A program made the position numbers and the translations under genes. A stretch of 64,000 nt of DNA from Bacteroidota bacterium (GTDB lineage: Bacteria > Bacteroidota > Bacteroidia > Chitinophagales > Chitinophagaceae), in contig JAUZOD010000001.1 in the NCBI GenBank assembly GCA_030706635.1, positions 186,001 through 250,000 on the forward strand. Direction: 5' to 3'. The notes beneath the pieces were generated by a model. It saw only the letters and a list, made by a program, of their open reading frames with translations. It ran no database searches and had not been told where the DNA came from. Shown piece after piece: positions 1 through 64,000 of the stretch (its first letter is position 1; each line of letters starts with the position of its first letter).

Positions 1-34
1 ACGGATATGAGGTGCTGATCCGAACATAAAGTCG

Positions 35-62
35 GTCAACCGTCATCCGTCATCCGTCAACC
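35..62. repeat. Heptad repeat array, single arm
   Basis: Four tandem 7-nt units read GTCAACC, GTCATCC, GTCATCC and GTCAACC. They match the degenerate heptad family found at 12335-12510, 38940-38975 and 41485-41572 (consensus RRWKGAC on the other strand). Only one arm is visible. No inverted partner occurs in the first 34 bases, so the partner may be absent or may lie beyond the window edge. Confidence 0.7.
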
Positions 63-80
63 ATTCTTATATTTACCCAA

Positions 81-1223
81 ATGGCCGAAATCTCTCTTGC
101 CCGTTTGAGAAGGGCAAATGCAGTTTATTTTTTTATTTCGGGATTTGGATATTCCAGTTGGACCTCGCGTATTCCCGTAGTCAAGGAATCTCTCAAATTA
201 AACGATGCGCATTTCGGTACCCTTTTGTTCATGCTGCCGGTGGGGCTGCTCGTCACCATGCCTTTCACCGGGAAACTGCTCGACCATTTTAAAAGCAGAA
301 CCATCATGTTATGGGGAGCCATGATCTACAATGTGGTGCTCGCATGCCTGGGATTCAGTCCTTTTGCCTGGATACTCGCCATCGTGCTATTCTTTTTTGG
401 TGCATCCCGAAACCTCATGAACCTTTCGATGAATGCGCAGGCCATCGGTGTTCAGGCGCTTTACCAACGCTCCATCATGAGTTCATTCCATGCGGTCTGG
501 AGCCTGGCGGGATTCGCCGGCGCCGCTATGGGTTATGTTATGGTAGCAACCCATGTAATTCCAGGCTGGCATTTACTGGGCGTCAGCCTGTTGTTGTCTG
601 GCCTCAGTGTGTATTACTACCGGGACACCCTCGATCAGAAACCGGATCATAAAAATAGAAGACCGATATTTTCCTTACCGCCAAAAGGGATGCTTGTTTT
701 CTCTCTCATCTGCTTTGCCTCGATGGCTTGCGAAAATACGATGTACGACTGGAGCGGGGTGTATGTGAAACAAGTACTTCACGGGTCCAATGGTATGGCG
801 ACCATTGCTTTCGCCTTATATATGGTGGCCATGACCACCGGCAGGATTTTCGGCGACCGGGTAGCGGACAAATTCGGTATCCGGTTCGTCCTGAGGGGCA
901 GCGGCATACTCATTCTTACCGGACTGCTCATTACGGTAGTCTCTCCGTTGATCGGCCTTACTCTAATTGGATATCTGTTTACCGGTTTCGGAGTTTCCTG
1001 CGTAGTGCCTTTCATATTCAGTCTCGCGGGAAAAATCCCGATGTCAAATCCCGGTGCTGCGCTGGCTTCCATTTCATCCATTGGATATCTGGGATTTTTA
1101 CTTGTTCCGCCCATGATTGGCTATGTGGCGCAATCTTCCAGTCTTCGTGTTTCCTTCGCCATCATTTCCACTATGGGGATATTGATCATTGTGCTGAGCA
1201 GAAAAATAAACAAAGCGGTTTAA
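81..1223 (+). CDS. MFS transporter (sugar permease-like)
   Basis: A 380-residue polytopic inner-membrane protein with about twelve hydrophobic segments. The N-terminal half carries a major facilitator pattern (FGYSSWTSRIP, then LLFMLPVGLLVTMPFTGKLLDHF) resembling the YbjJ/FucP-like branch of the superfamily. The likely role is proton-coupled uptake of a small solute, perhaps a sugar released by the neighbouring glycosidases; that substrate is inferred from context only. It converges on the CBM9-like gene with a 2-base gap. It starts at an ATG just after a heptad repeat array. The length is normal for the family and no defect is visible. Confidence 0.85.
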   Translation: MAEISLARLRRANAVYFFISGFGYSSWTSRIPVVKESLKLNDAHFGTLLFMLPVGLLVTMPFTGKLLDHFKSRTIMLWGAMIYNVVLACLGFSPFAWILAIVLFFFGASRNLMNLSMNAQAIGVQALYQRSIMSSFHAVWSLAGFAGAAMGYVMVATHVIPGWHLLGVSLLLSGLSVYYYRDTLDQKPDHKNRRPIFSLPPKGMLVFSLICFASMACENTMYDWSGVYVKQVLHGSNGMATIAFALYMVAMTTGRIFGDRVADKFGIRFVLRGSGILILTGLLITVVSPLIGLTLIGYLFTGFGVSCVVPFIFSLAGKIPMSNPGAALASISSIGYLGFLLVPPMIGYVAQSSSLRVSFAIISTMGILIIVLSRKINKAV

Positions 1224-1225
1224 CA

Positions 1226-1975
1226 TCATTCAAACACAATCGACCCGAATTTTCTGAATTCATGAAAACTATGTTCGATCGGAGCCCAGGACCATTTCAC
1301 CATGCTGCCACTGTCATAATCGAGTCGGTAAAAATTGGCGCGCCAAACCGTGCCGCTTGCCGGAGGAACATTTTGAAGGGGACTGAATATGCCGTAGGGG
1401 AAAAACAATTCGACACTCCAGGACTTGATCGGAGCATTCATCCCCGCTTTACCCCCGGTTATATGGACCATTTTTTTAACCTGTCTTCCATTTTCATAGT
1501 GCCAGGGAAGCCAGCCAGAAGCCCTGCCGTTTAAATTCGGGACCAGTAAAACCAATTCCTTATTCAGTGCATTGACTTCGTATTCAAGGTACAGCGGCAT
1601 CGCGGTATCGGGATGAAAAAAAACCTCAAACACATCTGCTTTGAACAGATCCTGAAAATCCTGATCAAAACTTGTCGTGATCCGGTTATCTTCCCCATCG
1701 AACAATACATAAATTCCTTTTGCGGAATACAGTATTTTGAAGCGGGTGGCATAGTTCAGGCCGGCTGAATCAAGCCGGGTTAAGGGATGCCAGACGGTTT
1801 TCCCCCATTCCGGATTACTTCCATCTCCACTCAACGTAAAGTCACTGCATTTCGAAACCTTTAACGGGTCGGTACTGAATGCAATTTTTTGGGAATACAG
1901 ACTGCCGCCCTGGATATGCATTCCTAAAATGATCAGCATACCCAACAATCGTACCCGCCGTACAGAAAAATTCAC
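1226..1975 (-). CDS. Secreted carbohydrate-binding family 9-like protein
   Basis: A 249-residue exported protein with an N-terminal hydrophobic signal (LLGMLIILGMHIQGGSLYSQ). The rest resembles the CBM9-like / DOMON-type beta-sandwich of secreted Bacteroidota proteins: an early GDGSNPEWGKTVWHPL strand, a DVFEVFFHPD turn, a YEVNALN strand, and a C-terminal WRANFYRLDYDSG block. These proteins are thought to bind sugars and are often encoded with glycosidases. The ATG lies 4 bases after the stop of the 607-residue gene, so the two are almost certainly cotranscribed. Ligand and enzymatic activity, if any, cannot be read from the sequence. Confidence 0.75.
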   Translation of the reverse strand: MNFSVRRVRLLGMLIILGMHIQGGSLYSQKIAFSTDPLKVSKCSDFTLSGDGSNPEWGKTVWHPLTRLDSAGLNYATRFKILYSAKGIYVLFDGEDNRITTSFDQDFQDLFKADVFEVFFHPDTAMPLYLEYEVNALNKELVLLVPNLNGRASGWLPWHYENGRQVKKMVHITGGKAGMNAPIKSWSVELFFPYGIFSPLQNVPPASGTVWRANFYRLDYDSGSMVKWSWAPIEHSFHEFRKFGSIVFE

Positions 1976-1979
1976 CTGA

Positions 1980-3803
1980 TTACTTTTTTATATGATGATT
2001 ACCTGTTTCCCGGTTCTCCCAGCCACTTTTACCTTTATCAATAAGGAGTTCAGTTACTGTTCTGGAAACACGGTCGTCCACCTCTTCTGACAGTTCTACC
2101 CTCAACGGGTGCGTAAGTTTTTTCATCCATGCGATTACCGGTGCATAAGGCTTATCGCCTTTATCTGTTTCATAAACGAGATAGGCCCATTTCTCGGAGA
2201 AAAAATTCCCCTTCATGGCAGGAATCATCTGCTGCATATTAGAAGCCAGAAAACTCAGGGACAAGGCGCGCGCCCAGTAAATCCAGGGACCTGCCGTGAT
2301 GTAAAAATATGGATTGAGCAGGCGTGGTGCAGATTCCAGTCCGGCATTCGCATAACTGAGCTGTATGCCTGCAAATCCGATACCCGTGGTTTCATCAAAG
2401 AAACTGATCCATGGAACATCCGCCTCCATTTTAATATCCATGAGATCAGCCATTTTCGCTACATCGTAAACTACGACGGAATCCCGGATAACATCATACC
2501 AGGCAGCGTGCGAAAACAGCTCCCGCTTAAAAACGATTTCCGCATTTCGCAAAGCCAGGCATTGAACCGTTTCATTAATCCGCAGGGAGGAAGAACTGAT
2601 GAAATAAGGCTTGCCGGGATAAAATTCATAGCGTACTGAGGCGTCAACCTGGGGAATTTCCTTAAGATGTCCATACACGTCACTAAAGCTGATTACCGGG
2701 CCAATAATTGACTGAATATGGTCCGGCGGATTCCAGTCAGACGTATGCGTCCATGGTAACGGCGGCGTATAAATTTCCGGGTTCCAATGAATGGCCCCAT
2801 TGGTTTCCATGCGGTGAAACAAGGGAACATTGGGTTTTGTTTTTAAAGTGATCTGATCCAGGTGGCCCGAGTTGGGATTCAGATCTGCCGTGAACATCGA
2901 GTTATCAATCTGTAAACCCGGCGCTTCCCCCTGAACGCGCAGATCAGTGCTATACATCTTGGCTACTGCCGATTCATTATTGTAATAGATCAGGTAAACC
3001 CGGCTTGAACGGGCAGGCACATCCGCCAGAAAAGCGACTTGGGCGGTTACCGTAGGCAGCCAGATGGGCATCTGCCTCGTGGGTTTCCCGTTTTTATCCG
3101 GAGAAAGATCATCTTCTTTCATATATCTCTGAACATCGTACACCTGAGAGGGCACTTCGCTTAAAATATGCGTTTTCGGATCAATAGCCATCACACGGAT
3201 TTCCCGCTTCAAATCCTTCACCTCATCAGGATAAAAAGGAAGCAATACCTTTACCGGCTCGCCGCTTCTATCCACACCTGCTGTTTCGCTTACCACCACC
3301 GACTTATAACTTTTCCATGCAGTATCAAAAACCTGGGCATCTGTTGGCGCAGTAACTATTTTTGTCGCAGAAAGCATTACGTCATCGTTTGCATTCTGTA
3401 CGCCTTTCTTCATTCTGACGGTGATCTTTATTTGATAATGGTCTCCCGGTTGCCATCGGACCCACCCGGTTACGAAGGGATTCGAGTAGACCGTATTGTC
3501 CTGCGAAAGTCCCGCTCCTGAAGGTGGTCGATGCGTTATGGATGGCCTGTTGATATCCTCTGTTTCCGTTTCCCGCTGCAGATCGGTGAACCGGAGTACT
3601 TTTCCATTTACAGCCACTTCAACTTCAATAACAGAGGGATTCGGTAGTTGCAGTTGCGCACGAAGATGATAAAAGGGAATTGCGGGACAAGGATATCCCA
3701 GCTCCAACTGACCAATCTTTAATTCGGCGGGGCGGGGCGCGGCAGAGAGGCTCGTTAAGAAAAGCAGACCGATCGCCGCAGTCATACAAAATATCAACCT
3801 CAT
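1980..3803 (-). CDS. Secreted protein of unknown function, 607 aa
   Basis: The protein begins with a clear signal peptide (MRLIFCMTAAIGLLFLTSLSA) and is otherwise soluble, rich in aromatic residues and beta-type patterns. I do not recognise a family. Features such as LFHRMETNGAIHWNPEIY, YEFYPGKPYFISSSSLRI and GIGFAGIQLSYANAG suggest a large beta-sandwich or supersandwich fold of the kind found in polysaccharide lyases or mutarotase-like domains, but this is a guess from texture. It sits between the 894-residue secreted gene (26-base gap upstream) and the CBM9-like gene (4-base gap downstream), so the three are probably one operon acting on an extracellular or periplasmic glycan. Confidence 0.7.
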   Translation of the reverse strand: MRLIFCMTAAIGLLFLTSLSAAPRPAELKIGQLELGYPCPAIPFYHLRAQLQLPNPSVIEVEVAVNGKVLRFTDLQRETETEDINRPSITHRPPSGAGLSQDNTVYSNPFVTGWVRWQPGDHYQIKITVRMKKGVQNANDDVMLSATKIVTAPTDAQVFDTAWKSYKSVVVSETAGVDRSGEPVKVLLPFYPDEVKDLKREIRVMAIDPKTHILSEVPSQVYDVQRYMKEDDLSPDKNGKPTRQMPIWLPTVTAQVAFLADVPARSSRVYLIYYNNESAVAKMYSTDLRVQGEAPGLQIDNSMFTADLNPNSGHLDQITLKTKPNVPLFHRMETNGAIHWNPEIYTPPLPWTHTSDWNPPDHIQSIIGPVISFSDVYGHLKEIPQVDASVRYEFYPGKPYFISSSSLRINETVQCLALRNAEIVFKRELFSHAAWYDVIRDSVVVYDVAKMADLMDIKMEADVPWISFFDETTGIGFAGIQLSYANAGLESAPRLLNPYFYITAGPWIYWARALSLSFLASNMQQMIPAMKGNFFSEKWAYLVYETDKGDKPYAPVIAWMKKLTHPLRVELSEEVDDRVSRTVTELLIDKGKSGWENRETGNHHIKK

Positions 3804-3829
3804 AGCCCGGGATTTAGAGATAATTAAAA

Positions 3830-6514
3830 TCAGTTTGTCTTCCGTTCAGTGATCAGATTTCTTTTCCGTAACTCTTCCAGCCCCTTCTCCCAGGAACCGC
3901 CACTACCCCAGATATAGTATGAGAAATACATGGTGCTCTTTTGAAAAATCGGTGTCCAGGGCTGAAATTCCGTATAATAATAGTGCGCGTCCGGATTTCG
4001 CGGATGATTCATCCATACATGCAGAAACAATGGCTGGCTCACCGGATAGGCGCCCACAAAACTAAGATCTGCTTTCGTGTCGTATCCTGCATTCCAACCT
4101 TCTTTCAGGGTAAATATATGTCCATAATATTCTTCCATGCGCATGCGCATATGCTGTATGCCGTCCACAGAGGGAAAAGCAAAGTCATCTTCCGGACCAT
4201 GAGCAGTTCCCAGTTGCAGGATCGGTTGCGGTCCGATCACATTCGCCTCAGGATTTTTAAAAGTCAATGCATACCTTATTTCAAGCAGAGGAGAGTTTCC
4301 ATACAGCGTGAATATTTTTTCAATTTTATTCCCAAAATAGTCTGCCGACATTTTTACCTGGACATAGTTACCTTTACTCTGGACGATTTCAGCGTCATAA
4401 ACCCGGAATGTTTCCATGCTCGGCTGGCCGAGAAAATCTTCGAATCCTCCAAATGGATAATATTCTCTCCCCCGCCGGAAGGAGCGCTTATCGTCATCGG
4501 CTTTTTCGGGCCATAATTTAAAAAAGATATTATCCTTTCTGCTTTTGACAATGTATTCTATTACGCGGCCGCCGGTTGCCAGGAGGGTTACCAAAACGCT
4601 GTCATTCTCCATCCGGTATTCTGAAACCCCGTCGTTATTCAAATCAACTTTATAGGCGAGCGGCTGGCCCTCCGGTTTTCCGACACCCAACTGGCCGGAA
4701 TAGGTGAGACCCAAAGCCGAAACTTTTACGGTATAACCACCAGGCGGGACATTCAACTCAAACTGCATATTTTGAAAGGTTCCCGGGGCTGCCGTCCCGT
4801 TTTGCCGGGTTGTAAAAACCGCTTTCGCCAGGTTATTTTTTCCATATACCTGTACTTCCACCGGGTAGGATGCAGCTTGCGTAAAATTGTGGATGGTAAC
4901 AGGATATTTAATCTTTGGCGCCAGGCTATAGAGCAACCGGTGCACAGAAATGGCCGGCGGCAGATCCAGTATCGCCAGTGTGGTTTTTGTTTTCTTCTCC
5001 CAATTAAAATGAACGGTAACCGGATTGGTCTTTTCCATGGCTTCCGCCTGCGGAAGAATATTTATGGCCATGCTTTTTGTCGTGTTCGCAGGTAGGGTTA
5101 CGGTCTCCGGCAGAGAGCCGGTCAATTTCAGTTCCGGTGGCAACTTAATGTTCAGTTCCCCTGAAACCGCGTGGGAATAGGTGTTGGAGAGGGTGATGTT
5201 TAGCGTATAACCCTGGATCTCCGCCTGCAGATCGATCCGGTCCCCGAAATATTCCTCCAGATAAACCCGGTCAAGCAACAACATCTGCAATGCATTCCGG
5301 TATTCAGCCGGCCCCATCATCTTTCCTTCCTTTAAAATGGCGACCTCCCGCCGGTGCATAATCGCGTCCCACATTCCCTCCCTGGTCAATTGCTGTCCCT
5401 TTGCAGTAAACAATACCATGCTGGAAACCAGCCCATCCTCCATGGATCCGGTCTCAGAGATAAAAGGAATATTTTCATTGTCTATCTGTTCTTTATTTCC
5501 TTCCGTAGCGATATAACCGTCATAATGATATGGATCACTAGCTGTATCATATACAGGTCTGAACACATAGCCCTCTTTCTTATGCGCGAAACTGATCCAG
5601 GATTCCTCACCCTTCATATCCTGCACCTGGAGGCCGTCATAATCTTTACAACCGTATATGGGGGAAAAGCCAAAATCGACAACCACCGGAAGATCTGTTT
5701 TGGATAACCAGGCGGTCATTTCATCCTTTTCCCAGAATTCCATGTATCCGCCAAAAGTAAACCAGTCGTTTCCCTCATTTAATCCCTTGCCGATGATTTC
5801 CAGAGGATGGCCCTGCCCGCAGGTAACACTTTTTAAAAGTGTTTCGGCGCCGAACCAGCCTTTATGGAGATCATAGGACGACAGCACTTTCTCCGTATTC
5901 TCAATAAGGGCTTTTAGCCTGTTTCTCAATATGAGGTCCTCAGATGCAATTACAAATAATTTCCTGTTTCCATTTTCCAGATAAAAAGCATTCACTTCTT
6001 TAAAATCCGCTGCTCCATACTGATGGCTTTTTAATTGCTGTTTCCACACAGTGTCCGGTATAAACCTCTCCAGCAATCTCTTTCCAGTCTCTGATTTCGG
6101 TGAGGTATATACCAAAACATTGTTTGTGCTGATGTCCGATTCCAGGTCCTTTAAAGAAGGATCTTCGGCGGTTTTATGACTTTCCGAAATCAATCCGTTC
6201 ATAAATCCCTCCTGCATTTGCAGGCCCGGAACCTGCATTTCTTCTGCCACATCTCTTTTACTTTGCATGATGGTAAGCGCCGGATCCGGAGCACTCATTT
6301 TGAAAAGATTACCATACCGGTACCATTGCCGGTAATCATCATGCCAGTATGTGGTATAGCCGTTAAATTGAACGTTGTTATGAATTGTATTTTCCTGAGG
6401 GTGAAAAGATCCGGTGTATTGAAAGCCGGCCAGGAACTGGGCGTCGGCAGCTGTCACAAGCAAAAAGCTGCAAAATATGGATAACGCGGTTTTGGCAAGC
6501 GGGAATTTTCTCAT
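3830..6514 (-). CDS. Secreted protein of unknown function, 894 aa
   Basis: First gene of a three-gene minus-strand operon. Residues 1-25 form a signal peptide ending in ADA-Q. The middle region (about 440-620) looks like beta-sandwich repeats (LNITLSNTYSHAVSGELNIKL; LPANTTKSMAINILP) similar to NEW3-type or Ig-like modules. The C-terminal third (about 640-890) has a mutarotase-like supersandwich texture (YRMENDSVLVTLLATGGRV, LLEIRYALTFKNPEANVIGP). The N-terminal part contains YTSPKSETGKRLLERF and a possible catalytic region around FGGYMEFWEKDEMTAW. I cannot name a glycoside hydrolase family; a new or divergent glycan-active enzyme is plausible. A promoter candidate lies just upstream. Confidence 0.7.
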   Translation of the reverse strand: MRKFPLAKTALSIFCSFLLVTAADAQFLAGFQYTGSFHPQENTIHNNVQFNGYTTYWHDDYRQWYRYGNLFKMSAPDPALTIMQSKRDVAEEMQVPGLQMQEGFMNGLISESHKTAEDPSLKDLESDISTNNVLVYTSPKSETGKRLLERFIPDTVWKQQLKSHQYGAADFKEVNAFYLENGNRKLFVIASEDLILRNRLKALIENTEKVLSSYDLHKGWFGAETLLKSVTCGQGHPLEIIGKGLNEGNDWFTFGGYMEFWEKDEMTAWLSKTDLPVVVDFGFSPIYGCKDYDGLQVQDMKGEESWISFAHKKEGYVFRPVYDTASDPYHYDGYIATEGNKEQIDNENIPFISETGSMEDGLVSSMVLFTAKGQQLTREGMWDAIMHRREVAILKEGKMMGPAEYRNALQMLLLDRVYLEEYFGDRIDLQAEIQGYTLNITLSNTYSHAVSGELNIKLPPELKLTGSLPETVTLPANTTKSMAINILPQAEAMEKTNPVTVHFNWEKKTKTTLAILDLPPAISVHRLLYSLAPKIKYPVTIHNFTQAASYPVEVQVYGKNNLAKAVFTTRQNGTAAPGTFQNMQFELNVPPGGYTVKVSALGLTYSGQLGVGKPEGQPLAYKVDLNNDGVSEYRMENDSVLVTLLATGGRVIEYIVKSRKDNIFFKLWPEKADDDKRSFRRGREYYPFGGFEDFLGQPSMETFRVYDAEIVQSKGNYVQVKMSADYFGNKIEKIFTLYGNSPLLEIRYALTFKNPEANVIGPQPILQLGTAHGPEDDFAFPSVDGIQHMRMRMEEYYGHIFTLKEGWNAGYDTKADLSFVGAYPVSQPLFLHVWMNHPRNPDAHYYYTEFQPWTPIFQKSTMYFSYYIWGSGGSWEKGLEELRKRNLITERKTN

Positions 6515-6537
6515 ACGAGCAGATTATGGAACCCTGA

Positions 6538-6569
6538 TAAAGTTATAAGATAAGATATAAAAACCCAAA
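6538..6569 (-). promoter_or_regulatory. Candidate Bacteroidota sigma-70 promoter for the 894-aa gene operon
   Basis: Read on the minus strand there is TTTG (6566-6569), a 20-base gap, then TAACTTTA (6538-6545). This is one base off the Bacteroidota -7 consensus TAnnTTTG. The ATG at 6514 follows about 24 bases later, leaving a short leader. Confidence 0.4.
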
Positions 6570-6573
6570 GGTT

Positions 6574-7074
6574 TTAAACAGGAGCAGAAGACAGGTCTCT
6601 GATCATCCACAAATCACAACCATAATGACCCGATTTACCCAAAGGACCGGGCAGGTAGCTAAACCCGATTTTCTCGTAAAGCCCCAGCGCACCGCGAAGC
6701 TCCGGCATGCTCTCCAGATAAATTTTTGTGAATCCAAAAGATTGTGCCTTTTCGAAGCAGGCGTCCATTAAGCGCAGGCCAAAGCCGAGTCCACGTGCAT
6801 CCGGAAGCAAATATAATTTCACCAGTTCACAACAACCTTCCGGTAAACCTGGCGTCGGAAAAATCCCGCAGCCGCCAACCACCTCGCCTCCTGACTCAGC
6901 GATAAAATAAAAAGAATCAGGCAACTGAAACAAGCGGTACAAATCGTCCGTTGTCGGATCAAAAAATACAGTCCCTGGCTTATCTGCTCCAAACTCTGAA
7001 AGGGTTTTCCGGATGATTGAAGCAATGCGTGCGTTATCCTTTTCCTGTATTGGCCTGATGGAAATTGCTTTCAT
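6574..7074 (-). CDS. GNAT family N-acetyltransferase
   Basis: A 166-residue acetyltransferase. It shows the acetyl-CoA binding loop of motif A (LPDARGLGFGLRLMDACFEKA), followed by the usual LYEKIGF segment near the C-terminus. The substrate is unknown. The open frame extends to 7230, but the added N-terminal stretch has no family resemblance. The ATG at 7074 (MKAISIRPIQEKD) gives the canonical start of a GNAT domain and is preferred. It runs opposite to the PlsC-like gene that begins at 7249, so a short divergent promoter region lies between them. Confidence 0.85.
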   Translation of the reverse strand: MKAISIRPIQEKDNARIASIIRKTLSEFGADKPGTVFFDPTTDDLYRLFQLPDSFYFIAESGGEVVGGCGIFPTPGLPEGCCELVKLYLLPDARGLGFGLRLMDACFEKAQSFGFTKIYLESMPELRGALGLYEKIGFSYLPGPLGKSGHYGCDLWMIRDLSSAPV

Positions 7075-7248
7075 TAGTTGTTCCGTAATTTGCCTTCCCT
7101 GAATGCCGAAATTGAATATTGGTATTTTCTTATCCAGATGGCAGGCCCGGTATTTTCTGGATACAAAAATAGAGAAAGGCAACAACTCTGTCCTTTGCAA
7201 ATTGGGTAAAGATTTGGATATTACATTCATTTAATCAGAGGAAACCCC

Positions 7249-8442
7249 TTGTATTATCTTCTTCGCATATTCGTTTGGCTTGGATTGAAAATTTTTTGCA
7301 GAACCATCCATGTTAACCGGCCCGATTTGCTAAAAACGAAAGGCCCGCTGATATTGGCGAGCAACCACCCCAACGCGTTTCTGGATGCTATTATACTGGG
7401 AAGTCTCTTCTACCAGCCGGTTCACTTTCTCGCCCGGGGAGATGCGTTTCGGAAACCATTGATCCGCAAATTCCTCAACGCATTGCAATTGATCCCCATT
7501 CACCGCCTCACAGAAGGCAAAGAAAATCTGGGCCTGAATGAGGTTAGTTTCACAAAATGCCACCAAATCCTGTCTTCAGGAGGTATTGTACTGATCTTTG
7601 CTGAAGGCCTGAGTCTCAATCAGTGGATACTCAGTCCCATGAAAAAAGGTACCGCACGGATTGCGCTGGCCGCCATGAATGATTCCGTCATAGGTTCAAG
7701 AATCCGCATACTCCCGGTTAGTCTGAATTATAATTCTTTTGAAAGCCTCAGTAAAACCCTGCTCATCCATTTTGACGACATGATTTCCATAAATGATTTT
7801 TCCGGAGATCATTCCGAAACAAAAAAAATGCACCAGTTCAATGGTTTGCTTGCTGATCGGTTATCCGCCGGCATGCTGCAATCTGCCGCCCATACACAAA
7901 TTATTCAACTTCTGATCAGCAATCACGGGCAGCACGATGTACCTTACTTAAAAACCGTTCAGGACAGCTTGAATTCAGCGGCCAATCCGGCTGTTTTCGA
8001 AAAATTACAAATGCCGGGGTCCATGGCCTCCGACCCCGCTTCCTTTTTATTTCACTTATTGCTTACGCTGATTTTGTTTGTGCCCGCCGCAGTCGGCTGG
8101 ATACTGCATGTTCCGCTGTATTTCCCTTTGAAAAGAGTTATTCATCGGAAAACAACGGGCACCGGATTTTTCGATTCCATTATGTTTTGTGCACTGATGA
8201 TCACCTATCCTGTTTATTGGCTGCTGTTGAATATTATCATTCAGCCTCTTCTGAAAAACGAATGGATCAGACTTTCCGTGCTATTTATGCCCTTGTTGGG
8301 GTGGATCAGCCTTTACTGGAAGGAGAGTTTCCTGCAGATGAGGAACTATCTTGCCTTGACCGGGAAAGAGAGGAAAATGCTGAACAGAATGTACCCGGTA
8401 AATGGAGGACGTGCTTCGCTAGATATGATCCCCGGTAATTAA
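7249..8442 (+). CDS. PlsC-like 1-acyl-glycerol-3-phosphate acyltransferase family protein
   Basis: A 397-residue membrane-associated acyltransferase. The NHPNAFLDAIIL segment near residue 40 is the NHx4D catalytic motif, and FAEGLS near residue 120 corresponds to the FPEG substrate-binding motif. Family members transfer a fatty acyl chain to a lysophospholipid or similar acceptor at the cytoplasmic membrane face. The C-terminal third carries about three or four hydrophobic helices, longer than a minimal PlsC of about 250 residues. The start is a TTG supported by AGAGGA six bases upstream; the next upstream in-frame codons lack ATG or GTG before a stop. Its end overlaps the next gene by 4 bases, converging. 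Confidence 0.85.
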   Translation: MYYLLRIFVWLGLKIFCRTIHVNRPDLLKTKGPLILASNHPNAFLDAIILGSLFYQPVHFLARGDAFRKPLIRKFLNALQLIPIHRLTEGKENLGLNEVSFTKCHQILSSGGIVLIFAEGLSLNQWILSPMKKGTARIALAAMNDSVIGSRIRILPVSLNYNSFESLSKTLLIHFDDMISINDFSGDHSETKKMHQFNGLLADRLSAGMLQSAAHTQIIQLLISNHGQHDVPYLKTVQDSLNSAANPAVFEKLQMPGSMASDPASFLFHLLLTLILFVPAAVGWILHVPLYFPLKRVIHRKTTGTGFFDSIMFCALMITYPVYWLLLNIIIQPLLKNEWIRLSVLFMPLLGWISLYWKESFLQMRNYLALTGKERKMLNRMYPVNGGRASLDMIPGN

Positions 8443-8765
8443 TTCAGATTCGTTGGTCTGATATTGCGATCCACTTCATGAGAACTAAACAAACGGAAAG
8501 CTTTTGAAACGAAAAAAATCAGGCCCGCAAGAGAAAAGTAAAAAAGCAGGGAAGTCACACCGCTCATGGTGATCCCGATCTTATATAGCAACAGGGCTCC
8601 TGTAAGCAGGCATATGATGCCAAAGCAGATTGACCAGGACACACAATCCCTGATTTGCAGCTTTTTGGCTGAGGTTAGCTCCGCTACAGGTTTGGGAGAA
8701 ATGATCTTTTTTCCGGAACGAACGATTTCCGTAACGCCGCTTTCTTGCTGCAGAGACTCCATCAT
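8439..8765 (-). CDS. Small two-helix membrane protein, unknown
   Basis: 108 residues with two hydrophobic segments (about 48-66, ICFGIICLLTGALLLYKIGI, and about 72-92, LLFYFSLAGLIFFVSKAF). A charged N-terminus is predicted to be cytoplasmic. No family is recognised. It overlaps the acyltransferase stop by 4 bases in convergent orientation and is followed by about 100 bases before the GH30 gene end. It could start at either of two adjacent ATGs (8765 or 8762). Confidence 0.6.
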   Translation of the reverse strand: MMESLQQESGVTEIVRSGKKIISPKPVAELTSAKKLQIRDCVSWSICFGIICLLTGALLLYKIGITMSGVTSLLFYFSLAGLIFFVSKAFRLFSSHEVDRNIRPTNLN

Positions 8766-8864
8766 AACTATTTATAGGGAAAACCCGCAAAAAATCGTGC
8801 CAGATTAACCAGGGATGGCCAGGTTATCCACATTCCGGAGAACTTTAACTGGATTTGAGGCCGA

Positions 8865-10250
8865 TTACCACACATAACTGGCTGCGGCACCTGCTTCCAG
8901 GTTACCGGAAAACTTTTTTCCCGACGCGCGAACCGTGAAGGATTGGTTCGAAGTAGTACTATTGGCCAAAATCAAAACGCTTTTACCGTCCGGTGTTTTA
9001 AAAGCCACATCAGACAGGCTGTCTGTCTGGTTAGATTTTATCCGGACCGAACCCGGTGGAACAAATTTAGAAGCCTGGGCAACTACATAATAGGCCAAGT
9101 TGCGGGAAAAATGATTTCCGTCTATGGTCAGGGCTCCCTCACACATTGTACAGCCCCCGTTATCCGTATGGGGTTTATTATCCTTGTCTGCCGCTAAATT
9201 CCAGAGCAATACATTGCGGCTCCAGTTTCGGGTAGCGCCAATGATCAGGTTGGCCACCTGCTCGCCGATATTGAATCCCTGGTCATCAATAACCATTTGC
9301 TCCGTGAAATAAAGTTTTTTATCCGGATGTTTATCGTGCACTTCAGACAGGGCTTCGATTTTCCCTCCATACAAATGAAACCCGGAGCCATTTACGTAAA
9401 CCGCGGCGGCGGGGTCATTCAGTATGGTCAGCGGATATTGCGGCTCATCGCAGTTGTGATCATACAGAATAATCTTCGTTTTGATTCCTTCCTTCCGGAA
9501 AAGCGGTCCCAGGTTATTTTTAATGAAGCGGAGCTGATCCGTTGCCAGCATTTTCATGCTGGGTGTATTGCCCTCATTCAAAGGCTCATTTTGAATGGTA
9601 ATGGCATCTATGCGTATTCCCTGCCGCTGCATGGCCCGGATGTATTTCACAAAATATTTTGCATACAGTCCATCGTACTGCTCTTCCAGGCTGCCGCCTT
9701 TCATCTGCCGGCTGGTTTTCATCCAGGCCGGTGCCGACCAGGGAGAACCGAGAATCTTTATGGCAGGGTTTATAGCCAGGATTTCTTTTAGAACAGGAAT
9801 CACATCTTTTTTATCGTCCTGCAGATCAAAATGGGTCAGCTCTTTATCGGTTTGTCCTTCAGGCATATCATCATAAGTGAATACTCTTTCGTTCAGGTCA
9901 GAGGCGCCAATACTGATCCTCAGGTAACTGACCGCTAAATCAGCGGTTTTTTTGCCGAATATTTCTTCGAGTAATTCTTTCCGGCTATCGGCATCCATCT
10001 GAATGATGTGCTGTGCACTACCGCCCGTAAGTGCAAAACCAAAACCATCGATGGTTTGATAGGTTTTAGAACCATCAACTATAATACTGTTGGAATTTTT
10101 ATTCCCCCGGGCCAATTGCAACGGCAGGGAATGCAACGCCAGCAATTGAGATCTGTCCGGGGTCGTCTCCCAATACTGAACGGTGCTTCGTTGCGGGTAG
10201 GCGCTTGCCAGTAAAAAAGAAAAGAACATTACACAGAAAATACGAAGCAT
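8865..10250 (-). CDS. Glycoside hydrolase family 30 (glucosylceramidase-like)
   Basis: A 461-residue secreted (beta/alpha)8 glycosidase. Residues 1-19 form a signal peptide. The GH30 core begins at QTIDGFGFALTGGSA (about 66-79) and contains LRISIGASD and SPWSAPAWMK. The predicted acid/base is Glu222 in IQNEPLNEG and the nucleophile Glu317 in YFTEQMV, both in the expected order and spacing. A C-terminal beta-sandwich follows. Family members cleave beta-glucosidic, beta-1,6-glucan or xylan linkages; the exact substrate is not readable. It lies downstream of the GH97 gene across a 104-base gap filled by an inverted octad repeat, so it may be expressed at a different level. Confidence 0.9.
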   Translation of the reverse strand: MLRIFCVMFFSFLLASAYPQRSTVQYWETTPDRSQLLALHSLPLQLARGNKNSNSIIVDGSKTYQTIDGFGFALTGGSAQHIIQMDADSRKELLEEIFGKKTADLAVSYLRISIGASDLNERVFTYDDMPEGQTDKELTHFDLQDDKKDVIPVLKEILAINPAIKILGSPWSAPAWMKTSRQMKGGSLEEQYDGLYAKYFVKYIRAMQRQGIRIDAITIQNEPLNEGNTPSMKMLATDQLRFIKNNLGPLFRKEGIKTKIILYDHNCDEPQYPLTILNDPAAAVYVNGSGFHLYGGKIEALSEVHDKHPDKKLYFTEQMVIDDQGFNIGEQVANLIIGATRNWSRNVLLWNLAADKDNKPHTDNGGCTMCEGALTIDGNHFSRNLAYYVVAQASKFVPPGSVRIKSNQTDSLSDVAFKTPDGKSVLILANSTTSNQSFTVRASGKKFSGNLEAGAAASYVW

Positions 10251-10255
10251 GATAA

Positions 10256-10358
10256 ATAATTTGAAAATGTGCTAATTTGAAAATTCGAAAATAGAAGAAT
10301 GCCTTTTTGAAATCCACCACGATTTTCAAATTAACACATCTTCAAATTTTCAAATTAC
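10256..10358. repeat. Inverted octad repeat between GH97 and GH30 genes
   Basis: The left array (10256-10295) consists of 8-nt units ATAATTTG, AAAATGTG, CTAATTTG, AAAATTCG and AAAATAGA. The right array (10319-10358) is the inverted counterpart, units on the other strand reading GTAATTTG, AAAATTTG, AAGATGTG, TTAATTTG and AAAATCGT. The two arms can pair over more than 20 bases with a short spacer. The structure fills nearly the whole 104-base intergenic gap, and the TAA stop of the GH97 gene (10355-10357) lies inside the right array. Confidence 0.85.
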
Positions 10359-12385
10359 CGCTTGCTGATTACCGCAGCCCATCCACCACCAGCCGCCAGG
10401 TGTACGTGTACTGAAGTGGTACTCTGAACCGTTGAAATCTGACGAACATAATCCGTGCCATCCCGCTCTGCATTGATGCCATCGCTGAATGTTTCTGCTT
10501 CAAACGATCCTTCTCCCAGAAAGTCCAGCGGGATTTCCAAGTCGCGCGGCGTCCAATTGCTGAGAGCTCCAACATACCAGGTATTTCCTTTTCGCCGGGC
10601 AACAACGGCAAATTCGCCTACTGTTCCGTCAATGGCAATGGTCTCATCAAATATAGTCGGAAAGGCGGCCATGAAACGGGTACAGAGGCTGTCCTGACGG
10701 TAAGCCGTAGGATTATCGGACAACATCTGCAGCGGCGCTTCATATAAGCTGTACATGGCCAGTTGGTGACAACGTGTTCCCTGACTCATGGGCATGGAAT
10801 TGACCGGCCTGAAACTTGATTCGGATGCATTGCGCATCGCACCCGGCGTATAATCCATTGGCCCAGCCAGCATGCGAATGAAAGGAATCTGCGCATCGTA
10901 TTCCGGAACGTTGCTGTTGTGAGACCATTTATAATTTTCCAGTCCCCGAACGCCTTCACAATTCAACACATTGGGGAAGGTTCGCTGCAGGCCCGATGGC
11001 TTATACATGCCGTGATAATCCAGCACCAGTTTATATTTTGCAGCTTTGGCAGCAACGGCAAAAACTCTTTGTACCATTTGCTGATCATCCCGGTCCAGGA
11101 AATCAATTTTAAATCCTTTCACCCCCATGCGGCTGTAATGTGCAAACAAAGAATCTGTATTTTTTTCTACCGCATACATCGTGGACCACAGGATCACGCC
11201 CACATTCCGGCTACTCCCATAGGCGATGATGCTGTCCAGGTTCACAGCCGGAGAAACATCCAGCAGATTTGTGTCGTTGCTCCAGGACTCATCCAGGATA
11301 ATGTATTCCAGCTTATAGTCTGCCGCAAAATCTATATAATATTTATAGGTTGCCGTATTACATCCGGCTTTGAAATCGACATGACTAACATTCCAGTCGT
11401 TCCACCAGTCCCACGCTACTTTCCCCGGGCGAATCCAGGATATATCGGGCACGCGGGACGGAGAAGCCAGCTTCTGCATCATGTCATTGTTCAGCAATTC
11501 TTTATCGGCCGAACTCATCAGCAATACACGCCAGGGAAAATGACGCGTGCCCGCGACCTTTGCAATAAAGTTCTCCCGCTCATCAACTCTTGAATTCAGA
11601 TTATTCCGGTAAAGGCTCTCCGCCTTTGGATATCCGGCAAACACAGCCTGCAGGCTATTGGGGGAACCTTTTTGCGGTTGGAGGAACATACCCGGATAGT
11701 CTTCCAGGTCGGCTTCGAGTATTGCCAGTTTTTTTCCTTCTTCCAGATTGAGCATTACCGGAAGAAAGCTCAGGGTGTCCTTTGTCAGCCCGTTTAAAGA
11801 CGTTTTCCGGTAGAGGGCTTCGAATCCACTCATAAAAGGATCGCCAGGAACCCGGTACTCGGGAATAACAGGAAAAAGGCCCGTAAGATCTGCCGTGAAA
11901 TGAAAAGCAGCTATTTCATTGCGTATGGTTAGCATGGATTTGCGCCTGGTAAAAAAACGGTAGGCTACGCCGTCGTTATAGGCCCGGAAAATCAATCCGT
12001 ATTTACCGGCAAAGGTCAGGGTCAGCTCGTTGTATTGATCCGTAACAGTTGATTTTTTATAGAGCGGTGTTGCAAAATTCTTATTTACGCTTATTTTCTG
12101 GGATTTCCTGACTACTGCATAACGTCCGAGCACTTCACCGCTACTGAGTTCCATTCCTATTTCTGAAGGAAGCAATACCTGGGTGTTGAGATTTACGACA
12201 GACCACCTCACTTCCGCACCCGTTGCCACTTCGATCGCCAGTTTATGATCCGGCGAAAGCAACCGGTATAATCCGGATTGTGCCTGAAGTGAGGTTCCGG
12301 ATAGTGCTAGAAATAGGGCTATAGAGAATTTTACAATGGACAGTTGACAATTGACAATGGACAATGGAGAAAGATTTGAAGGCAT
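10355..12385 (-). CDS. Glycoside hydrolase family 97 (alpha-glycosidase)
   Basis: A 676-residue secreted enzyme. The N-terminal beta-supersandwich starts around SPDHKLAIEV (44-53), and the catalytic barrel includes WDWWNDWNV (325-333), IILDESWSN (362-370), GFKIDFLDRDDQ (424-435) and LNCEGVRGLE. Asp428 and Glu477 are in the positions expected of the retaining alpha-galactosidase-type members of GH97, so cleavage of alpha-galactosides is my inference; SusB-type inverting activity is less likely. The first ~20 residues are odd: residues 6-17 are encoded by a heptad repeat array, placed before a normal hydrophobic signal core (FSIALFLALSGTSLQAQ). No other in-frame ATG precedes the signal core. 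Upstream is the esterase gene. Confidence 0.92.
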   Translation of the reverse strand: MPSNLSPLSIVNCQLSIVKFSIALFLALSGTSLQAQSGLYRLLSPDHKLAIEVATGAEVRWSVVNLNTQVLLPSEIGMELSSGEVLGRYAVVRKSQKISVNKNFATPLYKKSTVTDQYNELTLTFAGKYGLIFRAYNDGVAYRFFTRRKSMLTIRNEIAAFHFTADLTGLFPVIPEYRVPGDPFMSGFEALYRKTSLNGLTKDTLSFLPVMLNLEEGKKLAILEADLEDYPGMFLQPQKGSPNSLQAVFAGYPKAESLYRNNLNSRVDERENFIAKVAGTRHFPWRVLLMSSADKELLNNDMMQKLASPSRVPDISWIRPGKVAWDWWNDWNVSHVDFKAGCNTATYKYYIDFAADYKLEYIILDESWSNDTNLLDVSPAVNLDSIIAYGSSRNVGVILWSTMYAVEKNTDSLFAHYSRMGVKGFKIDFLDRDDQQMVQRVFAVAAKAAKYKLVLDYHGMYKPSGLQRTFPNVLNCEGVRGLENYKWSHNSNVPEYDAQIPFIRMLAGPMDYTPGAMRNASESSFRPVNSMPMSQGTRCHQLAMYSLYEAPLQMLSDNPTAYRQDSLCTRFMAAFPTIFDETIAIDGTVGEFAVVARRKGNTWYVGALSNWTPRDLEIPLDFLGEGSFEAETFSDGINAERDGTDYVRQISTVQSTTSVHVHLAAGGGWAAVISKR

Positions 12386-12510
12386 AATAATTCAATTTTG
12401 ATAAGGCGTATGCTGGTTCATTCAATATTTCACCTTTTGAAAATAGTCATTTCATTTCCACCCTCACTGTCCATTATCCATTGTCAATTGTACATTGTAC
12501 ATTGTCAATT
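12335..12510. repeat. Inverted heptad repeat spanning the GH97 gene start and the esterase gene end
   Basis: The left array (12335-12369) has five units: AATGGAC, AGTTGAC, AATTGAC, AATGGAC and AATGGAG. The right array (12469-12510) has six units in inverted orientation: GTCCATT, ATCCATT, GTCAATT, GTACATT, GTACATT and GTCAATT. The arms are separated by about 100 bases. The left arm lies inside the 5' end of the GH97 coding sequence. The right arm contains the TGA stop of the esterase gene. Confidence 0.85.
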
Positions 12511-13443
12511 GCCTGTAGATTTCAGCCACTCCAGGCAAATGTCCATCCACCTGATATCACTGGTCTTATTGATGAGGCCGAAGCCGTGACCACCTTTTTC
12601 ATAAAGGAAAACCTTAACGGGAATATGGTGCTTTTTCAGCGCCGAGGCAAAGGCCTCGCTGTTGGCATACGGAACGGCAGGATCATCTTTGGCATGAACC
12701 AGGAAAGCTGGCGGGGTTTGATCCGTAACCTGTAGTTCGTTTGAATAATATTTAATTTTCTCCTGTGATGGGTTCTTACCCAGAAGCTGATCCCTGGAGC
12801 CGATATGACCTATCGCGTCAGTAAAACTGATCACGGGATAAATCAGCAGCATAAAATCGGGCCGCAGATTGATCTTCCGGGGATTGTCAATATAGGATTT
12901 CTTGAAATGCGTGCCCGCAGTGGAAGCCAGATGGCCCCCCGCTGAAAATCCCATAATGCCTACGTGATGCGGATCAATCCCCCATTCAGCCGCCCGTGAC
13001 CGAACAATCTGCAAGGCCCGCTGGGCATCCTGCAAAGGGCCAATTTCCTTATTGACCATGGTATGATCATTGGGGATCCGGTACTTCAGGACAAATGCAG
13101 CTATCCCGGCATCATTAAAACTTTTGGCTACGTCAGCTCCTTCATGACCGGCTGCAACCACCCAGTAGCCGCCGCCCGGACAAATAATAACGGCCACGCC
13201 GGTCGCTTTTTCTTTCGGAGGAAGACAAACCGTCAGGGTCGGCCGGGAAATTTTGCTGATAATCAAGAGCCCATCCGCATCATATTCAGAAGTCTCTTCA
13301 TCGGGTGCCGGCTTTGAATTTGGAATTTTGCCCGGATATAAAGGCAAAACGATCTGTGCACCCGATTCTATTAAAAAAGTAGACATGAAAACGAAAAATA
13401 AAAGGAAGGAGCGAAATAAAGGGAGCTCCCGGAAGCGTTTCAT
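12505..13443 (-). CDS. Secreted alpha/beta hydrolase, acetyl-xylan esterase-like
   Basis: 312 residues with an N-terminal signal (LLFFVFMSTFLIESGAQ). The alpha/beta-hydrolase fold shows the oxyanion region CPGGGY, the nucleophile elbow GFSAGGHLAS (Ser in GxSxGG), the acid Asp in HAKDDPAVPY and the His in GGHGFGL. This matches the BD-FAE / carbohydrate esterase-like group that removes acetyl or other ester groups from plant polysaccharides and is often encoded with glycosidases. It is the first gene of a minus-strand run with GH97 and GH30, diverging from the GntR regulator. The last codon and stop fall in a heptad repeat. Confidence 0.85.
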   Translation of the reverse strand: MKRFRELPLFRSFLLFFVFMSTFLIESGAQIVLPLYPGKIPNSKPAPDEETSEYDADGLLIISKISRPTLTVCLPPKEKATGVAVIICPGGGYWVVAAGHEGADVAKSFNDAGIAAFVLKYRIPNDHTMVNKEIGPLQDAQRALQIVRSRAAEWGIDPHHVGIMGFSAGGHLASTAGTHFKKSYIDNPRKINLRPDFMLLIYPVISFTDAIGHIGSRDQLLGKNPSQEKIKYYSNELQVTDQTPPAFLVHAKDDPAVPYANSEAFASALKKHHIPVKVFLYEKGGHGFGLINKTSDIRWMDICLEWLKSTGN

Positions 13444-13644
13444 ATCAACAATTTAACAAAAAATCCCGAAAACGCTGATTCGCTCCGGAATTAATTCATC
13501 TTTACCATCAGCAAATCATTTAATTTGCAAAACGCAGCCATTATTTCCTTTAGGGCCTGCACTTTTACAACCGCATAAAGGCATTCATTGGTTTCTCAAG
13601 AACGAACGCAGGAATGCCGGAAAGGCAGACAAAGAGTTCCGCTT

Positions 13645-14664
13645 ATGAATAATATATATGAAATCAATTCGGAAAGAAAAACACCCAAATACCTTCAGAT
13701 CATTGATTCCATCAACAACTCCATTAAAAATGGAAAACTGAAAAAAGGAGACCGACTACTGTCCATCAATGAGCTGAGCAATGAATTTCTCCTGTCCCGG
13801 GATACCGTTCAGAAAGCCTATGATTTGCTGGAGAAAAAAGGAGTGATCCTGCCGGTTAGGGGGAAGGGATTCTATATCAACAGAACAGATATCAATACTT
13901 CATACCGGATCTTGCTTCTCTTTAATAAGATCAGCAATTATAAAAAACAGATCTACAATGCATTTGTACAGGCTATGGGTACCCATGCGGTAATTGATCT
14001 GAAGATTCATTATTCCAATACCCGGATCTTCAGTAACCTGCTGGAAAATCATATGCATGAATATGATTATTATGTGATCATGCCCCACTTCTATGAACAT
14101 GAAGAAGAAGCTTATGCCCTTATCCGGAAAATTCCCACGGAAAAATTACTCATCCTGGATAAAGACGTTCGCAACCTGAATTCCAATTATGCCGCGGTGT
14201 ACCAGGATTTTAAAAATGATATCGGAGACGCCCTGCAAACCGGTCTGCCTTTGCTCAAAAAATACGATAAACTAATATTGGTTTATCCCAAGCTGATCTC
14301 CTATCCAAATGAAATTGTTGTTGGCTTTCGTAATTTTTGTATGGCCTTCAACCAGAAGTATTCCATCATCCAGGAAATAAACCCGGACACAGCTGTTCAT
14401 CCAAAAGAAGCCTTTATTGTAATAGAAGAAACGGATCTCGTTAATCTCATTAAAATCTGCAGAAGCCAAAAATGGATGGTTGGCAAAGACGTAGGCATCA
14501 TCTCGTATAACGAGACCCCGTTAAAGGAAATTTTACAGGAAGGTATTACCGTGCTCTCCACCGACCATACTAAAATGGGCGAAGATGCGGCCAGACTAAT
14601 CCTGGAAAATAAAAAAGAGAAAATAAAAAACCCTTTCAGCCTGTTGATCCGCAAATCTTTATAG
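13645..14664 (+). CDS. GntR-family regulator with LacI-type sensor domain
   Basis: A 339-residue regulator. The N-terminal winged helix (about 1-75) includes IKNGKLKKGDRLLSINELS and LSRDTVQKAYDLLEKKGVI, standard for GntR DNA-binding domains. The remainder resembles a periplasmic-binding-protein-like sugar sensor domain of the kind found in Bacteroidota carbohydrate regulators. The ATG at 13645 (MNNIYEINSERKTPKYLQI) is chosen over an upstream TTG at 13588, because the family normally begins just before the KTPKYLQI helix. It is transcribed away from the esterase-GH97-GH30 run, across a 200-base intergenic region, and probably controls it. Confidence 0.88.
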   Translation: MNNIYEINSERKTPKYLQIIDSINNSIKNGKLKKGDRLLSINELSNEFLLSRDTVQKAYDLLEKKGVILPVRGKGFYINRTDINTSYRILLLFNKISNYKKQIYNAFVQAMGTHAVIDLKIHYSNTRIFSNLLENHMHEYDYYVIMPHFYEHEEEAYALIRKIPTEKLLILDKDVRNLNSNYAAVYQDFKNDIGDALQTGLPLLKKYDKLILVYPKLISYPNEIVVGFRNFCMAFNQKYSIIQEINPDTAVHPKEAFIVIEETDLVNLIKICRSQKWMVGKDVGIISYNETPLKEILQEGITVLSTDHTKMGEDAARLILENKKEKIKNPFSLLIRKSL

Positions 14665-14744
14665 CTGTTTGCTCCGGATTGCCGGACGGTGTAATGCTAA
14701 AATTCATTTGTGGATGGAATCGCTCCCAAACGAAGAGACCGCGA

Positions 14745-16091
14745 CTAGTTTTTCTGTTCGGCTATAAAGGGTCTCATGCCGGCAGCTTTCATCTTTTGAA
14801 TCGCCAGTTTCCCCACTTCCTTTCCGGTTTTCTGGCCGTTAACAATTGCATCCCGAAAATGAATGCCTCCATAGAGCCTGGAGATGCAGGCTTCTTCCGC
14901 TGCATTTCGAAATGAAGAAAACCTTCTCGGGGTAGCACCGGAACTTACCTCGGTATCATCGGTATAAGAAAACCCATCCCCCAGAAAGAAGGTCAGGATC
15001 TCTGCTGCAGAAGTGGAGACAATGCTGTGGGCGCTGATGTATTCCGGGAAGGGGGGAGTCTGTAGCAAAGGCACCCACCTCACATCTATGTACCTGTTAA
15101 TATAGGTAACTGGCCTGATCCGGTTGCTGCGATACTTTTCTTCCCAGGCGCTGATGAATGCGTCCATCATGGTGACGGAAAGCATGGTATAAACCTGCAC
15201 TGACTGATTGAAAGACAACCTGGCTCTTTTTGCGGCGATCCCGGCTATATTCATCCAATGGCCACCCGGACTTATTTTTTTAAACCCAATCATCATATGG
15301 CCTTCCGTTTGGACGGCAAAAGGATTATTATCCCAGAAATTGGCAATGGCTTCATATTCCGGAACCGCCTTCCTGGAAATATCATATACTTCTTTTGCCA
15401 GCTTATAAAAGGCACTGCTGCTATCTTTGCTGAAAGGAGTCAGCGGCAATGGCTTAAACTCGCCGGCTGAATCAATGATCAGTGTATGGATAGTCTTCCA
15501 GTTAGGTTCCACTGCTTCCGCGTAATCAGGCGGTGTCGGATCCCAGTACGGCTCGCCTTTCTTAGGCGTATAACCCAGCCTTGCACTCAGCTTGTTGTAA
15601 TTGTCTGTTTTTGAATAAGCAACAATGGTTTCAGTCATTGCCTTGGCCACCGTAACCGACTGCCCGATTACCGCAGGCGTTATTTTTGCTTTTTTGCAAA
15701 TCTTAAGCAGGTCCCCTTCCTGTTTTTCCAGCATATATCCGGATGGCAGCAGGCGCTTCCCAGTCTCCAGAATACAATAAAGAGATGCGAGCCGGTAATT
15801 GTATTTTCCTTTATCAACCCCCACATAGTTTAGATGATAACCGTTCAGTACAGAAGACAGCGGTATAATACTTGGATCATTTTGGGAAACAATTTCATAG
15901 GTACCCATCAGACAATAGGCATAATAACGGGCCGCAGCCGGAGGATTGATGACATCATGTATCATTACATGCGAAAGAGCATAAACTGCCGACTGAATGT
16001 CGTTTTCAAAATTTGCGGTCAGTGGCTGGGCATAAGCGCCCCGACACAGAAAGCAGGCTGCTATTAATAGCTTCTTCATTTTCGTTGTCAT
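14745..16091 (-). CDS. Vanadium-dependent haloperoxidase-like PAP2 protein
   Basis: 448 residues with a signal peptide (KKLLIAACFLCRGAYAQ). The vanadate/phosphate pocket motifs are present in order: Lys319 with RIRP (324-327), PEYISAHS (349-356, His355 as candidate catalytic base), and SRLYGGIHFRD (404-414, with Arg405 and His411 binding the oxyanion). This is the KxxxxxxRP / PSGH / SRxxxGxHxxxD pattern of vanadium haloperoxidases and acid phosphatases, with the GH of PSGH replaced by AH. Substrate and halide use are unknown. Its ATG overlaps the stop of the ASPIC/FG-GAP gene in an ATGA junction, indicating translational coupling. Confidence 0.85.
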   Translation of the reverse strand: MTTKMKKLLIAACFLCRGAYAQPLTANFENDIQSAVYALSHVMIHDVINPPAAARYYAYCLMGTYEIVSQNDPSIIPLSSVLNGYHLNYVGVDKGKYNYRLASLYCILETGKRLLPSGYMLEKQEGDLLKICKKAKITPAVIGQSVTVAKAMTETIVAYSKTDNYNKLSARLGYTPKKGEPYWDPTPPDYAEAVEPNWKTIHTLIIDSAGEFKPLPLTPFSKDSSSAFYKLAKEVYDISRKAVPEYEAIANFWDNNPFAVQTEGHMMIGFKKISPGGHWMNIAGIAAKRARLSFNQSVQVYTMLSVTMMDAFISAWEEKYRSNRIRPVTYINRYIDVRWVPLLQTPPFPEYISAHSIVSTSAAEILTFFLGDGFSYTDDTEVSSGATPRRFSSFRNAAEEACISRLYGGIHFRDAIVNGQKTGKEVGKLAIQKMKAAGMRPFIAEQKN

Positions 16092-19000
16092 TTCTCTTTA
16101 TAAAACTCTAACTTCTCATCATTGATTCCGACAAGGATATATTTTTTACCGTCAATACCGATTTCTTCGGCCGACTTCACGTCTCCTTTAATGGAAAGTC
16201 CCGATAAGGGTTGGGGAACATACGTAAATCCGCCTTTTCCATCCCCTGCGAGCAAACAACCGTAATTGGCGTCAATACTGCCGATCTTCAGACGGTTATC
16301 CATGTGATTTCCCAGAAGCAAAAGATCCGCATGCCCATCTCCAGTAAAATCTCCGGTCAGTATTCTGGTGACCATGGAAAACTGAGCCTGTACCGGCAAT
16401 ATTGTTTTAATAAATTTCCCCCCTCGGTTTAGGAAACAAACAGTGCGGCTTTCCGTTACCGTTAGTTTAGATGCCCCCGCCAGTTCCTTTTCCGAGAAAA
16501 TATCTTTTATAGTCGCATCCGCATAAGCTTTATAACTGTGAAATTTCAGGCGCATGGGATAGATCTGGTTATTCAATTCATCACGGCTTACGAAAGGATA
16601 ACTTTTCCCCTGAATATAAAAATTAAAGAAAGGGTCAATAGATCCATTGTTATCAAAATCGGCATAATATAACTCTCCGGGTTCCTTTTCGGAAACATGG
16701 ATCTGTGAATTCAGGCCAAGATTACCGGCGATGATATCCGGTTGTCCATCTCCATCCACATCCGCAATGCTGATGCAATTCCAAAACCCCTGCTGACCTT
16801 CTTCGAAATAATCCTTGGTTTTATCAGTAAAACCGTCAGGCAGGTTAATAAAAATTTTAACCGGCATGAATTCGCCGCAAAGAATCAGATCCTTTCTTCC
16901 GTCATTGTTCAGATCCACCCATTGCGCATCGGTCACCATACCCAGGCTGTCAAATGGTGTCGGTGACACATGATAAGTACCTTTGCCGTCATTGACTAGC
17001 AAAAAACTTCTCGGTGTTACCGGATAGGCACCCGGGATTACTCTTCCACCTACAAATAAATCCAGATCGCCATCGTTGTCAAAATCGCAGGGTCTTACGC
17101 AGGATTTACTGCTGGCGCTGAGGTTGGGAAGTGCGGTTTGTGCGAGTTGAAAATTGCCTTTTCCGTCATTGAGGAATAATTCATCCTGCAGAGACGGCGT
17201 ATTGGGTTGAAAAAGAGAATAGCCCCCTTTGGCGGTGTAAAGATCCGGGAATCCGTCTCCGTTTGCATCAAAGAACACGGCAGCGGAAATAGCCGAAGAA
17301 TTTTCGTCTCCGATATCAATGGCCAGCGGGCTGAATTTACCACCTGGCTGCTGAACATATATCTTCCCATATTTGTCTTTATCGCCACTGATAAAAATAT
17401 CTTCCAGTCCGTCTTTATTAATATCTCCCGACGCAACAACAGGACCTGTTTTCGAATACATGAATAGCATCAGGAGCTGGCGTTTGAAATCATTCTCCGT
17501 AAAAGCAACATTTTTATAATCGACAAAATCCGGCGCCCTGACAAAAACGGTTTCATTTTTCACCGGTTTGAGAATCCATGGCGAATTCGCATGAGGATCT
17601 TCCGCTATTTTCAGTTCCTGGTTCGCCTTGATGTTCGTTAGCAATTGAGTGGTCTGATCGGGCCAGATAATCCTCACGGAATCAACCTGCTGCTGTTCTG
17701 CAAGCCCGAAATGAAGTTTGGTGGTTACGCAGGAAAGATAACCCCGGTTGGGGTTTACTTCCTGATATTGAACAGACCCCTTATTGTACAGATACGCTTT
17801 CGCTCCGATGGCGTGTGTATTTGGTCCATCGCCTTTCAGGGATATGGAAAGATAGTTACTGTTGTGTTGTTCCCGGCTCATATTCTGGTAAACAAAAGCA
17901 TTCTGATTGATATTGTTTATCAGCAGATCCAGATCGCCGTCATTGTCGAGGTCGGCAAAAACCGCTCCGCTGGAAATCTTCGAATCCATGAGCCCCCACT
18001 CCTTTTGTTTGTTGGAAAAAGTAAGATCGTGGTTATTACGGAAAATATAATTCGGATAAATGGTCACCGGCATCGCTTTTACGAGATCCATCAGCAATTC
18101 CGGTTCTTTATCCATCTGCTTTTTTATTTTGTAATCACCCCAATAGCGCAGAAAATCCTTATTGGTGTAGTCGCGTAAATAGCCGGTTGAGACAAACAGA
18201 TCTTTATAACCATCATTGTCAAAATCCGCAAGGAGGGGGCACCAGCTCCAGTCTGTATTGGATACGCCGGCGAACTGGGCTATCTCGCTAAAAGTACCGT
18301 CGCCGTTGTTCAGCTCCAGCATATTGCGCATATATTGCTTGTAAAGACCCTGATCCTGCATGATCTGAAAATTCTCATAGTTCTCCTGGAGTTGCAGCAA
18401 TTTCTGACGACGGTTGCTTTCGGGCAGCATATCCAGCGTCATAACATCCGGCAGGCCGTCATTATTGAAATCGGCAATATCGACGCCCATCGAAAATTCT
18501 GATAAATGCCGGAAATAGTCCTTCGATTTTTCCGTGAATGTGCCGTCATGGTTATTGATATAGAGGTAGTCCGGCTCATTATAATCATTGGTAACATAGA
18601 TGTCCTGCCATCCGTCCTGGTTCACATCTGCGATGGCCACGCCCAGTCCAAAAGTCAGGGGATCCTGGTGAATTCCGGCCTTTTTTGATACATCCACAAA
18701 ATGGCCGTGCTGGTTTTCAAACAACTTGTCACCTGCCATTTCATCAGTGAGGTCTTTGTATTTGGCCAGCTCGAGATTGCTGACTTTAATAATGTTGTGA
18801 TTTAGCAGAAACATGTCCAGATCCCCATCGTTATCGTAATCAAAAAACACGGCCTGCGTGCCGTAACCAGGATCATCGAGTCCATATTCTTTTGCCTCTT
18901 CTTTAAATTTTAGATCTCCCTGATTAATGAACAGCTGGTTCCTCCGGATATTGGAATCCACTTTACCCGAATAACAGATATAAATGTCAAGCAGCCCGTC

Positions 19001-19393
19001 CCCATTCACATCCGCCATTGTAACACCTGTTTTCCATCCGCCTTTACGGCCTTCCAGTCCCTTACAGGCTTCCAGGGTGATGTCTTTAAACTGAAGATGT
19101 CCCAGGTTCAGATACAATTTATTTTCTCCCATATTGGAAGTAAAAAAAACATCCTCCAGCCCGTCATTATTGATATCTCCAACGGCTACGCCACCGCCAT
19201 TGTAAAAATATTCATACCCCAGCACGTTACGATCTTCCGATTCGCGGAGATCATTACTAAATTTGATATGCGTGTCTCTGGGAGATTTTAACTGAAAAAG
19301 CGGTGTTTGTGAAATAACCGGACCTGCAGCAAGAAGGATCAATACTTCAACAAACAAAAACCTAAAAGGCTTTATCAATAACGAGAGATACAA
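16088..19393 (-). CDS. FG-GAP / VCBS repeat protein with ASPIC-UnbV domain
   Basis: A 1101-residue secreted protein. Many repeats of the integrin-like calcium-binding FG-GAP/VCBS type occur throughout (VAVGDINNDGLEDVFFTSNMG, VTMADVNGDGLLDIY, VFADLDNDGDLDLLINNI, VASGDINKDGLEDIFISGD), with DxNxDGxxD loops that bind calcium and form beta-propeller blades. An ASPIC/UnbV domain around residues 510-590 contains GAKAYLY and VRIIWPDQTTQLL. Function is unknown; such proteins are common beside SusC/SusD pairs. The start appears to be a TTG at 19393, because no ATG lies in frame before the hydrophobic signal (FLFVEVLILLAAG). A terminator separates it from the SusD gene, so it may be read through or have its own promoter. 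Confidence 0.88.
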   Translation of the reverse strand: MYLSLLIKPFRFLFVEVLILLAAGPVISQTPLFQLKSPRDTHIKFSNDLRESEDRNVLGYEYFYNGGGVAVGDINNDGLEDVFFTSNMGENKLYLNLGHLQFKDITLEACKGLEGRKGGWKTGVTMADVNGDGLLDIYICYSGKVDSNIRRNQLFINQGDLKFKEEAKEYGLDDPGYGTQAVFFDYDNDGDLDMFLLNHNIIKVSNLELAKYKDLTDEMAGDKLFENQHGHFVDVSKKAGIHQDPLTFGLGVAIADVNQDGWQDIYVTNDYNEPDYLYINNHDGTFTEKSKDYFRHLSEFSMGVDIADFNNDGLPDVMTLDMLPESNRRQKLLQLQENYENFQIMQDQGLYKQYMRNMLELNNGDGTFSEIAQFAGVSNTDWSWCPLLADFDNDGYKDLFVSTGYLRDYTNKDFLRYWGDYKIKKQMDKEPELLMDLVKAMPVTIYPNYIFRNNHDLTFSNKQKEWGLMDSKISSGAVFADLDNDGDLDLLINNINQNAFVYQNMSREQHNSNYLSISLKGDGPNTHAIGAKAYLYNKGSVQYQEVNPNRGYLSCVTTKLHFGLAEQQQVDSVRIIWPDQTTQLLTNIKANQELKIAEDPHANSPWILKPVKNETVFVRAPDFVDYKNVAFTENDFKRQLLMLFMYSKTGPVVASGDINKDGLEDIFISGDKDKYGKIYVQQPGGKFSPLAIDIGDENSSAISAAVFFDANGDGFPDLYTAKGGYSLFQPNTPSLQDELFLNDGKGNFQLAQTALPNLSASSKSCVRPCDFDNDGDLDLFVGGRVIPGAYPVTPRSFLLVNDGKGTYHVSPTPFDSLGMVTDAQWVDLNNDGRKDLILCGEFMPVKIFINLPDGFTDKTKDYFEEGQQGFWNCISIADVDGDGQPDIIAGNLGLNSQIHVSEKEPGELYYADFDNNGSIDPFFNFYIQGKSYPFVSRDELNNQIYPMRLKFHSYKAYADATIKDIFSEKELAGASKLTVTESRTVCFLNRGGKFIKTILPVQAQFSMVTRILTGDFTGDGHADLLLLGNHMDNRLKIGSIDANYGCLLAGDGKGGFTYVPQPLSGLSIKGDVKSAEEIGIDGKKYILVGINDEKLEFYKEK

Positions 19394-19455
19394 GATGGAT
19401 TGATTATTGATTAAAACAAATCGTACTTAAAGATAGGGCATCCGTAAATAAATAT

Positions 19456-19491
19456 AAAAAAAGGCAGGATCTTCAGTGAACCCTGCCTTTT
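19456..19491 (-). terminator. Rho-independent terminator after susD-like gene
   Basis: On the minus strand a 10-base stem AAAAGGCAGG pairs with CCTGCCTTTT, and a run of eight T follows. It sits 28 bases after the stop of the SusD-like gene and before the ASPIC/FG-GAP gene. Transcription of the downstream pair therefore probably depends on read-through or a separate promoter. Confidence 0.85.
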
Positions 19492-19519
19492 AAACCATAG
19501 ACAACCTCAATCATTCCTG

Positions 19520-21091
19520 TTATTGCGCATCCCACCACATGTGCGTGGTAAACAAATCGGGTCCCTGCGCAGCGATAGCGGCCTTATAGGCATCTGCTGA
19601 AAGTGTGATTTGTTCTGTAGGATAAATTAACCTCCGCGGAATTTGGCCGTTGGATGCATTTCCCACGTAATTAACCGGCGTTAAAACAGGGAAGCCAGTT
19701 CTCCGCCAGTCGGCCCAGGCCTCGTATCCATTGAATGTACAGGCGAATAATGTCCACAATTCTGTTTGTATCGCCTCTACTTTATTATCCAATGTGCCTC
19801 CCGGATAAGGATTGGCAGCCTGATAAGCTGTAATATCTCCGGCTGAGGGTGCATAAGTAGGTGTATAAGAGGCCATCTGCTGAAGTGCCGCAGCCTGACC
19901 ATTCCGGTATTCCGTAGCTGCAGTTCCTGCAAACCATCCTCTCTCGATGGCTTCCGCCTTTAGAAATTCGACTTCTGCATAAGACAGGATGATGTCGGGT
20001 GCATTGTCTGTGTATATGTTAATATTCATTACAGAATAAGTAGCAATCGGATCGGGAGATACGTCAAGCCCGTTCGGAAGACCTTTCTGTACGCCTGGTG
20101 AATTGTCGCCCGGTGTTGTACCGGTGCCTGCCGATGTTTCACCTACTGCTGCAATCTGGGAAAGCCTTGGGTCCTGTCTGGCCTTCATGGCATCTATAAG
20201 CGTTTTTGACCACTGGATATTGCCATGAAGCACTTCACCTCTCGTGATTTTATTCGAAGGACCTAAATTGTAAGAATTGGGATTGGTTGTTGCCGATGCA
20301 CCACCCGGGTAAATGATGATATAGCTCTCATCATTGCTGGTCATAACGCCGCCGGTCAGGGCTTTGTTCACCCAGGCTTGGGCAGTTGTAGCATCTACTT
20401 TTTGCAAACGCATAGCCAGCCGCAACATCAAAGAATTTGCAAAATGTTTCCATTTTCCAATATCGCCCTGGTAAGCAAAATCAGCAGCCGAAGGTATGTA
20501 AGCGGAAGTACTTAGCGCTGATCCTGCCTGGTCCAGTTCATTCAGCATATCCATATAAATATCCTGCTGTTTATCATACGCAGGAGAATACACAGAGCTC
20601 AGATATCCGAGCCCAGCCTGGAAATACGGGATATCTCCATACATATCGGTCATAATAGACATCTGAAGCACTTTCAGTATCCTGGCCATGGATAAAATAT
20701 TCACGTTGGTCACGGAATCCTGTCTGGCCAGATAGATCAGGTTCACGAGGTTCTTAATCGAATTTGGATAATTTCCTTCCCCGTTACTGGTTCCGAAATA
20801 AGCACCGGAAGCATCGTTGGTTGCTGAGAAAAGATACTTATCCCCGGAGTAAAAGCTTCCCAGGGAGGCGAACTGCTGCACCATGGGCATGGCATAAATA
20901 AAATTACCGCGCCAGGTGGTATAACCGGGATCACCAGCGGAGCCGGCGAACAGCAATTGTGATTGTCCAAAGATGTAATCCAGCGGCACAGAAGCCGGTT
21001 GAGTTGGATCGACATTGATTTTATTAAAGTCCTTTGTACAGGAGGCCATTGATAAAATCAGGCATGATAGAATGCATATTTTGCGAATCAT
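19520..21091 (-). CDS. SusD/RagB-like outer membrane lipoprotein (SusD-like_2 type)
   Basis: 523 residues. The signal ends in a lipobox (SMASC, Cys at about 18), which predicts lipid attachment at the outer membrane. The body is TPR-rich and alpha-helical: NIKNLVNLIYLARQ-like helices, DMYGDIPYFQAGLG, FANSLMLRLAMRLQKV, ILSYAEVEFLKAEAIERGW, and a C-terminal NGYEAWADWRRTGFPVL. These features are typical of the SusD-like_2 subfamily. It works as the lid of the adjacent SusC channel, capturing a nutrient at the cell surface. It lies 27 bases after the SusC gene. The ligand is unknown. Confidence 0.95.
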   Translation of the reverse strand: MIRKICILSCLILSMASCTKDFNKINVDPTQPASVPLDYIFGQSQLLFAGSAGDPGYTTWRGNFIYAMPMVQQFASLGSFYSGDKYLFSATNDASGAYFGTSNGEGNYPNSIKNLVNLIYLARQDSVTNVNILSMARILKVLQMSIMTDMYGDIPYFQAGLGYLSSVYSPAYDKQQDIYMDMLNELDQAGSALSTSAYIPSAADFAYQGDIGKWKHFANSLMLRLAMRLQKVDATTAQAWVNKALTGGVMTSNDESYIIIYPGGASATTNPNSYNLGPSNKITRGEVLHGNIQWSKTLIDAMKARQDPRLSQIAAVGETSAGTGTTPGDNSPGVQKGLPNGLDVSPDPIATYSVMNINIYTDNAPDIILSYAEVEFLKAEAIERGWFAGTAATEYRNGQAAALQQMASYTPTYAPSAGDITAYQAANPYPGGTLDNKVEAIQTELWTLFACTFNGYEAWADWRRTGFPVLTPVNYVGNASNGQIPRRLIYPTEQITLSADAYKAAIAAQGPDLFTTHMWWDAQ

Positions 21092-21118
21092 AGTGAGTTA
21101 TTTTTAGGCAGGTTTAAG

Positions 21119-24100
21119 TTAAAATTTTACATTAAGATTTATTCCCATCGTTTTTGTAATGGGCATTCCAGTAAATTCCAACCCTTGCGCATTGCCATTA
21201 TTGTAAGTGGATTCAGGATCAATATTCGGCGTATGCTTGATAATGGTCCACAAATTTCTGCCCACAATGGAAACTGTCACGGATTTAAAAGGCGTATTCC
21301 TGAATGTTCTGGCAGGAATGGAATAATCCAGGGAGAGGGAGCGCAGCTTGATAAAATCAGAACTGTAAACAAACGGTTCGCCGAAATTATACAGGTTCAC
21401 GTAATAGGCTTCCGCCTGAACATTCTTCGTATTTGCCGTTTGACCATCTTCCATCACCCCCTTGCCTACCACACCCGTTTCCCTGCCGGGAAGGGTCCCT
21501 TTGGATAACCCATACCGGTAGGCGAGCGCTTCGGTGCCTGAGAAAATCACACCTCCGAATTTCCCGTCGATCAGCATATTCAGTGTGAAGTTTCTGTACC
21601 GGAAGGAGTTGCTGAAACCTGCCGTATAGGGTGAAACGCCGGTTCCCATATCTTTCAGATTGTCTGCTTTATCGGGAAGCCCGGATGAATTGAAAATAAT
21701 CTGCCCCGCGGCATTTCTTTTGTAGGCCACCACCTGGAGCTCACTGTATTCTTTCCCGATTTCCTGCGCGATATAAGCAGTTTGGGTGCGGGCATTATCT
21801 ACAGATATCTGGGTAAGGTCTCCATATAAAGCTTTGACTAAACTTTTATTGTAGGAAAAATTAATTCCCGGTTCCCACATAAATCCGGTGGGTGAACCGA
21901 AGCGGTAGCTGAGCATTAATTCAACCCCTTTATTGGAGATCTCGCCAACATTAAATACTGCTCCGGTATAACCTGACGTTGGTGAAATGGTGGCCGTAAG
22001 GATATCATCTGTTGTTACACGGTTATACACAGCCAGATCCAATCCCAGCCGGTTGTTGATCATTCTGGCTTCGAGACCAATTTCATCGGTTGTTGAAACA
22101 TAAGGCTTCAGCTTGGAATTGGGAACCCCGGATGGTCCAATCTGAGCAAGAGGAGCTGAGCCGTTGGCACCCGACAAACCGTAGGTGAGTGATAATTTAT
22201 ATGGATCAGTATCCCCGCCAGCCTGTGCCCATGAAGCTCTTATCTTGGCATAGTTGATGGCGGCAGGAAGTCTCAGGGCGTCGGATATCACAAAGCTCAT
22301 CCCGACGGATGGATAGAAAATGCTGTTCTTAACCGTCTGACCCTTGGGAACCGTAGCCGGCGTCAATGCTGAGAACCAGTCATTACGGCCGGTAACGCTT
22401 AAGAACAGATAATTATTGAAGGAGAAATCGGCAGATCCGTAAAATGAATTGATCCTCTTTTCAAGGTCACGGTGCGTATTGTTGATGCTTCCCGGATTCA
22501 CATTGCTCACATCATAAAAGAAAGGAATATTGAAAGGACCGCCTGAGGTATTATCCCCAAGAATTGACTGCGACATGGCATTACCACCGGCAATGGCATT
22601 GATAGCGAACCGGCTCCCGATCTTTTTGTCAAGACCAATGATGAAACCTAGGTTTGATTCCCGGAAATCCACCAGATTTTGTGAGTAGCTTCCGCCTAAG
22701 GAATAACCGGCACCGGTTGGTGTAATGTCCTTGTCCCGGTAGGTGAACTTGTCAAAGCCCATTAAGCCTTTAACATAAAGCCAATCGGTGATATTCAATT
22801 TAGGTTCAAAAGAGGTCAACAATCTTTCTTTGGAATCGTCCTCCTGATATTTTTCAGTAACAAAATAGGGATTGTTGACATACTGGTTATTGGACCAGAC
22901 TTTTTCTGAACCATCCGTATTCGTCACATTGTCTTTTAAGGTTTGAACCGCTAAAGAGGTTGGGAGGGTCCATAGCGTGTAGGCCGCATTTCCAGGCGAA
23001 TCTGACAGTCTTGGCCGGTTGTGGTTTTTGTCCTTAATATATTTGATGTTCCCAGTGAAAGACAATTTATCACTTAATTTGCCATTGAGGTTCAAGGCCA
23101 CATTATCCCTCCTAAGCGAATTACTTGGCAGGATGCCGGTATTATTCAGATCACTCAGGGAAAGGCGATAATTCAATTTATCTGTGGCTCCGGACATGGC
23201 CACAGAATTCGTCCAGGTATTTCCGACCCGGAAGAACTTAGACAAATTATCTTTAACCCCCACATAGGGTCGGGTCACCCCGTCATATTGAATAGCTGGT
23301 GATCCATCCAGTTTGGCGCCATAACTGTTGGTCTGGGTATTCGGGTCTGCGGTAGCCGGTTTTGACCCCTGGAGGTCTCCGTTTAAGGCATCGCCGATTC
23401 CATATACGTATTGATAATCTTTAAAGGTTTTATTCAGCAGCGATTCCCCAACAAAATTGCTATTCAGTTCCAAACCGATCGCGCCATTGTTTTTACTACC
23501 ACTTTTGGTGGTAACCAGGATGGCCCCGTTTGAGGCCCTCGAACCATACAGGGCAGCAGCTGTAGCGCCTTTCAGCACGCTGATGTTTTCGATTTCATCC
23601 GGATTCAGACTGGAAATACCGTCACCCTGATCCGCACCACCCCACATCCCCACCGCTGTGCCGCCACCGCCGGCACCATTCTGCAGGTTATTCATATTCT
23701 CATTATTCATCGGAATCCCGTCCACCACGATCAGCGGCTGGTTATCACCACTCAAAGATCCATTTCCCCGCAACGTGATACGGGAAGAACCACCCGGACC
23801 GGTGGCCGTTGAAACAATATTAAGGCCGGCTACCTTGCCTTCCAGCGAATTCGAGATATCCACCGACCTGGCCTTGGTTAGCTCGCCTCCATTTATTTCA
23901 GAAACGGCATAACCCAGGGATCGTTTCTCTTTCTTGATACCCAGCGCGGTTACCACCACCTCTTCCAGTTTCTGGGATTCCTGGTTGATGGTTATATCCA
24001 GGGTCGGGCCCTGAACCACGTACTCCTGAAGTTTGTACCCTACATAACTTACCTGAATGGTGGCCCCCTGCTTTACATTACCCAGCCTGAAAAAACCATC

Positions 24101-24268
24101 CTCATTCGTAATGGTTGATTGCCGGGTTCCCTTTACCGTAATGGTTGCACCAACAACGGGACCCGCACCCTGAAAGTTAACATGACCTGTTAGTTCAGAA
24201 GTCTGGGCAAAAGAGAAAGAATAAAGGCAAAGGAAGAAAGGGAAGATAAACAGAAGTTTTTTTCTCAT
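21119..24268 (-). CDS. SusC/RagA TonB-linked outer membrane receptor
   Basis: A 1049-residue receptor. A signal peptide (to FAQ) is followed by a carboxypeptidase-regulatory-like domain (about 25-95, GHVNFQGAGPVVGATITVKG and YVGYKLQEYVV), a TonB-box-like stretch (LEEVVVTALGIKKEKR), the plug (GLNIVSTATGPGGSSRITLRG, DGIPMNN, VLKGATAAALYGSRASNGA) and a 22-stranded barrel ending in NVKF. It imports a bound ligand across the outer membrane using TonB energy. The plug region is complete, so this is a full-length receptor. The 5' leader contains a hairpin at 24413-24435. Confidence 0.95.
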   Translation of the reverse strand: MRKKLLFIFPFFLCLYSFSFAQTSELTGHVNFQGAGPVVGATITVKGTRQSTITNEDGFFRLGNVKQGATIQVSYVGYKLQEYVVQGPTLDITINQESQKLEEVVVTALGIKKEKRSLGYAVSEINGGELTKARSVDISNSLEGKVAGLNIVSTATGPGGSSRITLRGNGSLSGDNQPLIVVDGIPMNNENMNNLQNGAGGGGTAVGMWGGADQGDGISSLNPDEIENISVLKGATAAALYGSRASNGAILVTTKSGSKNNGAIGLELNSNFVGESLLNKTFKDYQYVYGIGDALNGDLQGSKPATADPNTQTNSYGAKLDGSPAIQYDGVTRPYVGVKDNLSKFFRVGNTWTNSVAMSGATDKLNYRLSLSDLNNTGILPSNSLRRDNVALNLNGKLSDKLSFTGNIKYIKDKNHNRPRLSDSPGNAAYTLWTLPTSLAVQTLKDNVTNTDGSEKVWSNNQYVNNPYFVTEKYQEDDSKERLLTSFEPKLNITDWLYVKGLMGFDKFTYRDKDITPTGAGYSLGGSYSQNLVDFRESNLGFIIGLDKKIGSRFAINAIAGGNAMSQSILGDNTSGGPFNIPFFYDVSNVNPGSINNTHRDLEKRINSFYGSADFSFNNYLFLSVTGRNDWFSALTPATVPKGQTVKNSIFYPSVGMSFVISDALRLPAAINYAKIRASWAQAGGDTDPYKLSLTYGLSGANGSAPLAQIGPSGVPNSKLKPYVSTTDEIGLEARMINNRLGLDLAVYNRVTTDDILTATISPTSGYTGAVFNVGEISNKGVELMLSYRFGSPTGFMWEPGINFSYNKSLVKALYGDLTQISVDNARTQTAYIAQEIGKEYSELQVVAYKRNAAGQIIFNSSGLPDKADNLKDMGTGVSPYTAGFSNSFRYRNFTLNMLIDGKFGGVIFSGTEALAYRYGLSKGTLPGRETGVVGKGVMEDGQTANTKNVQAEAYYVNLYNFGEPFVYSSDFIKLRSLSLDYSIPARTFRNTPFKSVTVSIVGRNLWTIIKHTPNIDPESTYNNGNAQGLEFTGMPITKTMGINLNVKF

Positions 24269-24686
24269 CGTTAGTTAGTTTTAGCAAGTAAAAAAACAAA
24301 TAAGCCTTTAGCAAAGTGAAAGTAAATGGATTTTAGTGATGATTGTGGTACTTATTTAACAGATTATTGTCATTTATTTTCAGTTACTAAGATTTACACA
24401 AAAAAAATATCAAAAGGAGGTGGTAGCTCCTTTTTTTATTGCCTCCTATCACATCACCCGGTAATTTCCCTGTACTATTGAATAAAGAGATCCCAGTTCC
24501 TGAGGTATTCCTAATAAAACCAGCCTAACTGAAAGACAGCACAATCGTTTGATCTGCTGCCCGTACCTAAACCTATTTTTTCTATGCGTCATGCCCTACC
24601 AGCTGGTGTTTTTTTGATGTATAAAGTATGGTATCCAGGGTTTTCTCCAAATGGACTAAATTGATCCTGATTAATTCGCGTGAAAA
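24269..24686. other. 418-bp divergent intergenic region between SusC-like and cytochrome genes
   Basis: This stretch holds the upstream regions of two divergent genes. It is AT-rich and has no open frame worth reporting. The clear structure is a hairpin at 24413-24435 (listed separately). I saw no strong -33/-7 promoter pair in the right spacing for either gene, and no heptad or octad repeat. Confidence 0.6.
24413..24435. terminator. Hairpin with T-runs on both sides in the SusC leader region
   Basis: An 8-base stem AAAAGGAG pairs with CTCCTTTT around a 7-base loop. Seven T continue the plus-strand side. On the minus strand a GATA and then eight T follow. Either strand could terminate transcription here. 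It lies about 145 bases upstream of the SusC start, so a minus-strand transcript beginning further upstream would meet it before the gene. Confidence 0.55.
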
Positions 24687-25934
24687 ATGGCGCACTTACC
24701 CGGCTTTAAAAAGCAAAATCTGACCATCCTGGTCATTTTCATCCTGGTGTGCCTGGGCGGCATCTTCTGTGCCGGTTTCGGCTCTTCAAAATCCCAGGCC
24801 ATTCATGCTCATAAAATTCAGAATCCTTATGCCGGGTCCGCTTCCTGCCAGGGCTGTCACAAAGACATTTATGATACCCATATCTCCACGGCTCATTATT
24901 TATCCTCCCGTCCGGCACAGGAAAAATATATCAAAGGCAGTTTCGCGCCATCCAGGAATCATTTCAAATTCAACAATTTCACGGATGTGGCGATGGATAA
25001 AACAGACAGCGGGTTTTATCAAACGGCCTATATCAGTGATATGATTTTTCAAAGGGAGGCTTTTGGAATGGTCATCGGCTCCGGAAGAAAAGGACAAACC
25101 TATTTGTATTGGCGGGACAGCACCCTGTTCCAACTACCCATTTCTTATTATACCCCGTTGGACAGCTGGTGCGTTAGCCCAGGTTATCCTTCAGCGGTTA
25201 TTTTTTTCTATAAAAAAATCCCCGCCAATTGCATAGAATGTCATGCGAGTTTCGCCAAAACCATCACGGAACCGGATGGAGCAATTGCTTTCGACAGCAG
25301 CAGCCTGATCTATGGAATTGACTGTGAGCGATGTCATGGCCCTTCCGCGGCGCATGTTGCCTTTCATCTCCAGAATCCGAATGAAAAAATCGCCCGGTAT
25401 GTAATCAATCCGAAAGCATTGAGTCGGCAGCAAAGATTGGATGCCTGCGCCCTTTGCCATTCCGGATTCAGGAAAGAAAAATTGCCGGCCTTTTCTTTTC
25501 AGGAAGGCGATAAACTGGATGATTTTTCTACCCCTGCATTCAATGACAAAACAAACGCTTCCCTGGATGTGCACGGTAATCAATACGGCCTATTGACCTC
25601 CAGCAAATGTTTCAAGTCCTCTGCGATGGATTGTTCCTCCTGCCACAACGTACACCGGACCGAATTGAATGATCCGGTTTTATTTTCCAGCCGTTGCATC
25701 ACCTGTCATCAGGAACATGGTCCCGATACCTGCAGCCTTATTCCGCCCAGGGGGCTGGTGTTGAGTGATAATTGTATTGATTGCCATATGCCTTTGCTTC
25801 CCTCTAAAAAAATATTTTTGCAAATGGCTGATCCAAAGAAGTCCACGCCCGATCTGGTGCGCACCCACCGGATTGCCATCTATCCCGATATCACGAAGAA
25901 ATTCCTGGCCAGCCATTCTTTGGATACGAAATGA
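24687..25934 (+). CDS. Seven-haem c-type cytochrome
   Basis: A 415-residue exported protein. An N-terminal hydrophobic helix (about 12-30) serves as a signal or anchor. Seven CxxCH haem-binding motifs start at Cys54, 182, 213, 254, 316, 337 and 363. The 120-residue gap between the first and second haems holds a separate soluble segment (KFNNFTDVAMDKTDSGFYQT, YLYWRDSTLFQLPISYY) typical of large multihaem cytochromes of the c554/TPR-linked kind. Its role would be periplasmic electron transfer; the partner is unknown. The next gene, 60 bases away, is a thioredoxin-like protein. Confidence 0.88.
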   Translation: MAHLPGFKKQNLTILVIFILVCLGGIFCAGFGSSKSQAIHAHKIQNPYAGSASCQGCHKDIYDTHISTAHYLSSRPAQEKYIKGSFAPSRNHFKFNNFTDVAMDKTDSGFYQTAYISDMIFQREAFGMVIGSGRKGQTYLYWRDSTLFQLPISYYTPLDSWCVSPGYPSAVIFFYKKIPANCIECHASFAKTITEPDGAIAFDSSSLIYGIDCERCHGPSAAHVAFHLQNPNEKIARYVINPKALSRQQRLDACALCHSGFRKEKLPAFSFQEGDKLDDFSTPAFNDKTNASLDVHGNQYGLLTSSKCFKSSAMDCSSCHNVHRTELNDPVLFSSRCITCHQEHGPDTCSLIPPRGLVLSDNCIDCHMPLLPSKKIFLQMADPKKSTPDLVRTHRIAIYPDITKKFLASHSLDTK

Positions 25935-25994
25935 AGAGATCCGGCATTTTGATAAACCGATGCCTACATTTGCCTTTCGCCATAATTCCGTACG

Positions 25995-27284
25995 ATGATT
26001 AAAATATATTCGCGGTGGTTTTTGTGCATTTCCATTTTGATCTTTTATATTCTTTCCGCCCAGGCCCGCTCCTTTTCGCACGAAGATTTATCCGGAACGC
26101 TCACACAACACTCAAGCCTGCCGGATGGAATCTGGCGGGCGCATCTTCTCCGGAAAGACGGCCAGGAAATTAGTTTTAATTTTGAAACCAGAGACAGTGC
26201 CGAAAAAAAAATCCTATACGTCATGAATGGGAAAGAGCGTTTGCTGGTGGATCAGATCCGGCAGGTTCAGGATTCGTTATTCATCCAGATGCCTTTTTTT
26301 GATTCCCGTTTTCCTTTGCGGATTTCCGGCGGGAACAGGCTGGACGGATACTGGATAAAAAATTACGGAGACCGGGTGGTTAGGATGCCATTTCGCGCCG
26401 TGCTGAATCAAAGCGCGAGGTTCACTGTTTCCCAACCGCCCCGTTTTGATATTACCGGGAGATGGTCAGCTGCTTTCAATGAAGACAATGGCTTAATGGA
26501 AGCGGTGGGCGAATTCAGGCAATCCGACTACCGGGTTACCGGAACCTTCTTAACCACAACCGGAGATTACCGCTTTCTCGAGGGCGTTGTGGATGGAGAT
26601 TCTCTTAAAATCTCCACGTTTGATGGCGGAGATGCTTACTATTTCACAGCAAAGATTGACGGTCCCGGTAAACTATCCGGCGGCCTGTTTTACGCGGGTG
26701 CGGTCAATAAAGAGACCTGGAAGGCCGAAAAAAACGAAAAAGCCGCACTGCCGGATGAATACAGCCTGACCCGTCTGAAAAATCCGGCCAGGGCAACACT
26801 GAATTTTAAATTTAAAAGCATAGACGGCCGGATGATTTCCATTCTGAGTCCGGCCTTTAGAAATAAAGTGGTCATTGTTCAGATCATGGGATCCTGGTGT
26901 CCCAACTGCATGGATGAAACTCTTTTTCTGAGCGACTTTTATCAGAAAAACCGGGACCGCGGCACGGAAATCATCGCGCTGGCTTATGAACGAACCACCC
27001 ATTTTGAGTCATCTAAAAAATCTCTGCTATCATTTAAAACCCGGTTTCATGTCACTTATCCCATCCTGGTGACCGGCGTCACCGTAATGGATCCCTTAAG
27101 AACAGAAAAGACCCTGCCACAACTTGAAAAAATCATTGGTTTTCCGACCACCATTTTAATAGATAGAAGGGGGCAGGTTAGAAAAATTTCCACGGGATTT
27201 AACGGGCCGGGTACGGGCGACCATTATGAAATATTTAAAAAAGAATTTAATGAGCAGGTGGATAGTCTTTTAAATGGGCAATAG
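25995..27284 (+). CDS. TlpA-like thioredoxin with large N-terminal beta domain
   Basis: 429 residues. After a signal sequence (WFLCISILIFYILSAQA), residues 30-265 form a beta-rich region (GTLTQHSSLPDGIWRAHLL, FDITGRWSAAF, RVTGTFLTTTGDYRFLEG) that I do not recognise beyond its use in Bacteroidota redoxins. The C-terminal 150 residues are a TlpA/AhpC-type thioredoxin fold with the active site GSWCPNCMDE and cis-Pro segment IGFPTTILIDRRG. Predicted role: periplasmic thiol-disulfide exchange, possibly keeping the cysteines of the adjacent seven-haem cytochrome reduced for haem attachment. The pairing is inference from adjacency. Confidence 0.85.
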   Translation: MIKIYSRWFLCISILIFYILSAQARSFSHEDLSGTLTQHSSLPDGIWRAHLLRKDGQEISFNFETRDSAEKKILYVMNGKERLLVDQIRQVQDSLFIQMPFFDSRFPLRISGGNRLDGYWIKNYGDRVVRMPFRAVLNQSARFTVSQPPRFDITGRWSAAFNEDNGLMEAVGEFRQSDYRVTGTFLTTTGDYRFLEGVVDGDSLKISTFDGGDAYYFTAKIDGPGKLSGGLFYAGAVNKETWKAEKNEKAALPDEYSLTRLKNPARATLNFKFKSIDGRMISILSPAFRNKVVIVQIMGSWCPNCMDETLFLSDFYQKNRDRGTEIIALAYERTTHFESSKKSLLSFKTRFHVTYPILVTGVTVMDPLRTEKTLPQLEKIIGFPTTILIDRRGQVRKISTGFNGPGTGDHYEIFKKEFNEQVDSLLNGQ

Positions 27285-27382
27285 CTGTTTTCACCGCCCC
27301 CAGTCCGGCATTCACCGCTTATTGTTTTCTTTTTTTGAACCGGAGAAATATCTTCGCCTCCTGTCAGCAAAAAAAGGCACTC

Positions 27383-28162
27383 ATGAATACCCCTTCAGAA
27401 GCCGTTCTGGAAGTCCTCAACCTCAACGTGAAATACGGAAATTTCCTGGCGGTAAAAAATCTTAGTTTTACGGTGCAGGCCGGGGAAATTTTTGAGCTGC
27501 TCGGTCCAAACGGCGCCGGCAAAACGTCCTCTCTCAGTGCCGTGGAAGGGCTGCTCGTCCCGGAATCCGGGGTTGTTCGTGTGGCCGGATACGATATAAA
27601 AACGCATCCGCGCCATGCCCGCGCCAATATGGGTGTGCAACTCCAGGCGACCAGCTTTCAGCCGGAATTAAATGTCGCTGAAATCATCCGGTTGTATGCG
27701 GGAATTTACGGTGTGCCCCTGACGCGCGAGAAACTGGGATCCATTCTTGAGAATATCAACCTCCGGGAAGCGGGTAGTAAAAAATTCGGACAACTATCGG
27801 GAGGGCAGCAGCAACGGGTTTCCCTGGTGATTGCCCTTATCCATGAACCCAGACTGGTTTTGCTGGATGAGCCCACTACAGGACTCGATCCCCAGGCACG
27901 CCGTCAACTCTGGGAAAGAATTGAATCCCTGAGAAATCAGGGACATGGCATATTACTCACCACCCATTCTATGGAAGAGGCAGAATCCGTATGCGACCGG
28001 GTAGCCATCATCGATCATGGCCAGGTGATCAGCACAGACACACCACAGGCCCTGATTGATGGTCACCGGAACGATCCTGAAGTGATCCGGGCTTCCAGAA
28101 AAGGAAAAGTCACGCTCGAAGATGTATTTATCGGGCTCACCGGCAGTCAGGTGAGGGTTTAA
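27383..28162 (+). CDS. ABC transporter ATP-binding protein (ABC-2 type)
   Basis: 259 residues with the complete set of ABC ATPase motifs: Walker A GPNGAGKT, signature LSGGQQQRVSL, Walker B LVLLDEPTTGLD and switch His in LLTTHSMEEAE. The closest resemblance is to CcmA/DrrA-type exporters. The open frame starts at 27335, but the ATG at 27383 (MNTPSEAVLEVLNLNVKYG) places the start just ahead of the first beta strand and is preferred. The permease gene follows 21 bases downstream. The exported substrate is unknown. Confidence 0.92.
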   Translation: MNTPSEAVLEVLNLNVKYGNFLAVKNLSFTVQAGEIFELLGPNGAGKTSSLSAVEGLLVPESGVVRVAGYDIKTHPRHARANMGVQLQATSFQPELNVAEIIRLYAGIYGVPLTREKLGSILENINLREAGSKKFGQLSGGQQQRVSLVIALIHEPRLVLLDEPTTGLDPQARRQLWERIESLRNQGHGILLTTHSMEEAESVCDRVAIIDHGQVISTDTPQALIDGHRNDPEVIRASRKGKVTLEDVFIGLTGSQVRV

Positions 28163-28182
28163 TTTATCTCAAATAAAATATC

Positions 28183-28938
28183 ATGCAAAACATCCCCTCC
28201 ACATCCACCATTTTTTCTTCTCTGCTGCGTGCGGATCTGACCACGCAATGGCGCAACCGGAAATCCTTTATGCTGATCCTCATCGTACCTGTGATCATCC
28301 TGTTTTCATGGAAGGGCGTAATTGATAAATTGGGCGGTGCTTTTGTTCTGGGCACCTGCATTACGCTGGGCCTTATCGCCATCGGCCTCATGGGTTATTC
28401 CAATTCCATTGCCCGTGACCGGGACAAAGGCATCTTTCAAAGATTGCGGGTTGCGCCGCTGCCCGCGTGGTCCGTTATGAGCAGCCGGCTCCTGGTACAG
28501 ATGCTGATGATCTTGCTGCTGACCAGCACGGTATTCATTGCCGGGTTTTATTTCGATAAGATTTCACTTTCTGCCGGCGGTTATCTCCTGGGATATGTGG
28601 CGGCCCTCGTGGGGGGTGCAGTTTACCTGGGAATCGGTCAGATGATTGTGGGACTAATTAAAAATGCAGAGACCGTGCATTCCACCAGCCGACTGGTGTA
28701 TTTTGTCTTCATCATGGTGGGTATGTTTGGCGAACTGGGTATACTGGGAACACAAATCGGTCATTTAGTCCAATGGTCGCCTTACGGAACCGTAAAACAT
28801 ATCCTCGCCAGCAGCTTCCAGGCAGCTTCCTGGGACCTTTCTGCCACCAAGGCCCTCCTGATCACCATCGGATACGCGATCATTTTTTCTGTACTCGGCA
28901 TAAGGTGGTTTAAATGGAGCCCTTCGGAGAGAGGCTGA
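28183..28938 (+). CDS. ABC-2 type transporter permease
   Basis: 251 residues with six hydrophobic segments, beginning after an amphipathic N-terminus (LLRADLTTQWRNRKSFMLILIVPVIILF). It contains the ABC-2 pattern GYSNSIARDRDKGIFQRLRVAPLP. It forms the membrane half of the exporter with the upstream ATPase. The dimer would export a small molecule or peptide; no cargo gene is identified nearby. Confidence 0.9.
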   Translation: MQNIPSTSTIFSSLLRADLTTQWRNRKSFMLILIVPVIILFSWKGVIDKLGGAFVLGTCITLGLIAIGLMGYSNSIARDRDKGIFQRLRVAPLPAWSVMSSRLLVQMLMILLLTSTVFIAGFYFDKISLSAGGYLLGYVAALVGGAVYLGIGQMIVGLIKNAETVHSTSRLVYFVFIMVGMFGELGILGTQIGHLVQWSPYGTVKHILASSFQAASWDLSATKALLITIGYAIIFSVLGIRWFKWSPSERG

Positions 28939-28985
28939 TGGAATTCTCCGCGTACAGTCCGCCAACAATCGGCCAATAAACTTAG

Positions 28986-29017
28986 TTGTCATATTACTAA
29001 TAAAATTAGTATTTTAG
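28986..29017 (+). promoter_or_regulatory. Promoter with embedded palindromic operator for the dinB-dnaE cassette
   Basis: TTG (28986-28988) and TATTTTAG (29010-29017, one mismatch to TAnnTTTG) stand 21 bases apart, and the ATG at 29036 follows about 18 bases later. Between them is a perfect inverted repeat, TACTAAT-AAA-ATTAGTA (28995-29011), whose right arm touches the -7 element. A repressor bound there would block RNA polymerase, as LexA-type repressors do at error-prone polymerase genes. The repressor itself is not in the window. Confidence 0.5.
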
Positions 29018-29035
29018 CTGCGAAACTTCCCTGAT

Positions 29036-30190
29036 ATGATTGCTCAAATCAGCAACAGATCGATTGCGCACTTTGACCTGGACGCATTTTTCGTAAATGT
29101 GGAGTACCTGCGTAATGCAAAACTAAGGGGTAAACCGATTGCCGTCGGCGGCCAAAGCGGCCGTGGGGTTATAACTTCCTGCAGTTATGAAGCCCGCAAA
29201 TTCGGTGTGCATTCAGCAATGCCGGTGAAACTTGCCAAGCGGCTATGCCCCGAATTGCTGATCATCCGCGGCGATATGGATAAATATATCCACTTCTCCA
29301 ATCTTGTTACCGAAATCATCCGCAGTGAAGTTCCCCTCTTCGAGAAATCGAGTATTGATGAATTTTACATTGACATGAGCGGCATGGATAAATTTTTTGG
29401 GTGCGTCCAATACGTGATGGAGTTACGTAAGAAGATTATTAAAGAAAGCGGGCTGGGTATTTCCTATGCCCTGTCCACCAACAAACTTATTAGCAAGATA
29501 GCTACAAATGAGAACAAACCCAATGGACAGGTCGAAATTCAACCCGGAAAAGAAAAATCTTTTCTCGCCCCGCTACCGGTAGAAAAAATGCCGATGATCG
29601 GCAAGCAAACAACTACCCTGCTGCGCCGCATGGGCGTAGAAACCATCTCGGTCCTGAGCCAGATCCCGGTAGATATGATGATCAACCTGCTGGGTAAAAA
29701 TGGTATCGAACTCTGGCGGCGTGCCCAGGGAATAGACGATACCCCCATTGTTCCCTATCACGAACAAAAAAGCATCGGCACGGAAAACACGTTCGACACC
29801 GATACAATAGACATCCATTTCCTGCATAAGGCACTGGGCCGCATGACGGAACGCATCGCCTTTGAACTGAGGAGCAATGATAAATTAACCGGCTGTGTAA
29901 CCATTAAGATCCGTTATAGTGATTTTCAGACCATGACTATGCAAAGCACCATTTCGTATACGGCCAACGATCATATCCTGATCCAAAAGGCCATCGAACT
30001 GTTTAATAAACTGTATGACCGGCGTTTACTCGTCCGGCTGGTCGGCGTCCGGTTTACCCACCTGGTATCCGGCAGTTACCAGATCAATATTTTTGAAGAC
30101 AGCCGGGAAATCATCAGCCTCTACCAGGCCATAGACAGCGTAAAAAAACAATTTGGCGAACATCTTTTATTCAGAGGCGCATGTATTTGA
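29036..30190 (+). CDS. dinB: Y-family DNA polymerase (DinB-like)
   Basis: A 384-residue translesion polymerase. It keeps the catalytic metal ligands: Asp14 in AHFDLDAFFV, and Asp108-Glu109 in SSIDEFYIDM. It also has the YEARKFGVHSAMPVKLAKRLCP fingers region, helix-hairpin-helix LPMIGKQTT-type segment and a little-finger domain (IRYSDFQTMT). Unlike ImuB of the ImuABC cassettes, its active site is intact. The stop codon overlaps the start of the DnaE-type gene by 10 bases, so the two are translationally coupled and likely act together in damage-induced mutagenesis. Confidence 0.92.
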   Translation: MIAQISNRSIAHFDLDAFFVNVEYLRNAKLRGKPIAVGGQSGRGVITSCSYEARKFGVHSAMPVKLAKRLCPELLIIRGDMDKYIHFSNLVTEIIRSEVPLFEKSSIDEFYIDMSGMDKFFGCVQYVMELRKKIIKESGLGISYALSTNKLISKIATNENKPNGQVEIQPGKEKSFLAPLPVEKMPMIGKQTTTLLRRMGVETISVLSQIPVDMMINLLGKNGIELWRRAQGIDDTPIVPYHEQKSIGTENTFDTDTIDIHFLHKALGRMTERIAFELRSNDKLTGCVTIKIRYSDFQTMTMQSTISYTANDHILIQKAIELFNKLYDRRLLVRLVGVRFTHLVSGSYQINIFEDSREIISLYQAIDSVKKQFGEHLLFRGACI

Positions 30191-33168
30191 ACTGTAAAAC
30201 CTATTTCAGCTTCCGTTATGGAACATTTGGAACGGAAGAACTGGTCAGCGATGCCGCAGCCCTCGGCATTAGCCAGCTTGCCCTCACCAACATCAACAAT
30301 ACCAGCGATACCTGGGATTTTGTGGAATTCTCCAGGCAACGGCAGATCAGACCCATCGCTGGTGCAGAAATCAGGAATGATAACAAGTTCCTGTATATTC
30401 TACTGGCCAAAAATAATCCTGGATTTGAACAGATCAACCGATTTCTTTCGGAACATCTTCAGGGCAAAAAACCTTTTCCAGACAGACCGGATCTCACGGG
30501 CGTATATGTCATCTATTCCTTCGGATCCATTCCGTTGCATGAATTGCAAGCGAATGAATTCATGGGTGTTCAAACAACCGATATCAATAAATTATTCGGA
30601 CAGGATGCGTTTTATCTGCACAAGCTGGTGGTTCGGCAGCCAGTCACTTTTCAAAATCAGCAATATTATAATGCCCATCGCCTGCTACGCGCCATCGATA
30701 AGAATGTCCTGCTGAGCAAACAACAGAAAGAAGACATCGCGGAAAAACACGAAACTTTGGTAGCGCCGGGCGAGTTATTCCAGGCCTTTCAACGATATCC
30801 ATGTATTATAGCGAATACCCGCAATGTTATGGAAAGCTGCTCCATTGAAATGGATTTCCACAAAGACAAAACAAAAAAGATTTTTTCCGCGTCCCGGGAA
30901 GACGACAGGCGATTACTGCAAAAACTGGCGCTCTACGGTCTCCGGAAGCGTTACGGAATAGAAAATAAAACCGCCCGGAGCAGGGTGATGAAAGAGCTCG
31001 CCATCATTGATCAGATGCACTTCAATGCCTATTTTCTGATCACCTGGGATATTATCCGGTATGCCCGGAGTCGCGGATTCTTTTTTGTCGGCCGTGGAAG
31101 CGGCGCCAATTCCATTGTCGCTTATTGCCTGCAGATCACAGATGTTGATCCCATTGAACTGGATCTTTATTTTGAACGGTTCCTGAATCCGCAACGGTCC
31201 GTTCCACCCGACTTCGACCTGGATTTTTCATGGAAGGGTCGGGATCAGATCATTGACTATGTCTTCAAACGTTACGGCCGCGAACACGTTTGCCTGTTGG
31301 GCTCTTACAGTACTTTTCAAACCCAGGCCATTCTGCGTGAACTGGGCAAAGTGTTCGGCCTGCCTAAAGAGGAAATTGACCAGCTTGATTCCGGGAACAT
31401 GCAAGACGACAAGATCCGTCGCCAGATTCATTTTTACGGGAATCTCATCCACAACTTTCCAAACCACCTCAGCATACATGCCGGTGGTATGCTGATCAGC
31501 GATGCACCCATTTATCAATATACCGCGACTGAACTTCCACCGAAAAATTTTTATACTTCCCAAATCGATATGTTCCTGGCGGAAAAAATAGGATTGTTCA
31601 AACTGGATATTCTGAGCCAGCGGGGATTAGGTCATATCCGGGAAACAATGGAACACGTAAAACAGAATCAAAAGATAAACATCAATATCCATGATATTGC
31701 CCGGTTCAAACAAGATCCGCGAATGGCGGCCCGGATAAGCAAAGCAGATACCATTGGCTGCTTTTACATTGAAAGTCCCGGTATGCGGCAGTTGCTCATG
31801 AAACTGGAATGCAATGATTACCTCAGCCTGGTAGCTGCCAGTTCCGTTATCCGTCCCGGCGTGGCACAAAGTGGCATGATGAAACAGTTCATTTACCGGC
31901 ATCACCATCCCAACGATTTCGAATACCTGCATCCGAAGATGAAAGAATTGCTGGAAGAGACTTTTGGCATTATGGTGTATCAAGAAGATGTGATCAAGGT
32001 AGCGCATCACTTTGCGGGGCTCGACCTGGCGGAAGCCGATATGCTCCGGCGGGCAATCAGCGGGAAATACCGAAGCAGAAAACAACTCGAAGACATAAAA
32101 ATAAAGTTTTTCAAAAACTGCCGGGAAAGGAATTATTCCGGATTCGTTATTTCGGAAGTGTGGCGGCAAATCGAAAGTTTCGGCGGCTACTCCTTCAGCA
32201 AGGCACATTCCGCGAGTTTTGCGGTAGAGAGTTATCAAAGTCTCTATCTCAAAACTTATTTCCCCATGGAGTTTATGGTTTCGGTGATCAATAACTTTGG
32301 CGGATTTTATTCCCGCGAATTATATTTCCATGAATTGAAAAAAACAGGAGCCCGCATTCAGTTGCCCTGTGTGAACCGTAGCCGTTATCTCAGTTCTATT
32401 TCCGGCTTCGAAGTCTGTATGGGATTTGTGCATGTTCAGTCGCTGGAAGAACAATTTATGACGAAGCTGATAGAAGAGCGGGAAAGACGTGGGGATTACC
32501 GGCATCTCAACGATTTCATCGAACGCCTTTCTCCTGGCATCGAACAGCTGAATATTCTGATCCGGATCGGTGCTTTCCGGTTTACCGGCAAAAACAAAAA
32601 AGAGTTGCTCTGGGAAGCGAACTTTCTCCATAAAAAAAAAGAATCCGTATCCGGTTCGGGATTTCTTTTCAGGGAAGAACCGGTAAGCTTTCAATTGCCG
32701 GATCTTGCGCAACATCCACTGGATGATGCCCTGGATGAAATAGAATTGCTGGGATTTCCCCTTTGCCCGGTATTCGAACTGGTCAACGAAGATCCGGCTC
32801 ATTTTTTACCGTCTTCCGAGCTGCCTGCGCACCTTGGAAAGGAAGTGCATATACTTGGTTATCTGGTTACCTCCAAATCCGTAAACACCGTTAAAAATCA
32901 GCCAATGCATTTTCACACTTTCCTGGATGCTTACGGAGATTGGCTCGATACCATTTTCTTTCCGGATGTTTCCATATACTACCCGGTTACCGGAAAAGGT
33001 TTTTATGCGATGAAAGGGAAAGTGGTGGAAGAATTCGGCGTATATTCTGTAGAAGTAAAACACAGCCGCAAAGTCGGTATAAAGGACCGGCACGCTCCAC
33101 CGAACACCATTTCAGAAAAGGTCGACAGAAAATGGACGGGCAATGTCAACAGCTTTACCTCATTCTGA
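30181..33168 (+). CDS. DNA polymerase III alpha subunit, DnaE2/error-prone type
   Basis: 995 residues, shorter than replicative DnaE (about 1160). The N-terminal PHP domain is degenerate: where active PHP domains begin HxHT/S, this one reads LNCKTYFSFRYG, so metal-dependent PHP activity is doubtful. Polymerase motifs are present: FVGRGSGANS (302-311), PPDFDLDFSW (342-351, Asp344 and Asp346 as catalytic metal ligands), VYQEDVIKVAHHFAG and FSKAHSASFAVESYQSLYLK. The C-terminal OB-like region is retained and no tau-binding tail is obvious. The overlap with the Y-family gene indicates an error-prone pair; the normal replicative dnaE must be elsewhere. Confidence 0.9.
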   Translation: MYLNCKTYFSFRYGTFGTEELVSDAAALGISQLALTNINNTSDTWDFVEFSRQRQIRPIAGAEIRNDNKFLYILLAKNNPGFEQINRFLSEHLQGKKPFPDRPDLTGVYVIYSFGSIPLHELQANEFMGVQTTDINKLFGQDAFYLHKLVVRQPVTFQNQQYYNAHRLLRAIDKNVLLSKQQKEDIAEKHETLVAPGELFQAFQRYPCIIANTRNVMESCSIEMDFHKDKTKKIFSASREDDRRLLQKLALYGLRKRYGIENKTARSRVMKELAIIDQMHFNAYFLITWDIIRYARSRGFFFVGRGSGANSIVAYCLQITDVDPIELDLYFERFLNPQRSVPPDFDLDFSWKGRDQIIDYVFKRYGREHVCLLGSYSTFQTQAILRELGKVFGLPKEEIDQLDSGNMQDDKIRRQIHFYGNLIHNFPNHLSIHAGGMLISDAPIYQYTATELPPKNFYTSQIDMFLAEKIGLFKLDILSQRGLGHIRETMEHVKQNQKININIHDIARFKQDPRMAARISKADTIGCFYIESPGMRQLLMKLECNDYLSLVAASSVIRPGVAQSGMMKQFIYRHHHPNDFEYLHPKMKELLEETFGIMVYQEDVIKVAHHFAGLDLAEADMLRRAISGKYRSRKQLEDIKIKFFKNCRERNYSGFVISEVWRQIESFGGYSFSKAHSASFAVESYQSLYLKTYFPMEFMVSVINNFGGFYSRELYFHELKKTGARIQLPCVNRSRYLSSISGFEVCMGFVHVQSLEEQFMTKLIEERERRGDYRHLNDFIERLSPGIEQLNILIRIGAFRFTGKNKKELLWEANFLHKKKESVSGSGFLFREEPVSFQLPDLAQHPLDDALDEIELLGFPLCPVFELVNEDPAHFLPSSELPAHLGKEVHILGYLVTSKSVNTVKNQPMHFHTFLDAYGDWLDTIFFPDVSIYYPVTGKGFYAMKGKVVEEFGVYSVEVKHSRKVGIKDRHAPPNTISEKVDRKWTGNVNSFTSF

Positions 33169-35550
33169 GTGCAGGCTGTTAACGGGGTTGGTCAAACCAG
33201 CGTTAACAGATTGAAAACTGATCGTAGCCAGGGTAAGCAGCGTTGTAACCAGTCCTGCTATCAGGAATATATCAATACGGATGGGAATGTGATAAGCAAA
33301 TCCATTCAGCCATTGGCTAGCTGCCCACCAGGCCAATGGGGAAGCAATGAAAACAGCAATCACCACCCATTTCAGAAAGTCTACCGATAACAAAAAGACC
33401 ACATTTCCTACCGTCGCACCCACCACTTTCCGGATACCAATTTCCTTTTGCCTCTTTTGTGCAGTAAAAGCAGCCAATCCAAACAGACCCAGGCAGGATA
33501 TCAGGATAGCGAGCCCGGCAAAGTAACGGGATAAAACGGAAATCCTTTTTTCCGCCATATACTGAGCCTGGTAATCCTGATCAAGGAACTTGTAATCAAA
33601 AACAAAACCCGGGCTGTATTTTTGATGCAGTTTCCGGATCCGGTCAATAACCTGGCTTTCCTGTCCGGCTTTAATTTTAGCCATAATACAATAGGTATAT
33701 AAAGGCTCCAACCGGATGGCGAAAGGTTTCACTTGCTGATGCAGGGATTCAAAATGAAAATTCTTCACCACACCGGCAATCTTCCTGTCCCTGCCCCACA
33801 TCTTTACCGTCTTACCCACAGGATCTTTGAGCCCCATCATGTCTATAGCAGCCTGGTTGAAAATGATCTCTGAACTGTCCGAACTCAGGCTTTTGGAGAA
33901 ACTACGCCCGGCCGCCATTTGCATACCCAGCGTTTCGATCATTCCGTAGTTAAACCCTATGTTTCCAAAATTAATGACATTCCCTACGTTACCACCTTCC
34001 CAATGAATATCGGAAGTTGAGCCGAAGTCTGCAATGATGCTTTCATGATCCATGCTGGATGCATTCAGAACTCCCGGGACATTTTTTACTTCAGCAAGAA
34101 GGTTCTCAATGCCTGAAAGAAAGGCTTGTAAATCTTTCGGTGTGGCCATCCTGCCTTCCATATCAAAACTGATGATGTTGTCTTTGTTAAATCCTTTACT
34201 GGTTGACTGAATAAAGGCAATCTGCCGGTAAACAACTATAACCAAAACAATAAAGATCACCGAAAGCGTAAATTGAAAAACAACCAGTCCCCTCCTTATC
34301 CAGAGTTCACCAGCGGATGTTTTAAGCTTCCCCTTTAATACAGCTACCGGGCGGAATGCGGAAAGATAGAAGGCAGGATAGCTGCCGGACAGAAGGCCGA
34401 CAAACAGGGTAACACCCAAAACAGTTAAAATAATCCCGGTGTCGAAATGCAGCGTTAGTTGTTTTCCCGTGATCTCATTGAAAGGGGTAAGCAGACCCGT
34501 CAAAAGAATAATGGCTAAGATCAACGATAAAAAAGCCATCAGCATTGATTCCCCCAGGTATTGAAAAATCAATGATTGACGGCTGGCACCAATGCATTTT
34601 CTTACACCCACTTCCTTCATTCTGCGGGATGCCTTAGCCGTGGATAAGTTCATAAAATTGACGCAGGCAATAATCAATATAAAGAAAGCGATAATGGAGA
34701 ACAACCTTACGTATTGTATTCTCCCACCCGAAACGACGCCATTTTCATAACGACCGTAGAGATACCCTGCTGAAAAAGGCCTTGCGAACAAAATGGTATT
34801 TGATCCTTTAACTCTGTCCTTGACAAGACCTGCAATTTTACGGTTGAACTGCCCTATATCGGCGCCCGCCTTTAAAACGACATAGGTGCTGGGATCGCTG
34901 TTACCCCAGTCCTTTTCGTCCGGCCTGGCATCCAGGAATTCTTCGAAAGGCAATAAATAATCAAATTGAATGGATGAATTGGCAGGCGTTCCTTCGAAAA
35001 TACCTGAGATGATAAATTGCTTTTCATGTTGCCAGTCCACCGTTTTTCCGATAATATTTTCGGTGGTATTAAATAATTTCAATGCCAGATCCCTTGAGAT
35101 CAGTATAGAATTTTTGGCCGCCAGCGCATGATCCCTGTCTCCATGTATCAGATGCCAGGAAAAAATATTCAAATAATCTTTCCCTGCAAACTGCCCAATG
35201 GCCCTGATATTATTTTCCTTAACCGATAAGGTTGTTGTGGTTAATCCAATAGTTGGAGCTGCCGCAGCAGCATATTCCACTTCAGGAAAATCTTTAGTTA
35301 AGGTTTCAGCCAAAAGGGATGGCGTTTGCGGAATGGTTTCAATGCCATTCGCATTCTTTCCATTAGCCATTATCTGAAAAAGCCGGCTGTCATTCTCGTG
35401 AAACCGGTCAAACTTCAGTTCATCTTCCACCCACAGGCAAATCAAGAGTGAACAGGCGAGGCCCGTTGATAATCCCATTATATTAATAAAAGCAAACTGA
35501 CGGTCTTTCAACAGATTACGTCGGACGATTTTAAAATAGGACCTAAGCAT
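33160..35550 (-). CDS. ABC transporter permease, FtsX/MacB-like (796 aa)
   Basis: Two tandem MacB_PCD-FtsX units. The N-terminal unit begins with the Bacteroidota-typical LRSYFKIVRRNLLKDRQFAFINI and a first membrane helix (GLSTGLACSLLICLWV), then a periplasmic domain and three helices. The second unit repeats this after about residue 430. These permeases pair with an ATPase encoded elsewhere and are thought to move lipoproteins, peptides or signals rather than act as channels. It converges on the dnaE-type gene with a 9-base overlap. No partner ATPase is adjacent. Confidence 0.88.
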   Translation of the reverse strand: MLRSYFKIVRRNLLKDRQFAFINIMGLSTGLACSLLICLWVEDELKFDRFHENDSRLFQIMANGKNANGIETIPQTPSLLAETLTKDFPEVEYAAAAAPTIGLTTTTLSVKENNIRAIGQFAGKDYLNIFSWHLIHGDRDHALAAKNSILISRDLALKLFNTTENIIGKTVDWQHEKQFIISGIFEGTPANSSIQFDYLLPFEEFLDARPDEKDWGNSDPSTYVVLKAGADIGQFNRKIAGLVKDRVKGSNTILFARPFSAGYLYGRYENGVVSGGRIQYVRLFSIIAFFILIIACVNFMNLSTAKASRRMKEVGVRKCIGASRQSLIFQYLGESMLMAFLSLILAIILLTGLLTPFNEITGKQLTLHFDTGIILTVLGVTLFVGLLSGSYPAFYLSAFRPVAVLKGKLKTSAGELWIRRGLVVFQFTLSVIFIVLVIVVYRQIAFIQSTSKGFNKDNIISFDMEGRMATPKDLQAFLSGIENLLAEVKNVPGVLNASSMDHESIIADFGSTSDIHWEGGNVGNVINFGNIGFNYGMIETLGMQMAAGRSFSKSLSSDSSEIIFNQAAIDMMGLKDPVGKTVKMWGRDRKIAGVVKNFHFESLHQQVKPFAIRLEPLYTYCIMAKIKAGQESQVIDRIRKLHQKYSPGFVFDYKFLDQDYQAQYMAEKRISVLSRYFAGLAILISCLGLFGLAAFTAQKRQKEIGIRKVVGATVGNVVFLLSVDFLKWVVIAVFIASPLAWWAASQWLNGFAYHIPIRIDIFLIAGLVTTLLTLATISFQSVNAGLTNPVNSLHSE

Positions 35551-35869
35551 TATTCTCTTTTATAAACAGGCACCCAAAAATATGCCTGGATATATATTAT
35601 TAATAATCAATAACCTGTGTTTTATGGTAAAGCTCGGAGTGTTCGTTTCCGATACGCCCGATGCACGGTAAAGATAAAATTTGGTTCATTCTAAAATTTA
35701 TGTTCACTTCGCAAGTGCTACTGTTTACCTAAGGTTCCATTTTCAGTTCTCTATTCTTTTCCCAGTTTTGGAATCCATCAAAGATCAGGGAATAACATTT
35801 TATTACTAAACAAACCCGTAACTTGATTTGGAAAGGATTGCGTAACATTGGCATGAATTTTTTATTACC
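35551..35869. other. 319-bp intergenic region upstream of FtsX-type permease and small gene
   Basis: A divergent promoter region. On the minus strand TATTTTTG (35575-35582) matches the -7 consensus TAnnTTTG about 24 bases upstream of the permease ATG. A convincing -33 TTTG partner was not seen (nearest TTATTG about 26 bases further up). Nothing else notable; no repeat arrays. Confidence 0.5.
35575..35582 (-). promoter_or_regulatory. Candidate -7 element of the FtsX-type permease promoter
   Basis: TATTTTTG on the minus strand agrees with the Bacteroidota -7 consensus TAnnTTTG. It would place the transcript start about 17 bases before the ATG at 35550. The -33 element is weak, so the call is tentative. 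Confidence 0.35.
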
Positions 35870-36199
35870 ATGGGAATGAACGGCAAGGGCAGATATAAGT
35901 TTAAGGTGATTAATGGGATTCTTTCCTGGAAGAATGCGGAAATGGACCGATACATGCCCGTTTCAGCGGAAATCCTTACCCGGGTTGTACTGCTTTATGA
36001 AAAAGAAATAAAAAACGGGCTCGATCTCTGGAATGAAATTGAAGAGGAGCAAAAACACACGATATCCGACATCAGCATGAGCCGTTTATATGAACAACTG
36101 GTGAACTGGATGGAGCATCTGCAGGGAATTTTTGGCGACACGGATCCTTATCGCGACAAGGACAGGTGGACGGAGGATCAACAGATTCATTTAAACTAA
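35870..36199 (+). CDS. Small soluble protein of unknown function
   Basis: 109 residues, highly charged and helical, with LTRVVLLYEKEIKNGLDLWNE and SMSRLYEQLVNWMEHLQGIFG as probable helices. No signal, membrane helix or known motif. It starts at ATG 35870 (MGMNGKGRYKF) and its end overlaps the histidine kinase gene by 9 bases in opposite orientation. The reading frame is unbroken and codon use looks like the neighbours, so I take it as real, but the function is unknown. Confidence 0.55.
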   Translation: MGMNGKGRYKFKVINGILSWKNAEMDRYMPVSAEILTRVVLLYEKEIKNGLDLWNEIEEEQKHTISDISMSRLYEQLVNWMEHLQGIFGDTDPYRDKDRWTEDQQIHLN

Positions 36200-37612
36200 T
36201 CCATTATTTTCTTCCTGAAGAACATTCAGGGAAATAACAAACTCAGCCCCTCTTCCGGGAGCGCTGTACACCCGGATTTTACCTTTGTGATTTAAAACAA
36301 TATTTTGTGTATTCGTTAGTCCAAGTCCGTTGCCTTTTATTTTGGAGGTAAAATAGGGGTCGAATATTTTAGACAGGCTTTCCGCATCCATGCCTTTCCC
36401 GTTATCCCGGATCGTAATCACACAATAACCATTAACCAGGGCTGATTCCACCATTAACTTCCCTTTTTCAGGTGTCGTGGCTTCGATGGCATTGACAATG
36501 ATATTCAATAGGGCTATTTTCATCTGGGCGCGATCCACATTCAGCCAGATATCCGGCTGGATATATTTTTTTTCTATACTGATGCGATTTAACTGAACGC
36601 GGTCTCGCGCTTCATGCAGGGTTTCTTCCAGCAGTTCATTCACGCTGATCTTCTCCTGTTTTAGTTCGGAGAATTTGGTTGCCGAAAGCAATTCATTGAT
36701 CAGCTGGTTTATCCGTTTAGAGTTGCGGCTGATAATGTCCAGGAACATCTTTTTGTCTTCCGGGGTAAGAACAGCATTTTCCAGGTGACTTGCCGAGAGA
36801 TCAATATTGGTGAGCGGGTTCCTCACCTCATGGGCAATCACCCGGGCAATCTGGCCGGTGCTGGTAAACCTTTCCAGGCTTCGCAATTCAATGAGTTCGC
36901 GATTGGCCGAGTCCAGTTCCTTGATTCGTTTTTCCAGTTGATCATGATAGCTTTCCGCCTGAAGGGTAGCATTCCTTTTTGCGCGACTCTCTATGTTGAA
37001 AGTGATCAGTGAATAAATAATGAGAAGAATAGATATTGTTCCGGCCGCAATAATAATACCGAATACAATTTTATTATAGGATCCCACCCTGGCCATGCGA
37101 ATATTCAAAAGTTTGCTTTCATGACTTTCTATTGTTGCCGAAACTAAATGGATCGAGTCCATTAGTTTTTTACTGTCAAACGCTTTTATCCGGATTGTCT
37201 CATTCATTTTATGCCCGGAGGCATTGAAGGATTGCAGCTGATCTTCGATGATCCTGTAGTTCCTGTCGATCATTCCGCGCAGGGATCCCACCCGCTGATC
37301 TTCGAGCGGATTATCATCCACAGACTGGTGTAAAATCTGATAAATTGAATCTACATGCTTCCGGCTGCTGTAATAGGGTAAGAGATATTTTTGATCATTT
37401 AACATGATATAGCCCCTCAGTCCGATTTCTGCGTCCTTGATATAGGATATAAGCAATTCCAGCTTATTCATCACTTCACGGGTACGATCGACCCATTCGT
37501 TTTGTTTCCGGAGCTGAACCAGTGAGGTGGTAGAGAGAAAATAAGAGAAAAGCAATAACAGGAAAGCTATGAGATAGCCGCTTCTGATTTTTCTTGGGAA
37601 GTCAAATTTCAT
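36191..37612 (-). CDS. Sensor histidine kinase with CHASE3 domain
   Basis: A 473-residue membrane kinase. The first helix (GYLIAFLLLLFSYFLS) is followed by a periplasmic CHASE3 sensor (about 35-175, AEIGLRGYIMLNDQKYLLPYY is the signature stretch), a second helix (IVFGIIIAAGTISILLIIYSLI), a coiled coil (about 210-245) and the kinase core. The phosphoacceptor His is in VIAHEVRNPLTNIDL, and the ATPase N, G1 and G2 boxes are NIIVNAIEA, IRDNGKGMD and GNGLGLTNT. It is an orphan here, with no response regulator on either side. The signal is unknown. Confidence 0.9.
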   Translation of the reverse strand: MKFDFPRKIRSGYLIAFLLLLFSYFLSTTSLVQLRKQNEWVDRTREVMNKLELLISYIKDAEIGLRGYIMLNDQKYLLPYYSSRKHVDSIYQILHQSVDDNPLEDQRVGSLRGMIDRNYRIIEDQLQSFNASGHKMNETIRIKAFDSKKLMDSIHLVSATIESHESKLLNIRMARVGSYNKIVFGIIIAAGTISILLIIYSLITFNIESRAKRNATLQAESYHDQLEKRIKELDSANRELIELRSLERFTSTGQIARVIAHEVRNPLTNIDLSASHLENAVLTPEDKKMFLDIISRNSKRINQLINELLSATKFSELKQEKISVNELLEETLHEARDRVQLNRISIEKKYIQPDIWLNVDRAQMKIALLNIIVNAIEATTPEKGKLMVESALVNGYCVITIRDNGKGMDAESLSKIFDPYFTSKIKGNGLGLTNTQNIVLNHKGKIRVYSAPGRGAEFVISLNVLQEENNGLV

Positions 37613-37699
37613 AAGCTGTCCCTTACCTCCGGTACCTGAAATTACATAATATTATGCTGAAATTTTGCTCCCTGATCGCAGCTCCTTAAGCAGGTTCCA

Positions 37700-38749
37700 T
37701 CAAATAAGTAACATCGCATCACCATAACTGAAAAACCGGTATTTATCCTTGATCGCTCTTTTATAAGCTTCCATAGTGAGGTCATAGCCTGCAAAAGCAC
37801 ATACCATGATCAGGAGACTGGTTTTCGGAAGATGAAAATTGGTAATGAGCGCATCCGCGATATTAAACTGATAGGGAGGATGAATAAAGGTGTTCGTCCA
37901 TCCTTCAGAAGGTTTTAGTAATTTTTCTGCAGTAAAAGAAGATTCCAGCGCGCGCATGGTGGTGGTACCGATGGAGCAGATCCGGTGGCCACCCATCCGG
38001 GCTTTATTTACAATCCGGCAGGCCTCTTCATCAATCCGGTAATATTCCGCATCCATTTTGTGTTTACTGAGATCTTCCACCTCGATGGGGCGGAAAGTTC
38101 CCAGACCGGTATGTAAAGTGGCTTCTGCAAACCGTATCCCTTTGATCTCAAGTCTTTTGATCAGCTCTTTGCTGAAATGAAGACCAGCCGTTGGTGCAGC
38201 TACAGCACCTTCATGTTTGGCATATACCGTTTGATATCTTTCCTTATCCTCCTCATCCGGTTTGCGCTTGATATATTTGGGAAGCGGGGTTTCACCGAGC
38301 AATTCCAGCACCTGGCGGAATTCATCGTCCGTTCCGTCCCACAAAAAACGGATCGTACGGCCCCGGCTGGTGGTATTGTCAATTACTTCGGCTACCAGCT
38401 CATCATTGTCGCCAAAATAGAGCTTGTTTCCGACACGGATCTTTCTTGCCGGATCCACGATCACATCCCATAAACGATTCGGTTTATTCAGCTCGCGCAG
38501 CAGGAAGACTTCAATCTTTGCCCCGGTTTTTTCCTTCCGGCCGTACATACGGGCAGGAAATACCTTGGTGTTATTTACTACAAACACATCCTTGTCGTTG
38601 AAATACTCCATGACATCCCGGAAATGTTTGTTCTCTATTTGCCCGGTCTTTCGATGGACGACCATCATCCGGCTGTCTTCTCTCCGTTTGGCGGGGTGTT
38701 GGGCAATAAGATTTAACGGAAGATCGAATTTGAACTGGGAAAGCTTCAT
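37700..38749 (-). CDS. queA: tRNA preQ1(34) S-adenosylmethionine ribosyltransferase-isomerase
   Basis: A 349-residue enzyme of queuosine biosynthesis. It transfers and rearranges the ribosyl group of S-adenosylmethionine onto preQ1 in tRNA anticodons, forming epoxyqueuosine. Recognisable signature stretches are the N-terminal [55 protein letters not shown], MHGHxxxAEYYRI-like [12 protein letters not shown], and C-terminal [14 protein letters not shown]. It is full length. About 90 bases separate it from the histidine kinase; upstream is a 213-base gap with no clear promoter. Confidence 0.95.
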
Positions 38750-38939
38750 TCAGTCAGAATTTTTATAAGTTCCCGGTACATGAGTCGAAAGTGGGGCAAA
38801 GCAGGACTGTTCATTCAAACCAGGTCTTACGGCACCCGATTCGATTCATGTTACGGCATGATTTTACAAGCGTGCGAAGGTATGGGAAAATGCGCTAAAA
38901 GCAATGGGCGCGTCAAAAAATGACAGGGCTGCAGGACTT

Positions 38940-38975
38940 GGATGACGGTTGACCGTCAACTGTCATCTGTCAATC
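38940..38975. repeat. Compact inverted heptad repeat at the end of the ABC ATPase gene
   Basis: Two units (GGATGAC, GGTTGAC) abut, after one base, three inverted units (GTCAACT, GTCATCT, GTCAATC). This makes a tight imperfect palindrome of about 30 bases. The TGA stop of the adjacent ABC ATPase gene (38963-38965) lies inside it. It could act as a terminator-like hairpin for that gene, though no T-run follows. Confidence 0.8.
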
Positions 38976-40696
38976 CATTTTCTCCCCGGAATCGCATCAA
39001 TCAGGGATTTTGTATAGGCAGTCTGGGGATTGCGATACAGTGTTTCGGCATCTCCCATTTCCACGATCCGGCCTTTCTCCATCACCATTACCCGGTCGCA
39101 CAGGTAATGCACCACCGAAAGATCATGGGAAATAAAAACCGCTGTAAAGCCGAATTCACGCTTGAGATCATTGATGAGATTGAGTACCTGGGCCTGAATG
39201 CTTACGTCCAGTGCAGATACTGACTCGTCAAAAACCACAAAATCCGGATTCAGGGCAAGGGCCCTTGCGATTACGATCCGTTGCCTCTGGCCACCGGAAA
39301 ATTCATGAGGATATCGGTTAACATGCTCCGGCTTCAGATCTACTTTTCTCAAAAGCTCCTTTACTTTTTCTTTTCTCTCCGAAGCGTTCAGGGAAGATGC
39401 GTGAATTTTCAGGGGCTCGGACAATGCTGATCCGATCGTTAAGCGTGGATTCAGGGACGAATAAGGATCCTGGAACACGATCTGTATATTTTTACGAAAA
39501 GGCCTTAGCTCCGAATCCGGCATGGCCAGCAGATCGCGGTCGTCAAATCGGATACTTCCAGATACCGGTTTATTCAATCTGAGAAGAGCCCGGCCCAGGG
39601 TTGTTTTTCCACAGCCCGATTCACCGACCAGGCCCAGGGTCTCTCCGTTAAACACATCGAAACTTACGTCCTGAACAGCCTTTGTCCAGCCCTTTTGACG
39701 GCCAAGCCAGGTTTTTCCGGAAGAATACCAGATATTCAGACCTTTAACGCTGATCAATATCCCGGACGCAGCCTTTTTCCCGCCTGTGTTCTTTGTTTCC
39801 GCATTGAGGCCCATCAGATCGGGTAAGGCTTTTCCCGCCGGTTGTTGTCCATCCAGGAAATCACTTACCACCGGAAGCCTTTCTCCTTTCTGATGAAGGA
39901 CTGGCCGGCAAAACAACAAACCCCGGGTATAGGGGTGTTGGGGACGAAGAAAAAGGTCCTCCACGCTACCTTTCTCCACTATCCTGCCCCGATACATCAC
40001 CACGGCCCGGTCTGCCATGTCAGAGACCAGACCCAAATCATGGGTGATGAATATCATCCCCATATTTTCTGACTTCCTTAAATCCTGCAGCAGTTCCAGA
40101 ATGGTTTTCTGAACAGTCACATCCAAAGCCGTGGTCGGTTCATCACAGATCAGCAGAGCAGGCTTGCAACTGATGGCCATGGCAATCATCACCCTTTGTT
40201 TTTGGCCTCCGCTCAGCTGATGCGGATACCGGTTGAAAAGAACTTCAGGATCAGGTAATCTTACCTTTTTGAATAATTCCAGTACCTCCCTTCTTGCCCG
40301 GCCATTGTTAAGTTTCCGGTGCAATTGAAGAGGTTCCATCACCTGCCGTCCGCAGGTCATTACCGGATTCAGGGAAGTCATCGGTTCCTGAAAAATGATA
40401 CCGATGCGATTGCCCCGTAGTGAACGAAGTTCCTTTTCTGAAAGTTTCCGCAGATCGATGGCATTTACGCCATCGGGCGAAAAGAGTATCTCTCCCTGAT
40501 CCACACGGGCCGCCGCGGGCGGCAATAAATGCAGGATGGACAAGGCGGTAACTGATTTACCCGACCCCGATTCACCTACGACGGCCAGCATTGCCCCGGC
40601 CGTAACCTCCAGGGAAATATGCTCCAACGCGGCTGTGTATCCGTCTGCTGAGCGAAAGGAAAGGGACAAGTCATTTATTTGAAGCAGAGGAAGCAA
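38963..40696 (-). CDS. Fused double-ATPase of oligopeptide-type ABC transporter (YejF-like)
   Basis: 577 residues with two complete ABC ATPase domains in one chain, of the DppD+DppF / YejF type. First half: Walker A GESGSGKS, signature [13 protein letters not shown], Walker [13 protein letters not shown]. Second half: Walker [10 protein letters not shown], signature [15 protein letters not shown], Walker [13 protein letters not shown]. It would drive import of oligopeptides or a related solute. No permease or binding-protein gene is adjacent, so partners must be encoded elsewhere. The gene ends in a heptad repeat. Confidence 0.92.
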
Positions 40697-40705
40697 TCGA
40701 AAAAT

Positions 40706-41476
40706 TTAAAAGCGAAGGTGCCTGACCGTTAGTCCACCATTGATCAGTTGTTTCAGGGAATCGATCCCGATTTTCAGGTGGATCTCCACAAATTCATCGG
40801 TCACTCTTCGGTCACTTTCTGTTGTTTTTACTCCATCGGGAATCATCGGCTGATCACTCACCAGCAACAGGGCGCCTGTGGGTATCTTATTAAAAAATCC
40901 AACCGAAAAAATCGTCGCCGTTTCCATATCAACAGCATAGGCCCGGATGTTCTTCAGATATTCCTTAAATTTTTCGTCGTGCTCCCAAACCCTCCGGTTA
41001 GTAGTATACACGGTCCCTGTCCAATAGTCCACTTCGTATTCCCGGATGGTGGTTGAAATGGCTTTCTGGAGGGCAAAGGCCGGAAGAGCAGGTACTTCAG
41101 GAGGAAAATAGTCGTTGGAAGTTCCCTCTCCCCGGATTGCCGCAATGGGGAGGATCAGGTCACCCAGTTTATTTCTTTTTTTCAGCCCGCCGCATTTCCC
41201 CAGGAACAAAACGGCTTCCGGCGTAATGGCGGAAAGCAGGTCCATCATGGTCGCGGCTGAAGGACTACCCATACCAAAATTGATGATGCTGATGTCTCCG
41301 GAAGTTGCGCAACTCATCGGTTTATCCTCCCCCACCACAGGAACTTTATGCAAATTGGCAAACAGGTGTACGTAGTGGGAAAAATTGGTTAGCAGGATAT
41401 ACTTTCCGAAATTCCCAATCTGTTCACCCGTGTAGCGCGGAAGCCAGTTGGTAACTATTTCTTCTTTGGTTTTCAT
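40706..41476 (-). CDS. AMP nucleosidase (phosphorylase/hydrolase family)
   Basis: 256 residues of the nucleoside phosphorylase fold. The family carries LTNFSHYVHLFANLH, IINFGMGSPSAATMMDLL, the GKCGGL loop, the VDMETATIFSVGF nucleobase-binding stretch and C-terminal ESDRRVTDEFVEIHLKIG. It matches the short Bacteroidota form annotated as AMP nucleosidase, which cleaves AMP to adenine and ribose-5-phosphate. The open frame extends to 41533, but those 19 extra codons come from a heptad repeat; the ATG at 41476 (MKTKEEIVTNW) is the real start. It diverges from the HsdR_N-like gene. Confidence 0.88.
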   Translation of the reverse strand: MKTKEEIVTNWLPRYTGEQIGNFGKYILLTNFSHYVHLFANLHKVPVVGEDKPMSCATSGDISIINFGMGSPSAATMMDLLSAITPEAVLFLGKCGGLKKRNKLGDLILPIAAIRGEGTSNDYFPPEVPALPAFALQKAISTTIREYEVDYWTGTVYTTNRRVWEHDEKFKEYLKNIRAYAVDMETATIFSVGFFNKIPTGALLLVSDQPMIPDGVKTTESDRRVTDEFVEIHLKIGIDSLKQLINGGLTVRHLRF

Positions 41477-41484
41477 AATTTTAT

Positions 41485-41572
41485 TGTTGACAGCTGATGG
41501 TGGACAGTTGACGGACTTTAAGCGCGAATTCAAAATAAAACCCGGTCAACCGGCAACTGTCAACCATCGACT
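41485..41572. repeat. Inverted heptad repeat in a divergent promoter region
   Basis: The left array (41485-41512) has units TGTTGAC, AGCTGAT, GGTGGAC and AGTTGAC. The right array (41545-41572) has inverted units GTCAACC, GGCAACT, GTCAACC and ATCGACT. Arms of about 28 bases are separated by 32 bases. This copy lies between two genes transcribed away from each other, so it cannot serve as a terminator of either one. Confidence 0.85.
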
Positions 41573-41606
41573 GATACATATCCTGTAAATTTAGCAAATA
41601 CCAGCC

Positions 41607-42050
41607 ATGATTAAAATCTATTACCCACCTTATCCTTTCAAAATCAAGGAAGAGGACTACGGTAAAGAATTCATTTTTGATGAACAGCGCAAACAATGGG
41701 TGCGTTTGACAGAAGAAGAGTGGGTGCGTCAGAATTTTACCCAATATCTTTTGCAGGTAAAAAAATATCCCTCAAGCTATATCGCCGTCGAAAAGAAAAT
41801 GAAACTGGGAGAACTGAACAAACGCTTCGACATTCTCGTGTACGACAAAGCGGCAAAACCCTGGATGATGATTGAATGCAAGGCGATGCATAAACCACTG
41901 GATAAAACCGTTCTCTGGCAGGCCCTTCACTACAATATCGCCATTCCTGTAAAATACCTGGTCATTACCAACGGGCAGGAATGCCGTGGCTACAAAAAAG
42001 CGGTAGTCGATTTTGAAGAAATGGCGGTACTGCCGACGTATGATGAATGA
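41607..42050 (+). CDS. Solo HsdR_N-like nuclease-fold domain protein
   Basis: 147 residues similar to the N-terminal domain of type I restriction HsdR subunits. The nuclease-fold core is visible: VEKKMKLGELNKRFDILVYD (Asp of the PD-ExK motif) and WMMIECKAMHKPLD (ExK), then WQALHYNIAIPVKYLVITNG. No helicase, HsdM or HsdS follows. Such single-domain proteins are widespread in Bacteroidota. The biological role is not known; it is probably a housekeeping nuclease or DNA-binding factor and not a restriction system. Confidence 0.85.
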   Translation: MIKIYYPPYPFKIKEEDYGKEFIFDEQRKQWVRLTEEEWVRQNFTQYLLQVKKYPSSYIAVEKKMKLGELNKRFDILVYDKAAKPWMMIECKAMHKPLDKTVLWQALHYNIAIPVKYLVITNGQECRGYKKAVVDFEEMAVLPTYDE

Positions 42051-42051
42051 G

Positions 42052-42149
42052 AGAATGTGCTAATTTGCAAATGTGTAAATGAAGGACCGGAAAGAATACC
42101 CGAACAAGGTTCATTTTCAAATTTTCAAATAAACACATTTACACATTTC
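42052..42149. repeat. Inverted octad repeat filling a stop-to-stop gap
   Basis: The left array (42052-42083) has units AGAATGTG, CTAATTTG, CAAATGTG and TAAATGAA. The right array (42110-42149) on the opposite strand reads AAATGTG-type units with plus-strand forms CAAATTTT, CAAATAAA, CACATTTA and CACATTTC. The structure begins one base after the TGA of the HsdR_N-like gene and ends one base before the TGA of the glutamate dehydrogenase gene, so it spans the whole gap between the two convergent genes and could act as a bidirectional terminator. Confidence 0.85.
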
Positions 42150-43568
42150 TCATGGAAATATCCCCAACTCCTTGTAACTCGTTCCCACTTTGTTGATCGC
42201 CACCACATAAGCCGCGGTGCGCATATCGGGTATTTTCGGATTGCTTTTCCAGCAGTTCATGATCTCGTGGGTGGCCGTGATCATGGTTTCTTCCAGGCCG
42301 CTGTATACCAGATCCGCTTCTTCAGGACCGTGCATGATGAATTCCCTTTCCTTGGATTTGACACTTTTACCGGTTAGCTCTTCCAGCTGGCTAAGAATAT
42401 GGGTATTCAGGTTTTCCGTAAATCTTTTTTCCATTCTGCCGTACCGCACGTGACTGAGGTTTTTCAACCATTCAAAATAGGAAACGGTTACCCCTCCTGC
42501 ATTGAGATACATATCCGGGACCACCAGCACGCCTTTTTTAATGAACACTTCATCGGCTTCCGGTGTGAGCGGTCCGTTGGCCGCTTCACCGATGATTTTT
42601 GCTTTTACCCTCGGCGCATTTTTCCCATTGATCACATTTTCCAGCGCAGCCGGAATCAGAATATCGCATTCCAGTTCCAGGGCATCCGTAGAATGCGCCA
42701 GATTGGTTGCACCGGGGAAATCTAAAATTGATCCTGTTTTTTTACGGTGTTGAAAAACCTCTTCTTCATTCAGTCCGGCCGGATTCATAATGGCTCCTTC
42801 AAATTCGGCAAGCCCGATGACTTTTGCGCCACCTTCCCGGAAGAATTTTGCCGCATGATACCCCACATTACCAAGACCCTGAACCACAACGGTTTTTCTT
42901 TCTATACCCGGCTCAAGTCCCTGGCGCTGCATCACATCCGGAATATTACAAACTTCACGGATGCCATAATAGACACCCAATCCCGTGGCTTCCCTTCTGC
43001 CCCTTACGCCGCCCTGAGTAACCGGCTTTCCGGTAACACATCCCAGCGCATCAATTTCACCGGGCCGCATACTCATATATGTGTCCAGTATCCAGGCCAT
43101 TTCGCGTTCGCCGGTTCCGTAATCGGGAGCCGGAACATCGGTACCCGGACCTATGAAGTTTTTCTTGATGAGTTCAGACGTGTACCGGCGCGTGATTTTT
43201 TCGAGGTCATACGCTGAATATTTTTTAGGATCAATGGCGATCCCTCCCTTTGCACCTCCGAAAGGCACGTTCACGATCGCACATTTATAGGTCATAAGCG
43301 CTGCGAGGGCCATCACTTCGTCCAGGTTCACGGAAAGAGCAAACCGGATACCTCCCTTGCAGGGGGTTTTATGATGGGAGTGCTGAACACGATATGCCTT
43401 GATCACTTCTATCTTGTCGCCGATTTTTACCGGGAAGAACATCCGGTAAACCGCATTACATTGTTTGATCTGTTCCAGGATACCCGGATCCCAGTCTGTA
43501 AAAGGTGTCGCTTTATCAAAACTTTTTTCTACCGCTTCAAAGAATTTATATTCGTTACGGGCAGCCAT
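42150..43568 (-). CDS. Glu/Leu/Phe/Val dehydrogenase (glutamate dehydrogenase)
   Basis: A 472-residue cytoplasmic oxidoreductase interconverting glutamate and 2-oxoglutarate plus ammonia. The active-site block is PFGGAKGGIAIDP (catalytic Lys after GGA). Other family marks are HHKTPCKGGIRFA, GPGTDVPAPDYGTGEREMAW, the dinucleotide fold VQGLGNVGYHAAKF, and EAANGPLTPEAD. It is full length. The gene follows the ccm genes with a 44-base gap and its stop touches the octad repeat. Cofactor preference (NAD or NADP) cannot be judged by eye. Confidence 0.95.
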   Translation of the reverse strand: MAARNEYKFFEAVEKSFDKATPFTDWDPGILEQIKQCNAVYRMFFPVKIGDKIEVIKAYRVQHSHHKTPCKGGIRFALSVNLDEVMALAALMTYKCAIVNVPFGGAKGGIAIDPKKYSAYDLEKITRRYTSELIKKNFIGPGTDVPAPDYGTGEREMAWILDTYMSMRPGEIDALGCVTGKPVTQGGVRGRREATGLGVYYGIREVCNIPDVMQRQGLEPGIERKTVVVQGLGNVGYHAAKFFREGGAKVIGLAEFEGAIMNPAGLNEEEVFQHRKKTGSILDFPGATNLAHSTDALELECDILIPAALENVINGKNAPRVKAKIIGEAANGPLTPEADEVFIKKGVLVVPDMYLNAGGVTVSYFEWLKNLSHVRYGRMEKRFTENLNTHILSQLEELTGKSVKSKEREFIMHGPEEADLVYSGLEETMITATHEIMNCWKSNPKIPDMRTAAYVVAINKVGTSYKELGIFP

Positions 43569-43612
43569 AAAGTATATTTAAATGAAAGGATAAGATGGCG
43601 AAGAGAATGGGT

Positions 43613-43846
43613 TCATTTGATTTTTTGTTCAAGCCGCGTAAGTTTCCGGTCCGTCTGAAAGAGGTACAGGAATAGTCCGGCAAGTATTACGAGGAGAACG
43701 GCAACCACCACATAGATCTTACCATTGGAACGCATGGCATCGGCCATTTGCGGTTTTTCATTTCTGAGACTGTCCTGAGCCTGAACAAAACACGCCGTGA
43801 GCATTCCGGTAACGCTGAAGAATAAACGCAGGAATTGTTTATACAT
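43613..43846 (-). CDS. CcmD family cytochrome c maturation protein
   Basis: 77 residues with an N-terminal signal-like helix, then SNGKIYVVVAVLLVILAGLFLYLFQTDRKLTRLEQK, a single transmembrane helix with a basic tail of the CcmD type. CcmD helps release holo-CcmE haem chaperone from CcmC. The gene overlaps the CcsA/CcmC gene by 8 bases and is followed by glutamate dehydrogenase. Its size and context agree with the annotation. Confidence 0.8.
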   Translation of the reverse strand: MYKQFLRLFFSVTGMLTACFVQAQDSLRNEKPQMADAMRSNGKIYVVVAVLLVILAGLFLYLFQTDRKLTRLEQKIK

Positions 43847-44513
43847 TGCTCTCTTGGTTTAGTTGGGATAGAAGTTGAATCCGGATGCGCAGGCTGCAAA
43901 TCCACCCACCCAGCAAGGCCCATCCGGGGATGGCGCCAAAGTAAAATATCATTCGCATCCGGCTGTCGATATCTTTGGTATTAAAAGCAGGATTTCCCAT
44001 GCCCCCCGGATGAAGACTCTCCACAAGTCTGGGAATGATCCAGAGAGTCGGAAACAGCATGGCAAAGGCAAAAACATTATATACGGCACTGATCCTGGCC
44101 GATTTATCCGGATCCGTCAGGGAATTCCGCAAAACAAAATACGCGAGATAGATCAGCAGAGCAATGGCGGCACCAATCTGCTTCGGATCATTACTCCAGT
44201 AATCCCCCCACGTATACCTGGCCCAAACGGAACCGGTGATCAATCCCAGCAAGCCGAACACAACGCCTGCCCGGGCAAACTCCACAGCACAAATATCATC
44301 CGCCGGCCTGTTATGCCTTAAATATTTCAACGAATAAACCAGGGAAATAATCAGGAAGATCATCAGTACCATCCACATGGCCACATGGAAATACAGGTTT
44401 CGGATGGTTTCGTTCAGAATAGGTTTTTCCGGCACTCCGCCCAAAAAACCTGCTGTAAATGTGTACAGTAAAAAAAAGACACTTAAGATTTTCCACCAGT
44501 TCTTACGAAGCAT
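43839..44513 (-). CDS. Cytochrome c biogenesis protein CcsA/CcmC
   Basis: 224 residues with about six transmembrane helices. The tryptophan-rich haem-handling segment is WARYTWGDYWSNDPKQIGA, the WGxxWxxD motif of CcmC/CcsA. It moves haem to the periplasmic side for attachment to apocytochromes c. It forms an operon with CcmB (78-base gap upstream) and CcmD (8-base overlap downstream). The seven-haem cytochrome earlier in the window would need such a system. Confidence 0.9.
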   Translation of the reverse strand: MLRKNWWKILSVFFLLYTFTAGFLGGVPEKPILNETIRNLYFHVAMWMVLMIFLIISLVYSLKYLRHNRPADDICAVEFARAGVVFGLLGLITGSVWARYTWGDYWSNDPKQIGAAIALLIYLAYFVLRNSLTDPDKSARISAVYNVFAFAMLFPTLWIIPRLVESLHPGGMGNPAFNTKDIDSRMRMIFYFGAIPGWALLGGWICSLRIRIQLLSQLNQESNV

Positions 44514-44591
44514 GATAATTTACTTATATAGCAGCCGTCATCGGCCCACAAAAATAGCACAAGGCGCTCAAACCCGAAAAACTACCTTTTA

Positions 44592-45251
44592 TCAATCCTT
44601 CCATAAGAAGGGAAACAGGATTACGGAAAGCACCAGCACCATGATATCAAAACAAAAAAGTAAAAAAACTATAGACATCAACCCGCTTTGAAACACATCC
44701 GAAAATGCAATATTCGACATACGCATCAGCAGCATCAGTTCAGGGATGATCAGCGGGAATCCCAGAATGGCCATCAGCGCGGCATTTTGCTGCGCCCTGG
44801 CGGCAATGGCAGCCAGAAAACTAAAAACAAGGCTGATACTTACCGCACCAAAACAGGAAATACCAATAAAAAGGAGGGGATGGCTAATCGGACTACCCAG
44901 AAAAAGCCGGAAGAGCATCAGACTTACCATACTCATCAGCAACATGAGAACGGCATTAAAAATCATCTTAGCCACCATAAAATGGACAGGATTGCAAACC
45001 GAATAAAAATACAATTGCCTTCCCCTGCTTTCCTGCAAAAAACTTTTAGCCACTGCGTTCACGCAAATAAATAATTGCATCATCCAGAACAAACCATTCC
45101 AGACCGTATTTTCCGGCTGACCCATGGCCAGATACAGAACAAAAATAGTAGAAGCCACATACAGAAGTACACCGTAAAAACTGTATTGTTGACGGAATTC
45201 AAGCAGAACGTCCTTCTTAAAAAGCGTGATGATGTGCCGGATGCTGATCAA
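44592..45251 (-). CDS. ccmB: Heme exporter protein CcmB
   Basis: A 219-residue six-helix membrane protein. N-terminal IITLFKKDVLLEFRQQYSFYGV, then membrane helices including QLFICVNAVAKSFLQESRGRQLYFYSVCNP and ISLVFSFLAAIAARAQQNAAL, with features of CcmB. It acts with an ATPase (CcmA, not in the window) in release of haem to the cytochrome c maturation route. First gene of the ccmB-ccsA-ccmD run. Thymidine kinase ends 16 bases upstream of it on the same strand. Confidence 0.88.
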   Translation of the reverse strand: MISIRHIITLFKKDVLLEFRQQYSFYGVLLYVASTIFVLYLAMGQPENTVWNGLFWMMQLFICVNAVAKSFLQESRGRQLYFYSVCNPVHFMVAKMIFNAVLMLLMSMVSLMLFRLFLGSPISHPLLFIGISCFGAVSISLVFSFLAAIAARAQQNAALMAILGFPLIIPELMLLMRMSNIAFSDVFQSGLMSIVFLLFCFDIMVLVLSVILFPFLWKD

Positions 45252-45266
45252 TGGACTTATTTAAAA

Positions 45267-45845
45267 TTATTTTAACAATTCCCCTTTTTCATAACAGGAA
45301 CGGCAGCGCGGCTCATACAGGTCACCTTTTCCGAGTTCCACCAGTTCCGGACTCCCATTTTTTTTGTAAGTATAATGGGCCATATTCCCGCATTGCATAC
45401 AAATGGCATGTAACTTGGTGATGTAATCCGCTTTTGCAAGAAGTACCGGCATTTGCCCGAAGGGCCTTCCCATAAAATCCATATCCAGCCCGGCAACAAT
45501 CACCCGGGTTCCATGAAGAGCCAGGATATCACAAACCGCGGGAAGCTGTTCGTCAAAGAACTGAGCTTCATCTATTCCGACAACATCTGCGTTCCCGGCT
45601 TGTTCCAGAATGCTGCCGGCGCCGGACACCGGAACAGAGCGTGAATTCGATTCATCATGAGAGACAATATTTTCATCATGGAATCTTTTTTCGGACGCCG
45701 GCTTAAAAACAAGCACCCGGAGTTTGGCGATCTTTGCCCGCCGCAATCTCCGGATGAGCTCTTCGGTTTTCCCGGAAAACATGGATCCACAGATCACTTC
45801 GACCCATCCCCGGCGTTCAAATTGCATGGCAGGTTCAATAAACAT
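45267..45845 (-). CDS. tdk: Thymidine kinase
   Basis: A 192-residue cytoplasmic enzyme that phosphorylates thymidine. The P-loop is GSMFSGKTEEL (about 21-31). The catalytic Glu and the Asp-Glu of DEAQFFDEQ are present. The Zn-binding lasso carries two CxxC pairs, CMQCGNMAHYTYK and EPRCRSCYEKG. It is full length and similar in size to other type II thymidine kinases. It runs into ccmB on the same strand and is divergent from the 226-residue unknown gene. Confidence 0.95.
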   Translation of the reverse strand: MFIEPAMQFERRGWVEVICGSMFSGKTEELIRRLRRAKIAKLRVLVFKPASEKRFHDENIVSHDESNSRSVPVSGAGSILEQAGNADVVGIDEAQFFDEQLPAVCDILALHGTRVIVAGLDMDFMGRPFGQMPVLLAKADYITKLHAICMQCGNMAHYTYKKNGSPELVELGKGDLYEPRCRSCYEKGELLK

Positions 45846-45933
45846 CTTGCCTTAAATCAGTTTGGTTGAATATTTGCTTTAATTTTATACATCTGTTCAT
45901 TCACTAATTATTCGCTTCGCCAGAGGCAACACG

Positions 45934-46614
45934 ATGGAAAGACTACAACATCTGATCAGCAAGTTAAACGAACAATCCGAACAAAAGGACAGTCCTCTTC
46001 AAATGCTTGTTACGCTGAAGCAGATTGAAGCTGAACTTACACACATGCACACGGTAACGGTTACCGGAAGAAAAAATCCCGGCGTTTCGGTAGTGATGCC
46101 TTCGCTTAACATCACCCATCGCGTTTTAAGCAATCATGACGAAGAAAAAGAGAGTGGCGTCGTTACCCGGAAAGAAATCCTGGAACCCGTGCCCCGGCCG
46201 GATCCCGTGACAGCACCGCAACCCTGGATGGGAGATCCCCTGGTTGAAGTGCCTACTTTGTCTCATCAGGCGGCGGGTCAGGAACTGAATGATCTGATTG
46301 GCTCCGGGAGTCCTTCGATAAACGACAGGTTGAAAGAGAACGGATCCGTTGACAGGGGTTCACAACTCAAGGGATCACCGGTGAAAGAACTGAGAAAAGC
46401 CATCGGCGTGAATGACCGTTTCGTATTTATTAATGAATTATTCCGTGGAGATGAGCCGATGTATGAACGGAGCATTAAAACGATCAATAATTTCAGGATC
46501 CTGCCCGAAGCAGAGTACTGGATGGAAAGGGAACTGAAAATAAAACTAGGCTGGGACGACACACGGGAAATCGTAAAACACTTTTATCAACTGGTCAGCA
46601 GGCGGTTTTCCTGA
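45934..46614 (+). CDS. Conserved hypothetical protein, 226 aa
   Basis: A soluble protein with a helical N-terminus (MERLQHLISKLNEQSEQKDS), a low-complexity proline-rich middle (about 75-130) and a folded C-terminal module of about 90 residues (ELRKAIGVNDRFVFINELFRG, then SIKTINNFRILPEAEYWMER). The C-terminal module resembles a conserved unnamed region of many Bacteroidota proteins; I cannot assign a function. Its 3' end overlaps waaA by 28 bases in convergent orientation. Confidence 0.65.
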   Translation: MERLQHLISKLNEQSEQKDSPLQMLVTLKQIEAELTHMHTVTVTGRKNPGVSVVMPSLNITHRVLSNHDEEKESGVVTRKEILEPVPRPDPVTAPQPWMGDPLVEVPTLSHQAAGQELNDLIGSGSPSINDRLKENGSVDRGSQLKGSPVKELRKAIGVNDRFVFINELFRGDEPMYERSIKTINNFRILPEAEYWMERELKIKLGWDDTREIVKHFYQLVSRRFS

Positions 46615-47933
46615 ATATATTGCAGGATCTTTGCCGTAGCGCCCCGTCTCGCGTATACATATTCCCGGGCAGCCTTGCTATGAAACGCATATTCTCCGGC
46701 GTTTCTGAATAACCGGTCAAATACTGATTCCACTTCCAGGGCATTGTCTATAATAATAACCCCGCCGGCCTCAGCAAGCTCCACCACTTCCAGATATTTC
46801 TCAATCACCGGTCCGGTGACCACCGGTTTCCCATACACGGCCGCTTCCAGCACATTGTGCACGCCATCATCTCCAAAGCCCCCGCCCACATAACAGATCG
46901 TGGCATAATGATACAAACTGGAGAGCATGCCGATATTATCAATGATCAATACATGCGGCGCCTCTCCGGACTTTCCGGATGCCTGCGGGGAAAGCAGATT
47001 TGCATCAAAGTCCTTCCGCAACGCGGAATATCGGATGCTGTGATGAAACAAGGCTTCGGTATCCTTCAGGTCATCCTCCTCGATCTCGTGCGGCACAATG
47101 ATAAACTTAACCTCCGGATGGGTATTGGCGTAGTGGTCCAGTTCCTCCTCATCTTCTTCCCAGGTACTGCCCGCAACGATCACCTGTGCAGATCCACAGA
47201 ATGCGGCTATTTCCCGAAAGGGTTGAAAGCCTGCCGCGATGTCTATAACCCGGTCGAACCGCGTATCCCCGCTAACGATCGCGGAATGGCTGATCCCCAG
47301 CCCGCTTAGTAATTCCTTCGAAGATTCGTTTTGTACAAAAAAAGCCCGGAAGCTATCCAGCATCAGCCGGTGCAGGTTTCCATACCATTTGAAAAAAGGC
47401 TGGTCTGTCCGGAAAAGCGGTGAGATCAGCAGCGCAGGAATTTTCCGTTTGTGCAATTCCCTTAAATAATAAAACCAGTAGTCGTATTTAATCCATAGCA
47501 CCAAAACAGGCTTTACCAGGTCCAGGAAACGGCGCGCATGCCCTGCAGAATCAGCGGGCAGGTAAAAAACATAATCGGCGCCTGGGTAGTTCCTGCGGAT
47601 CTTGTACCCTGAGGGTGAAAAAAATGTGATCAGCACCGTAATCTCCGGATTCGTTTGGCGGAGCGACTCAATTACGGGCCTCCCCTGCTCAAATTCGCCC
47701 AGGGAAGCGCAATGCATCCAAACCAGGTTTTCCCGCCCGCTGATGCCGGAACTGCGAATCTTTTCCAGGATTCCCCTTCTTCCCTGAACCCAGGCGGCTG
47801 CTTTCTTGTTCCATGGCGAAATCAGCCTTACGGAAATTTGATACAGCCAGAGAAAAAGGTTATAAAGTATGATACTCAAAAGAAAGATGAATGGGTTATT
47901 CAGCAAATGTAGCCCTTTCCGGAAACCGTTCAT
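46587..47933 (-). CDS. waaA: 3-deoxy-D-manno-octulosonic acid transferase
   Basis: 448 residues. An N-terminal membrane anchor (FIFLLSIILYNLFLWLYQI) is followed by a GT30/GT-B fold. Diagnostic stretches are WMHCASLGEFEQGRPVIES, ITFFSPSGYKIRRNY, KYDYWFYYLREL, the catalytic region GDTRFDRV, VAGSTWEEDEE and GGGFGDDGVHNVLEAAVYG. It adds Kdo to lipid A precursor at the inner membrane. The frame opens at 47960, but the ATG at 47933 (MNGFRKGLHLLNN) fits family starts better and avoids running into the promoter of the next gene. Confidence 0.93.
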   Translation of the reverse strand: MNGFRKGLHLLNNPFIFLLSIILYNLFLWLYQISVRLISPWNKKAAAWVQGRRGILEKIRSSGISGRENLVWMHCASLGEFEQGRPVIESLRQTNPEITVLITFFSPSGYKIRRNYPGADYVFYLPADSAGHARRFLDLVKPVLVLWIKYDYWFYYLRELHKRKIPALLISPLFRTDQPFFKWYGNLHRLMLDSFRAFFVQNESSKELLSGLGISHSAIVSGDTRFDRVIDIAAGFQPFREIAAFCGSAQVIVAGSTWEEDEEELDHYANTHPEVKFIIVPHEIEEDDLKDTEALFHHSIRYSALRKDFDANLLSPQASGKSGEAPHVLIIDNIGMLSSLYHYATICYVGGGFGDDGVHNVLEAAVYGKPVVTGPVIEKYLEVVELAEAGGVIIIDNALEVESVFDRLFRNAGEYAFHSKAAREYVYARRGATAKILQYIQENRLLTS

Positions 47934-47970
47934 AACTGATTGAGCCATTGCCTGAACCATTATTTTAGCG

Positions 47971-47978
47971 TAGGTTTG
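47971..47978 (+). promoter_or_regulatory. Candidate -7 element for the aminotransferase-ugd operon
   Basis: TAGGTTTG matches the Bacteroidota -7 consensus TAnnTTTG exactly and sits 22 bases before the ATG at 48000. A -33 TTTG is not obvious (only a CATTG about 20 bases upstream). It supports a start at 48000 rather than at the upstream ATG at 47940. Confidence 0.45.
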
Positions 47979-47999
47979 TGCCCTTTAATAAAGAGCATT

Positions 48000-49127
48000 A
48001 TGCGGCCTATTCAAATGGTGGATCTTCAGCGGCAGTATGCAGGGATCAAACAGCAGGTGAATGCTGCCATCCAGGAGGTTTTGGAAACTGCTGCTTTTAT
48101 CAATGGAAAACAGGTGACCGACTTTTCCCGGAACCTGTCTGACTACCTGAACATCCCCCACGTGATTCCCTGCGCCAATGGAACGGATGCCCTGCAGATC
48201 GCGCTGATGGGCCTTGGGCTGCAACCGGGTGACGAAGTGATCACGCCCTCTTTTACATTTATTGCCACTACGGAAGTAGTTGCTTTACTCGGGCTTAAAC
48301 CGGTATTTGCCGATGTGGATCCCAAAACCTTTTGCCTCGATCCCGCTTCACTGGAAAAACAGATCACCCAGAAAACAAAGGCCATCGTGCCTGTACATTT
48401 GTACGGACAATCTGCGCCCATGAAAGAGATCATGGACATTGCACAAAAATACAACCTGCACGTAGTAGAAGACAACGCCCAGGCCATCGGCGGAGACTAC
48501 CATTTCCCCGGCGGTAAAACACAAAAAACGGGCACGATCGGAACCGTAGGCACTACGTCTTTTTTCCCATCAAAGAACCTGGGCGCTTACGGAGATGCAG
48601 GCGCCTTGTTCACGTCGGATGAATCCCTGGCTAACCGGTTCCGGATGATTGCCAATCACGGACAGAAAAAAAGATATTATCACGAACTCGTGGGTTGCAA
48701 CAGCCGGCTGGACTCCATCCAGGCGGCTATATTGAATGTCAAGCTGCCGCTGCTGGACGGATATATCTACAGCCGGATAAAAACGGCCGATGCATATGAC
48801 CAGGCCTTTGCGGGTCATCCCAAAATCACCACCCCCTTCCGGGCCGCTTATTCAAAACATGTTTTTCATCAATACACTTTGTTGCTGAACGGAGCTGACC
48901 GCAATAAATTGAATGAATACCTTTCATCGAAACAAATCCCCTCTATGATCTATTACCCGGTACCAGCCCACCGTCAGCAGATGTTTGCGGCATTCCATTC
49001 AGACAGGCAACAATTGGAAGTAACAGACTGGCTCACCGAAAGAGTGATCTCATTGCCGATGCATACCGAGCTGGATGAAGAACAAATCCGGTTCATCACG
49101 GGCAGTGTACTCGAATTTCTGAACTGA
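48000..49127 (+). CDS. DegT/DnrJ/EryC1/StrS family sugar aminotransferase
   Basis: 375 residues, fold type I PLP enzyme. N-terminal MVDLQRQYAGIKQQV, cofactor-site features ANGTDALQIALMGLG, VEDNAQAIGG, and the PLP lysine in TTSFFPSKNLGAYGD (SKN). It resembles WbpE-type aminotransferases that make amino-sugar nucleotides for surface polysaccharides. The start at 48000 (MRPIQMVDLQRQ) is preferred to the longer frame at 47940, because a -7 element lies between them. It is the first gene of a plus-strand run with ugd, the xylose synthase and the rhamnose genes. Confidence 0.9.
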   Translation: MRPIQMVDLQRQYAGIKQQVNAAIQEVLETAAFINGKQVTDFSRNLSDYLNIPHVIPCANGTDALQIALMGLGLQPGDEVITPSFTFIATTEVVALLGLKPVFADVDPKTFCLDPASLEKQITQKTKAIVPVHLYGQSAPMKEIMDIAQKYNLHVVEDNAQAIGGDYHFPGGKTQKTGTIGTVGTTSFFPSKNLGAYGDAGALFTSDESLANRFRMIANHGQKKRYYHELVGCNSRLDSIQAAILNVKLPLLDGYIYSRIKTADAYDQAFAGHPKITTPFRAAYSKHVFHQYTLLLNGADRNKLNEYLSSKQIPSMIYYPVPAHRQQMFAAFHSDRQQLEVTDWLTERVISLPMHTELDEEQIRFITGSVLEFLN

Positions 49128-49159
49128 TAAAGAAGCAAGTTTCAAAACAGCAATATTTT

Positions 49160-50497
49160 ATGAAGATCGCCGTAATAGGAACTGGATATGTAGGATTGGT
49201 AACAGGAACCTGTTTCTCCGAAACGGGTAATGATGTCACCTGCGTGGATATTGATGCCAGTAAAGTGGGTAAACTAAGCCGGGGGGAAATCACCATTTAT
49301 GAACCCGGTCTCGATAAATTGTTTCTCCGGAACCTGAAGGAAGAACGGCTGAAATTCACGACTGACTTAACCGTTGGGGTTAAAAATGCCGAGATCATAT
49401 TTCTGGCGCTGCCCACCCCTTCAGGAGCAGATGGGTCCGCCGATCTTCGTTTTGTGCTCGGCGTTGCCGACCAACTCGGGAAAATTTTAAATGGCTATAA
49501 AGTGGTCGTGGATAAAAGTACCGTCCCCGTGGGAACAGCGGAAAAAGTTCACGCCGCCATTAAAAAAAATTATACCGGTGAATTCGACGTGGCATCCAAC
49601 CCGGAATTTCTAAGAGAAGGCGTGGCTGTGGAAGACTTTATGAAACCCGACCGCGTAGTGATTGGCACCTCCTCCGAACGAGCCAAAAAAGTAATGGAAG
49701 AACTTTACGCGCCTTTTGTACGCCAGGGAAACCCGATCATTTTCATGAACGAACGTTCTGCAGAACTAACCAAATATGCCGCAAATTCTTTTCTCGCCAC
49801 CAAGATCACCTTCATGAATGAGATCGCCGTATTATGTGAAAAATTGGGCGCGGATGTGGATATGGTCCGCCGGGGGGTGGGCAGCGATGAGCGCATCGGC
49901 AAACGTTTTCTCTTTCCCGGCATAGGTTATGGAGGGAGTTGTTTTCCGAAAGATGTTCAGGCACTGGTGCAATCTTCCAGAGAAGTGAACTACGAGTTTC
50001 AGATCCTCAATGCCGTGATGGATATCAATGATAAGCAAAAACTGCATCTCATTCCCAAGATCAAAAAATATTTTAACGGCCAGCTGAAAGCTAAACATTT
50101 CGCGCTCTGGGGCCTGGCCTTTAAACCGAATACGGATGATATCCGGGAAGCACCAGCGTTAAACATCATTGACGCATTGAAAAAAGAGGGCGCCACGCTG
50201 GCCGTATTTGATCCTGAAGCAATGAGCAATGTAAAAAACCAGATCGGCGACACGGTGACCTATGGAGAGAATCAATATGATGTGCTCGCCGGTGCCGATG
50301 CCCTCATCATCGCTACGGAATGGAATGAATTCCGCACACCCAATTTCCTGAAGATGGTTGCCGTAATGAAGAACAAAGTAATCTTCGACGGAAGAAACCT
50401 GTTCGACATCCAGGCCATCCGCGAACTCGGTTTCTATTATGAGAGTATTGGCCGTGATATCGCTATTCCGGCTGGCAACAATAAAAACAAGGCATGA
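49160..50497 (+). CDS. ugd: UDP-glucose 6-dehydrogenase
   Basis: A 445-residue NAD-dependent enzyme oxidising UDP-glucose to UDP-glucuronate. NAD fold [45 protein letters not shown], catalytic Cys in [14 protein letters not shown], and [15 protein letters not shown]. Full length. Its stop overlaps the next start by four bases (ATGA), and that gene would convert the product to UDP-xylose. Confidence 0.95.
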
Positions 50498-51477
50498 GCA
50501 AGAAACGCGTACTGATCACCGGTGCAGCTGGATTTTTAGGATCGCATCTCTGTGACCGGTTCATCAAAGAAGGTTTCCAGGTCGTGGGCATGGACAACCT
50601 GATCACCGGGGATTTAAGAAATATCCAACACCTGTTCAAACTGGAGCAGTTTGAGTTCTACCACCAGGATGTAAGTAATTATATCCACGTACCGGGTATC
50701 CTGGATTATATTCTGCATTTTGCTTCCCCGGCAAGTCCGATTGATTATTTAAAGATCCCGATACAGACTTTAAAGGTCGGTTCTCTGGGAACCCATCATT
50801 GCCTGGGCCTTGCCAAAGCAAAGAACGCGCGCATCCTGGTTGCGTCCACCTCCGAGATCTATGGCGATCCGCTGATTCATCCGCAACCGGAAGAATACTG
50901 GGGCAATGTGAACCCGGTTGGTCCGCGTGGTGTCTATGATGAAGCCAAGCGTTTCCAGGAAGCCATCACTATGGCCTATCATACTTTTCATAAACTCGAG
51001 ACCAGAATCATCCGTATCTTCAACACCTATGGCCCGCGCATGCGGCTGAATGACGGTCGTGCACTTCCGGCATTTATCGGGCAGGCACTTCGCGGGGAAG
51101 ATCTCACAGTGTTCGGCGATGGCAGCCAGACCCGTTCTTTCTGCTACGTAGACGACCTCATCGAGGGCGTATACCGTTTGCTGCTGAGCGACTATGCCAT
51201 GCCGGTAAACGTCGGCAATCCCTCCGAGATTACGCTGAAGGAGTTTGCAGAGGAAGTGATCTCCCTTACCGGAACAGACCGGAAAATTATCTACAAACCT
51301 CTGCCCGCGGATGATCCCAAACAACGCAAGCCCGATATCAGCAAAGCAAAAAAAATACTGGGCTGGGAACCGAAGGTCGGCCGGAAAGAAGGTTTGAAGA
51401 TCACGTATGAATATTTTAAATCGCTTCCTCCGGAGGAATGGTATAAAGAGCCGAAAGAGTTTCAGAAGAAGAGTTGA
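50494..51477 (+). CDS. UDP-glucuronate decarboxylase (UDP-xylose synthase)
   Basis: A 327-residue short-chain dehydrogenase/epimerase type enzyme. Rossmann start [36 protein letters not shown], catalytic Tyr-Lys in [12 protein letters not shown], and [19 protein letters not shown]. The pattern fits the UXS branch, which decarboxylates UDP-glucuronate to UDP-xylose. It is translationally coupled to ugd, in keeping with that step. Distinguishing it from a related epimerase needs activity data. Confidence 0.88.
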
Positions 51478-51530
51478 ACAGATAGGATTTAATAAGGAAA
51501 AAACCGTTATGGTAAATAAGGGACTTTCGC

Positions 51531-52592
51531 ATGAGCACAGATAAAAGAAGGATGATGATTACCGGGGGGGCTGGTTTTATTGGCTCTCATGTGGTGCGGT
51601 TATTTGTGAATAAATATCCCGGATATAACATTGTTAACGTGGACGCGCTTACCTATGCGGGCAACCTCGAAAACTTGCGGGATGTAGAAGCTTCGCCAAA
51701 CTATACTTTTGAAAGAGCAGATATTACAGATGCCGCAGCCATTAGCCGTCTGTTTGAAAAATATCATTTTGACTCCGTGATCCACCTGGCGGCTGAGAGT
51801 CATGTTGACCGCTCCATCCTCGATCCGCTGGCCTTTGTGAAAACCAATGTGATGGGCACCTGCATACTGCTGAATATATGCCGGCAGCAATGGTCCGGGG
51901 ATCCGGCGCATAAATTGTTTTACCATGTTTCCACCGATGAAGTGTATGGTTCTTTAGGATCCACGGGTTATTTCACTGAAGAAACAGCTTATGATCCGCG
52001 CTCTCCTTATTCTGCCTCCAAAGCCTCTTCCGATCATTTTGTGATGGCTTATTACCATACTTATGGTTTGCCTGTAGTCCTGTCTAACTGCTCCAATAAT
52101 TACGGCTCTCATCATTTCCCGGAAAAGCTGATCCCGCTGATGATCAACAATATTAAAAACAACCGCCCTTTGCCGGTTTACGGGAAAGGAGAGAATGTGC
52201 GGGACTGGTTGTACGTGGACGATCATGCCCGCGCCATTGATACCATCTTCCATAAAGGGCGGATGGGTGAAAAATACAATATCGGCGGATTCAATGAATG
52301 GAAAAATATTGACATCGTCAATCTGCTCTGCCGGATCATGGATAGAAAACTGGAAAGAATACCCGGCACATCGGCTAGGCTGATTACCTATGTCAAAGAC
52401 CGGCCCGGCCATGATCTGCGGTATGCCATTGACGCAGGCAAGCTGAATAAGGAACTCGGCTGGAAACCCTCGCTGCAATTTGAGGAAGGATTGGAAAAAA
52501 CGGTGGACTGGTACCTCGAAAACGAGGCCTGGATTAAACAGGTGACCTCGGGGGAATACCAGCATTACTACGACAAACAATATCAAAAATAA
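51531..52592 (+). CDS. rfbB: dTDP-glucose 4,6-dehydratase
   Basis: 353 residues of the extended SDR family. NAD-binding MITGGAGFIGSHVVRLF, SHVDRSI, YHVSTDEVYGSL (Asp-Glu catalytic pair), YSASKASSDHFVMAYYHTYG (Tyr-Lys), and DWLYVDDHARAID. It removes water from dTDP-glucose to give the 4-keto-6-deoxy sugar, the second step of dTDP-rhamnose synthesis. It starts about 50 bases after the UXS stop. rfbA, the first step, is not in the window. Confidence 0.95.
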   Translation: MSTDKRRMMITGGAGFIGSHVVRLFVNKYPGYNIVNVDALTYAGNLENLRDVEASPNYTFERADITDAAAISRLFEKYHFDSVIHLAAESHVDRSILDPLAFVKTNVMGTCILLNICRQQWSGDPAHKLFYHVSTDEVYGSLGSTGYFTEETAYDPRSPYSASKASSDHFVMAYYHTYGLPVVLSNCSNNYGSHHFPEKLIPLMINNIKNNRPLPVYGKGENVRDWLYVDDHARAIDTIFHKGRMGEKYNIGGFNEWKNIDIVNLLCRIMDRKLERIPGTSARLITYVKDRPGHDLRYAIDAGKLNKELGWKPSLQFEEGLEKTVDWYLENEAWIKQVTSGEYQHYYDKQYQK

Positions 52593-52602
52593 TTTTAGTC
52601 CG

Positions 52603-53172
52603 ATGCCATTTACAGCAACCCCATTACCCGGCGTGTTTATTTTTGAACCAGTAGTGTATCCGGATGACCGCGGATATTTTTTCGAATCGTATAACAAACG
52701 GCTGTTTCAGGCGAATAACATCCTGGAAGAATTTGTGCAGGACAACCAATCTTTTTCCTGTTATGGCGTCATCCGGGGTTTGCATTTTCAGCTTGAGCCG
52801 CATGCGCAATCCAAACTCGTGCGGGTATTGCAGGGAAGCATCCTGGACGTGGTGCTGGATCTGCGCGCCGGATCGCCCGGTTTCGGAAAAACCTTCAGCG
52901 TCGAACTTTCGGCAGCTAACAAAAAGCAGATCTTTATTCCCAAAGGATTCGCCCACGGGTTTTCCGTGTTGAGTGAGACCACCGAAATTTCTTATAAGTG
53001 CGACCAGTTCTACAATAAACAAAGTGAGAGTGGGGTGCGGTTCAATGATCCGCAATTGAATATTGACTGGAAAGTGCCGGCCGGCAAGGCCCTGGTATCG
53101 GTGAAGGATACGACATTGCCCTTATTTGATCCGCGCTTCGCGCATTTTAAATTCAACTTACGGGATGCCTAA
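52603..53172 (+). CDS. rfbC: dTDP-4-dehydrorhamnose 3,5-epimerase
   Basis: A 189-residue cupin-fold epimerase, the third step of dTDP-rhamnose synthesis. Family signatures are GVIRGLHFQLEPHAQSKLVRV (catalytic His in RGLHFQ) and IPKGFAHGFSVLSE, with the YNKQSESGVRFNDP stretch. It is 10 bases after rfbB and overlaps the rfbD start by 8 bases. Confidence 0.95.
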   Translation: MPFTATPLPGVFIFEPVVYPDDRGYFFESYNKRLFQANNILEEFVQDNQSFSCYGVIRGLHFQLEPHAQSKLVRVLQGSILDVVLDLRAGSPGFGKTFSVELSAANKKQIFIPKGFAHGFSVLSETTEISYKCDQFYNKQSESGVRFNDPQLNIDWKVPAGKALVSVKDTTLPLFDPRFAHFKFNLRDA

Positions 53173-54046
53173 GCAGAAATCATATGCTGTAGCGGTCACC
53201 GGCATGAACGGACAGCTGGGCAGAGAACTGGCGTTGCTGGCGCCGGAGCATCCGCAGTTCCGGTTCCAATTTCTATCGAGGGAAAACTTTCCGCTGGATG
53301 ATGCGGAAAAAATGGGCGCTTATCTGAAAAACAATCCAACGGATTATCTGATCAACTGCGCCGCATATACTGCGGTAGACAAAGCCGAATCTGAAAAGGA
53401 GAAAGCCTTTCAGATCAATGGAGAAGCAGCCGGCATCCTGGCGGACTATTTATCCCGACAGGGGGGAAGGCTGATCCAAATCTCCACCGACTATGTATTT
53501 GACGGGCAATCTTCCAAACCCCTGGATGAAACGGCGCCCACCCGTCCGCTGAATATTTACGGAGCCTCCAAATTGCGGGGAGAACAACTGGCCATGGCAA
53601 ATAACTTGCAGACGCTGGTGATCCGCACCTCCTGGTTATATTCTTCCTTCGGCAATAATTTTGTAAAAACGATGCTGCGGCTGATGAAAACGCAGGCTGA
53701 GGTCCGGGTGGTAAGCGATCAGTTAGGATCACCCACTTACGCAGCAGACCTGGCAGCCGCCATCCTTAAAATCTTATCTGCCGGAAAATTTATTCCCGGT
53801 ATTTATCATTACAGCAACGAGGGGGAGACCAGCTGGTATGCTTTTGCGGAAGAGATCAAGAAAATAACCGGAAGCAGCTGTACCGTTTCTCCGGTAGCCA
53901 GTTCCGGTTATGCCACGGCCGCCAAAAGGCCGGCCTATTCCTTACTGGATAAATCGAAGATAAAACGCGACTACCAAGTCAGTATTCCGGATTGGAAAAC
54001 CAGTCTGGCAGTTTGTCTCAATATCCTGTTGAGATCTGAAGTGTAA
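53165..54046 (+). CDS. rfbD: dTDP-4-dehydrorhamnose reductase
   Basis: A 293-residue reductase catalysing the last step to dTDP-L-rhamnose. The SDR features VTGMNGQLGRELALL, INCAAYTAVDKAE, STDYVFDGQS, and IYGASKLRGEQLAM (Tyr-Lys) are all present. The ATG at 53165 overlaps the rfbC stop by 8 bases; the earlier in-frame start at 53126 would extend into rfbC without family support. Last gene of the polysaccharide run. Confidence 0.93.
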   Translation: MPKQKSYAVAVTGMNGQLGRELALLAPEHPQFRFQFLSRENFPLDDAEKMGAYLKNNPTDYLINCAAYTAVDKAESEKEKAFQINGEAAGILADYLSRQGGRLIQISTDYVFDGQSSKPLDETAPTRPLNIYGASKLRGEQLAMANNLQTLVIRTSWLYSSFGNNFVKTMLRLMKTQAEVRVVSDQLGSPTYAADLAAAILKILSAGKFIPGIYHYSNEGETSWYAFAEEIKKITGSSCTVSPVASSGYATAAKRPAYSLLDKSKIKRDYQVSIPDWKTSLAVCLNILLRSEV

Positions 54047-54067
54047 AAAAACCTTATAGGCTAAATT

Positions 54068-54319
54068 TTATTTGGCCAGTTTGGCCTGTTTCAGGTTATT
54101 ATCGTGGTTGAGTCCGATCACCGGGGTATCGCTGACCCCATATAATAATTCTTCGTTCAGGTCGAGCACATCCTTTTGCAAACCATAAACTTCGCGTGTT
54201 AGTTTCTTAACTTTCTTGTTGCCCATCAGATAACCAATTCCGAAAATAAAAAGTCCGGCAATCGACACCTCCAGCATATTCAGCTGAATGGCGCGGAGTA
54301 AATCAATAATGGCTTCCAT
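54068..54319 (-). CDS. Small membrane protein with coiled-coil tail
   Basis: 83 residues. One transmembrane helix (VSIAGLFIFGIGYLMG, about 18-33) is followed by KKVKKLTREVYGLQKDVLDLNEELL, a heptad-type coiled coil. It resembles small LapA-like or septum-type helpers, but no family can be assigned. Its stop lies 21 bases from the rfbD stop in convergent orientation. Confidence 0.5.
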   Translation of the reverse strand: MEAIIDLLRAIQLNMLEVSIAGLFIFGIGYLMGNKKVKKLTREVYGLQKDVLDLNEELLYGVSDTPVIGLNHDNNLKQAKLAK

Positions 54320-54551
54320 AGTTTTAGTTTTTATAGGAGTGGATTAAGCGCATTTAAAAGTAGCCCTTCAGGAGCATAAGTACAACGTAGAAACACTTTT
54401 GTTTAGTATACGTAATAATACGAGGGATACTTTGCTTCATAAACGGCGGACAATATGATTGGCGGAATATTCATCTATCCGAGTCAATGATTAACTCGCT
54501 ATATATCAATATATAATGTCGCTCTCTGATCATTGCAGTATCTGTTCATGC

Positions 54552-55139
54552 TCATAACGGGATTCCGTCAATTCTATAAAGGTTAAGGGGAATCTGATTT
54601 AACTGTACCTCCGCGCAAAATTGAAATCCGGCCTCAGGCACCGGGGTGTTATAGTCGGATTCCCGGCCATCTACCATGATATATAAGGATCCGGGACCGG
54701 GAAAAGAGTAATAGAATGAAACAAAAAATCTCAGCACATCTGCAAATCCCTGGTTTTGACGGTTCCGGTAATCAAGTATATAATCTAAAAGATAGTCATC
54801 TGCTGAGGTATGAAAGGACAGGTGCATTTCGTCATGCTGAGTGGGCGTAATATCCAGCTGACACACGGGTCTTCCATTCTTTTCAATCAGGAAGGATTGA
54901 CTTTCTGAAGACTCCAACAGCATTTTGTAACGCCGAATCAACGGATGCTGGAAAGCTTTATCCACGTATATGCCCATTCTTTTGGCTCCGTCGATCCAGT
55001 CATAGAGTATATTAAGGTCATTCAGGAGGCAAAGCGGACGAATGGTAAATAAAGAGGAGTCGTCGGACCACCAGGAAAACCAGGCAGGTTCTTTGATAAA
55101 AGGATCTACAGGCCGAAATATCTCTTCACGGAACGCCAT
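54552..55139 (-). CDS. Probable GNAT-fold protein, siderophore-acetyltransferase-like
   Basis: 195 residues. The N-terminal LFTIRPLCLLNDLNILYDWI and the later QSFLIEKNGRPVCQLDITP resemble the IucB/MbtK acetyltransferase branch (GNAT-8 type), but acetyl-CoA loop residues are not clear to me, so the call is tentative. No peptide synthetase, siderophore or other natural-product gene is near. It is divergent from the first AraC regulator across about 70 bases. Confidence 0.45.
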   Translation of the reverse strand: MAFREEIFRPVDPFIKEPAWFSWWSDDSSLFTIRPLCLLNDLNILYDWIDGAKRMGIYVDKAFQHPLIRRYKMLLESSESQSFLIEKNGRPVCQLDITPTQHDEMHLSFHTSADDYLLDYILDYRNRQNQGFADVLRFFVSFYYSFPGPGSLYIMVDGRESDYNTPVPEAGFQFCAEVQLNQIPLNLYRIDGIPL

Positions 55140-55209
55140 GTTTAGAGGGGATCATCTGAAAGTTCATTTATTTTAACGGGTAAAATTTATATTTAAGGGA
55201 GAATAAGAT

Positions 55210-56079
55210 TTGAATTTGAACCATACTTCACATCATAAGGTCCTGATCTTTGGCAAACGCAAGATGGGGTTTATACCCTTACAAAGTGCAGAAAATCACC
55301 CATTCTTTCTTATATCTCCATTCGATTTTGCCCGGATCAAAGAAAAAAAACTTGTTCGGAATTTATTTCCGGAATATCACCTATGGGATTTCATTTTGAA
55401 TAAGGACTGTTATACAAGCTCCGGAGTCATAAGGGAAAATACCTATATCCACTATTCCCCCGGCGAGCAAATGGCTGAAATTGAAATAGATAAAAACAGT
55501 GGTCTCCTCGTCATCTCAATCGTCGTAGGTCCCGGACTTATGCCCATTGGGGGCGCTCCGGTAAAACCGGGAGGAACTATAAGCGGGGCCATGATGAGGA
55601 TACTTTTAGAAATGGCCAATGAAAATCAAAAAGGTCAACCATCGGATCCGGCGCGGTTTTTTGCCCTAAAGTTGCTTCTAGCCCTCGCAACTCAACCGAA
55701 AGATGCACATAAAGCGTGCGCCCTATCCTTTTCAGATGCACGAAAAGTGCACGACATCATGGAGAGAGTAAAAATGCCGAAAGAGAAAGACAGGAGTTAT
55801 ATAAGGCTGTCGGATAGTTCGCATTTGAGTCTTCATTTGCTCAAATTGGGTTGCCGGGAATTATACGGGACAACCATCCCACAGATAGAGTTCCGGCTAA
55901 CTATGGAAAAATCCATGCGACTACTGTTGTCCGGGACCTTTTCCCTGCAGCAGATAAGTCAAATGGCGGGCTACGGGAGCCGATCCAACTTCATAACGGC
56001 ATTTAAAAGAAATTTCGGCATTACACCGTATCAGCTACGCGATTCGTTTAGACCGAAAACGAGAAGGCGAAATACCTAG
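55210..56079 (+). CDS. AraC family transcriptional regulator (copy 1)
   Basis: 289 residues. The C-terminal AraC HTH pair is visible in MRLLLSGTFSLQQISQMAGYGSRSNFITAFKRNFGITPYQLRD. The N-terminal 190 residues are a divergent sensor-type region without recognised domain. The start is doubtful: the frame begins at a TTG (55210), while an ATG at 55264 (MGFIPLQSAENHP) would give a 271-residue protein. It overlaps the next AraC gene by 45 bases, converging. Confidence 0.75.
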   Translation: MNLNHTSHHKVLIFGKRKMGFIPLQSAENHPFFLISPFDFARIKEKKLVRNLFPEYHLWDFILNKDCYTSSGVIRENTYIHYSPGEQMAEIEIDKNSGLLVISIVVGPGLMPIGGAPVKPGGTISGAMMRILLEMANENQKGQPSDPARFFALKLLLALATQPKDAHKACALSFSDARKVHDIMERVKMPKEKDRSYIRLSDSSHLSLHLLKLGCRELYGTTIPQIEFRLTMEKSMRLLLSGTFSLQQISQMAGYGSRSNFITAFKRNFGITPYQLRDSFRPKTRRRNT

Positions 56080-56937
56080 TTGCTTTTTAAATGATTTGGA
56101 AAAATGAGCGATATTCGAAAACCCGACCTCGCCGGATATACCATTTAATGACATACCGGTCGTATCAAGTAATTGCATTGCCAATTGTATTCGTGCCCGC
56201 ATAATAAACCTGAATATTGTTAATCCGTATATCCTTTTAAATTCGATTTTTAACCGGTATTCATTGATTCCTGCCCGGATTGACAGGTTTTTAAAGGTAA
56301 AGCGGCCGGCCAGGTTTCTTAATATATATTCCCCAAGGTCGTAAATCCGGTCCTGATCGTAAGCAGGTGTACTTTCATGTTGGGTAACAATCTTGTACCA
56401 GGTAATTTGTTTCAGATATGAAAGCAACAGATATTCCATTCTGGCCTCTAATAACCGGGTGTCTGGTTTTGAATAGGCAACTTCCTCCAGTATTTCCTCG
56501 ACCAGCCTCTGGATCTCTGGCCCGGCCGAAATCGCCAATTCTGTTAAGCAGCCATCTTTCCGCTCTGTAACTAATTGCATGAAATTCTTCAATATATAAA
56601 ACGACGACTCAAATAAATGAAGCCGGTCCGGAGAAATGTAAAGACTCAGCAACTCATAATGCCCCGCAGTCGGCAGGTGAACCTTATAGTCAATGCCGGA
56701 TTCGTAAAAGAGTTGACAGCAGTATTGAGGCAACAAACAGTTCCGGACAAAAAAAGCCTTTCTGAGCGCAAAAACCAAACGGGCATAGCCGGGATAACCA
56801 CTCAGCAAAAAATCCGATGCAGATTGAACGTCAAACTCAGAAATAACCAGGGCAAACCCGGGACCTGCCGGCGGCGCACGCAGATCAATCCTGAATGAGT
56901 CCCCCTCACTGACTAAGTATCCTTTGCTGGAACGCAT
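56035..56937 (-). CDS. AraC family transcriptional regulator (copy 2)
   Basis: 300 residues. The C-terminal HTH region reads MRARIQLAMQLLDTTGMSLN and GISGEVGFSNIAHFSKSFKK, with the normal two helix-turn-helix units. The N-terminal region (about 1-200) is divergent from copy 1 but has the same general layout. It ends inside copy 1, with the two stops 45 bases past each other, and is divergent from copy 3 across about 96 bases. Confidence 0.8.
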   Translation of the reverse strand: MRSSKGYLVSEGDSFRIDLRAPPAGPGFALVISEFDVQSASDFLLSGYPGYARLVFALRKAFFVRNCLLPQYCCQLFYESGIDYKVHLPTAGHYELLSLYISPDRLHLFESSFYILKNFMQLVTERKDGCLTELAISAGPEIQRLVEEILEEVAYSKPDTRLLEARMEYLLLSYLKQITWYKIVTQHESTPAYDQDRIYDLGEYILRNLAGRFTFKNLSIRAGINEYRLKIEFKRIYGLTIFRFIMRARIQLAMQLLDTTGMSLNGISGEVGFSNIAHFSKSFKKQLGISPSRFRSKRIA

Positions 56938-57033
56938 AAGTAAGGTTTACTGAATTTACACAAAAATTCAAATTATTTACTCCGTAATTGACAATACTAA
57001 AATCGAAGGCAGCGCTAGCTTTGAGAAAAGCCC

Positions 57034-57963
57034 ATGCTTCCAGTATTAACCTCCGGAATATCCGGAAATATTGCTTTATGCCCGGACAAAAATCCCGGAT
57101 TTCCCGTATTAGCGGGCTGGGATTATTACACCGGCGGAAATAATTATCCGGTGAAGCTTCAGCTCTGTTCAAATAATTTTATACAGGTCGAGTTATATGC
57201 AATACATCCAAAACGCAGTGAGCAAATCCGTTTCTCAGACATTATGTATCCGGGTCTGGTCATTTCCGTTTTTGGCAAAAGTTGCTATGTAAAATACAGT
57301 TCCCGCGAGAAATTACTATTCCATGACCGAAGCTGCCACCTCGTTCGCAATGCCCCAGATGACTATTTCGTGGAATTTCCGGTTGACGGGCAATATTTGA
57401 TCTCTTTCATCCGGTATGCAAATGATTTCGCCTTATCACTGGATACAAAGTTATTTGGCATGACAGTTCGCCGTCCTGTAATCCTCAACAGAGAAGGAAT
57501 GGAACTACTTTCTGCGTTGCACTTTGATCCGCAATATATCGATATGTCCGATTTCATTCGGGAGGAAATCCTGCGGTTTCTAATCACCTGGTATTTCAAC
57601 CGGGCTACCGCTGGATTCCTTCAACCGTCACATATAAGCCCGGAAGAAGCCGAAACGTTTTATGACGAGAAAAACATCCTGCTGGAATCAGCTAATCATC
57701 GTTTACCCGTTCAGGAACTCCTCAGATCAGCCGGTATCCGGAATATTTATCTGTTTCGGAAGAGATTAAGACAATTTTACGGCCTAAATATCAGGGCGTT
57801 TCTCACAGAGGCAAAACTTCTGAAAGCCGTAACCTTACTAAAAGATCAGGAATTTTCGATCAAACAAATTGCCTCCATGGCGGGATTTGTGAATGTCTCC
57901 TACTTTACCCGTGTTTTCACCCTGTATTTTCATGAACCGCCCGGCAAATTCCAGAAATCATAA
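57034..57963 (+). CDS. AraC family transcriptional regulator (copy 3)
   Basis: 309 residues with the C-terminal HTH pair in ILLESANHRLPVQELLRSAG and LLKDQEFSIKQIASMAGFVN, followed by SYFTRVFTLYFHEPPGKFQ. The N-terminal 200 residues are a divergent domain resembling copy 2 in layout. It is the nearest regulator upstream of the MauE-like gene (113-base gap) and shares its direction, so it is the best candidate controller of that operon. Confidence 0.8.
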   Translation: MLPVLTSGISGNIALCPDKNPGFPVLAGWDYYTGGNNYPVKLQLCSNNFIQVELYAIHPKRSEQIRFSDIMYPGLVISVFGKSCYVKYSSREKLLFHDRSCHLVRNAPDDYFVEFPVDGQYLISFIRYANDFALSLDTKLFGMTVRRPVILNREGMELLSALHFDPQYIDMSDFIREEILRFLITWYFNRATAGFLQPSHISPEEAETFYDEKNILLESANHRLPVQELLRSAGIRNIYLFRKRLRQFYGLNIRAFLTEAKLLKAVTLLKDQEFSIKQIASMAGFVNVSYFTRVFTLYFHEPPGKFQKS

Positions 57964-58051
57964 TACCGGAAAAGACAAAGAATAGTTTAATACAGACAAA
58001 AGATAGAAGCATCAGAATTAGGAACCGGCAGACCGATTTACGGACCTTTCC

Positions 58052-58066
58052 ATTCGTTAAACGAAT
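58052..58066 (+). promoter_or_regulatory. Perfect 15-bp palindrome just upstream of the MauE-like gene
   Basis: ATTCGTT-A-AACGAAT is a perfect inverted repeat with 7-base arms around one base. It lies 9 bases before the ATG at 58076, in the 113-base gap after the third AraC gene. It may be a regulator binding site, or a leader hairpin; such 7-base arms do arise by chance a few times in a window this size, so position is the main support. Confidence 0.4.
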
Positions 58067-58075
58067 ATAAAAATC

Positions 58076-58513
58076 ATGATGAAGATAAAAGCCATAGCCA
58101 TTGAAATCATTTCTACCTTATTCGTGATCCTTTTTATTTACGCCGCAGCAAGCAAATTGATGGACATCCAGAAGTTCCGGGTCCAGATTGGACAATCGCC
58201 TTTACTGACCCGTTATGTTGGCCTGATAATCTATGGAATCCCGGCCCTGGAAATCCTCATATCGTCAATGATTATCTATCCGGCGTTGAGAAAAACCGGC
58301 CTTTACGCCTCGTTTACACTAATGACCGCTTTTACGCTTTACATCGTCGCCCTGCTGCATTATGACTCGCATGTGCCCTGCTCATGCGGCGGCATTTTGC
58401 AAAAAATGTCCTGGAACACCCACATCTGGTTCAATACAGTATTTATCATTCTGTCAGTAGCCGGAATCCTCCTGGAGGAGCAGAAGGAACAACATTTTGT
58501 TGCAATAAAATAA
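58076..58513 (+). CDS. MauE/DoxX-like redox-associated membrane protein
   Basis: 145 residues with four transmembrane helices (about 8-24, 45-68, 75-96 and 113-133). The MauE-type Cys pair is Cys102 and Cys104 in HVPCSCGGILQKMSW. MauE in methylamine-utilising bacteria works with thioredoxin-like MauD to form or maintain disulfides in the small subunit of methylamine dehydrogenase. In Bacteroidota, MauE homologues lie beside small cysteine peptides. Here the next gene is such a peptide. Confidence 0.85.
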   Translation: MMKIKAIAIEIISTLFVILFIYAAASKLMDIQKFRVQIGQSPLLTRYVGLIIYGIPALEILISSMIIYPALRKTGLYASFTLMTAFTLYIVALLHYDSHVPCSCGGILQKMSWNTHIWFNTVFIILSVAGILLEEQKEQHFVAIK

Positions 58514-58569
58514 GGGTAAGCCGAAAACCTTAAATAGAGTAGGCAGTATTCCTCACATAAAGTTTTTTA

Positions 58570-58593
58570 CCGCTTTTTAAAATATAAAAGCGG
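58570..58593 (+). promoter_or_regulatory. Hairpin directly upstream of the cysteine-peptide start
   Basis: CCGCTTTT pairs with AAAAGCGG (8-base stem, 8-base loop), ending 8 bases before the ATG at 58602. No T-run follows, so it is not a terminator. It may stabilise the 5' end of a processed transcript, act as a processing site, or affect translation. Confidence 0.5.
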
Positions 58594-58601
58594 AACATTC
58601 C

Positions 58602-58826
58602 ATGAAAAAAATAAAAATCGGACTTACCGCATCGGCAATCGTCTTTGCATTGATTGGTGCCTTCGCCTTTAAAACACCTAAAGAACTGCTTTCAGATGGT
58701 TATCAAGGCACACCATGCGTCCAAGTGACGACATGCGGGGCAGGGAGTTTCACCTGTAAGTTTAATGGCCAAACGGCTTTTACTACTAGCTCCTGCATAA
58801 CTGCAGCTAAGCAGGAAAACCCTTAA
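58602..58826 (+). CDS. Exported four-cysteine peptide, DUF6520-like
   Basis: 74 residues. MKKIKIGLTASAIVFALIGA and following FAF form a signal peptide or leader; about 45 residues remain. Mature part contains four cysteines (Cys39, 45, 52, 65), which could make two disulfides, in a Gly/Thr/Ser-rich context (CVQVTTCGAGSFTC). This looks like the DUF6520 family of small Bacteroidota proteins, which have no known function. It follows the MauE-like gene, with a hairpin in front and a terminator behind, a layout that would let the peptide be made in much greater amounts than its neighbours. Confidence 0.8.
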   Translation: MKKIKIGLTASAIVFALIGAFAFKTPKELLSDGYQGTPCVQVTTCGAGSFTCKFNGQTAFTTSSCITAAKQENP

Positions 58827-58835
58827 GGTTTGATG

Positions 58836-58862
58836 AAAGGGGGCAAACAGATGCCCCTTTTT
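58836..58862 (+). terminator. Rho-independent terminator after the cysteine-peptide gene
   Basis: AAAGGGGGCA pairs with TGCCCCTTT, allowing one bulged G, around a 6-base loop, and the final T-run extends to five. It begins 9 bases after the peptide stop and lies ahead of the 355-residue gene, so that gene is probably expressed at a lower level. Confidence 0.85.
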
Positions 58863-58895
58863 AACTACAATTTAAATTAACTATAAAATATCCCG

Positions 58896-59963
58896 ATGTC
58901 CGTAGGGAATAAATTACTGATCTGTTTTGCATTTTCCGCTCTTCTGATTATTGGACTGGGAATTGATGCTATTTATAACACACATTACCTCTCAGCGTTT
59001 AGACGGTTGTATCCTCCTCACACCCTGAATAACCCAAGCATCATTCAGCTTCCAAAGGAAAAGTTCTACATCGCAGGCTGCACATCTAAGTATATCTATC
59101 TCGGCAGTTATTCCTTACCCTTTCATTTATTGAGGATTGACTTTTCACTGAAGGATAGCCTATCCATAAATTTGCCAATTCCAAAAGGAAACCGTTTGCA
59201 TGGTAAAACAATAAAGCTACAATTAGACTCCCCCAATATTTATTTGGTGGATGAATCCAATACAACGATTCTTTCCTGCCCCATTTCCAATCCCGATAGC
59301 CTTCGTTACCTGCCAATCAAAATTCGGATTCCTTCGCTTGAATGCAAAGCAATAAGTGCCTGCAGTTTTATTGTCAGGAACGCGGACTCAAGCGCAAAAT
59401 CTGCAGTTTTAACCAAACTCTCCTCCAATTCAATTCCGACGAAAGTAATGAGCAGGAATCTATTGCAAAAACAGATTGATGGTATTTTTGATACCGACGG
59501 AATGTTGCATTTTGATCAGTCTCTAAATCAACTGGTCTACGTTTATTTCTACCGGAATCAATACATCGTAATGGATACAAATCTCCGGGTTCAATGCCGG
59601 GGTAAAACATTGGATAGCAACAGTAAGGCAAAAATCAGTGTGACATATATCCCCTCAGACGATGAAACAACAATGTCCATGCCGCCATTTTCAGTAAATA
59701 AATTGAGTGCTGTGGACGAGGACTATCTGTTTATTCAATCCGCCTTGATGGCTGTAAATGAAGACAAAAATGCGTTTCGGAACAACTCCGCTATGGACGT
59801 TTATAACCTGAAGAAGCAGCTCTATGAATTTAGCTTTTACCTTCCCAGCACAGCAAATAACAAAATGCAGAGTTTTAAAGTTTCGCACCAGAAATTGATC
59901 GCCTTGCATGGGCCGTATTTGGAGGTGTACCAGATCAACCCTGGGTATTTAACCCGGCACTAA
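58896..59963 (+). CDS. Anchored protein of unknown function, 355 aa
   Basis: An N-terminal hydrophobic helix (LLICFAFSALLIIGLGIDAIY) is followed by about 330 soluble residues rich in beta-strand patterns. Several stretches suggest a beta-propeller-like repeat (KYIYLGSYSLPFHLLRIDF, PNIYLVDESNTTILSCPIS, NQLVYVYFYRNQYIVMDTN), comparable to six-bladed propeller proteins, but I cannot assign a family. It lies in the MauE/peptide direction behind a terminator and overlaps the TlpA-like gene end by 4 bases. Role in the system unknown; it may be the periplasmic partner of the MauE-like protein. Confidence 0.65.
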   Translation: MSVGNKLLICFAFSALLIIGLGIDAIYNTHYLSAFRRLYPPHTLNNPSIIQLPKEKFYIAGCTSKYIYLGSYSLPFHLLRIDFSLKDSLSINLPIPKGNRLHGKTIKLQLDSPNIYLVDESNTTILSCPISNPDSLRYLPIKIRIPSLECKAISACSFIVRNADSSAKSAVLTKLSSNSIPTKVMSRNLLQKQIDGIFDTDGMLHFDQSLNQLVYVYFYRNQYIVMDTNLRVQCRGKTLDSNSKAKISVTYIPSDDETTMSMPPFSVNKLSAVDEDYLFIQSALMAVNEDKNAFRNNSAMDVYNLKKQLYEFSFYLPSTANNKMQSFKVSHQKLIALHGPYLEVYQINPGYLTRH

Positions 59964-61306
59964 CCCGCTGTTTCATTAACCGGATCACGGATAACAATTA
60001 CATTCATTTCCTTAAGCCCCTGTTCAAGGATTAGTCCCTTTTTCCGGATAGCCTTTTTTATATCATTCAAATCCGTCATTATAGCACTGAATTCCAGGTC
60101 AATATTGTCCTTTATCCCCGTTTCATCAACGAACATTTGTGTTTGATAATAGCTGTCTAAATCGGAAATCAGGTCCTTCACCGGCCTGTTTACCAACAAT
60201 AAATGGATGAAGTCAGCATCAAAAACAGGTTTCTCCCCTTTTGTCTTTAATAGCCGCTTCGCGACCGCCGTCGAAGTTATTTTAAAGTAGGGCTCTGATC
60301 TCCTTTCCACCCGCACACTAAATCCAAAATAATTTTTCAGGTCATTCCGCATAATCTGCTGAAGATAATGGGCATTAGCCTTCTCCTCTGGAACAATCAG
60401 GCTATAACTATAAAGATTGTCTCCTGTTACCGAACTGAATTGAAACAGAGAAGTGTCACTCATTTCGAGTACCGGAAAATACTTCCAGTTGCCATAGTGA
60501 TTTTGGACGTCCCCGGCTTGACCTATCATACGGGGATAGGTAAACGGGACGGTGTCTCCATAAGCCAGCCTGTATAAGAAATAAAGAGGTATCCCGGTCA
60601 TTTGAATCATTTTACCATCTCTACTGCTTATATAATCATCATAATGGAACGAGCTTTTCGGATCCCATTTCGCCAGCAGGGATCTGAATAAGAAAGCAGT
60701 ATCCGATCCGCCGTTGCCATCAATCAACAAAGGCTTTTGATCGTTGTAATAGTCATCTAACGCCGATTCCTGTTGCGAATTAAGACACAGCCGGGCATGC
60801 AGGGATTTGCCCGCAATAAAATCCAGCGCCTCATCCCTTTCTATATTTGTCGTTACCGCCTTTACAATTCCATTGCCATCGATCCATATAGCGTATGGAA
60901 CATGATCTATTTGAAATTGCCTGAACAACAGCGTATCATAAACAACTGGGAGATTCAATCCGTAATGCCTCCTGAATTTTTCATAATAATTCCGGATGAA
61001 CCGGTCATCCTTGCCAACCAAAATAATCTGGATCTTATCCTTAAACTCCTTCTGAATTTGGTTGATCTTTGGCATCCGGATAAAACAAATATCACAGCCC
61101 GCTGAAAAAAACTCGAGTATTATCCGTTTGTTTCTGAGATCGCCCAATGAAGCCCGTTTTAATGAGAAATAACTGATATTATTAAGTTCAAAATCCGGAC
61201 AGGACTTTCCCACGACAGGGAAATTTTCATTAGAGGATGTCTGGGCAAGACAAGGAGAATTGACCAGTGTAAAAAGGCAAAAAGCAACTATTTTGGATAT
61301 TTTCAT
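59960..61306 (-). CDS. TlpA-like thioredoxin with C-terminal DUF3738-like region
   Basis: 448 residues. Signal peptide to about 21 (CLFTLVNSPCLAQ). Thioredoxin fold (about 30-165) with the active site FFSAGCDICFIRMPK (Cys71 and Cys74; CDIC rather than CGPC) and cis-Pro segment HVPYAIWIDGNG. The C-terminal half (about 200-445) ends in a pattern like the DUF3738 / TIGR03435 domain (NRPVKDLISDL, FVDETGIKDNIDLEFSA, then KKGLILEQGLKEMNVIVI). Predicted extracytoplasmic thiol-disulfide exchange. It is the last gene of the minus-strand SusC-SusD-TlpA run and converges on the MauE/peptide operon. Confidence 0.82.
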   Translation of the reverse strand: MKISKIVAFCLFTLVNSPCLAQTSSNENFPVVGKSCPDFELNNISYFSLKRASLGDLRNKRIILEFFSAGCDICFIRMPKINQIQKEFKDKIQIILVGKDDRFIRNYYEKFRRHYGLNLPVVYDTLLFRQFQIDHVPYAIWIDGNGIVKAVTTNIERDEALDFIAGKSLHARLCLNSQQESALDDYYNDQKPLLIDGNGGSDTAFLFRSLLAKWDPKSSFHYDDYISSRDGKMIQMTGIPLYFLYRLAYGDTVPFTYPRMIGQAGDVQNHYGNWKYFPVLEMSDTSLFQFSSVTGDNLYSYSLIVPEEKANAHYLQQIMRNDLKNYFGFSVRVERRSEPYFKITSTAVAKRLLKTKGEKPVFDADFIHLLLVNRPVKDLISDLDSYYQTQMFVDETGIKDNIDLEFSAIMTDLNDIKKAIRKKGLILEQGLKEMNVIVIRDPVNETAG

Positions 61307-61332
61307 TTGACTGGTTTAAAAGGAACCGGAAA

Positions 61333-62706
61333 TCAATACCCCTTATTTTGAATAAGGTTGGGATCATTCTGTATTTCGGTGATGGGAATGGGCGCAAGCG
61401 TATCGGTATCCTGCCAGCCCGGTTTTATAGGTGATAAAACAGCATTTGCCAGATGACGACGAACAAGATCAAACCAACGATGACCCCACTCACAAAATAA
61501 TTCATGACGTCTTTCAATACCTATCATGGCTAAACAGGAATCCTGCGTTGAAATACTTGAAAGAAGGGGCAAAGACGCGCGGCTCCGGATGGCATTGATG
61601 TCTTCAACTGACCCGGTAAAATTATTCTGCATAGCCCGGGCTTCGGCCCGGATTAAGTATTGCTCCGCCAACCGGAGAACCATATAATACTCCTGCAGAT
61701 TCCCACCGTTTTGAATCTCATATTTAAATGGAAAGAAGTAAGTATTTGGCCCAACGACAATACTATCTATCCAAATAGCTCTTCTGGCATCTCCGGGTTC
61801 CCAACTGTTAATCAGGGAATTGGAAAGCGCTACCTGCGCGGGCGCAGAAGTTGGCTGTCCATGGAGTATAAACTCATATCCTTCCCAGGTATTGTAGCTC
61901 GGATTCACCGGGGCCAGCTGCCAGATGGCCTCCGAACTATTTTTCAGAAAAACCTTGCTTAAATCAGTTTCAAGCTGATATAATCCTGATCCAATAACCT
62001 GGCTGGCAAACTGCTCGGCATCCACCCAATCGTGATCATAAAGTTTTACCCTCGCCATCAATGCCAGTGCCGAAGACCGGTTCACGCGTGCTCTCTCACC
62101 TCCCGAAAAATGGTAATCTATACTGAGTAAAGGAATTGCATCGCCCAGATCCTGCATGATTTTCTGAAAAATCTCTTTCCGGCTAATCTGAACGGCCTCT
62201 TGATTGGTACGATAATCTGTGGTACTGACGTAAGGGATGTTTCCAAAATATTGGAGAAGATAGAAATGACAGAAAGCTCGCAGAAACTTTACTTCGCCCT
62301 CAAACTGGCTCCTCGCCCCAGAACTGATTTTAAGAGAATGGCTAAGACCTTCCAGCACTGCGTTGGACTCGTAAATGTATTTATATGCAGTTTTCCACAA
62401 GGATTGCAGATTTGTACTTGCGGGATTGATGGCGTTATTGTAGAATGCAGACTGATCCGAACCAGCGGCATAGGTCTGAAACTCATCCGCCTGTAATCCC
62501 GTGAGTAGTGTGAGGTTACCCCCGCAGATTCCCAGGAAACTGGTCATCATATCGCCGTAAATTCCCGACACCGCCGCGTTGGCAGTAACACTATCTTCAA
62601 ACAGGGTCGAGTTGCTGAGCTGGGTTATCGGCGGAGCGACAGAAATCCATTTTTTGCAGGATCCTACAGCAAAAATTATTATCAGTATAATACAGATCCA
62701 TTTCAT
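61333..62706 (-). CDS. SusD/RagB-like outer membrane lipoprotein
   Basis: 457 residues with lipobox Cys in FAVGSC (about 17). The helical SusD features are SVTANAAVSGIYGDMM, GEVKFLRAFCHFYLLQYFGNIPY, ALALMARVKLYDHDWVDAE, VLRLAEQYLIRAEARAMQ, NAIRSRASLP and C-terminal ERRHELFCEWGHRWFDLVRR. It is a different subfamily from the SusD-like_2 copy at 19.5 kb. It lies 10 bases after the SusC-like gene and 27 bases ahead of the TlpA-like gene. Confidence 0.95.
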   Translation of the reverse strand: MKWICIILIIIFAVGSCKKWISVAPPITQLSNSTLFEDSVTANAAVSGIYGDMMTSFLGICGGNLTLLTGLQADEFQTYAAGSDQSAFYNNAINPASTNLQSLWKTAYKYIYESNAVLEGLSHSLKISSGARSQFEGEVKFLRAFCHFYLLQYFGNIPYVSTTDYRTNQEAVQISRKEIFQKIMQDLGDAIPLLSIDYHFSGGERARVNRSSALALMARVKLYDHDWVDAEQFASQVIGSGLYQLETDLSKVFLKNSSEAIWQLAPVNPSYNTWEGYEFILHGQPTSAPAQVALSNSLINSWEPGDARRAIWIDSIVVGPNTYFFPFKYEIQNGGNLQEYYMVLRLAEQYLIRAEARAMQNNFTGSVEDINAIRSRASLPLLSSISTQDSCLAMIGIERRHELFCEWGHRWFDLVRRHLANAVLSPIKPGWQDTDTLAPIPITEIQNDPNLIQNKGY

Positions 62707-62715
62707 AAATCATTT

Positions 62716-64000
62716 TTATAGCGTGAGCTGAATACCTCCGGTAAAAACGCGCAGGGGTGGCAGAGCCTGCAGATTTTGGTTTTCCGGGTCCATTCCCTGG
62801 TAGTGGGTAATCGTAATCAAGTTTTGTCCAAGGACATAAATTCTTCCTTCAGCTATATGCATTATTTTATTGAGCTTTTTTGGGAATCGATAAGATACGT
62901 TGACATTTTTCAAACGTATGAAAGAAGCGTCGCTGAACACCCTATCACTTGTGGGAACGTGGCTAAACGCTCCGTAGGCAGCCGAAGAATAGTCCTGAGT
63001 GAACATTTCAATGGAACGGTGATCATTTGCTGTCTGCCAGCGATCCAGTACCCAAACAGGCTGGTTACTCATCATGCCGGGAGAGATATAACTTCCATCC
63101 AGGTAATTCGCGCCGTTTTGATGGACAAAATAAAAAAAGCAATCCACAGACCAATTCCCGTATTCGAAATGGTTACGCAGACCACCATAATATTTTGGTT
63201 GGAGAGAAACAGCCCTGCTAAGATCATTCGGATAACTGATCAGTCCATCTTTATTCACGTCTTCAAATTCATCCAGGCCGGACAAAGGATTGACCCCCAG
63301 AAAATGAAAGACTTTCCTGATTTTAAGAGGTTCCCCCGTTTGATAAGTATTGGCATACGGCGATGAAGCAAGGTTCGGATAGGATACCAGTTCAGTTCGC
63401 GGAATAGTAAGCGTAATCCCACTTGTCCAGCTAAAAAACTTCCCCTTGACATTAACTGTATTTATTTCCAGTTCAAGGCCGCTATTTTGAACGGTGGCAG
63501 GCAGATTTGTCTGAACGGACGTAAAACCGGTTAGTACGGGCAACGAATAGGGGATCAGTTGATTGGAAGACCGGTTGCGATAATAATCGACTGTTATTAG
63601 TAGCCGGTTTCCAAGCAATCCAAGATCTATACCCATCTCCAATTTTCGGGTTAGCTCCCAACTGTAATCCGGGTTATATAAGCGTGTTGGCAAAAGTGTG
63701 CTGCCCTGAAGGTATGGGTAGAATGACGGACTCCACGTGTCCAGGTATTGGTAGTCCCCGATTTGGTCATTGCCTGTAGACCCATAACTGACTCTCAGTT
63801 TACCGAAACTGAACTGGGGAATGTTTTCAAGAATAAATGCTTCTTTGGAGAAAACCCATCCAGCGCCCAATGCCCCAAAATTGGCAAACTGCTTGCCAGG
63901 GCCAAAACGACTTGATCCGTCCCTCCGCGCAGTAAGATTCAACAGATATTTATCCTTATACTGGTAATTGATCCTTCCAAAAACAGCTTCATATTTATAA
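62716..64000 (-). CDS. SusC/RagA TonB-linked receptor, C-terminal part (5' end beyond window)
   Basis: The frame is open to the window edge and reads typical late-barrel SusC sequence: NYQYKDKYLLNLTARRDG, then SSRFGPGKQFANFGALGAGW, LRVSYGSTGNDQIGDY and the final C-terminal strand FTGGIQLTL. About 430 residues are visible. An in-frame TTG at 63942 is not the start. N-terminal plug and signal are outside. It forms a pair with the SusD-like gene and probably imports the substrate or delivers the peptide-related ligand. Confidence 0.93.
   Translation of the reverse strand, partial: YKYEAVFGRINYQYKDKYLLNLTARRDGSSRFGPGKQFANFGALGAGWVFSKEAFILENIPQFSFGKLRVSYGSTGNDQIGDYQYLDTWSPSFYPYLQGSTLLPTRLYNPDYSWELTRKLEMGIDLGLLGNRLLITVDYYRNRSSNQLIPYSLPVLTGFTSVQTNLPATVQNSGLELEINTVNVKGKFFSWTSGITLTIPRTELVSYPNLASSPYANTYQTGEPLKIRKVFHFLGVNPLSGLDEFEDVNKDGLISYPNDLSRAVSLQPKYYGGLRNHFEYGNWSVDCFFYFVHQNGANYLDGSYISPGMMSNQPVWVLDRWQTANDHRSIEMFTQDYSSAAYGAFSHVPTSDRVFSDASFIRLKNVNVSYRFPKKLNKIMHIAEGRIYVLGQNLITITHYQGMDPENQNLQALPPLRVFTGGIQLTL

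Follow-up and report, generated by a model that had tools for sequence, protein, structure and literature searches.

Gene organization of the locus

On what could a MauE homologue act in a locus that pairs it with a small exported cysteine-containing peptide, and why does this pair face a SusC-SusD operon? The window (the whole stretch of Bacteroidota DNA analysed, 64,000 nucleotides) carries, as the earlier note had described, plus-strand genes for MauE, the peptide and an anchored protein that converge on minus-strand genes for SusC, SusD and a TlpA-like protein. All of these are present, with the following layout:

57034..57963, plus strand: AraC-family regulator (PF12833, 52 bits), directly upstream of MauE
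58076..58513, plus strand: MauE (PF07291, 115 bits, cut-off 27), four predicted TM segments
58511..58545, plus strand: DUF805b cis-regulatory RNA (RF02914, 48.6 bits, gathering 35.6)
58570..58593, plus strand: inverted repeat CCGCTTTT/AAAAGCGG, between the RNA element and the peptide start
58602..58826, plus strand: precursor of an exported four-Cys peptide, DUF6520-like, 74 aa (sub-threshold PF20130)
58836..58861, plus strand: inverted repeat AAAGGGGGCA/TGCCCCTTTT, 3' of the peptide gene, possible attenuator
58896..59963, plus strand: membrane-anchored beta-propeller (ORF3; AlphaFold2 pLDDT 90.2)
59960..61306, minus strand: exported TlpA/ResA-type thioredoxin (CDIC) with DUF3738-like C-terminal domain (PF00578 above, PF12543 below cut-off)
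61333..62706, minus strand: SusD-like outer-membrane protein (PF14322 and PF07980)
62716..64000, minus strand: SusC TonB-dependent transporter, C-terminal part (PF00593); the gene runs past the window end

The earlier note had missed the DUF805b RNA, the upstream AraC gene and, beyond the window, FecR and ECF-sigma genes; the latter lie upstream of SusC in the extended own locus (L038), where the full-length SusC has a Plug domain and a sub-threshold STN match. Its residue assignments hold in the translations, both for the peptide cysteines (C39-x5-C45-x6-C52-x12-C65) and for the thioredoxin active site (C71-D-I-C74). The mature peptide, given there as 45 residues, would instead have about 52 if cut after AFA, the signal peptide occupying approximately codons 1-22 (both estimates by eye). 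Two of its labels stand as likenesses only: the peptide looks related to DUF6520 (PF20130), a Pfam family of unknown function, and at 22.8 bits against a cut-off of 25.4 is not a filed member, and the C-terminal domain of the TlpA-like protein scores 18.9 bits against the DUF3738 cut-off of 22. The protein that the note called anchored but unknown does have an anchor, a single helix, and its fold can now be given as a beta-propeller; the top PDB match listed is 3s9j, a DUF4221 protein (Z 18.9, 291 residues aligned, rmsd 3.7).

The genes form a recurrent cassette in Bacteroidota

The window genes are a recurrent cassette with many diversified copies in Bacteroidota. Headline counts are given for MauE-anchored loci only, namely 115 distinct family MauE (L058-L177) and 80 named Bacteroidota loci, because another locus set was partly picked by DUF6520 matches; the Mantel test, the SusD tree and the pooled peptide counts (Cys parity and spacing) described below include loci of that kind. 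Of 140 family regions prepared, 120 were used. The named loci, retrieved with a MauE pattern, comprise the 80 best among at least 581 relatives. Genes and signal peptides were called with custom scripts rather than a trained caller, and the peptide filter accepted small exported peptides with at least two cysteines downstream of MauE.

Such a peptide lies downstream of MauE at 96 of the 115 family loci and 63 of the 80 named loci, compared with 51 of 888 control genes passing the filter. The earlier note had named mostly separate occurrence of the two genes as the finding that would speak against it; at these loci they are instead linked. A SusD gene is convergent at 89/115 family and 59/80 named loci and on the same strand at 2/115 and 0/80, respectively. 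An AraC gene lies directly upstream on the same strand at 60 of the 115 family loci, and FecR or ECF genes are found in 16 of the 37 cassettes with enough sequence. The called downstream peptide is missing at 36 of 195 MauE loci; in some of these (L067, L227) a peptide lies farther away or upstream of MauE.

The association also appears when it is approached from the peptide family. Among the best 66 DUF6520 matches (weaker ones exist beyond these), 42 have one of the best 150 MauE matches within 3 kb, in every case on the same strand, compared with fewer than 0.1 expected by chance according to a hand estimate. The cassette gives DUF6520-like peptides a context. Conversely, 37 of the 150 listed MauE have one of these 66 matches within 3 kb, fewer than have a peptide by the Cys-peptide filter. 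The MauE search gave a match in 189 of 195 genomes, with up to 14 matches per genome. We also observed a second cassette type with MauE, TlpA and several Cys peptides, and with no SusCD within the stretch examined. The titles and abstract openings of the literature searched held no description of a MauE-peptide-SusCD cassette, and the searches found no mention of DUF6520 or DUF805b, subscription papers lying outside their scope.

A proposed two-sided model of the cassette

We propose that the cassette has two sides, an exported disulfide peptide and a cognate SusCD machine for its uptake and opening, a reading to which we give about an even chance of being right. On the first side (AraC, MauE, peptide and anchored beta-propeller), the peptide would cross the inner membrane via Sec, and MauE, aided by the propeller, would make or maintain its disulfide(s): a C-x6-8-C loop that is conserved and, in many cases, an additional outer pair. 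On the second side (ECF sigma, FecR, SusC, SusD, and TlpA or a peptidase), the mature peptide, alone or in a complex, would be captured at the outer membrane by the SusCD pair that matches it; the third protein would open the peptide by reduction (TlpA) or cut it (S9, M16 or S8 peptidase). We infer these biochemical steps of oxidation, secretion and import, the direction of transport, and a purpose that could be that of a signal, a scavenger or an antagonist. A group of SusDs tied to a self-encoded exported peptide would provide these SusC/D pairs with a ligand amenable to production and testing, and the cassette offers MauE a client outside methylamine metabolism.

A broader version, which we put forward tentatively and would not expect to hold, is that these are a Bacteroidota-wide class of ribosomal disulfide peptides with private SusCD receptors, in which mature peptide, TlpA or peptidase, SusD and SusC are swapped as a block and leader, MauE and regulators stay constant. 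If this were true, the peptides would amount to a language for signalling, scavenging or kin competition, and their SusCD pairs would be receptors, not nutrient importers.

Possible matching of SusCD to the mature peptide

SusC/D proteins typically take up glycans or peptides from the surroundings. The MauE-peptide operon could be a self-contained redox or stress device of the envelope, next to an ordinary nutrient system (SusCD with TlpA or peptidase) that shares its control and never contacts the peptide. We consider this unlikely. The second cassette type and the MauE loci with no called peptide speak for it, but the excess of convergent over same-strand SusD genes argues against it, as does the relationship among the SusDs themselves. 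The window SusD groups with other cassette SusDs in the tree, although SH-aLRT is only 64 on the branch that parts these from the others. The own genome, the only one for which SusD density was determined, has 20 PF14322 matches in 4.58 Mb, 18 of them over the cut-off; 18 of the 19 SusDs other than that of the window fall on one side of the tree. The 19th (L178) falls among the cassette SusDs, and at this locus, fetched solely as a SusD locus, an exported peptide with a C-x7-C motif faces the SusD gene.

Further evidence against separate systems comes from a genome (G067) with three cassettes, in which MauE and the peptide signal sequence share approximately 96% DNA identity and the mature peptide, TlpA, SusD and SusC differ. 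In all three pairs the DNA identity ends at peptide codon 29, the boundary between leader and mature peptide. In two of the pairs, MauE is 95-96% and the leader 95-100% identical, the mature peptide 27-34%, SusD 38-39% and TlpA 20-25%; the third pair, with MauE at 97% or more, fell outside the filter for these figures. The mature peptide thus co-segregates with TlpA-SusD-SusC in this genome. Modules that meet where the signal peptide ends allow a concrete test of receptor-ligand matching. The break between leader and mature peptide could also come from gene conversion of the MauE side.

Across 66 cassettes, partial Mantel tests point weakly in the same direction. The mature peptide correlates with TlpA (r 0.19, p 0.004) and with SusD (r 0.13, p 0.001) when MauE is controlled for, and not with MauE given TlpA and SusD (r 0.04, p 0.26). 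The leader follows MauE given SusD (r 0.36, p 0.001) and only weakly SusD given MauE (r 0.09, p 0.011). These effects are small, and the raw correlation of peptide with leader (0.21) is as large as that with TlpA (0.22). A pair of Flavivirga amylovorans loci (L263/L267) stands on the side of the self-contained device: MauE, propeller and leader are near-identical and SusD is 98.3% identical, yet identity drops to 50.7% in the mature peptides, so that the matching of peptide and SusD has exceptions. The earlier suggestion that SusC/D handles the peptide thus gains from the SusD grouping, from G067 and weakly from the family-wide correlations, and loses from the Flavivirga pair.

The peptide as a probable disulfide client and the possible role of the third gene

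In the two-sided model, the peptide would carry disulfides. In the pooled loci, 197 cassette peptides have an even number of cysteines and 7 an odd number, compared with 27 and 32 among control peptides. Two-Cys peptides have the spacing C-x6/7-C in 87 of 98 cases, and in 78 of 88 four-Cys peptides the second and third cysteines are separated by 6-8 residues. MauE itself has the motif P-C-S-C-G-G...W..H...N, four TM segments from hydropathy, and residues Y22, F34, Y89, C102, C104, W113, H116 and N120 invariant in 32 aligned sequences. It is fused to a propeller homologue in 32 of the 80 named loci and to TlpA at L058 and L064. Together, the even Cys counts and these fusions speak for a disulfide system whose probable client is the peptide.

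This part of the earlier proposal is strengthened, but the role it gave to the thioredoxin, oxidation of the peptide, is not supported. The window TlpA (PF00578 and PF13905 above cut-off) is ResA-like, and ResA is a reductase: ResA chains match its model (pLDDT 79.4) with Z of about 16 to 18, the thioredoxin part filling the list of structure matches, so that none listed assigns a fold to the C-terminal domain. The second active-site cysteine is absent in three of 69 TlpA proteins (L160, L161, L167), with L116 and L162 left unscored. The gene lies in the SusCD operon, and the slot of this third gene is filled either by a TlpA-type thioredoxin or by an S9, M16 or S8 peptidase, the S9 type occurring in 26 of the 80 named loci. 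Because TlpA shares the SusCD operon, resembles ResA and is swapped for a peptidase in many cassettes, opening or processing of the peptide appears at least as likely as its oxidation.

The cysteines might instead bind metal, in which case the peptide would be a ribosomal metallophore or buffer, MauE and TlpA would set its thiol state, SusCD with ECF/FecR would retrieve the loaded peptide, and the reductase or peptidase would open it to free the metal. We regard this as improbable. Even numbers of cysteines are more readily explained by disulfides than by free-thiol ligands. ECF and FecR do adjoin SusC in the extended own locus, and bufferins, likewise Sec-exported Cys peptides, have doxX genes in many of their clusters (PMC12452194). 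However, the own genome has no match to the DUF692/MNIO family (PF05114), for which 2 of 14 control genomes were positive. The bufferin paper mentions neither "SusC" nor "MauE" in its main text (PMC12452194). Also improbable is antagonism or kin recognition, in which the mature peptide would be a toxin or signal that enters relatives via cognate SusCD, the producer being protected by TlpA or the peptidase: fast, modular mature regions behind constant leaders, tandem peptide copies (L131, L145, L146) and the many MauE per genome would suit it, but an unsystematic look at the genes scanned recognised no dedicated exporter to the outside and no immunity gene.

Comparison with known systems

In its layout, the cassette of the two-sided model may best be read as resembling isopeptidase-type lasso-peptide clusters. 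In the clusters of astexin and sphingopyxin, a regulator is described as preceding the gene for the precursor, together with a TonB-dependent transporter, a sigma/anti-sigma pair and an enzyme of the prolyl-oligopeptidase family that is specific for opening its own peptide (PMC9266682). The counterparts in the cassette are AraC, the peptide, SusC/SusD, ECF/FecR and, as third gene, TlpA or a peptidase of the S9 prolyl-oligopeptidase family. The cassette differs in that its precursor carries paired cysteines behind a Sec-type signal, that among the genes scanned MauE and the propeller stand where lasso maturation genes would be, that SusD is added, and that in the window a thioredoxin, and no prolyl-oligopeptidase, takes the slot of the opener. 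No lasso leader protease or cyclase was found among the genes Pfam-scanned in the window and the extended own locus.

The large subunit of methylamine dehydrogenase (MADH) is a propeller, and its cofactor TTQ requires Trp. The cassette resembles MauE/MauD maturation of MADH in combining MauE and a thioredoxin-type protein with a small exported protein that contains cysteines, and in the presence of a propeller. However, the cassette peptides have only about 60-150 aa, TlpA belongs to the opposite operon, and the propeller is membrane-anchored. A methylamine-dehydrogenase-like reading was rejected because the peptide of the window lacks a Trp for TTQ and the top propeller match listed is DUF4221. 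The MADH light chain (PF02975) has no match in the own genome, a search that likewise gave none in 14 control genomes and so neither confirms nor contradicts the earlier note's statement that no methylamine dehydrogenase gene is present; that the heavy chain is not among the PDB matches listed for ORF3 carries no weight. Homologues of MauE/MauD are also reported in candidate Streptomyces RiPP clusters (PMC7794033).

Cis-regulatory elements

Scans for canonical terminators and promoters at the locus found nothing above shuffles, and the terminator scan did not flag the AAAGGGGGCA/TGCCCCTTTT repeat. The DUF805b RNA starts where MauE ends, at its stop codon, has a pseudoknot stem GCC/GGC and is the sole match in its own genome at E 0.1; its second stem covaries (92 sequences). 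A DUF805b-like regex matched at 96 of 172 loci, compared with 4 of 172 after letter shuffling, a count obtained after loosening a stricter earlier regex that had matched at 66 of 172. We rejected a peptide regulon defined by DUF805b, as many of the elements inspected precede other genes (for example those of a rhodopsin-like protein and GG-motif peptides, labelled by eye). The pseudoknot-bearing form of this RNA precedes DUF6520-like peptides.

Cassette organization and linkage

In the window, plus-strand genes ending in an anchored protein converge on a minus-strand operon encoding a TlpA-like protein, SusD and SusC.

57034-57963, plus strand: AraC-family gene upstream of MauE
58076-58513, plus strand: MauE
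58511-58545: DUF805b RNA element (Rfam, 48.6 bits; gathering threshold 35.6)
58602-58826, plus strand: exported peptide of 74 residues, cysteines at 39, 45, 52 and 65
58896-59963, plus strand: anchored protein
59960-61306, minus strand: TlpA-like protein with a CDIC site
61333-62706, minus strand: SusD
62716 onward, minus strand: SusC

The four cysteines and the CDIC site agree with the earlier note, which had placed a MauE-like protein, a cysteine peptide, a thioredoxin and SusC/D in one locus. In the extended locus, FecR and ECF sigma factor genes lie outside the window, next to the minus-strand operon. Three consecutive AraC-family genes (55210-57963; plus, minus, plus) end immediately 5' of the cassette.

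The grouping holds across genomes, with a linkage far stronger than a single sequence could show. Of 115 distinct MauE-anchored loci from the family, 96 have an exported peptide bearing two or more cysteines 3' of MauE, as do 63 of 80 named loci (the best 80 of at least 581 relatives, with record titles from Flavobacteriia, Cytophagia, Sphingobacteriia and Chitinophagia). The identical filter gave a hit for 51 of 888 control genes located 4.5 kb or more from MauE. The cassette is likewise conserved in orientation: SusD is convergent in 89 of the 115 family loci and 59 of the 80 named loci, same-strand in 2 and 0, respectively, and TlpA is convergent in 71 of the 115. Since the window's genome, to which this density applies, has 20 PF14322 matches (18 above cut-off) in 4.58 Mb, a SusD lying no more than 7 kb away in one particular orientation is expected to be rare there by chance. 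Of the 66 best DUF6520 matches in 195 family genomes, 42 have one of the 150 listed MauE matches no more than 3 kb away, in every case on the same strand.

Five Flavivirga loci (L227, L240, L253, L254 and L261) have a four-cysteine exported ORF 5' rather than 3' of MauE and were scored as lacking a peptide in these counts. Another MauE context is seen in L083, L095, L102 and L123, where a short ORF, HTH-like by eye, and a gene of 715 to 774 aa replace the peptide. In a second cassette type (L062, L067, L068, L072, L084, L094 and L098), MauE adjoins a gene of about 515 aa, together with TlpA, and no SusCD occurs within the stretch shown; most of these loci have several four- to six-cysteine peptides. 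The ~515-aa proteins of L068, L084 and L098 are multi-TM by hydropathy and GT-C-like by eye, without a Pfam match, and L068 and L084 contain a family-2 glycosyltransferase; peptides of this type are possibly glycosylated.

A tree of 70 of the 139 cassette SusDs and 19 others from the window's genome places 18 of the 19 on one side (SH-aLRT 64). The 19th groups with cassette SusDs, in a group of four with SH-aLRT 94. Its 3.5-kb locus, chosen for SusD alone, contains a C-x7-C exported peptide convergent on SusD, and is a second cassette in this genome (L178:74-2049, contig C20). A MauE truncated at the end of contig C122 may belong to it.

Peptide cysteines and partner proteins

Cysteines of the mature region follow a disulfide-type pattern. 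Counted over related sequences rather than independent trials, they are even in number in 197 and odd in 7 of 204 distinct cysteine-bearing cassette peptides (119 and 4 for the family loci alone, 65 and 1 for the named loci), versus 27 and 32 in control ORFs passing the identical filter; C-x6/7-C spacing occurs in 87 of 98 two-cysteine peptides, 6 to 8 residues separate the second and third cysteines in 78 of 88 four-cysteine peptides, and Lys or Arg is among the final five residues in 128 of 186 two- or four-cysteine peptides (54 expected by resampling). These spacings suggest that the inner loop is conserved and the outer pair optional. Related exported cysteine peptides are arrayed in tandem 3' of a single MauE in L145, L146 and L131 (at least four each) and L084 (three).

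All 131 cassette MauE proteins have a CxC motif, and 32 aligned sequences share invariant Y22, F34, Y89, C102, C104, W113, H116 and N120. The anchored protein is predicted to be a beta-propeller preceded by a single helix (pLDDT 90.2, pTM 0.87), and the top PDB match listed for it is the DUF4221 protein 3s9j (Z 18.9, rmsd 3.7, 291 aligned, 9% identity). Of the 80 named loci, 32 encode a MauE fusion with a homologue of this protein and 38 carry that homologue as a separate gene; in L058 and L064, the fusion partner of MauE is a TlpA-type domain. The window TlpA has a ResA-like thioredoxin domain; among 69 TlpA proteins, 3 retain only the first active-site cysteine and 2 could not be resolved. 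TlpA and peptidases interchange as the third gene: of the 59 named loci in which SusCD is convergent, 19 have TlpA, 26 an S9 peptidase, 2 M16, 2 TlpA plus S8, and 10 none recognized, with Pfam checked on examples. All 26 S9 cassettes with a called peptide have the four-cysteine type whereas 64 of 89 TlpA cassettes have a two-cysteine peptide, a contrast confounded with phylogeny.

The mature peptide and the convergent operon

In one genome, G067, the mature peptide co-segregates with the operon it faces. A block of about 2.9 to 3.1 kb with 95.5 to 96.7% DNA identity is common to three loci (L065, L069 and L071); it spans a gene with weak FecR_C resemblance, an ECF sigma gene, MauE and peptide codons 1 to 29. 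Identity stops after codon 29 and, short weaker patches within susC aside, resumes (80 to 88%) only at the susC 5' end and upstream. In two of the three pairs, protein identity is 95 to 96% for MauE and 95 to 100% for the leader, and 27 to 34% for the mature peptide, 38 to 39% for SusD and 20 to 25% for TlpA. SusC of L071 is split into two ORFs. L087 and L108 of the same genome are 97% identical throughout, without a break between leader and mature peptide.

In partial Mantel tests on 66 cassettes, the mature peptide tracks TlpA and SusD, not MauE, with small effects, and the leader tracks mainly MauE and, weakly, SusD; the raw peptide-leader correlation (0.21) equals that of peptide and TlpA (0.22). 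Adjacent cassettes of Flavivirga amylovorans (L263 and L267) are counter-evidence to matching between peptide and SusCD: MauE (99.3% DNA), propeller (97.3%), leader (98.7%) and SusD (98.3% protein) are nearly identical, but the mature peptides are just 50.7% identical. TlpA, DUF4397 and a 792-residue gene occur in L263 only.

A plausible functional account is that the peptide would be exported via Sec, oxidized by MauE, captured by SusCD, and opened by TlpA or cleaved by the peptidase. The oxidation step extends MauE's role with MauD in methylamine dehydrogenase, a disulfide role termed speculated in PMC7794033. As outlined in PMC9266682, isopeptidase-type lasso-peptide clusters combine a regulator and precursor with a TonB-dependent transporter, a sigma/anti-sigma pair and an opener of the prolyl-oligopeptidase family that acts only on its own peptide, their purpose likewise unsettled. 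The cassette parallels that layout and would similarly work as a make-retrieve-open circuit. Because the window cassette's opener, unlike theirs, would be a thioredoxin and the genes scanned included no lasso genes, we do not class it with them. A bolder reading, in which the cassettes form a private peptide-receptor language with SusCD pairs as receptors, we consider less likely than not.

The DUF805b RNA element

The element at 58511-58545 is the sole DUF805b match in the window's genome at E 0.1. By regular expression, it precedes the first peptide in 96 of 172 sequences versus 4 of 172 letter-shuffled ones. The Rfam structure line has a single stem; a covarying pseudoknot stem absent from that line is apparent in the alignment. 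This second, crossing stem varies in sequence (GCC/GGC, GATC/GATC, GACC/GGTC, TCC/GGA among them), with 96.4% of cells paired and double changes numbering 57 versus 15.9 when shuffled, and is lost when slid. The regular expression used to choose the alignment constrains the loops but leaves the stem free. At E 0.1, Rfam misses the Flavobacteriia forms of L228 (GATC/GATC) and L263 (GACC/GGTC). DUF805b matches occur in 151 of 195 family genomes, and since the element precedes other genes elsewhere in the family, it is not peptide-specific. In L280, L299, L294 and L295, the genes it precedes encode, as labeled by eye, small peptides with a GG motif and a protein resembling rhodopsin.
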